Of a stretch of 23,931 bases of DNA, positions 1 to 23,931 are shown piece after piece. The first letter of the stretch is position 1, and every line of letters starts with the position of its first letter. A program made the position numbers and the translations under genes. Origin of the DNA: a virus; the IMG/VR virus record IMGVR_UViG_3300044613_002452, positions 1 through 23,931 of that record. One strand, given 5' to 3'. The notes beneath the pieces were generated by a model that was given only the letters and a program-made list of their open reading frames with translations, searched no databases and was not told the origin of the DNA.

Positions 1-134
1 AGGAGCTTGCGACTGGCGGAAAATGGGCCCAAATTTATTGCGATTTGCTGAAGTAATAAACACTTCCCACGATTTCAGTCTCAACAAGCCCTTTTGATAA
101 TGAGACGCACGAAAAAGCCGTATCACAATGCCCA
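1..134. other. Leader region upstream of the terminase genes
   Basis: No gene is supported here. The stretch is more A/T-rich than the coding DNA that follows. It holds a 6-bp inverted repeat, GTCTCA (78-83) and TGAGAC (101-106), with a TGATAATGA run between the arms that could include a -10-like GATAAT at 95-100; no good -35 sits upstream of it. In lambda the cos site lies directly before the small terminase gene, so this is the natural place to look for cos or for the late promoter. That assignment is inference from gene order; I see no decisive cos sequence. Confidence 0.3.
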
Positions 135-674
135 ATGGCCCTGACGCAGATCCAACTGGCGAAGGCACTCGACGCCAACCAGGCGAGCGTGTCGCTCTGG
201 AAAGCGCAGGGGATGCCAACGGACTCGGTGGATGCGGCGAGGGCATGGCTGGCCGCGAACATTCGCCGCCGCAAGTCGGGGAAGGTGGCCGCGCCAACGA
301 CCAGCACCAACCCGGCGCTGGGGCCGAGGGCGAGACTGGACCGGGCGGCGGAGGGGGAGATTCGTCATTACGAATTGTGGAAGGCGGCAGCGAACTCGGA
401 GGAGGCCAACAGCCGAACCGTGGCCGAACTGGCCGGCGCGTGGCGCGACAGCCGAAAGGCCGTGGCACAGGCCGAGCAGGAGTTGGGGCAATTCCTGTCG
501 ATGACCAAGGCGACACTCAACAAGGCGGAGACGGTGGCGGCGATCCGTGGGCTGATTTCGGCAATGGTGCAGGATTTTTCGACATTTCCGTGGGGAGAGC
601 AGGCGACCTCGATGCTACGGAAGCACTTAGCGACCCTGCCGCCGTCATTGTCGGAGGCGACCGCGAAGGGTTAG
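135..674 (+). CDS. terS: Terminase small subunit, Nu1-like
   Basis: This 179-residue protein probably recognises the phage genome end and loads the large terminase subunit for DNA packaging. Residues about 5-45 resemble the winged-helix start of lambda Nu1: QLAKALDANQASVSLWKAQGMP lines up with the Nu1 pattern of a QLA helix followed by W..QGMP. A helical, charge-rich middle (about 65-135) would suit oligomerisation, and the tail would bind the large subunit. It lies directly before the large subunit, as Nu1 precedes A. The start is ATG 135; a nearby ATG at 128 is in another frame and gives low-complexity G/R-rich translation. No SD sequence precedes the start. Similarity is by motif and position only, so the family is likely and the details uncertain. 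Confidence 0.72.
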   Translation: MALTQIQLAKALDANQASVSLWKAQGMPTDSVDAARAWLAANIRRRKSGKVAAPTTSTNPALGPRARLDRAAEGEIRHYELWKAAANSEEANSRTVAELAGAWRDSRKAVAQAEQELGQFLSMTKATLNKAETVAAIRGLISAMVQDFSTFPWGEQATSMLRKHLATLPPSLSEATAKG

Positions 675-2374
675 CCGAAGCGTGGGCCGCAGGGCATGAG
701 GTAACGCTGACGCCGCCGAAGCCAGGCGTGGTGGCGTGGGCCGAGTCGAATCTCAAGCTCTCCGAGCGCATCACCAATAAGCCGGGGAGCTACCTGACGC
801 AGCGCACTCCATATGTGCGCGAAGTGTTGGAGTGCTTCGCGGACGAGCGGGTGCGTCGGTTGGCTTTGGTGTGGGGCGCTCAGACAAGCAAGACCACGGC
901 CATCATCGTGGGCATGGCCTATAAGCTTGACGTAAGTCCCGCCCCTTGTCTTTGGGTCATGCCCTCGACGCACCTTGCGCGGTCATTTTCCGAGACGCGA
1001 TGGATGCCGCTCATAGATCAGAACCCGACTTTAGCGCGGCACAAGCAATCCGATCCCGACAAATATCGACTCCTTGAGCAGCACTTTGACCGCATGAGCG
1101 TGTGGTTCACGGGCAGCAACTCGCCGGCCTCGCTTTCCTCGCGCTCGATTGCCGCTCTGTGCATGGACGAATTGGACAAATTTCCCGCGAAGGGCGGCAA
1201 AGAGTCCGCGCCGTTGCAACTCGCCGAGGCCCGCGTGGCGACTTACCCGAAACACATCATCGTAACGACCTCAACCCCGACCTACGAAGACGGGGCGATT
1301 TGGACGGAATGGGTCAAGGGCGATCAACGCAAATACTTCGTGCCCTGCCTTGGCTGCGGCGAAGCGTGGGCCCTGGAATGGGAACACATTCGATGGGACG
1401 AGACAGCCAAGCAGGATGAGGGCTGGAACATGGAGCGAGTCGCCGCGTCGGCGCGCTGCGTGTGTCCTGCCTGCGGCCACGCGCACACGGAGAACGACAA
1501 GCCGTTGATGCTTGAACGTGGGGAGTGGCGTGCGACCGAGCTTGCCGCCGAGCCAGGGCGGCGAAGCTATCACCTATCCTCGCTTTACGCGCCTTGGCGA
1601 AAGTGGTCGGACTTGGCCGTAAAGTTTTTGCAAGACCGCGATGCGCTGGGAGGGCTGCAAGACTTCAACAACCGCGAACTGGCCCTGCCGTGGAAGCCTG
1701 ACGGCGCGCTTATCACCACGCAGATGATCCGCGACCGCGTGGACGCCTCGCCGCGCTACACTCTGGGGGCCGCGCCCGAAGGCAAGGTAATCGGGCGGCT
1801 TATGTCTATCGACGTTCAGCAGACCGAGATGTGGTGGCTCGTGCGCGAGCTTCACGAAGACGGCAGCAGCTACCTCCTCGATTACGGCGCAATGGTGGGA
1901 TGGGACGGCGTGATGGACAAGTTTCGCCACTACAAATGCTATCGCGGCATTGTAGACGCAGGCTACGCAGCCAAGACCCCGGCGGGTGTCTATGATTTCG
2001 TTGCCAAGTCGGGCGGTCTATTTGTCGCGGCCAAAGGGCGAACCGTCAGCCAGGGATTGCGCGAGCCATACAAATTCCAGCAAATCGTATCGGGCGGCGC
2101 GGTCCTGTGGGCGGTGCAATTCGACGCGCACTTTTGGCAGGCCCGACTCTATCACGACATCCTGCGCGACGGGAGGGGCCGGTGGCATCTGCCGCGAGAC
2201 ATTGCAAAAGACTACGTTGGGCAGCTTCAAGGCGAGGCACTGATCGAGAAAGACGGCGAGGCAAAGTGGCAAAGGTTGGGACCGAACCACCTTGCCGACT
2301 GCGAAAAGATGGCCCTCGTGCTGGTTGATTCCATCATGGCGCAATGGCGCTCAACCAACCCCGCAACAGAGTAA
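590..2374 (+). CDS. terL: Terminase large subunit, lambda gpA (GpA) family
   Basis: This is the packaging motor ATPase and nuclease, about 594 residues from the chosen start (lambda gpA has 641). The family N-terminal pattern VVAWAESNLKLS is at about residues 47-58. A Walker A-like segment LVWGAQTSKTT lies near 93-103 and Walker B with the catalytic acid, LCMDELDKF, near 190. Two cysteine pairs (CLGC, CPAC) around 248 and 290 resemble the zinc-binding insert common in the family. The nuclease part begins at SIDVQQTEMWW near 405, continues with IVDAGY, and ends with HLADCEKMALV, matching ALDCFVYAL in lambda. The open frame runs back to 128 under terS, but that translation is Gly/Arg-rich and looks non-coding. 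GTG 590 is the best family-length start; GTG 728 would remove residues usually present. The function is secure and the start is not. Confidence 0.9.
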   Translation: MGRAGDLDATEALSDPAAVIVGGDREGLAEAWAAGHEVTLTPPKPGVVAWAESNLKLSERITNKPGSYLTQRTPYVREVLECFADERVRRLALVWGAQTSKTTAIIVGMAYKLDVSPAPCLWVMPSTHLARSFSETRWMPLIDQNPTLARHKQSDPDKYRLLEQHFDRMSVWFTGSNSPASLSSRSIAALCMDELDKFPAKGGKESAPLQLAEARVATYPKHIIVTTSTPTYEDGAIWTEWVKGDQRKYFVPCLGCGEAWALEWEHIRWDETAKQDEGWNMERVAASARCVCPACGHAHTENDKPLMLERGEWRATELAAEPGRRSYHLSSLYAPWRKWSDLAVKFLQDRDALGGLQDFNNRELALPWKPDGALITTQMIRDRVDASPRYTLGAAPEGKVIGRLMSIDVQQTEMWWLVRELHEDGSSYLLDYGAMVGWDGVMDKFRHYKCYRGIVDAGYAAKTPAGVYDFVAKSGGLFVAAKGRTVSQGLREPYKFQQIVSGGAVLWAVQFDAHFWQARLYHDILRDGRGRWHLPRDIAKDYVGQLQGEALIEKDGEAKWQRLGPNHLADCEKMALVLVDSIMAQWRSTNPATE

Positions 2375-2394
2375 AACCCATATTCCGCTTGCCA

Positions 2395-2411
2395 ACGCAA
2401 GCAGCTTGCGT
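2395..2411. repeat. 17-bp near-perfect palindrome ACGCAAGCAGCTTGCGT
   Basis: Two 8-bp arms, ACGCAAGC and GCTTGCGT, flank a single A in the 50-nt gap after terL and 13 nt before the next ATG. A third GCTTGC lies just upstream at 2387-2392. As RNA it could not form a tight hairpin without opening the centre, so a protein-binding DNA site is as likely as a structural one. Its function is unknown. Confidence 0.4.
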
Positions 2412-2424
2412 AGGCTGGTGGCGT

Positions 2425-2610
2425 ATGAGCAAATTCAACATCCTAGAGATCGCCGCCAATTTTAACGCGGCAACGGATTACGACATTGAGGCGGCACTTG
2501 CGCTGACCTCGACAATCCTTCGCCACGCGCACACGGTGCAGCTTGCCCGCATCAAAAACGCCGACCCGCAGCTAGAGCTTCCCATTGAGATTGGCAACGA
2601 TGCGCCCTAA
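2425..2610 (+). CDS. Small hypothetical protein
   Basis: This 61-residue protein is not recognised. It is mostly predicted helical, with an acidic, alanine-rich middle (DYDIEAALALTS) and no membrane segment or cysteines. I chose ATG 2425 because the longer TTG/ATG options reach back into the terL end and the 17-bp palindrome. It lies between terminase and connector genes, where lambdoid phages often carry a small accessory packaging or head gene. Its 3' end overlaps the start of the next small gene by 11 bases, implying translational coupling. G/C-rich third positions support it being real, but no function can be assigned. Confidence 0.6.
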   Translation: MSKFNILEIAANFNAATDYDIEAALALTSTILRHAHTVQLARIKNADPQLELPIEIGNDAP

Positions 2611-2788
2611 CATTACGGGCGTGAAATGCCCGAACTGTAAGAAGCCCTTGCCAGCAAGCTATGTGGACACCCGCGCAGCCGGAAGTAAGGGCGGCAAAAC
2701 AACAGGGGCGACAAAAGCTCGAACCAGCGAACAAGCCCGCGCAGCCGTAATGGCGCGGTGGGCCAAGCGCAAGAAGTCGGACTCTTGA
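2600..2788 (+). CDS. Small zinc-ribbon-like basic protein
   Basis: This 62-residue protein has a CPNC knuckle near residues 10-13, only half of a zinc-ribbon pair, followed by a strongly basic Gly/Lys/Ala-rich segment (SKGGKTTGATKARTSEQARA) ending in Arg and Lys. Such KGG/ARA tails are common in small phage proteins that may bind nucleic acid. ATG 2600 lies inside the end of the preceding gene. A TTG at 2585 in the same frame would add five residues and seems less likely. Its TGA stop (2786-2788) forms part of the TTGACA motif that leads into the next gene. Nucleic-acid binding is inference from composition. Confidence 0.6.
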   Translation: MRPNITGVKCPNCKKPLPASYVDTRAAGSKGGKTTGATKARTSEQARAAVMARWAKRKKSDS

Positions 2789-2804
2789 CACAGCCCGCGA
2801 GGGC
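2785..2804 (+). promoter_or_regulatory. TTGACA-N14 start-site motif
   Basis: TTGACA at 2785-2790 is followed by 14 nt ending in GCGAGGGC, directly abutting ATG 2805. The TGA inside it is the stop of the preceding gene. It is one of about nine copies in the window. Confidence 0.6.
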
Positions 2805-3065
2805 ATGACCGACGCGGCGATTCTCGCCTCATGCTTTAGCTCCGAGGAACTTTCCGACTTAAAGACGGCCTGCAAATCGCAGATCGTTGCGGGAGGCGCG
2901 TCACAGGCATTCGTCGTGTCAAGCAGCGTGGGCGGGCGCTCCGTCACGCTCCAGCAAACTTACAACGCCTGGGAAATGCTTGGCCTCATCGAGACGGCCC
3001 TTGCCATCAACGCGGGCAAGATCGGCAACAACAGATGCAGCCGCGCTCAATACGGCACTTACTGA
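2805..3065 (+). CDS. Head-tail connector, gpW-like
   Basis: This 86-residue protein sits between terminase and portal exactly as gpW does in lambda. gpW (68 residues) plugs the portal after packaging and provides the site for FII and tail attachment. The layout agrees: an N-terminal helix (about 12-28), a beta-hairpin with a small-residue turn (FVVSSSVGGRSVTLQQ, about 41-56), then a second helix (YNAWEMLGLIETALAI). The last 15 residues are extra and basic. The start is set by ATG 2805 preceded by the TTGACA motif, and its TGA stop ends one base before the portal ATG. Sequence identity to gpW is low by eye, so this rests on predicted topology and position. Confidence 0.55.
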   Translation: MTDAAILASCFSSEELSDLKTACKSQIVAGGASQAFVVSSSVGGRSVTLQQTYNAWEMLGLIETALAINAGKIGNNRCSRAQYGTY

Positions 3066-3066
3066 C

Positions 3067-4584
3067 ATGGCAAAACTGATCGACAAGCTCGCCAAGCAAT
3101 TCGGCTTTTCCCGCATGGTGGAAGCGGCCAATTGGCGACCCGAAGAACGCTCTTGGGTTTGGTCGCAGGCGCAGGACAGCAAGGTGGACATTTCCAATGG
3201 CGACCGCGTTCGCCTGCTCGGCCTTTCGCGCAAACTTTTCTACAACAACGCCATCGTCCGCTCGGCCATCCGCGACAAGGCGACCTACTCGGTCGGCTCG
3301 GCCATCGCCCCGCAGGCCAACAGCGGCGATCCCGCGTGGGACGATGCCGCCGAAGCGTGGTGGGATAACTGGAGCAAGTCGCCCGAAATCAGCGAGCGCC
3401 ACGATATGCGCCGGCTGCAAATGCTCGTCTCCGAAGCCATTGACCGTGACGGCGAAATCTTTTGCATCCTGACCAACAAACGCGACGGGATGCCCGCCGT
3501 TCAAGTGGTCGAGTCGCACCGCGTAGCCAACCCGCCCGACAAGGCCGACCAGATCATTGACGGCGTAAGTCTCGACCGCTTTGCGCGTCCGCTCGCTTAC
3601 CATGTGGTCGAGGGCGACACCTTCAGCCAGCGCACCAGCCGCCGCATCCAGGCGGATCTGATGCTCCACGTTTACGAGCCCGAACGCCCCGACCAAGTGC
3701 GCGGGTATCCCGCCGTGGCCGTGGCGCTCAACAACCTCCTCGACCGCGACGAACTCCTCCGCTTTGAGATGCAGGCCGCGAAGATCGGCAGCAGCATCGG
3801 CCTTGTCGTTCAGAACGCGCAGGGCGGTGTGGGGGCCGAGGGATTTTTTGGCGACTTGTCCAAGAGCACGGGCGAAAGCCTGACCCGCGAAACAGTTTTC
3901 GGCGGCGGCATGATCCCGCGACTCAAGGCCACCGAGCGCATCGAGTCCTTCATGATGAATCGCCCCAACGAAAAGTTGGACGCGCATCTTGAGCAATACA
4001 TCCGCGCTGCCGCCCTTGGCCTCGGCCTGCCTTATGAATTTATCTGGGACACATCCGCTGTCGGCGGCGTGGCCCAGCGTTTCATTATCCAAAAAGCCGC
4101 CCGCGCCTTTGCCGCACGGCAAGACGTTCTTATCTCCTCCTTCCTTGGCAAGCTCTGGAACTACGCGATCGCCAACGCTATGCGCCGCCGCGAACTGCCG
4201 CAGAATCCGAACTGGCGCAGCGTTCACTGGCAGACCCCGCGCTCGATCACGGTGGACGTGGGCCGCGAAGCCGCCGCTCGGCGCGACGATGTGAAAGCGG
4301 GCTTGATGACCCTGGCCGACTTCTTTGGCGAGCAGGGCTTGGATTGGAAGACGGCCATGCAGGAAATCGCCGCCGAGCGCCAGTTTGCCAACGAGCTCGG
4401 CATCATTGTCGGCGTCGAGCGCAATGAGGGGGCGACGGTTATCGACCCTGTGCCCACAGGGGACGGCGGTTCAACTCCGCCCGCCTCCACCCCGGAGCCG
4501 CAAGCCGCAGAGTTTTCGGAACGCGCCCGCAAAAAGAAGCGGATCTACAAGCGCAAGAAGGCCGAAACCAAGCCGGTTGCTTGA
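3067..4584 (+). CDS. Portal protein, lambda gpB-like
   Basis: This 505-residue protein is the dodecameric ring at the special capsid vertex through which DNA enters and leaves. The size fits gpB (533). Features seen include an N-terminal region with VRSAIRDKATYSVGS, a central DRDGEIFCIL strand-turn typical of the family wing, the segment VESHRVANPP, the VYEPERPDQVRGYPAVAVAL loop region near 215-235, then helices LDAHLEQYIRAAALGLGLPYEF that match the conserved end of the portal stem and crown. The C-terminus is Pro-rich and then strongly basic (RKKKRIYKRKK). The start is ATG 3067, one base after the connector stop; the open frame extends further upstream, but that part overlaps the gpW-like gene in another frame. 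No clear SD sequence. Confidence 0.88.
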   Translation: MAKLIDKLAKQFGFSRMVEAANWRPEERSWVWSQAQDSKVDISNGDRVRLLGLSRKLFYNNAIVRSAIRDKATYSVGSAIAPQANSGDPAWDDAAEAWWDNWSKSPEISERHDMRRLQMLVSEAIDRDGEIFCILTNKRDGMPAVQVVESHRVANPPDKADQIIDGVSLDRFARPLAYHVVEGDTFSQRTSRRIQADLMLHVYEPERPDQVRGYPAVAVALNNLLDRDELLRFEMQAAKIGSSIGLVVQNAQGGVGAEGFFGDLSKSTGESLTRETVFGGGMIPRLKATERIESFMMNRPNEKLDAHLEQYIRAAALGLGLPYEFIWDTSAVGGVAQRFIIQKAARAFAARQDVLISSFLGKLWNYAIANAMRRRELPQNPNWRSVHWQTPRSITVDVGREAAARRDDVKAGLMTLADFFGEQGLDWKTAMQEIAAERQFANELGIIVGVERNEGATVIDPVPTGDGGSTPPASTPEPQAAEFSERARKKKRIYKRKKAETKPVA

Positions 4585-4601
4585 CATGAGCGTCCGCCTA
4601 T
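4581..4601 (+). promoter_or_regulatory. TTGACA-N15 start-site motif
   Basis: TTGACA at 4581-4586 contains the portal TGA stop and lies 15 nt before ATG 4602. This copy lacks GAGGGC; instead a hairpin surrounds the start codon. Confidence 0.45.
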
Positions 4602-4609
4602 ATGGCGGA
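4593..4609 (+). promoter_or_regulatory. Hairpin presenting the protease start codon
   Basis: TCCGCC (4593-4598) pairs perfectly with GGCGGA (4604-4609) around the 5-nt loop TATAT, which holds the first two bases of ATG 4602. No SD sequence is present. A stem at the start codon might limit or gate protease synthesis; that is inference. Confidence 0.4.
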
Positions 4610-5465
4610 ACTCAAATTTGACGGCATCTCGGTTGCGACCGTTGGCCCTGCGTTGGGCCACGAAATGTTCGTGGACGATGTGACCCTGCTCCAAGCCGAA
4701 CAGGCGGGGCAGGCTGGCAGCCCGGTCAAAGTGTTTGTCGATCACGACGAGTCCATCGACTCCCTCATCGGCCTGCTCAACAACTTCCGCATCGAGGAAG
4801 ACCAACTGCGCGCCGATTTGGAACTGCTTTCGGCTCACCCGCAGGCCGAGTTTTACGCCGAGATTCTTTCTAAAGCGCCTGGCCGCGTCGGATTTTCAAT
4901 GGCCTTCAGTGGTAAGCCCGAAGAAGTGGGCGACCGCCGTTTTGCCCGCGTCGAAAATCTGGTCAGCGTTGACCTCGTTTCGCGCCCCGCCGCGAACCGC
5001 GAAGGCGTTTTCCGCGCCGGCAGTGAGCCCGCATCGGTTGACACCGCAGCGGAGGGCATGGCTAACGCCGAAATCAAAACTGAACAGGTTGAATTTGACG
5101 CCAAGGCCGCCATTGAGGCGCTGACCGAGGTTGTTTCCAAACTTCAAGAATCCGTCGAGGCCATCGCCGCCGACAAATCCGAACCCGCCGAGGCTGAAGT
5201 TGCCGCCGAGGAAGTGAAAGCCGAGGAGGCCGCGCCCGCTGTTGAGAGCGCCGAGCTTTCCGCGCTGTCGGCCAAGGTTGCCGAACTGGAAATCGCCCTC
5301 GCCGCCAAGGGCAGCGAGGCCGTGTCCAGCAACGGTGCCGCTTCCGAAGACCCCGTCGAGCAGTTCAAGGCCGCTTCCGAGGCCAAGGACTGGAAGCGCG
5401 TGGCGCAACTCTTTTCCGCGAACAAGGCCGCAATCCTGCGCGCCCGCAACGCCAAGAATTTCTAA
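4602..5465 (+). CDS. Capsid maturation protease with C-terminal scaffold domain
   Basis: This 287-residue protein combines a prohead protease (about 1-140) and a scaffolding region (about 150-287), as lambda C/Nu3 and other fused forms do. The protease part has a His in FVDHDES (H48), the strand LRADLELLS, a Ser in RVGFSMAFSG (S99), and the closing NLVSVDLVSRPAANREGVF, a pattern typical of HK97-type (S78) prohead proteases. The catalytic pair H48/S99 is proposed from that pattern. The C-terminal part is very acidic and Ala/Glu-rich with likely coiled coil, ending in a basic helix (DWKRVAQLFSANKAA) typical of scaffolds that contact capsid protein. It directly precedes the capsid gene. An in-frame ATG at residue 153 carries its own start motif. 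Confidence 0.72.
   Translation: MAELKFDGISVATVGPALGHEMFVDDVTLLQAEQAGQAGSPVKVFVDHDESIDSLIGLLNNFRIEEDQLRADLELLSAHPQAEFYAEILSKAPGRVGFSMAFSGKPEEVGDRRFARVENLVSVDLVSRPAANREGVFRAGSEPASVDTAAEGMANAEIKTEQVEFDAKAAIEALTEVVSKLQESVEAIAADKSEPAEAEVAAEEVKAEEAAPAVESAELSALSAKVAELEIALAAKGSEAVSSNGAASEDPVEQFKAASEAKDWKRVAQLFSANKAAILRARNAKNF
5038..5057 (+). promoter_or_regulatory. TTGACA-N14 start-site motif inside the protease gene
   Basis: TTGACA at 5038-5043 is followed by 14 nt ending in GCGGAGGGC and then ATG 5058. It is the same arrangement as before separate genes, but here lies within an open reading frame (reading Val-Asp-Thr), so the match cannot be a by-product of a stop codon. Confidence 0.6.
5058..5465 (+). 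CDS. Nested scaffolding protein (internal start of the protease gene)
   Basis: A separate 135-residue product is predicted from ATG 5058, in the same frame as the protease ORF. It would consist of the acidic, helical scaffold region alone, beginning MANAEIKTEQVEF and ending with the basic capsid-contacting helix. Lambda makes Nu3 in the same way from inside gene C, so that free scaffold greatly exceeds protease. The evidence for use of this start is the full TTGACA-N14-ATG motif with GGAGGGC directly before the ATG, found elsewhere only at gene starts, and its position exactly at the boundary between the two domains. Proof would need protein data, so this remains a well-supported inference. 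Confidence 0.6.
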   Translation: MANAEIKTEQVEFDAKAAIEALTEVVSKLQESVEAIAADKSEPAEAEVAAEEVKAEEAAPAVESAELSALSAKVAELEIALAAKGSEAVSSNGAASEDPVEQFKAASEAKDWKRVAQLFSANKAAILRARNAKNF

Positions 5466-5514
5466 GGGCCAACCCCCGACGAAAAACCAACAACAAACCT
5501 AAAAACCTAATAAT
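5466..5514 (+). promoter_or_regulatory. A-rich, SD-less leader of the capsid gene
   Basis: The 49-nt gap before the capsid ATG becomes A/C-rich, with two AACCTAA units and TAATAAT running into the ATG. There is no SD sequence and no stem. An unstructured A-rich leader is known to favour strong translation, in keeping with the most abundant virion protein. No convincing promoter was seen. Confidence 0.4.
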
Positions 5515-6363
5515 ATGGCAAACGTATTCGATTCAGCACTCGTCGTAGCGACGATCTCTGAACAGGTGCAGACGGTGCTCGCCAACCGGTTGGCCCCGCT
5601 CCGCATTTTCAGCACGGATTTCAGCAATGAAGTCCGCAAACCCAAGGACACCGTTCAGGTGCCTCTCGTCACGGCCACCAGCGCCACGGCGACCAACCCG
5701 ACCGACTTCACTCCCGCTTCCGACGTTACCGTTGGCAAGGCGACCGTGACGCTCGATCACTACAGCCAGTTCTTCGGCATCACCCAAGCGGATCTCGCGC
5801 TGGGCCATCGCCTCGAGAATTTGGTTCGTATCAATCTGAACGCCTTGGCCGACAAGATCTTCTCGGTGGCGATCACCCCGATCACCACAGTTAACTTCGG
5901 CGCAGCCACGGTTACCACGACCACCATCACCCCCGGCTCGGGCCATCTCGCTTCCCTGTGGAGCGCGATCAGCAAGAGCGACCGCAAGGGCTTGGTTGTC
6001 ACTCCCGAAATCTACAGCAAGTTGATCCCGACCAACGCCGATTTCCTCCCGCTCCAGAACGGAGCCTACGGATTCGACCAAGGCATCTACTACGCCAACA
6101 GCTTCAGCGGTGCAGTCTCGGGCCTCGACGGCTTCGCGGTTTCGCCCGAAGCGGTGGCGGTGGCCTCGGCCATGCCGGTCATCGACCCCGCAGTTGCCAA
6201 TCTGCTCTACGTCTCGGATTCCGTGACGCTCGACCAGCTCGGCATGACGATCATGTATAACATCACAGCCTCGCAGTCCACACGCACGGTGACTGCCTCC
6301 TGCGAAGTTATGTTCGGATCGGCAGCGGGTCTGACCAGCGGCACCTGCGCGCTCATCATCTAA
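5515..6363 (+). CDS. Major capsid protein
   Basis: This 282-residue protein probably builds the icosahedral shell with an HK97-type fold. The assignment rests on position directly after protease/scaffold, suitable size, and composition: Ala/Thr/Val-rich, no cysteine clusters, an N-terminal helix (MANVFDSALVVATISEQVQTV), a spine-helix-like segment NLVRINLNALADKIF near 103-117, and KGLVVTPEIYSKLI followed by alternating strands as in P-domains. The C-terminus is strand-rich. It starts at ATG 5515 behind an A-rich leader and is followed by two strong hairpins, the only apparent terminators in the window, which would let the capsid message be stable and abundant. I recognise the class rather than a specific family member. 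Confidence 0.75.
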   Translation: MANVFDSALVVATISEQVQTVLANRLAPLRIFSTDFSNEVRKPKDTVQVPLVTATSATATNPTDFTPASDVTVGKATVTLDHYSQFFGITQADLALGHRLENLVRINLNALADKIFSVAITPITTVNFGAATVTTTTITPGSGHLASLWSAISKSDRKGLVVTPEIYSKLIPTNADFLPLQNGAYGFDQGIYYANSFSGAVSGLDGFAVSPEAVAVASAMPVIDPAVANLLYVSDSVTLDQLGMTIMYNITASQSTRTVTASCEVMFGSAAGLTSGTCALII

Positions 6364-6379
6364 GGGTTCGTGTGTTCAT

Positions 6380-6411
6380 CTCCCGGCGGTTGAGTGGCCC
6401 GCCGGGAGTTT
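6380..6411 (+). terminator. Terminator-like hairpin 1 after the capsid gene
   Basis: CTCCCGGCGG (6380-6389) and CCGCCGGGAG (6399-6408) form a perfect 10-bp G/C-rich stem with a 9-nt loop, followed by only TTT. It could slow transcription or protect the capsid mRNA 3' end. Confidence 0.6.
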
Positions 6412-6431
6412 CCACTTAGGCTTAACAGCCA

Positions 6432-6469
6432 AGGGGTCGCGCTTCCACTCGGCGCGGCCCTTCCTTTTT
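6432..6469 (+). terminator. Intrinsic terminator-like hairpin 2
   Basis: AGGGGTCGCGC (6432-6442) pairs with GCGCGGCCCTT (6452-6462) in an 11-bp stem (two G-T wobbles) with a 9-nt loop, then CCTTTTTC. This has the shape of a classical rho-independent terminator. It ends only 5 nt before GTG 6475, leaving no room for a promoter in between. Confidence 0.65.
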
Positions 6470-6474
6470 CTAGC

Positions 6475-8190
6475 GTGGCAAAAATACATCTCGGGATAAT
6501 TGCGGGCAACGAAGAGGCCATGATTGGCCGCTTCTTGGACAGCTTCCAAGCGCACTTCGATTCCGTATCGGTTGTCCGCGCCATCGGCAACCAATCGCCC
6601 GACAGGACGCTGGACATTGCCAAAGAGCGGGGCTGCATCACGGGCGAATACTGGAACGCGCCCGACCGCCAATGGGAACACGTTGATAATTTCGCCGCCG
6701 CCCGCTCGCAAAGTTGGGCGCTGGCACCAGAGGACACCGACTGGTTCATGTGGGCCGACTGCGACGATCTGCTCTCGCCCACCGCCGAAGCGGTCCTGCG
6801 CCTAATCCGCGAGGGCGGTGACGCCCAAGGCGATGTGATCTACGCGCCCTACATTGTAGACGCATCTGGGAGCTACGCCCGCCGCGCCCGGCTGGTCAGC
6901 AAGAAGCATTACCGCCAATGGATCAACGCCGTCCACGAAGACGTTGAGCATGACCCCGAGGCGAAGCTGTCCTGGGCAATGGAGTTGCAAGTTGTCCATA
7001 TGCCCGCGAACAACAAGCGCGCAAGCGTAGTCCGCAACCGGCGCATCCTTGAGGCCATCCCCGAGGCCGAGCGCACGGGCCGCGAATGGTGGTTTTTGTT
7101 CCGCGAGTGCGAGATGGCGCAAGACATCCCGAAAGCGATGGCTGCCGCCGTGGTTGCCACAGGCCGCGACGATCTGGGCGACGAGGAAAAGTTTTCGGCC
7201 TACCAAATGATTGGCCGCTGGATCAAAGACATCGAAGGTTCCGAGCGCCCGCTCCTCGAGGCCGTGCGCCTTATGCCGCATCGGCGCGAGGGATACGCCG
7301 AGCTTGCCAAGGCCCACCTCGCTCGCGGCTCCGCTGACAAAGCCTTGGCCTATGTGCGGGCGATGGAGGCACAAGACGAACCCACCGAGGCAAGCTGGAC
7401 GCATGACGCTTCGCTTTACGGATGGCGAGCGCATGACTTGAAGTGCCTTGCCCTGGCTAAAAGCGGCAAACCCGACGATGCAGCCCGCATCCGCAAAGCC
7501 TACCACAAGCGCAACAAGGTCCGTATTGCCATCGGCCACCCGACTTGTCGCCCAGAAAAGGCCATTGCCGTGCGGGAAATGGCCTTGGCGCGGGCCGCAA
7601 AGCCCGACCAGGTTGCCTATTACTTCGGCGTGAACGAAGGCGATAGTGCGGTTGTCGAGGCATTGCAGCACTACCCGCACGCGATCTCTCAAGCTGTTCC
7701 CGAGGGACACGCCTCTGCCGTGGCAAATTACAACGCAGCCGCCCGCGCCGCCGCCGAATCAGGTGCAAAGATTTTCCTCATGTTGCAAGACGATTTGTAT
7801 GTGCCGCACGGCTGGGACGAACTGATCGTCCGCGCCTTCGAGGGCAACATGGACGCGCCGGCAGTGCTGCATTTGCACGACGGATTCCGCGCAGAAGGCG
7901 ACCCGCTCATGGTGGCGATGTGCTACAACTGGCGATGGTGGCTGGGCCGCGAGTGGTTGCTTTGCCCAGAATACGACGGTTACTGGTCGGATACCGAATA
8001 CAGCTTCCGCGCTTACCGCGACACAAAGGTTCTCAACGGGCGGCACATTCAGCTTTACCACGACCACCCGGCATTCACTGGCTCGGAGTCTGACGAAGCC
8101 TACAGGCGGCAGCAAAACCCAGAGGCCAACGGTCGAGGCCGCGAAGTGTTTGCCCGCCGCAATCCCGACGCCGTGGCAAAGGGATGGTAA
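6475..8190 (+). CDS. Two-domain glycosyltransferase with TPR-like middle
   Basis: This 571-residue protein looks like a cytoplasmic GT-A glycosyltransferase. Its N-terminus HLGIIAGNEEAMIGRFLDSF is the usual family 2 nucleotide-sugar-binding start, and WADCDDL near residues 93-98 supplies the DXD-type metal site. Residues about 210-300 are helical and repeat-like (DKALAYVRAMEA, EGYAELAKAHLARG), as in GT2 proteins with TPR repeats. A second GT-A-like domain begins near 345 (KVRIAIGHPTCRP) and has its own LQDDLYVP acidic motif near 437-441. GTG 6475 is chosen because ATG 6520 would cut the first strand and the upstream GTG 6394 lies inside hairpin 1. Its stop overlaps the next gene (ATGGTAA). 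The donor and target are unknown; virion or host-surface glycan modification is inference. Confidence 0.75.
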   Translation: MAKIHLGIIAGNEEAMIGRFLDSFQAHFDSVSVVRAIGNQSPDRTLDIAKERGCITGEYWNAPDRQWEHVDNFAAARSQSWALAPEDTDWFMWADCDDLLSPTAEAVLRLIREGGDAQGDVIYAPYIVDASGSYARRARLVSKKHYRQWINAVHEDVEHDPEAKLSWAMELQVVHMPANNKRASVVRNRRILEAIPEAERTGREWWFLFRECEMAQDIPKAMAAAVVATGRDDLGDEEKFSAYQMIGRWIKDIEGSERPLLEAVRLMPHRREGYAELAKAHLARGSADKALAYVRAMEAQDEPTEASWTHDASLYGWRAHDLKCLALAKSGKPDDAARIRKAYHKRNKVRIAIGHPTCRPEKAIAVREMALARAAKPDQVAYYFGVNEGDSAVVEALQHYPHAISQAVPEGHASAVANYNAAARAAAESGAKIFLMLQDDLYVPHGWDELIVRAFEGNMDAPAVLHLHDGFRAEGDPLMVAMCYNWRWWLGREWLLCPEYDGYWSDTEYSFRAYRDTKVLNGRHIQLYHDHPAFTGSESDEAYRRQQNPEANGRGREVFARRNPDAVAKGW

Positions 8191-8747
8191 CGCTCGACAT
8201 TCTCATCCCCACGACCGCCGCCCGCCCGCAGGCGCTGGCGCGACTCTTGGCCGTCTTGGCCCCGCAAATCGAAGACGAGCCCGCCGCCCGCATCGTAGTG
8301 GACCCCGGCAGCGACCGCATCGGCCCGAAGCGCAGGCGCATGATCGAAGAAGCGCGGGCCGAATACGTTGTCTTCGTGGACGATGATGACCTGGTTGCCA
8401 CCAATTACGTTGCCTGCATTATGAGCGCCCTGCAAAGCCAGCCAGACTGCGTAGGCTTGTCCATGTATTTGAAGCGAGACGGCGTTCCCTGGTCACCAAA
8501 CCCCGTCTTCCGCCACTCGCTCAAATACCGCAAAAACACAGCATGGAGCGGCAACAACCGCACCCCGCACCACCTTTGCCCGGTGCGGCGGGAAATTGCC
8601 CTCAAGGCTCGATTTGGGGACCGAGACTATGGCGAGGACTACGACTACGCTTTGGCGATCCTGCCCCACCTCAAAACCGAGGCGATGGCCGCAGAGCACC
8701 CGATCTACCTTTACGATTACCGCAGCAAGCCTGCTTGCGGCTGTTGA
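8184..8747 (+). CDS. Small family 2-like glycosyltransferase
   Basis: This 187-residue protein starts with LDILIPTTAARPQALARLL, a GT-A first strand and helix, and carries the acidic metal-binding run VVFVDDDDLV at about residues 63-71. GDRDYGEDYDYALAI near 150-164 resembles the catalytic-base region (ED motif) of family 2 enzymes. It is shorter than usual (220-300), so it is a minimal catalytic domain. It overlaps the preceding glycosyltransferase by 7 bases (ATGGTAA), so the two are probably made together and may act in sequence on one glycan. The TGA stop lies inside the TTGACA motif of the next gene. Substrates are unknown. Confidence 0.72.
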   Translation: MVTLDILIPTTAARPQALARLLAVLAPQIEDEPAARIVVDPGSDRIGPKRRRMIEEARAEYVVFVDDDDLVATNYVACIMSALQSQPDCVGLSMYLKRDGVPWSPNPVFRHSLKYRKNTAWSGNNRTPHHLCPVRREIALKARFGDRDYGEDYDYALAILPHLKTEAMAAEHPIYLYDYRSKPACGC

Positions 8748-8764
8748 CACCGCTGTAAGCTATT
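8744..8764 (+). promoter_or_regulatory. TTGACA-N15 start-site motif
   Basis: TTGACA at 8744-8749 contains the glycosyltransferase stop codon and lies 15 nt before ATG 8765. The intervening bases lack GAGGGC, so this is a weaker copy. A GCAAGC/GCTTGC inverted repeat (8725-8738) lies just upstream. Confidence 0.4.
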
Positions 8765-9082
8765 ATGGCATTCTCGTCCGTCCCGACGCTCATTTTTGGC
8801 AGCACCTTCACCAGCACCGCCACCAACTTCACGGTGCCGCTTTCCGCTTTTGCTGAACTGACCAGCGCCGAGGTCAACGCCTCGACCGGCGACTCGCGGA
8901 AGATCATCTACGGAATGCTCGAGCGTTTCTACTCCTATTACAACGCTCTCGCCGCAGAGGACCGCCCGGCCAAAATGACCTTGAGCAAAACGACTTCGGG
9001 CCTCAACGCGAGCAACGAAGTCACGGTTAACTACGGTTCGCAGTTCACCATCGGCGGCTCGCTCGACGTGGTGGCCGAGTAA
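8765..9082 (+). CDS. Hypothetical virion protein between glycosyltransferases and connectors
   Basis: This 105-residue protein is not recognised. It is small and soluble, with an N-terminal strand-rich Ser/Thr part (TLIFGSTFTSTATNFTVPL), a central helix with four aromatics (IIYGMLERFYSYYNALAAED), and a strand-rich end (NEVTVNYGSQFTIGGSLDVV). That pattern and its position among head-completion genes suggest a capsid decoration, head-completion or neck protein, but no family can be named. The start is ATG 8765 with a TTGACA motif upstream. It is more Ser/Thr-rich than its connector neighbours, and it is the first structural gene after the glycosyltransferases. Confidence 0.6.
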   Translation: MAFSSVPTLIFGSTFTSTATNFTVPLSAFAELTSAEVNASTGDSRKIIYGMLERFYSYYNALAAEDRPAKMTLSKTTSGLNASNEVTVNYGSQFTIGGSLDVVAE

Positions 9083-9084
9083 GT

Positions 9085-9103
9085 TTGACTCGCCGCCAGA
9101 GGC
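9085..9103 (+). promoter_or_regulatory. TTGACT-N13 start-site motif (variant)
   Basis: TTGACT at 9085-9090 is followed by 13 nt ending in CCAGAGGC and then ATG 9104. The hexamer differs from TTGACA at the last base. The preceding stop codon (TAA 9080-9082) lies outside the motif. Confidence 0.45.
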
Positions 9104-9412
9104 ATGGCGACTCAGCTAGATAACGCGCACATCCTCGGCATTGGCGCGCTTTTGGACGTAGGCGGCGAGACAATCACCATCGCCAGCACTAATTACAGCG
9201 CCGTGGTCGGGGAGATCGAGGAGCGCGACGAACTGGCCGAGGGCGGCGTGCGCCAGATTCGCTCCGTTCGTTTTGCCATCAAACGCAGCGCGATCACCAC
9301 AGTTCCCGCCATGTGGTCCCGCGTCACCGTGCGCGGGCAAGAGCTTCAAGTTCTCAACGTGTCGCAGGATGCGGTGGTTGTAGAAATCACTGCCGGCGGA
9401 TTGGCCGAATAG
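9104..9412 (+). CDS. Head-completion / head-tail joining protein (FII-like position)
   Basis: This 102-residue protein is strand-rich, with a short N-terminal helix-poor part, a central charged turn (EIEERDELAEGGVRQIRSV) and closing strands (WSRVTVRGQELQVLNVS, VVVEITAGG). Small beta-barrel stoppers such as lambda FII (117 residues) or SPP1 gp16 have this size and layout, and occupy this slot just before the Z-like and U-like genes. RGQELQVLNV is reminiscent of the V..G..Y.V..V ending of such adaptors. It begins with a variant of the TTGACA motif and ends 2 bases before the next ATG. The role comes from position and predicted fold, not clear sequence identity. Confidence 0.5.
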   Translation: MATQLDNAHILGIGALLDVGGETITIASTNYSAVVGEIEERDELAEGGVRQIRSVRFAIKRSAITTVPAMWSRVTVRGQELQVLNVSQDAVVVEITAGGLAE

Positions 9413-9414
9413 TT

Positions 9415-10296
9415 ATGGCCGCTGTTTCGGCCACCATTGATTTTCGGGAGCTGGGAGATTTGTTCCCCAGGTTGCAAAAGGCTTTCAGTGCCGGCCTTAT
9501 CAAAACTGTTGACCAGCAGGCTCGACTTCTTGTTCGTAATGGCGACAGCGCCAGCCTTCTAAAGTTCACGCCGCCGCGCGGGATTGATGGCGGCAAAGAC
9601 ATTGGCGATTACGCCGTGGCCCGCGATGTCGCCAAAGTGTTCGCGCAGCGCGGAACGATTACAAACATCCTCCGCAAAACACGGGGTGCATCAACGGCCT
9701 TCAACCGATACATCAAAACTGGCGATTACGAAAAAGCCAAAGAGCTGCTCAATGGGCAAGTGTCTGGATCAGTTGAAGTCTCGGGATACACCCGCAACGG
9801 CAAACAGGTTAGGGGCTACAGGCAAACGCGAAACATCAGCTCTCTTGGAGACAATCGCCTCGGGCAAATCATTCACATAGCCAACGAGCCGAGCAAAATG
9901 CTGCACAAAGCGCGCCGCACCAGTTCTGGCCGCGTAAAGCGCGAGCAATTCCTGCAAGTGGTTCTTAGAAAACCAGCTTACAAACAGTATCTGGAAATGG
10001 TGCAAAAGCGCGTGGGCAGCATGAAGGCTGGCTGGCGTTTCGCGGCTCAAGCCCTCGGCGTTTCCTTGCCGCCCTATGTGAACGCGGCCACCAAAAAGAA
10101 TAACGGATCTTTTGCGACATCGCCGGGAAACGTAGGGCCGTTTGCGCCTTATTGGGTTGAGATGGTCAACAGCACGCCAAACATCAGCAAGATGCTTCCT
10201 CAAGGAACCGTTGATTGGCTTGTCGGCGCGCGGCTCAACACGATGGAAGCCGCCATCGCCAAGCGCACCCAAGAAGCCATCGCCGCAACCAAATGA
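9415..10296 (+). CDS. Neck / tail-completion protein (gpZ-like position)
   Basis: This 293-residue protein lies where lambda Z (192 residues) sits and may help join the tail terminator to the head or finish the tail tip. It is basic and helix-rich: FRELGDLFPRLQKAFSAGLIKTVDQQARLLV at the start, many Lys/Arg in the middle (RRTSSGRVKREQFLQVVLRKP) and a C-terminal helix (RLNTMEAAIAKRTQEAIAATK). The segment QKRVGSMKAGWRFAAQALG near 198-216 resembles the R.G..K.GW..AA.... region of HK97 gp10/gpZ-type minor tail proteins. It is longer than those families, with an insert around 75-190. The start is ATG 9415; the stop overlaps the next start as ATGA, so the two are coupled. Confidence 0.5.
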   Translation: MAAVSATIDFRELGDLFPRLQKAFSAGLIKTVDQQARLLVRNGDSASLLKFTPPRGIDGGKDIGDYAVARDVAKVFAQRGTITNILRKTRGASTAFNRYIKTGDYEKAKELLNGQVSGSVEVSGYTRNGKQVRGYRQTRNISSLGDNRLGQIIHIANEPSKMLHKARRTSSGRVKREQFLQVVLRKPAYKQYLEMVQKRVGSMKAGWRFAAQALGVSLPPYVNAATKKNNGSFATSPGNVGPFAPYWVEMVNSTPNISKMLPQGTVDWLVGARLNTMEAAIAKRTQEAIAATK

Positions 10297-11174
10297 TCCA
10301 CCGCGAACTAGAGTCCTCCTTCGCCACCCGAGTCAGTGCCCTTATAACCGGCACCGCCCTGGCTGGCATCAGTGTCCGCCACGGCGTCCCGGCGACCGAC
10401 TTGTCTTATCCTTGTCTCATCATCACGGCCAGCGGCGCGGAGCTGATCGAGGGCGGGGTCCGCAACGCCTCGCGAATCAACATGGACTTCGCCGTGGTCA
10501 GCGCGGCCTCCCAGACGGGGGGGTGGCAGACCACGCACAAGAACCGCGTAGCTGCGCTGGCGAGGATTCTGGACGATACGAACACCAACGCCAGCATCAT
10601 CGCCATCAATACGGCGCAGTCGGCCTTCACCCTCTACGGCTGGGCCGTTACCGAAGTCGCCAGCGACACCTCGCCAAACCACCAGGGCGACAGCATCCGC
10701 ATTTCCGTGGTCGCAGGCGACCGCATCGGCAACGCCCAAAGCGGTAAAACCAACGCCACGCCGCAAGATTTCAGTATTCGGCATGAGGTCGAGCAGATCC
10801 TGTCCGCGCATCTGGCCTCCGAGTTGCCCGGTTCCGTGACCGCAGCTTACTCAGTGCAGCCCTATTACAACGAGGCAACCGCCGCATCCAGCCGCATCGT
10901 TGCCGCCTGTCAGGGCGCGAGCAAACCCTTCCCGCAGCTTGATCGCTACACCGCGCAGGCCACCGTCCACGTTATCACTGGCGGCATTGATTCCACGGCC
11001 CACGTTGCCGCCGTGCGCGAGGTGCAGGACGCCCTGCGCTCGCTACTGGCGCAAGACTTTACCTCCTCCGAGATCACCGTGGCGGGCTTGCTCGAGGCCA
11101 ACCATTCCAGCGACAGCGATTCCAACCGCATCACCGACGTTCTGGGCCTGAATATCTACGCCCAAGTGAACTAG
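10293..11174 (+). CDS. Tail terminator-like protein with two tandem domains (gpU position)
   Basis: This 293-residue protein is about twice the usual length of a tail terminator such as lambda U (131). It appears to contain two copies of one domain: residues about 1-145 and 158-293. Each starts with an amphipathic helix (IHRELESSFATRVSALIT against IRHEVEQILSAHLASEL), continues with a strand (YPCLIITASG against SSRIVAACQGA), a long strand with Ala/Val (NMDFAVVSAA against QATVHVITGG), a helix (NRVAALARIL against REVQDALRSLL), and ends in a strand rich in small residues. Terminators form a hexameric ring that stops tail-tube growth. It starts by ATGA overlap with the Z-like gene and precedes the presumed tail tube. 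Both the duplication and the role are inferred by eye. Confidence 0.55.
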   Translation: MIHRELESSFATRVSALITGTALAGISVRHGVPATDLSYPCLIITASGAELIEGGVRNASRINMDFAVVSAASQTGGWQTTHKNRVAALARILDDTNTNASIIAINTAQSAFTLYGWAVTEVASDTSPNHQGDSIRISVVAGDRIGNAQSGKTNATPQDFSIRHEVEQILSAHLASELPGSVTAAYSVQPYYNEATAASSRIVAACQGASKPFPQLDRYTAQATVHVITGGIDSTAHVAAVREVQDALRSLLAQDFTSSEITVAGLLEANHSSDSDSNRITDVLGLNIYAQVN

Positions 11175-11182
11175 CCGTCAGG

Positions 11183-11202
11183 TTGACACCATGCCAGAGG
11201 GC
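11183..11202 (+). promoter_or_regulatory. TTGACA-N14 start-site motif
   Basis: TTGACA at 11183-11188 is followed by 14 nt ending in CCAGAGGGC, abutting ATG 11203. An in-frame ATG at 11191 lies inside the motif; the spacing favours 11203 as the true start. Confidence 0.55.
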
Positions 11203-11742
11203 ATGGCTATTAGCTACGGCACAACCGGTGGTGGGAAAACCACCAGCAAGTCCTTTGAGTATCTTGCCGTTCAAGACGAAACCGGCGCGGTTCGGGATAA
11301 CATCCTGAAATATTCGCGCACTGAAACGACCGACGAGACAGTTGAAGCGACTTTTGGCGCTGGCACAATCAACGGCAACGAAGTGCTCAACGCCACAATT
11401 ACGGCATCGGTAGACGAAGTGGTCATTGAATCGGGCAATCAGGGCACGGCCCCGCAAAAAACCCGCTTCTACAACCCGAAACAGGAGTGCAGCGCCACGT
11501 TTTTGGGCGGTGCGAATGTTGGCGGGACGTTCAGCTTCGACAACAAAACCTTCGACACCGTGAGCAGTGAGGTATCCGAAACCCTTGGCGATGTAAAAAA
11601 GGTCACCGTGCGCGGCATCAGTTACACAAACGACGGTCTGGCTGTTAACGCGCCTTCCGGCGTCATCCGCAAGGAAAAGCGTTTCAGCAACACCGATTTC
11701 GTCCGCACCACCTCAACGAGCGTCTCCTTCGGCGGATCTTAG
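11203..11742 (+). CDS. Probable major tail tube protein (gpV position)
   Basis: This 179-residue protein lies between the terminator-like gene and the tail assembly chaperone, the usual place of the tail tube protein. It is almost all beta: ISYGTTGGGKTTSKSFEYLAVQDETGAV, repeated Thr/Val strands (ATITASVDEVVIESG, TFSFDNKTFDTVSSEVSE) and a short basic end. Tube proteins have a beta-sandwich with a long loop, and the strand content and size (150-250) agree. I do not recognise a named family. ATG 11203 was chosen over 11191 because it carries the TTGACA-N14 start motif with GAGGGC directly upstream. Function by position; confidence moderate. Confidence 0.55.
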   Translation: MAISYGTTGGGKTTSKSFEYLAVQDETGAVRDNILKYSRTETTDETVEATFGAGTINGNEVLNATITASVDEVVIESGNQGTAPQKTRFYNPKQECSATFLGGANVGGTFSFDNKTFDTVSSEVSETLGDVKKVTVRGISYTNDGLAVNAPSGVIRKEKRFSNTDFVRTTSTSVSFGGS

Positions 11743-11757
11743 GCCGCGTCCTCAAAT

Positions 11758-12333
11758 ATGGACGCCTTGGCCGCAGAAGCGTTTCTCAACGCAGAGCACA
11801 CCGTTTGCGGGCTGCGGATGCGCCCGCTGTCGCTCGGCCATGCTTTTGCTTTAGAGGCTATCGGTTCGCCACTTTACGAGGGCAGAGAGGGCACAGAGTC
11901 CGATCTAATATTAGCCGCTTGGACGTGCAGCCGGCCGCCGCTTGCCCAGCTTAATTGCAACGGCCTTCGCTACGCGATCTGGCGATGGCTTGCCGCCAAG
12001 ATGGATTTCGCCGAGCAGCGCCGCCGCTGGGAAACTTACGTTGAAGACTACTCGGCGGCACCGCAATTCTGGAAAAAGCAAAGCCCTGACAAATACGAGC
12101 CCTCCAAAATTCCCAATGGCATTTCGACCGTGGTCAGCTTGATGAAGCTCGGCATGACCGAAGAGCAAGCCTGGGCCAGCCCGGTCGGCGCGGCGTCATG
12201 GTATCAAGCGGCAGTCTACGAGCTAGAGAGCGGCAACAAAGTAGACATCGTCACCGATAGCGAGCGCATTGCCATTCTTCGCCAGAAAGCGCGGCAGGCA
12301 GCAAAAGCAAGGGAGGATAACGACAATGTCTGA
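11758..12333 (+). CDS. Tail assembly chaperone (gpG-like position)
   Basis: This 191-residue protein carries the motif CGLRMRPLSLGHAFALEAIGSPLYEG at about residues 17-42, the L.PLTLGH..LLE..GSPL pattern seen in many phage proteins located just before the tape measure. Such chaperones coat the tape measure while the tube assembles. A later helix PNGISTVVSLMKLGMTEEQAW and a C-terminal basic helix (RQKARQAAKAREDN) follow. Many phages make an extended form by a frameshift near the end. I saw no clear slippery heptamer and no separate downstream T-like frame here. It overlaps the tape measure start by 8 bases (ATGTCTGA), with GGGAGG 9 nt before that ATG. Confidence 0.6.
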   Translation: MDALAAEAFLNAEHTVCGLRMRPLSLGHAFALEAIGSPLYEGREGTESDLILAAWTCSRPPLAQLNCNGLRYAIWRWLAAKMDFAEQRRRWETYVEDYSAAPQFWKKQSPDKYEPSKIPNGISTVVSLMKLGMTEEQAWASPVGAASWYQAAVYELESGNKVDIVTDSERIAILRQKARQAAKAREDNDNV

Positions 12334-13795
12334 AGTAAAAGTCAGAATAACCGCACAGAACGAGACGCAGACGGGATTTCAGGCAGTCCTCAATGACGCC
12401 AAGAAAACGGCGGCACAGGTTCAGCAAACTATGTCTGCAAGCGCCGCGCCTGCGCCAAGCCAACGCGCGCAAGCACAGCCATTTCAGATAGGGGATGTTT
12501 TGGCAGAAAATTCGCGCAAAAGCTACGACGCGCAGCGCGGAGCGTTGGAGGAAATGCTTGGTCAGCTTAGATCGGCGCGGCAATTAGCGGCACAACCGGT
12601 TGATATGTCTGTTGCATCGGAAAGAACCATTGCAACATCCTCAAAGGCATCGCAGTCCATCCGCGCGCTTGCGTCTGATTTGCTCAACGCCAATAGCGCA
12701 GGAGACGTTTTCAGCGCAATTATCAACCGTCTGACAACTGCGCTTGGCGGACTTGTTGCCGGGGCTGCTGGTTTTGCTTTGGGGCGAATTATTGCGGGCC
12801 AGATAGACCAAGCAACGGCCAGCATGGAAAATCTTAATTCTGCGTCGGCTTCGCTTAATCAGTCGCTCAATAGCCTCAACGCGCCAAACCTGACCTTTGA
12901 ACAACTTGGGTCGGCGGTTGCTTCCGTCACATCAAACATTAATGCCTTAAAGACCGCTAACGAGGAAATGCAGGGGTCGTTTAGAAATAAAGTCCTCGAC
13001 ACTGCATTTAAGGCGCTAGGAGCTATTGGGCAATCGCCGCTTGCTTCTGCCGGCGGCCCGCTTGGTTCTGCCGCAGGAATAGCTGGTGCAGGATTAGGCG
13101 CGCTAGGCTTAGGCGGCGGATTTCTTGATGCAGCCAACCAAGAAGAGGAAGCAGGAGTTGCCGCAGCAAGAGCAAGCATTGCCGTTCGTCTTAAACAACT
13201 TACGCAAGACGAGATTGCGCTCTCCAAAACCCGCACAGATGAAGAGCGCAAACTCCTTCAATTGCAACAAGAGCGCGCACAACTTCGGCAAGTTGTAGGC
13301 GCGGCCGGCGGGCAGAAAGCGGTAGACGAGCTAAACAAACTTTTTGCCGCACAAGACGCCGCTCAAAAACAGGGTGAAAAGACGGGCACGCGCCTTGGAA
13401 ACGTTTTAGGAAAACAGCTTGGTCCAGGAGATGCGCAAGGCATTGAGCAATTTCGCCGCGAACAAGAGGCCGCTCGTCGCGCCCTTGGGCCCGAGTTCGG
13501 CCCAGGGACCGCCGAAGCGGCCACGGGAGGTTTCCGAGTGGATCAAGCCATGTTCCAACAGCAACAGGCGGAGGAAGCGGCGCGCCTTTTAATGCAGCAA
13601 CAACAGCAAGCCTTCCAAGGCTCACAAGGCGCATCCGCCTTCCAGCGCATCGGGTTTGCCTCAAACGAGTTTTTCGACACCCGCAAGGCCAAAGACCCCG
13701 CAGCGGAAACAGCCAAGGCTGTAAGCGTCCTTAAAAAGATTCAAGAAATTCTCAGTAAAGGCGAACCACTCGTCCTGGCAAACACCAACTCCTAA
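12326..13795 (+). CDS. Tape measure protein (short)
   Basis: This 489-residue protein would set tail length and enter the host envelope at DNA ejection. The N-terminus EVKVRITAQNETQTGFQAVLNDAKKTA is typical of tape measures. Coiled, Gln/Ala-rich helices follow, with one hydrophobic segment (LTTALGGLVAGAAGFALGRI, about 135-155), a Gly/Ala-rich stretch (about 233-268), and Gln runs (FQQQQAEEAARLLMQQQQQ) near 410-430. Using the known rule of about 0.15 nm per residue, the tail would be about 70 nm, short for a siphovirus. ATG 12326 has a good SD sequence (GGGAGG at 12311-12316), unlike most starts here. Base composition becomes less G/C-rich than in the head genes. Confidence 0.75.
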   Translation: MSEVKVRITAQNETQTGFQAVLNDAKKTAAQVQQTMSASAAPAPSQRAQAQPFQIGDVLAENSRKSYDAQRGALEEMLGQLRSARQLAAQPVDMSVASERTIATSSKASQSIRALASDLLNANSAGDVFSAIINRLTTALGGLVAGAAGFALGRIIAGQIDQATASMENLNSASASLNQSLNSLNAPNLTFEQLGSAVASVTSNINALKTANEEMQGSFRNKVLDTAFKALGAIGQSPLASAGGPLGSAAGIAGAGLGALGLGGGFLDAANQEEEAGVAAARASIAVRLKQLTQDEIALSKTRTDEERKLLQLQQERAQLRQVVGAAGGQKAVDELNKLFAAQDAAQKQGEKTGTRLGNVLGKQLGPGDAQGIEQFRREQEAARRALGPEFGPGTAEAATGGFRVDQAMFQQQQAEEAARLLMQQQQQAFQGSQGASAFQRIGFASNEFFDTRKAKDPAAETAKAVSVLKKIQEILSKGEPLVLANTNS

Positions 13796-13799
13796 ATTT

Positions 13800-14438
13800 A
13801 TGGCACAATTCGACACAGTCGGCAGCGGAATAATCGACAGCGGCGACAAACGCATCGAGCGCAAGGTCGTCATTTCGACTAGCGGGGCCAACCCATCGGC
13901 ACCTGGCGGCGCGGGTCGCTTAACCAACGTCAGCATCACAGGCGAGCCCGGCGGCGTTCGTCGCGGCGTCTTTGAATACACGCAGGGCGGTCTTGGTGAC
14001 GCCAGCTACAACGCTTACGGTAAAAAGATTGAGCTGATGGGCGGAAGCCGCGAGGTGCCGATCATTAACCACCCAAAATTTAAGACGCTAAACACCGTCC
14101 AAGTTAACGCAGTGCAGGGCGAGGTGGACAAACCGCCAGCAAATCGCAAGCAATCATTTGATGATGCAGACCAAAACAATCTGTATCAGTGCCTTATTCG
14201 CGGCATTGAATACTACATTGCCCCGGCGTTGGTTGCGCGCGTCTCTGAGATAGAAAGCGGGTTGCCAAGCGTGGCTGGACTTTGCACCTTGGATGACCCG
14301 AGCGGCGTTGGCAAGCCCGGCAACGGACGATGGATTTTGAGCGGCATAAACGCCACACCTGTTGGCGACAAATACGAGGTCACCCGCGAATACACCTATC
14401 TGGAACAGCCGGAGGCCGCCGAGTTCCTCTACGATTAA
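13800..14438 (+). CDS. Distal tail protein, unknown
   Basis: This 212-residue protein directly follows the tape measure, where distal tail or hub proteins normally lie. It is not recognised. Residues 1-60 are basic and strand-rich (GDKRIERKVVISTSG, TNVSITGEPGG), the middle is a polar helix-turn (KQSFDDADQNNLYQCLIRGIEYYIAP), and the end has an aromatic strand (YEVTREYTYLEQPEAAEFLYD) that resembles the acidic aromatic close of many tail proteins. It shares its first five residues, MAQFD, with the next gene. The start is ATG 13800, 2 bases after the tape measure stop, with no SD sequence. The role comes from position only. Confidence 0.5.
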   Translation: MAQFDTVGSGIIDSGDKRIERKVVISTSGANPSAPGGAGRLTNVSITGEPGGVRRGVFEYTQGGLGDASYNAYGKKIELMGGSREVPIINHPKFKTLNTVQVNAVQGEVDKPPANRKQSFDDADQNNLYQCLIRGIEYYIAPALVARVSEIESGLPSVAGLCTLDDPSGVGKPGNGRWILSGINATPVGDKYEVTREYTYLEQPEAAEFLYD

Positions 14439-14444
14439 CCGACC

Positions 14445-15044
14445 GTGGCCCAATTCGACAGCATCCGCTTCCAGCCCAGCCGCCCGCTCCTCAAGGAGGT
14501 GAGCGCGGATCGGCTCAACGCGATCTTATCGGAGATTAAAAAGAACCGCCCTCGAGGCGAGCGCGGAATTACGGTGCGTCAGGCCGGGGATGCGACCTAC
14601 ATCGGGCTGGCGGCAAACTTTAAGGGCGGGGGAACGCCAATTACATTAAAACCGTGGGACATCTACGTCGAAAACGCGTCGGAAAACACTTACACCGTCA
14701 AAGTTTACCCTGGCACACTTGGTAACAATCTGCTTGCTTCAAATTGGGACGATGAGTTCACATTAAGCAAAGACCAACTTTATTACGCAAAGGCAGTTGC
14801 AACAACAGACGGCCAAATTGTAACGGGTCTTTCAATCGTTATAGATGAAAGCCCGCCAGAACAACAAACACCGCTTTTGTATTCAGTGCCAAATTCGGCA
14901 AGTTTTTTGTTTGGATTGTTTTACAACTTTCCGTTGAATCTTGGCCTTACAGCCAAAGGCATTGCTGAAGCTGTTTATTCACTGCCTCGAACCAACCCAC
15001 CACCGGGAGAATACGCGGTTGAAGTTTACTACAGATTGCAATGA
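14445..15044 (+). CDS. Tail protein, unknown (GTG start)
   Basis: This 199-residue protein has a helical N-terminus (LLKEVSADRLNAILSEIKKN) followed by a beta-rich part starting at GITVRQAGDATYIGLAAN. Proteins with an RLNAI helix and then a short GxTVR..G..T strand pair are common in phage tail-tip and fibre-attachment genes, so a trimeric or baseplate-linked role is plausible, though not shown. Base composition changes sharply inside it: the first 200 bases are G/C-rich and the rest uses many A/T-ending codons. The start is GTG 14445, 6 bases after the previous stop. The stop overlaps the following ATG as ATGA. Confidence 0.5.
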   Translation: MAQFDSIRFQPSRPLLKEVSADRLNAILSEIKKNRPRGERGITVRQAGDATYIGLAANFKGGGTPITLKPWDIYVENASENTYTVKVYPGTLGNNLLASNWDDEFTLSKDQLYYAKAVATTDGQIVTGLSIVIDESPPEQQTPLLYSVPNSASFLFGLFYNFPLNLGLTAKGIAEAVYSLPRTNPPPGEYAVEVYYRLQ

Positions 15045-16645
15045 TTCAGTGGCTTATACAAGGACAAGACGATCCAATATCTGGGGCAACTTTTGTCACA
15101 GAATCCTTCATAAACAACAACGGCGACAGTGAAACATCGTCGTATTACACAAGCAGCAACGCGCAAGGCTATACAAGCCCGACATTTTCCACATCTTTCC
15201 CTCCTCAAGTTGTCTATTCAACTGTCGAAACAACATATTCTGGCCTAGCTCAAACAACTGAGTCATCATTGACCCTTGTTGGCGACTATACGACGGGAAC
15301 AAGCCTTTCCAGCGGGACATCGACAACTGTTATTTCTGCATACTTAAAAGAGACAACGACACAGGTTCAGGTTGCGACAGAAACTACAATCAAGCAAACG
15401 ATCACGGAAACCATTGGGTATGGAAGCGCCGGAAAATTGTCAGACACGGTCTTCATGGCTATTGGCAACGAGGTTTTGTGGAAGGCCGCCTACAGCAGTG
15501 TTCCCGGAGGCGTTATTGTCGCTTCTGAGGCGGCTTCCTTTGCCGACAGGCAAACTTTGTCCGCGTGGAGAAAAACTCAAGACCTTGTTCTAATCAATTC
15601 TTCGCAAACGGAGACAGTGTCTATTGAAGAAATAACCCAAAGCCTTTCATTCCGATATTTAACTGCCGCGACCATTGAAGATCTTACTTACATAGATGAA
15701 AATTTTCAAAGAATCCCGATGGTGACAACTACCTCGCAGGCTTTTGTTTACACTACTAGCAGCTCATCTTATACGGTTCAAAATTTTGCGCAAATAGTTG
15801 AGACGGGCGGACCAAACGCAACAAGAATACAAACCGGTCTGACATTGATTGCAACGCCTCGATATTTTGAAGGGCTTGCCTACGAAGAATTCGCTATCGA
15901 ACTAACAACTCGTTCTGTAGTGGCTCCAACTCCAAATTATGTTATTTCTTACACCACAAACAACATCACCGTTCTTCAACAGGGCAATACCTACCTAACT
16001 GAGCCGTTTTTTGGCCAGCTTTTAATCACCAACCAAGCAGCCAGAGCGCGAGAGCATGAAGGGGCAGTTGTAGACCAAGAGGGCGCGGCAAGAGCATACT
16101 ACGAAGTTGACAGGACAGAGCAGTTGCACGGAGACTTATACGCTTATGCGTCGTATGGAATTTTGACGGTGAAGCCTGGCACGGCAATTATTTCAACAAC
16201 CAGCATGGAGTCCGGCAACTTGGTGCCGATTGGAACAATTCAAAAAAGCTATTTGAGCGCATCTGTAACAACTACAAGAAGCGCCAATAATGACCAAGAC
16301 ACAGACACTTCTTCGTCGTTTAGTTTTGAATTCCAGGGCGCCGCAGCTCCATACACAAAAGGAGGCACAATCCGCTCCTCGGCGGCATCTGCTGGCATTT
16401 TGGGAGAGTATGAAACAATGTTTGCTACAACTGCGCCAGGCGCTTATCGAAACGCAAGCAACGAAACGCTTTTGTTTAGCAATGAGCAGACGGCGTCTTA
16501 CACCGGGACGACAGGGGATGGAGCTGGTGTGCTATTTCCGTTGAGTTATTTGGATGGCGGGCGTTTTGTGGGGCTCAATGCAGAAGGGTTTGTTTGGACT
16601 ACTTTGCGAAATCCAATAACTAGCTTCACAAGGCAAATTTTGTGA
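15041..16645 (+). CDS. Ser/Thr-rich tail or fibre protein
   Basis: This 534-residue protein is strikingly rich in Ser, Thr and Tyr with few charges, for example TSLSSGTSTTVISAYLKETT and FVYTTSSSSYTVQNF, and is predicted mostly beta. There is no membrane segment and no cysteine cluster. The pattern fits a surface-exposed fibre, spike or tail-tip protein, possibly an adhesin, and the many Ser/Thr would offer sites for sugars; a glycosyltransferase gene follows 25 bases later. The whole gene is far more A/T-rich than the head module, suggesting separate ancestry. It starts at ATG 15041, coupled to the preceding gene. I know no family match, so the fibre role is inference from composition and position. 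Confidence 0.5.
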   Translation: MIQWLIQGQDDPISGATFVTESFINNNGDSETSSYYTSSNAQGYTSPTFSTSFPPQVVYSTVETTYSGLAQTTESSLTLVGDYTTGTSLSSGTSTTVISAYLKETTTQVQVATETTIKQTITETIGYGSAGKLSDTVFMAIGNEVLWKAAYSSVPGGVIVASEAASFADRQTLSAWRKTQDLVLINSSQTETVSIEEITQSLSFRYLTAATIEDLTYIDENFQRIPMVTTTSQAFVYTTSSSSYTVQNFAQIVETGGPNATRIQTGLTLIATPRYFEGLAYEEFAIELTTRSVVAPTPNYVISYTTNNITVLQQGNTYLTEPFFGQLLITNQAARAREHEGAVVDQEGAARAYYEVDRTEQLHGDLYAYASYGILTVKPGTAIISTTSMESGNLVPIGTIQKSYLSASVTTTRSANNDQDTDTSSSFSFEFQGAAAPYTKGGTIRSSAASAGILGEYETMFATTAPGAYRNASNETLLFSNEQTASYTGTTGDGAGVLFPLSYLDGGRFVGLNAEGFVWTTLRNPITSFTRQIL

Positions 16646-16648
16646 CTT

Positions 16649-16670
16649 TTGACATTTGGCCAGGCTTCGA
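16649..16670 (+). promoter_or_regulatory. TTGACA-N16 start-site motif (weak copy)
   Basis: TTGACA at 16649-16654 lies 16 nt before GTG 16671. GAGGGC is absent. It supports GTG 16671 over TTG 16656, which would sit almost on the motif. Confidence 0.3.
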
Positions 16671-17693
16671 GTGCTGGTAATAGCGACATACGCAACCAAA
16701 AGCTATTTTTACTGTTGGCCGCAGTTTTTGAGGCGAATCGCCGCCGCCGGGGCGCACCACGCCGAGGCGCATTTCGTCCTTGCAACGGATCAATCCGAGG
16801 AGGCCAAGCAAGCCATTGAGGCCGCGCGGCACGAGCTTCCCGAAGGGTGGCGCATTCAGGCTATTACGCTGCCGCTGAATGACGGCGGGTTGGATGGCAA
16901 GGACTACAAGGTCGAGGCCCAGATGCGGATTGCCGCTTTGCAGGGCGCAGCCTTTGCCGCCGCCCGCAAGATCCGCGCCGCGGCCCTGTGGTCGGTGGAG
17001 TCGGACAACCTTGTGCCTCCCGATGCCCTGCGGGTCGCGGAGTGGGCGCTGTCCATGCCCACGGAGGACGGTTCGCCGTTCTACCATGTGGCGGCAGTCA
17101 CTTACCCTAACGGCCTCTTCCTCGGCGGCAACGGCACGCCCAGAAATCCCATTTGTGAAGATTTTAGTGAAGATGAGCGCAAACTGCCGGCAAGACTTAA
17201 AGCGGGTCTCGCAGCCTGCCGCGCGCGCCTCAAAGACTGCAAGGATGCGAAGATCGGGGAGAAGGAGGGCAAGCGCCTAGGGCGGCTGGTCGAGCGGGTC
17301 AAGAAATGCCCGCCAGACGGCAACGTCTTTGAGGTCAGCGGAAAACACGGATGGCGGCGGCGAGGGTGGATGGACTTTGCTTATCCTGGCATCGGGCGCG
17401 GGGCGCTTGTCCCAAGCGATTGGTGCGGCCTTGGCTGCACGCTCATGTCTGCTCGGGCGCTGGCCTTGGCGACCTTTGAGGGCTACGATGGCAGGGGAAC
17501 CCAAGACCTTTTCCTTTGCTGGCACCGCTGGCACGGGGCCGGGCTGCGAATCGCGGCGATCCCGCACACGGCGGCGGATCACGTCAAGCGCGACAAAGAC
17601 GGCAAGATCGTCCACCACCGGGCCTATCACGAAACGGAAGGCGAATACCGAGGTCACCTTCGCCAGCGGCAACAGCCCTGGATGCCATGTTAG
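16671..17693 (+). CDS. Glycosyltransferase-like protein
   Basis: This protein of about 340 residues has a GT-A-like start (VLVIATYATKSYF), a long helix-strand region and an acidic site SVESDNLVPPDAL near residues 106-118 that takes the place of the DXD motif. GWMDFAYPGIGRGALVPSDWCGLGCTLMS (about 229-257) and the later RGTQDLFLCWHRWHGAG (about 272-288) resemble acceptor-side segments of related glycosyltransferases, with D or H residues near the end (HTAADHV) typical of family 2-like enzymes. A highly charged insert lies at about 165-220. GTG 16671 is preferred to TTG 16656 since the first strand then begins properly. The stop overlaps the next gene as ATGTTAG. Composition returns to G/C-rich. 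Substrate unknown. Confidence 0.65.
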   Translation: MLVIATYATKSYFYCWPQFLRRIAAAGAHHAEAHFVLATDQSEEAKQAIEAARHELPEGWRIQAITLPLNDGGLDGKDYKVEAQMRIAALQGAAFAAARKIRAAALWSVESDNLVPPDALRVAEWALSMPTEDGSPFYHVAAVTYPNGLFLGGNGTPRNPICEDFSEDERKLPARLKAGLAACRARLKDCKDAKIGEKEGKRLGRLVERVKKCPPDGNVFEVSGKHGWRRRGWMDFAYPGIGRGALVPSDWCGLGCTLMSARALALATFEGYDGRGTQDLFLCWHRWHGAGLRIAAIPHTAADHVKRDKDGKIVHHRAYHETEGEYRGHLRQRQQPWMPC

Positions 17694-18115
17694 CCGAGGT
17701 CCGCCCGCTGTCGGCCCACCTCGATGAGCGGGGCAGGCTCACCGAAATCTTCCGCGCCTCGGATGACGCGCACGGATTCGGCCAAGCCTACATCACGACT
17801 TGCGCGGCGGGCGTGGTAAAGGCATGGCACCGCCACAGGCTGCAAGTGGATCGCTGGTATTGCGTAGCAGGCGCTGCCAAGGTGGGCATCTGGGACGCCG
17901 AGGCCGCGCGCGGGCAAACCATCATCCTTGCCGCCAACGCGCCGCAGCTTCTCATCATCCCGGCGGGGTTGTTCCACGGATTCACGCCCTGCCACGGTCA
18001 CAGCGAGGCGGCGGTTCTTAACCTACCATCCCGCGAATACGATCCCGCCAATCCAGACGAGGAGCGCCGGGGGCCGCTGGCCTTCCCGTTCAAGTGGGCT
18101 GTGGAGTCCCGCTGA
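17687..18115 (+). CDS. RmlC-like cupin, probable dTDP-sugar epimerase relative
   Basis: This 142-residue protein is a single cupin of the dTDP-4-dehydrorhamnose 3,5-epimerase type. LDERGRLTEIFR (about 12-23) is the RmlC opening pattern, and GVVKAWHRHRLQVDRWYCVAGAAKVGIWD (about 42-70) gives the His-containing strand (W47, H48, H50) and the strand after it. LLIIPAGLFHGFTP (about 88-101) is the second cupin motif. RmlC proper has about 180 residues; this one is shorter, as are related WbbJ-neighbour cupins. It is coupled by overlap to the glycosyltransferase, so the two probably act on the same nucleotide sugar or glycan. Activity as a 3,5-epimerase, or as an isomerase of related sugars, is inference. 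Confidence 0.7.
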   Translation: MLAEVRPLSAHLDERGRLTEIFRASDDAHGFGQAYITTCAAGVVKAWHRHRLQVDRWYCVAGAAKVGIWDAEAARGQTIILAANAPQLLIIPAGLFHGFTPCHGHSEAAVLNLPSREYDPANPDEERRGPLAFPFKWAVESR

Positions 18116-18119
18116 CGCT

Positions 18120-18145
18120 TTGACACAGAGGGCGAGGGCAAGGCC
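18120..18145 (+). promoter_or_regulatory. TTGACA start-site motif with displaced ATG
   Basis: TTGACA at 18120-18125 is followed by 14 nt ending in GCGAGGGC, where AAG (18140-18142) stands in the place of ATG. The usable ATG lies 6 nt further on, in the same frame. Confidence 0.55.
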
Positions 18146-18676
18146 ATGCGCGTATATATTTCCTTGGATAGTCGAGCCTTCGTGGTCAGCCCCACTCTAT
18201 TGCAGGAGGTCAGCACGCTCTATTTCACACGCCGCGACAACACGCCGGTTGAGGTTCAGTTCGTGCGCAACGGGGCCGTAGTTGAGCTGGCCGCCGGGGC
18301 CATCGGCAAGATGGGTCTGAAATCCACCTACGCCGGCAACTTTTTGGCCTACGCGGGCAACTTCGTCAAAACCGGCACCGGCACGAGCACGGTCTACACG
18401 TTCTCGCTGAACATGACCTCGGCCAACATCGACGCGCTGTTCCCGGCCGACACGGAAGACTCGGTGAGTTGCAAGGTCGAGATTGAATGGCAAGAAAGCG
18501 GCAACACTTCGAGCACGCTGCCGAGTTCGGCCATCATCTACAACGATGTCATTCGCGGCACCGAGTCGGTGCTTACCAGTGTAACCACGCTTTCCTCCTT
18601 CAACCTAGCCTCGGCCAATTACACCTGGACGATTTCCATTGGCGATGACGGGGCTTTGTCCGCGCTTAGAAACTAA
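18146..18676 (+). CDS. Beta-rich baseplate/fibre-adaptor-like protein
   Basis: This 176-residue protein has the strand pattern of BppU-type N-terminal domains: LYFTRRDNTPVEVQFVRNGAVVEL (about 26-49), a helix or turn with Gly-Lys, then VYTFSLNMTSANIDALF (about 88-104) and SVSCKVEIEWQESG (about 111-124), followed by IIYNDVIRG. This module commonly links receptor-binding proteins to the baseplate. A related arrangement recurs in the protein at 19626-19979. The protein ends with a threonine-rich beta part. It opens the fibre region and has a displaced TTGACA motif at its start. Domain assignment is by pattern, not by clear identity. Confidence 0.5.
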   Translation: MRVYISLDSRAFVVSPTLLQEVSTLYFTRRDNTPVEVQFVRNGAVVELAAGAIGKMGLKSTYAGNFLAYAGNFVKTGTGTSTVYTFSLNMTSANIDALFPADTEDSVSCKVEIEWQESGNTSSTLPSSAIIYNDVIRGTESVLTSVTTLSSFNLASANYTWTISIGDDGALSALRN

Positions 18677-18679
18677 CCC

Positions 18680-19447
18680 ATGAAACACCTGCTCTCCATC
18701 CTTGCCGCCCTTGCCATCATTGTCGCGCCTGCCGCAGCGCAGACGATCAAAAGCCTCGGCTACAACAGCACGAACGGCCAGATAGTAGCCGCGACCAATG
18801 TGGTGTGGACAAACTCGTTCAACTTTTCGACAAACACCGTAGCCGCGCAAGTGCGGACAAATTTGGGCCTTGGATGGTCGGCCCTCATAAACACCAACGC
18901 ATCAACGCAATTACTGGGCGCAAATAGTAATGGCGTGGTGATATACGGCAGCACCAATCAGCTAACTTTTACAAATGCAGTAGATCTTTCAACGGGCCAA
19001 ATATCCAACTCGTCAGTTGGCACAAGCGTTGATCTGGCTCGTGCTTTGTGGGACGCGGCAAACGACGAACCCGCTCTTGAAATTAACGACGGCAACGTGA
19101 TTTTGCAGGGCGGCGATGTGCCGGGTGCATTTCGTAACGAACTTGGATTGCCTTGGGCTGGCTTGACGAACACCAACTCTGCCACCTTTAGATCAGCACT
19201 TGGATATGGCGGCAACAACACAAACACAGGCGGCTCGCCTGCAGCCGGGGAGGCTTACGTTTATGCCGCATGGGGTCTTTGGGACACCGCCGAAGACGGA
19301 GGAATAGCTTGGCGCGTTGAAGATTCAGACATTTTCATCGGCTCGTCGATGGATACCACAAACGCGCCGACCAACACTACCAACGCTGTGCGGTGGCTGA
19401 AAGTGTTACAAGGCACCAACAGCTATAGAGTCCCTCTTTACAAATGA
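18680..19447 (+). CDS. Signal-peptide-bearing fibre-like protein
   Basis: This 255-residue protein starts MKHLLSILAALAIIVAPAAA and then QT: a textbook Sec signal peptide with an A-A-A cleavage site at about 20-21. The mature part is Asn/Thr/Gly-rich, with imperfect repeats of fibre type, AQVRTNLGLGWSALINTN (about 54-71), FRNELGLPWAGLTNTN and FRSALGYGGNNTN, as in RTNLG-type tail-fibre proteins. Virion proteins are assembled in the cytoplasm and do not normally have a signal peptide. It may instead be exported by the infected host or lysogen, for example as a receptor mask or decoy. It lies 3 bases after the upstream gene, and its stop overlaps the next ATG (ATGA). The role is unknown. Confidence 0.6.
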   Translation: MKHLLSILAALAIIVAPAAAQTIKSLGYNSTNGQIVAATNVVWTNSFNFSTNTVAAQVRTNLGLGWSALINTNASTQLLGANSNGVVIYGSTNQLTFTNAVDLSTGQISNSSVGTSVDLARALWDAANDEPALEINDGNVILQGGDVPGAFRNELGLPWAGLTNTNSATFRSALGYGGNNTNTGGSPAAGEAYVYAAWGLWDTAEDGGIAWRVEDSDIFIGSSMDTTNAPTNTTNAVRWLKVLQGTNSYRVPLYK

Positions 19448-19629
19448 GCTTTCACGACCCCATCGAATTTCTCTCGCGACCTCTGGTCGGCGTGACCACC
19501 TCGCTTGGCTCAGTGCTGTTTTCGCTTTTGCCGCATTTGGAAACCGGGATGCGTCTTAGCGCGCTAGCCCTCGGCCTGTTTGTCGCGATGATGTCCGCGC
19601 GCAAGGTCTGGAAGGATCGCAACAAATGA
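19444..19629 (+). CDS. Small two-helix membrane protein, holin-like
   Basis: This 61-residue protein has two hydrophobic segments, about 14-33 (LVGVTTSLGSVLFSLLPHL) and 36-52 (MRLSALALGLFVAMMSA), with a short loop and a basic tail (RKVWKDRNK). This topology is usual for small holins that permeabilise the inner membrane at lysis. However, it sits among fibre genes and not next to a visible endolysin, and a second candidate exists at 23293. It is coupled by ATGA overlaps at both ends, so it is translated with its neighbours. It might instead anchor or partner the exported upstream protein. The membrane location is clear; the function is not. Confidence 0.5.
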   Translation: MSFHDPIEFLSRPLVGVTTSLGSVLFSLLPHLETGMRLSALALGLFVAMMSARKVWKDRNK

Positions 19630-19979
19630 GCGCCATCGCTTCCAGCGATTTACAGATCGCCCAGGGCGCGACCTATAGCCAGGTCATCAATTGGAAGACG
19701 GGCTCGCCTGCCGCTTTCGTCAACACCACTGGCTACACCGCCCGGATGCAGCTTCGCACAAGCTACTCGGCGGCTACGGCCTCGCTAGAACTGACCACGG
19801 CCAACGGGCGCATCAGCCTAACCAACGCGGGCGTCATCACGCTTTCTCTTACCGCCACCGAAACCGCCGCGCTCGCCGCAGGCCGCTACGTTTACGATTT
19901 GGAAATGGTATCGAGCGGCGGGCAAGTGACTCGGCTGCTTGAAGGCGTTGTAACTGTTAGCCCGGAGGTGACGAGGTAA
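19626..19979 (+). CDS. Small beta-rich tail/fibre-adaptor protein
   Basis: This 117-residue protein is entirely beta-rich with the plan LQIAQGATYSQVINWKTG, GYTARMQLRTSYSAATASLELTT, then VITLSLTATETAALAAGRYVYDLEMVSSGGQVTRLLEGVVTVSPEVTR. The strand followed by TATETAAL and then RYVYDLEM is a widespread phage adaptor pattern, of BppU N-terminal type, that is frequently placed directly before tail fibres. It resembles the protein at 18146 in that pattern. It starts by ATGA overlap with the small membrane protein and ends in TAATG overlap with the fibre gene. GGAGGTGA lies about 15 nt before the fibre ATG. Probably it helps attach the fibre. Confidence 0.58.
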   Translation: MSAIASSDLQIAQGATYSQVINWKTGSPAAFVNTTGYTARMQLRTSYSAATASLELTTANGRISLTNAGVITLSLTATETAALAAGRYVYDLEMVSSGGQVTRLLEGVVTVSPEVTR

Positions 19980-22135
19980 TGGCCGACACAATCGAGATTG
20001 TCCAGGGCACGTCCACGACCATCGAGATTGGTGGCTTGCAAGGCCCACAGGGCCCGCAGGGCGCAACGGGAAGCGGTCTGGGCACGCTCACCACCCAAGG
20101 CGACACGCTTTACCAAGGCGCTTCAGCCGCGCAACGCCTGCCCATCGGCACGGCAGGCCAAATTCTAAAGGTCAACAGCGGCGGCACGGCCCCCGAATGG
20201 GGCGCAGCCCCGGCGAGCGGCGTGTCCTCGGTCAATGGCGAGACGGGGGTTGTAATTCTCGACGGCTCCGAAATCGACAGCAGCGCAAATGACAATCGCG
20301 CCGCCTTCACTGCGGGCGCGTTTGGCGACGGCAACGGCATCTATTACCCGCTGCCAGACACCACGCTTAACAGCAAGCGGGTTTATCGAGCGACTAGCGG
20401 CCACCATGTTTTCTTTGAGAGCCTTCGCTGGCATATCACGGACGGATCGCCCATCACCGCAAACATCATCGAATCCAGCGACAATGACAACGCCGCGTTC
20501 CCGTGGCTGTCGGCTTGGAGTGGCGATGTGGACAAGGCAAAACTAGCCGATGTGGTGGGCCGCGCCCGCAGCACATTCCTTTTCGTTGGCGACAGCGTAC
20601 CTAACACCAGCGTCAGCGGCCTTGGCACCGCCGCTACCGCAGACAGCACCGCATTTGCAGCCGCTTCCCACACCCACGGCAACCTAACCAACGCGGGAGC
20701 CATCGGCACCACCGCCAATCTCCCGCTCAAAACAGGCACCAACGGCGTAGTCGAGGCGGGTTCATTCGGCACGGCGGCAGGGAGCTTTTGCGAGGGGAAT
20801 GATGCGCGGCTTTCGGATGACCGCGACCCGAATCTTCACGCCGCAAGCCACGCCGCAGGGGGAAGCGATCCTGTTTTCGATCAAGACTTGAACACTGGAA
20901 ACAATGTTACATTTAATGAAATCACAACAACTGATTTAATTATAAATGCAGAAACCGTAGCCTTTGAAAATCTGAATCTTAGCGGCGTTTTAGGCTTCAC
21001 GGGCGCATCAGCCGCCACGAACGCGGCTTCCACACGCACAAACCTCGGCGCAGCCGCCTCTGGCTCCATCACCGCCAGCGGCCTAACGCAAGCCACCGCA
21101 AGAATACTTGGCCGCACAAGCAGCAGCACAGGCTCCATCGAGGAATTGGCCGCGAGCGATGTCCGCACGTTCTTAAACACGGACGAATCCACCGACACCC
21201 GCGACCCGAATTTGCACGCCGCAAGTCACAGCTACATCGGCGGGAGCGATCCTGTTTATCTCGACAGCTATCCTCAGATATCCGCAGCTATTAATGATGA
21301 CCCGTCTCAGCTTCGTGGTGATTTGGGAGTTGTCCCCTCTGGCTCCATCACCACCTCTGGCCTCACGCAAGCCACCGCAAGACTCCTCGGAAGAACAAGC
21401 GCCAGCACAGGCTCCATCGAGGAGATCCAAATCGGCTCGGGCTTGAGTCTGTCGGCGGGGGAGCTTTCTTCCACCGTCAGCGCGGGCATCCCTGCAACGC
21501 TTCTCGACGCCAAAGGCGACCTCATCGTGGCCTCGGCAGCAGACACCGTGGCACGGCTCCCTGTGGGCGGGACGAACGGACATGTGCTTACAGTCGATTC
21601 GGCGGAAACCTTGGGAGTGAAGTGGGCGGCGGCGTCGGGTGGCGGATCTGGCGGCGCAACAAACCTCTGGATTCCCGCCTCCGCATGGATTCCCAAGACC
21701 ACCGCAGGATGCGGCGTCGATTCCCGCGAGACTACGACCAACGACCAAAACTTCGACGAGTTACTTTTCGACACTGGATCGGACGAATTTGCCGATGCGC
21801 TGGTGGTCATGCCGTCCAACTACAACAACGGCACCATCACGGCGCGGTTCTATTGGACGGCGGCAAGTGGCAGCGGAACGGTTGAATGGGCTATCCAAGG
21901 ACGCGCCTTTGCCAACGACGATGCGCTCGACACGGCGGCGGGAACCAAGCAGGCAGTCAACGACACGCTGATCGCGGCCAACGATATGCACATCACCTCC
22001 GCGACCTCGGCCTGCACCATCGGCGGCACACCCGCCGCCAACACGCCGATTCAATTCACCATTTACCGCGATGTATCGGAAGACTCGCTCGCCGTGGACG
22101 CCCGCCTGCTTGGTGTGGAGATCATATTCAACTGA
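19979..22135 (+). CDS. Tail fibre protein with repeats
   Basis: This 718-residue protein is probably the main tail fibre. It opens with a short collagen-like GPQGPQGATG (about 21-31). Then come the fibre repeat TQGDTLYQGASAAQRLPIGTAGQILKV (about 40-65) and its relative AKGDLIVASAADTVARLPVGGTNGHVLTV (about 510-540), a pattern common in trimeric phage fibres. Middle repeats are RDPNLHAASH (twice), TRTNLG-like turns, and SGSIT-SGLTQATAR-LGRTS (twice), also visible in DNA. The C-terminal 140 residues, from NLWIPASAWIPKTTAG, form a separate beta domain, likely the receptor-binding tip. The start ATG 19979 overlaps the upstream stop. GGAGG and GAGG lie upstream. Receptor unknown. Confidence 0.8.
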   Translation: MADTIEIVQGTSTTIEIGGLQGPQGPQGATGSGLGTLTTQGDTLYQGASAAQRLPIGTAGQILKVNSGGTAPEWGAAPASGVSSVNGETGVVILDGSEIDSSANDNRAAFTAGAFGDGNGIYYPLPDTTLNSKRVYRATSGHHVFFESLRWHITDGSPITANIIESSDNDNAAFPWLSAWSGDVDKAKLADVVGRARSTFLFVGDSVPNTSVSGLGTAATADSTAFAAASHTHGNLTNAGAIGTTANLPLKTGTNGVVEAGSFGTAAGSFCEGNDARLSDDRDPNLHAASHAAGGSDPVFDQDLNTGNNVTFNEITTTDLIINAETVAFENLNLSGVLGFTGASAATNAASTRTNLGAAASGSITASGLTQATARILGRTSSSTGSIEELAASDVRTFLNTDESTDTRDPNLHAASHSYIGGSDPVYLDSYPQISAAINDDPSQLRGDLGVVPSGSITTSGLTQATARLLGRTSASTGSIEEIQIGSGLSLSAGELSSTVSAGIPATLLDAKGDLIVASAADTVARLPVGGTNGHVLTVDSAETLGVKWAAASGGGSGGATNLWIPASAWIPKTTAGCGVDSRETTTNDQNFDELLFDTGSDEFADALVVMPSNYNNGTITARFYWTAASGSGTVEWAIQGRAFANDDALDTAAGTKQAVNDTLIAANDMHITSATSACTIGGTPAANTPIQFTIYRDVSEDSLAVDARLLGVEIIFN
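21058..21145 (+). repeat. Direct repeat, copy 1 (fibre gene)
   Basis: An 88-bp stretch encodes SGSITASGLTQATARILGRT and the residues after it, and is highly similar to 21337-21424. Differences are mainly synonymous or conservative. Confidence 0.7.
21337..21424 (+). repeat. Direct repeat, copy 2 (fibre gene)
   Basis: The second 88-bp copy starts 279 bp after the first and keeps the same frame, so recombination between them would delete 93 codons without a frameshift. Confidence 0.7.
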
Positions 22136-22137
22136 CC

Positions 22138-22890
22138 ATGAGAGCGCGGCACAGACACTTCAAATTCGGCGCAGTGGAAAAAGCCAGACTTGTTCTGGAC
22201 AGCCGCTACATCCACCAGAGCGATGACACCGAAGTAAGTCCTTGGGCAGATCGCAGTGGAGGCGGCAACGATGTTTCGCAAGCCACTTCCGCCAATCGCC
22301 CAAAATTTCAGACAGCGGAGCAGGGAGGCAACGGTGTCGTGCGCTTCGACGGCTCCAACGATGTGCTGACGCGCAATGAGATCACAATTTCTTCGCCAGT
22401 GGCAGCTACTGCGTTTTTGTATTTTAAAAGAACCGCTTCTAACGACATTCGGACAATCATTGAAGTGCCAGACTATGTGCGTGTGGCCCAGATCGACGCA
22501 GGTTCTTCAAACGGGTCGGACGCTGGATTGAATTGGATTGGCTGGGCCGACAACGGAACAAGCGTTATTGATCCGTCGCAAGGCGTTGATGTCGCTGCTG
22601 GAGCCTATGCGCTTTGTGTAATTACTTACAACGGCGGAACATCAAACAACAAAGACAGCTACACGTTTTCCCGCGATGGCACTTTACAAACTATTGTCCA
22701 AGGAACGGCTGGAGGCAACGCGGCCCTTGGCCGCTTATCTAATGTCGGCATCGGCGGCAGATCAAACAACACACAACTGGCCTCGGTCGATATTGGTTTC
22801 GTCGGCATCTTCGGCATCGACATGGCATCGCCTCTTCGCAAGCGGTGCGAACACGCCAACGCTTTTGCTTTCAAACATTCCTGCAACTAA
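22138..22890 (+). CDS. LamG/ConA-like lectin-fold tail protein
   Basis: This 250-residue protein is probably a carbohydrate-binding virion protein. The segment LVLDSRYIHQSDDTEVSPWADRSGGGNDVSQAT (about 19-51), followed by RPKF and VVRFDGSNDVL (about 67-77), is the typical beginning of LamG/concanavalin-like beta-sandwich domains, where W.D.SG.G.....Q and V.FDG..D are conserved. Later strands (TAFLYFKRTA, YALCVITYNGGT, DSYTFSRDGT, VDIGFVGIFG) complete the jelly roll. No catalytic site is seen. It follows the fibre by 2 bases. The last two thirds are more A/T-rich than the start, hinting at domain exchange. It could be a second receptor-binding or decoration protein. Confidence 0.68.
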   Translation: MRARHRHFKFGAVEKARLVLDSRYIHQSDDTEVSPWADRSGGGNDVSQATSANRPKFQTAEQGGNGVVRFDGSNDVLTRNEITISSPVAATAFLYFKRTASNDIRTIIEVPDYVRVAQIDAGSSNGSDAGLNWIGWADNGTSVIDPSQGVDVAAGAYALCVITYNGGTSNNKDSYTFSRDGTLQTIVQGTAGGNAALGRLSNVGIGGRSNNTQLASVDIGFVGIFGIDMASPLRKRCEHANAFAFKHSCN

Positions 22891-22895
22891 CCGCC

Positions 22896-23270
22896 ATGAC
22901 CCATCTCCGCTACGAATCCCAGACCCGCACCGAAACCGACCAGAGCGTCATCGACAACCTTGTCCGCAAGGGATGGGAGATTTTCACGCCAGAGCCAGTG
23001 GTGGAGGTGCCGCCGCTTTTGACCGCCGAACAGGCCGTTGCTCAATACTTCTCGCCCTACCAGACGCTCGCCCTGCAACGCTTGGAGATGGCCCTCATGC
23101 AAGCAGGCAAGCCCCTCGGCCCGAAGATGACCGCCGCGAAGACATGGCTAGAAACCGTCATGCTTTCATGGGCCGCATCCCCGACACCCGCACCAGCGGA
23201 GGCTTTCGGCGTGCCGCAGGCGAGCTTTGCGGAGGCGAGTGGGGAGGCTGTTGCCTCGCTCAATAGCTAG
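22896..23270 (+). CDS. Hypothetical protein after the fibre genes
   Basis: This 124-residue protein is not recognised with confidence. It has an N-terminal polar segment, a Pro/Val/Glu linker (FTPEPVVEVPPLLTAEQAV, about 30-49), then helices (YQTLALQRLEMALMQAGKPLG, KMTAAKTWLETVMLSWAAS) and an Ala/Ser/Pro-rich tail. Small proteins just after the tail fibre often act as fibre-assembly chaperones or attach to the fibre, which would fit its size and position, but no diagnostic motif is present. The start is ATG 22896, 5 bases after the lectin-like gene stop. After it comes the TTGACA motif of the lysis cassette. Confidence 0.5.
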   Translation: MTHLRYESQTRTETDQSVIDNLVRKGWEIFTPEPVVEVPPLLTAEQAVAQYFSPYQTLALQRLEMALMQAGKPLGPKMTAAKTWLETVMLSWAASPTPAPAEAFGVPQASFAEASGEAVASLNS

Positions 23271-23273
23271 GCT

Positions 23274-23292
23274 TTGACACCCCGGCGAGGGC
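23274..23292 (+). promoter_or_regulatory. TTGACA-N13 start-site motif
   Basis: TTGACA at 23274-23279 is followed by 13 nt ending in GGCGAGGGC, abutting ATG 23293. The upstream stop codon (TAG 23268-23270) is outside the motif. Confidence 0.55.
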
Positions 23293-23460
23293 ATGGTCAC
23301 CACGATCCTCGCTAGACTCAAAGAACGCAGCACATGGGCCGGACTCGCCACGCTCACGGCGGCGGTCGGCTGGAAACTCGACCCGGAGCAATGGAGCGCC
23401 ATTGCGGCGGCTGCCATCGCGGCAATTAGCCTCTACGAAGTCTTTCGCCGGGAGAAGTGA
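23293..23460 (+). CDS. Small membrane protein, probable holin
   Basis: This 55-residue protein has one or two short hydrophobic stretches, WAGLATLTAAVGWKL (about 14-28) and WSAIAAAAIAAISLYEVF (about 33-50), with a basic start and a basic end (RREK). The pattern of KERSTWAGLA-type start, a D/E turn between two helices and a charged tail is common to short phage holin-like proteins that let the endolysin through the inner membrane. It is the first gene of the end module and is followed by a lipoprotein, consistent with a lysis cassette. The start is fixed by the TTGACA-N13-ATG motif. The stop is 2 bases before the next ATG. Confidence 0.6.
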   Translation: MVTTILARLKERSTWAGLATLTAAVGWKLDPEQWSAIAAAAIAAISLYEVFRREK

Positions 23461-23462
23461 CA

Positions 23463-23678
23463 ATGCGCTTTGCCGCGCTAGTGCTTGCGCTGCTCGCCAC
23501 GGGTTGCGCCTCAATGCCTCAAATGAATGGCGACAGCCTTTCGCTCGGAAAAAGCGGATGGCAAATGTCTGGGGGCGCGGACTTCGACAAGAAGGTTTGG
23601 TTCGTCATGTTCTGGCGTCCTTGGGGCAAGTCGGAAACTGACGCTGCGGCGGTTGCAGACAAAATCGTCCTGCCGTGA
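23463..23678 (+). CDS. Small lipoprotein, possible outer-membrane spanin subunit
   Basis: This 71-residue protein starts MRFAALVLALLATGC: a lipoprotein signal with lipobox LATGC, cleaved before Cys15. The mature part is about 57 residues, polar, with three tryptophans (SGWQM, KKVWFVMFWRPWG). Position after a holin-like gene is usual for Rz1-type spanin lipoproteins, which help disrupt the outer membrane. Rz1-type proteins tend to be proline-rich, which this one is not, so another periplasmic or superinfection role is possible. It is coupled to the next gene (GTGA). The lipidation site would imply a Gram-negative host if it is used. Confidence 0.55.
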   Translation: MRFAALVLALLATGCASMPQMNGDSLSLGKSGWQMSGGADFDKKVWFVMFWRPWGKSETDAAAVADKIVLP

Positions 23679-23836
23679 AAGCGTGGTGGCTGCGTCACGC
23701 CTTCGGACGCAAGCCGCAGCCATCTGACACGCGGCCCTTCTTCACGCGCCTCTTCACCTCGATCCGCCTCGTGGTCAAAGGGACGTGCAAAAAAGGCATC
23801 ACATTCATCGGCGTCCGGGGCGGGACGGACTTTTAG
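23675..23836 (+). CDS. Small basic hypothetical protein
   Basis: This 53-residue protein begins at GTG 23675, overlapping the lipoprotein stop (GTGA). It is strongly basic with Phe-rich segments (RPFFTRLFTSIRLVVKG, CKKGITFIGVRGG), so it could lie on a membrane surface. No known family is recognised. It is supported by continued G/C-rich codon use and by the tight overlap. It may be a lysis accessory or a short unrelated ORF. Confidence 0.4.
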   Translation: MKAWWLRHAFGRKPQPSDTRPFFTRLFTSIRLVVKGTCKKGITFIGVRGGTDF

Positions 23837-23839
23837 AAA

Positions 23840-23931
23840 ATGAAAGCACTCATCACATGGTTCAGTCGTTTATTCGCGGCCTCTCCAAATGGCCCACTGC
23901 CGACCTCGCAGAACTCCTCCTCAGTATCAAA
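23840..23931 (+). CDS. Partial gene at the window end
   Basis: An open frame starts at ATG 23840, 3 bases after the previous stop, and runs off the window after 30 codons. The beginning, MKALITWFSRLFAASPNGPL, contains a basic-hydrophobic start that could be a signal-anchor. Its position after holin-like and lipoprotein genes would suit an endolysin or further lysis gene, but nothing catalytic is visible yet. Confidence 0.35.
   Translation, partial: MKALITWFSRLFAASPNGPLPTSQNSSSVS

Follow-up and report, generated by a model that had tools for sequence, protein, structure and literature searches.

Conserved hairpins with complementary loops form a candidate kissing-loop terminator behind the probable capsid gene of a tailed phage

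Intrinsic terminators can follow the major capsid gene of a phage, T-phi after gene 10 of T7 being an example, and tandem terminators are common. Contacts between hairpin loops are exemplified by HIV-1 DIS, in which a 9-nt loop is split 2+6+1. Kissing of the DIS type forms a six-base loop-loop helix (PMC5874298). In the pT181 attenuator an antisense RNA kisses in trans and an antiterminator switch operates in the 5' leader (PMC4878617). The put RNA of phage HK022 prevents termination and folds as a V with a triplex (PMC9378689).

The locus described here lies in a 23,931-nucleotide stretch of viral DNA (IMG/VR record IMGVR_UViG_3300044613_002452, positions 1 to 23,931; hereafter the window). 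It resembles an intrinsic terminator after a major capsid gene in its position, in its GC hairpin followed by a T-run, and in the expected step-down of later genes, but it has two hairpins with matching loops, a middle hairpin, and an interrupted U-tract. The loop of its last hairpin is 9 nt long and, like that of HIV-1 DIS, consists of two bases, six pairing bases, and one purine. In contrast to HIV-1 DIS, the loops are not self-complementary; two different loops lie in one transcript, and the source is a bacterial DNA phage. It shares with the pT181 antisense attenuator kissing hairpins that are tied to an intrinsic terminator, but both hairpins are in one RNA and at the 3' end of a gene. 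With HK022 put it has in common a compact phage RNA with two stem-loops and a bearing on termination. Among the open-licence PMC matches listed, titles and the starts of abstracts held no description of a kissing-loop terminator at a capsid gene.

The window appears to be the left end of a tailed-phage genome, with terminase (128), portal (2887), a further gene (4602), and then the probable capsid gene, in the gene order terminase-portal-p4-capsid. Two glycosyltransferase genes (6475 and 8184) and later genes follow, and many genes after the junction are on the same strand. The product of 5515-6363 is probably the major capsid protein because it has a match to Pfam Phage_capsid_4 (PF25209) of 22.5 bits, under the cut-off of 27, because relatives match PHROG 283, and because of the gene order. 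Phage_capsid_4 was matched by 2 of 16 capsid relatives at E 0.001, and phrog_283 ('major head protein') by 6 of the 16, not by the window's own protein. A PDB profile search with the capsid protein gave no credible match, and its AlphaFold model was unusable (pLDDT 39). The features of the junction are as follows.

5515-6363, + strand: probable major capsid protein gene
6364-6379, + strand: leader with conserved GTGTGTTCA, which sets a distance of 16 nt between the capsid stop codon and hairpin 1
6380-6408, + strand: hairpin H1, a perfect 10-bp stem with the 9-nt loop UUGAGUGGC
6392-6397, + strand: GAGUGG in the H1 loop, 5' half of the kissing sequence, exact complement of 6445-6450
6419-6430, + strand: small middle hairpin of 4 bp with tetraloop UAAC (UUCG or UUAC in relatives)
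6432-6462, + strand: terminator-like hairpin H3 (hairpin 2 of the earlier note), 12 pairs including G-U, loop UUCCACUCG
6445-6450, + strand: CCACUC in the H3 loop, 3' half of the kissing sequence, exact complement of 6392-6397
6461-6469, + strand: interrupted U-tract UUCCUUUUU, the first two U of which also close the H3 stem
6475-8190, + strand: glycosyltransferase family 2 gene (PF00535; phrog_13126) with a GTG start

An earlier note on this DNA had placed two terminator-like hairpins, a T-run, and a GTG start here, and all were found where it put them, with TTTTT at 6465-6469 and the GTG at 6475, 5 nt past the run. In L031, L112, and L113 an ATG takes the position of this GTG. The folding energies that the note had suggested computing also bore it out: H1 folded alone at -21.2 kcal/mol (z -3.7) and H3 at -21.3 kcal/mol (z -4.1), both far stabler than shuffles, and H3 is thus the stable GC-rich hairpin expected of an intrinsic terminator. 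The whole 111 nt folded at -50.0 kcal/mol, compared with -38.0 +/- 3.3 for shuffles, none of 200 of which was as low. A terminator scan of 20 kb returned 32 sites against 26.4 +/- 6.0 expected, a count that is not unusual, with H3 ranked at the top. In minimum free energy folds of 19 of the 37 capsid-selected sequences described below, read by eye, both H1 and H3 always formed, and the middle hairpin formed in 18, L013 being the exception. Four of the 19 folds (L021, L024, L031, and L032) had two extra pairs inside the H1 loop, which kissing would require to open.

The strand is indicated by the structure itself. The minus-strand H3 fold barely beat shuffles (z -0.7), and the U-G pair in H3, which would be a mismatch on the opposite strand, was present in 34 of 34 aligned elements. 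Because of this pair and the one-sided T-run, the features mark the element as one that would act as + strand RNA.

The earlier note overlooked the complementary loops and the third hairpin at 6419-6430. GAGUGG in the H1 loop and CCACUC in the H3 loop could form 6 bp, which reaches the six contiguous Watson-Crick pairs between two hairpin loops that we took as the minimum for a kissing loop. A seventh pair, U-G in 21 and U-A in 13 of the 34 aligned elements, is possible and would compete with the innermost pair of H3. The random chance of six matching pairs between two 9-nt loops is 0.0035. A blind scan for neighboring hairpins of any sequence (stem of at least 8, loop of 6-10, gap of at most 60, and six Watson-Crick loop-loop pairs) found one pair in the window, H1/H3 on the + strand; the minus strand and 20 dinucleotide shuffles of the + strand gave none.

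A search with the capsid protein returned 42 loci. Five (L004, L036, L037, L038, and L043) were left out because their sequence stops short of the region or inside the capsid gene, and L042 (capsid 42%) lacked the element; by eye, another gene lies there, with a plain terminator further on. TGAGTGG and CCACTC were present in all 37 sequences that remained (36 loci plus the window; 27 distinct), none of which had been selected by RNA. In the capsid genes just upstream, by comparison, 5 of 94 fourfold sites were unchanged (sites with an invariant amino acid and first two bases), at a mean pairwise identity of 0.60 among 32 distinct genes. As judged from this difference in conservation, the loops are under strong selection. 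The earlier note had held that absence of the stems from close relatives would speak against its reading; both hairpins are instead conserved. Two exceptions in detail were L039, which has lost one H1 pair, and L007, which keeps both loops with the upper H3 stem broken. The H3 stem of L007 (5850-5967) is a mismatched mix of two common alleles around the retained loop and looks like a product of recombination or an assembly chimera.

Stem covariation in relatives, which the note had also proposed looking at, was evaluated in 34 aligned elements (27 capsid-selected and 7 from a pattern scan that fixed only H1), and compensatory changes were found in both large stems and in the middle hairpin. 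Both sides had changed in pairs 7 and 10 of H1 (5 sequences each), in pairs 8 and 11 of H3 (7 sequences each), and in pairs 2-4 of the middle hairpin, which occurs in four versions, each with all four pairs intact (tetraloops UUCG, UUAC, and UAAC). With the kissing pairs included, 97.8% of cells were paired. The covariation score was 0.139, compared with 0.065 +/- 0.006 in shuffles (0 of 500 reached it; the shuffles ignore relatedness) and 0.017-0.036 with slid partners. Six pairs had changed on both sides, versus 3.8 in shuffles (3 of 500 reached this), and the number of further pair types, one of five measures, was not beyond chance (12 versus 10.6, reached by 122 of 500). MAFFT misplaced the H1 loop in four rows, and the per-pair counts were therefore made by landmarks. 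On a quick capsid tree, the H3 alleles required at least 7 changes, the H1 alleles 4, and the middle hairpin 4, numbers that recombination may inflate.

The loops of the main group are invariant except for A or G at the seventh pair, and covariation of the loop pair comes from one relative, L346, in which the pair is GGGAAG/CUUCCC. L346 was among the best 80 of 437 relatives in a search with aligned glycosyltransferases; its capsid protein is 57% identical and its glycosyltransferase 53%. Its junction (2393-2500) consists of a 9-bp hairpin (loop AGGGAAG), a spacer of 21 nt (23 nt in the window), a long hairpin (loop AACUUCCCG), an interrupted T-run, and then an ATG. The two loops are exact complements, and the second, of 9 nt, is split 2+6+1 as in H3 of the window. 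Loops of 7 and 9 nt would match in this way by chance with a probability of 0.002, or of 0.003 with the loop letters permuted. The leader GTGTGTTCA is absent from L346. The loop pair was thus replaced as a unit in this single relative. Pairing between the H1 and H3 loops is well supported by these comparisons, and we infer that the loops also pair inside the cell.

Two ordinary tandem terminators would account for the hairpins as well, with the loop match accidental or put to some other use, for example as a site that a protein binds. Loops that are invariant in the main group would be expected of such a site too. L346, with a different yet exactly matching pair, argues against this explanation, as does the blind scan, which found no such pair elsewhere in the collected loci: over 3,151,473 bases, redundant and partly chosen by the kissing element itself, all 275 matches were GAGTGG/CCACTC or the L346 pair. 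We regard two ordinary tandem terminators as very improbable.

Whether a terminator is usual at this position was evaluated in stretches upstream of 80 related glycosyltransferases (69 distinct). The score, calculated with a terminator formula from general background, is that of the best hairpin in the 170 nt before the gene, which in kissing rows is often H1 and not H3. The 36 kissing junctions (35 with the main loop pair plus L346) scored from -10.7 to 26.3, with a median of 9.75, compared with a median of 40.8 for 33 non-kissing junctions, which were defined by their glycosyltransferase, whatever the gene upstream (Mann-Whitney p = 4e-9, with rows that are not independent). A strong ordinary terminator (score of at least 28) was present in 29 of the 33 non-kissing and none of the 36 kissing junctions. 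Among the 33, L364 and L366 had no terminator and L355 and L361 scored low.

Capsid relatives were also inspected by eye. One plain terminator stood right after the capsid gene in 13 of 27 relatives outside the kissing group (L275-L284, L286, L288, and L289; capsid 52-58%), and in the other 14 (L290-L303; capsid 40-43%) the capsid gene ran straight into another gene with no terminator. In a more distant set (group 2; capsid ~25% identical), 18 junctions had a plain terminator. On these sequence comparisons, a terminator between the capsid and glycosyltransferase genes is common in the phage family, and the window's group carries a weaker but apparently clasped structure. An ending or insulating role for the kissing element is suggested because ordinary terminators occupy the matching place in relatives. 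The proposal of the earlier note that an element at this junction lowers transcription is accordingly well supported by the 29 strong terminators; of its two terminators, the stopping element stands, and their independence does not, the loops being complementary, conserved, and replaced together in L346.

We consider it about 60% probable that the capsid gene is insulated by a leaky 3'-end element at this junction, made of two weak terminator hairpins clamped together. The region 6364-6474 would be transcribed with the capsid gene and fold into three hairpins, H1 and H3 pairing via their apical loops across a short spacer that holds the small tetraloop hairpin; opening of the innermost H3 pair would allow a seventh U-A or U-G pair. 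H3, together with the interrupted U-tract, would be a leaky intrinsic terminator and H1 a second weak one, and the clasp would lock both into one compact 3' end. The putative effect of the clasp on termination or RNA decay could come from better hairpin closure in the nascent RNA, from shielding of the capsid message against 3' exonucleases, or from both. The net outcome would be much capsid message and less for the glycosyltransferase and later genes. The clasp could also work in the opposite direction, delaying H3 and favoring read-through.

A phage requires capsid protein in much larger amounts than most of the other proteins encoded in the same operon. It is an evenly balanced proposition that the element represents a new class of phage RNA, a kissing-loop terminator that acts in cis. 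An upstream hairpin in the 3' UTR of the capsid gene would grip the terminator hairpin further along on that RNA and thereby fix how much capsid is made relative to downstream products, with the clasp as the part that is regulated or tuned. Should the contact tune termination or protect the message, it would offer a small RNA device, simple to test, with which gene ratios can be set, and an instance of tertiary structure entering intrinsic termination.

The low scores of the kissing junctions, which rate as weak terminators, together with the very stable fold, are also what would be expected if the clasped 3' structure did not itself terminate transcription and only shielded a capsid message that had been cleaved or had ended at another site. 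We consider a role in stability or processing only to be unlikely, given the T-rich tail behind H3 in 33 of the 34 aligned rows (those reaching that far; it is broken in L013) and the strong terminators at 29 of 33 related glycosyltransferase junctions.

The imperfect U-tract and the many later same-strand genes that need transcription fit an antitermination element as well, in which RNA polymerase is the target of the leader, H1, and the clasped pair, as with HK022 put, or H1 seizes the emerging H3 loop and delays the terminator, so that read-through is raised. The conservation of GTGTGTTCA, for which no consistent pairing partner was found in the window's group, also speaks for this reading. 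The put RNA is ~70 nt with two stem-loops, which is similar, but it is located close to the early promoters and affects even terminators at a distance of 10 kb, and 'kissing' does not occur in the main text of that article (PMC9378689). Plain strong terminators at many matching junctions point to stopping rather than read-through, and antitermination therefore appears improbable.

The leader has features of its own. G.GTGTTCA was invariant in the 34 aligned elements, and GTGTGTTCA at window positions 6364-6379 is conserved in the window's group. H1 starts 12-16 nt from the capsid stop codon across members, a spacing that, given the footprint of a terminating ribosome, would place H1 about outside that ribosome. 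GTGTGTT is also kept in group 2, where all 18 junctions (L059:6748-6877 and 17 others) offer it a possible pairing partner, GGACACAC, GAACACAC, or a similar sequence, at the start of the glycosyltransferase gene. The resulting duplex, of -12 to -22 kcal/mol, encloses the plain terminator and is possibly a start lock. By eye, GTTGACA also occurs in group 2 junctions.

Control of glycosyltransferase translation, with H3 or the closed structure limiting ribosome entry, is a further explanation that this group 2 pairing favors. The base of H3 ends 12 nt before the GTG, so that H3 could possibly hide the start region as the earlier note suggested, and no Shine-Dalgarno-like pairing precedes the GTG. 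The latter says little, because anti-Shine-Dalgarno pairing was weaker than -4 kcal/mol at 17 of 24 presumed gene starts; the A- and C-rich leader of the capsid gene (window 5485-5514) likewise has no Shine-Dalgarno pairing. A check of 19 members of the window's group revealed no consistent leader-start pairing, and H3 would work in this way without any clasp. Translation control is thus quite improbable.

On the supposition of the earlier note that the glycosyltransferase gene lacks its own promoter, a promoter scan found 7 sites, versus 6.7 expected by chance. By eye, L357, L363, L383, and L366, the last without a terminator, share a promoter-like TTGCA...CATTACAT a short distance ahead of the glycosyltransferase start, and partial versions occur in L352 and L364. 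The glycosyltransferase in these phages may have its own promoter.

The element was also sought more widely. Rfam gave no match at the gathering threshold in the window (best sub-threshold match 17.7 versus 42 bits), and its 15 sub-threshold matches were chance-like. The window DNA had no similarity to named phages, and protein relatives in named phages were single and remote (capsid 25%, glycosyltransferase 24%). Pattern scans for H1 and H3 over 2.9 million viral contigs returned this family plus matches without a partner. One scan gave 44 stretches, with L117, L121, and L133 outside the family. Among 61 H1-only matches examined, L125 and L139 belonged to the family and the other 59 had no CCACTC in the next 75 nt; the 6 H3-only matches comprised L167 in the family and 5 outside it. 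A covariance model, which also misses L346 and which other loop types would escape, gave weak matches in 10 of 288 Verrucomicrobiota genomes (best 27.5 bits), and 8 loci from these matches had no kissing pair even at laxer settings. Weak matches of 14-20 bits were also seen in related genomes, on the minus strand, at L102:1175-1238, L103:3112-3177, and L056:1126-1192.

There are weak hints that the host belongs to the Verrucomicrobiota. Genome scans for hosts gave no capsid match, and remote terminase matches (24 and 35%) were found in two Verrucomicrobiota MAGs. Akkermansia phage Moulinsart matched at 33%, followed in the same list by phages that infect many other hosts, at remote similarity.

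Window positions 1-127 probably begin at a physical genome end. Of 25 contigs starting near terminase, 22 begin at the window's AGGAG or at TGGAG, or 3-4 nt off in distance. Five of 12 longer loci had no good match to the site, and in the other 7 the sequence is GAGCGCG|AGGAG, which resembles a cos site.
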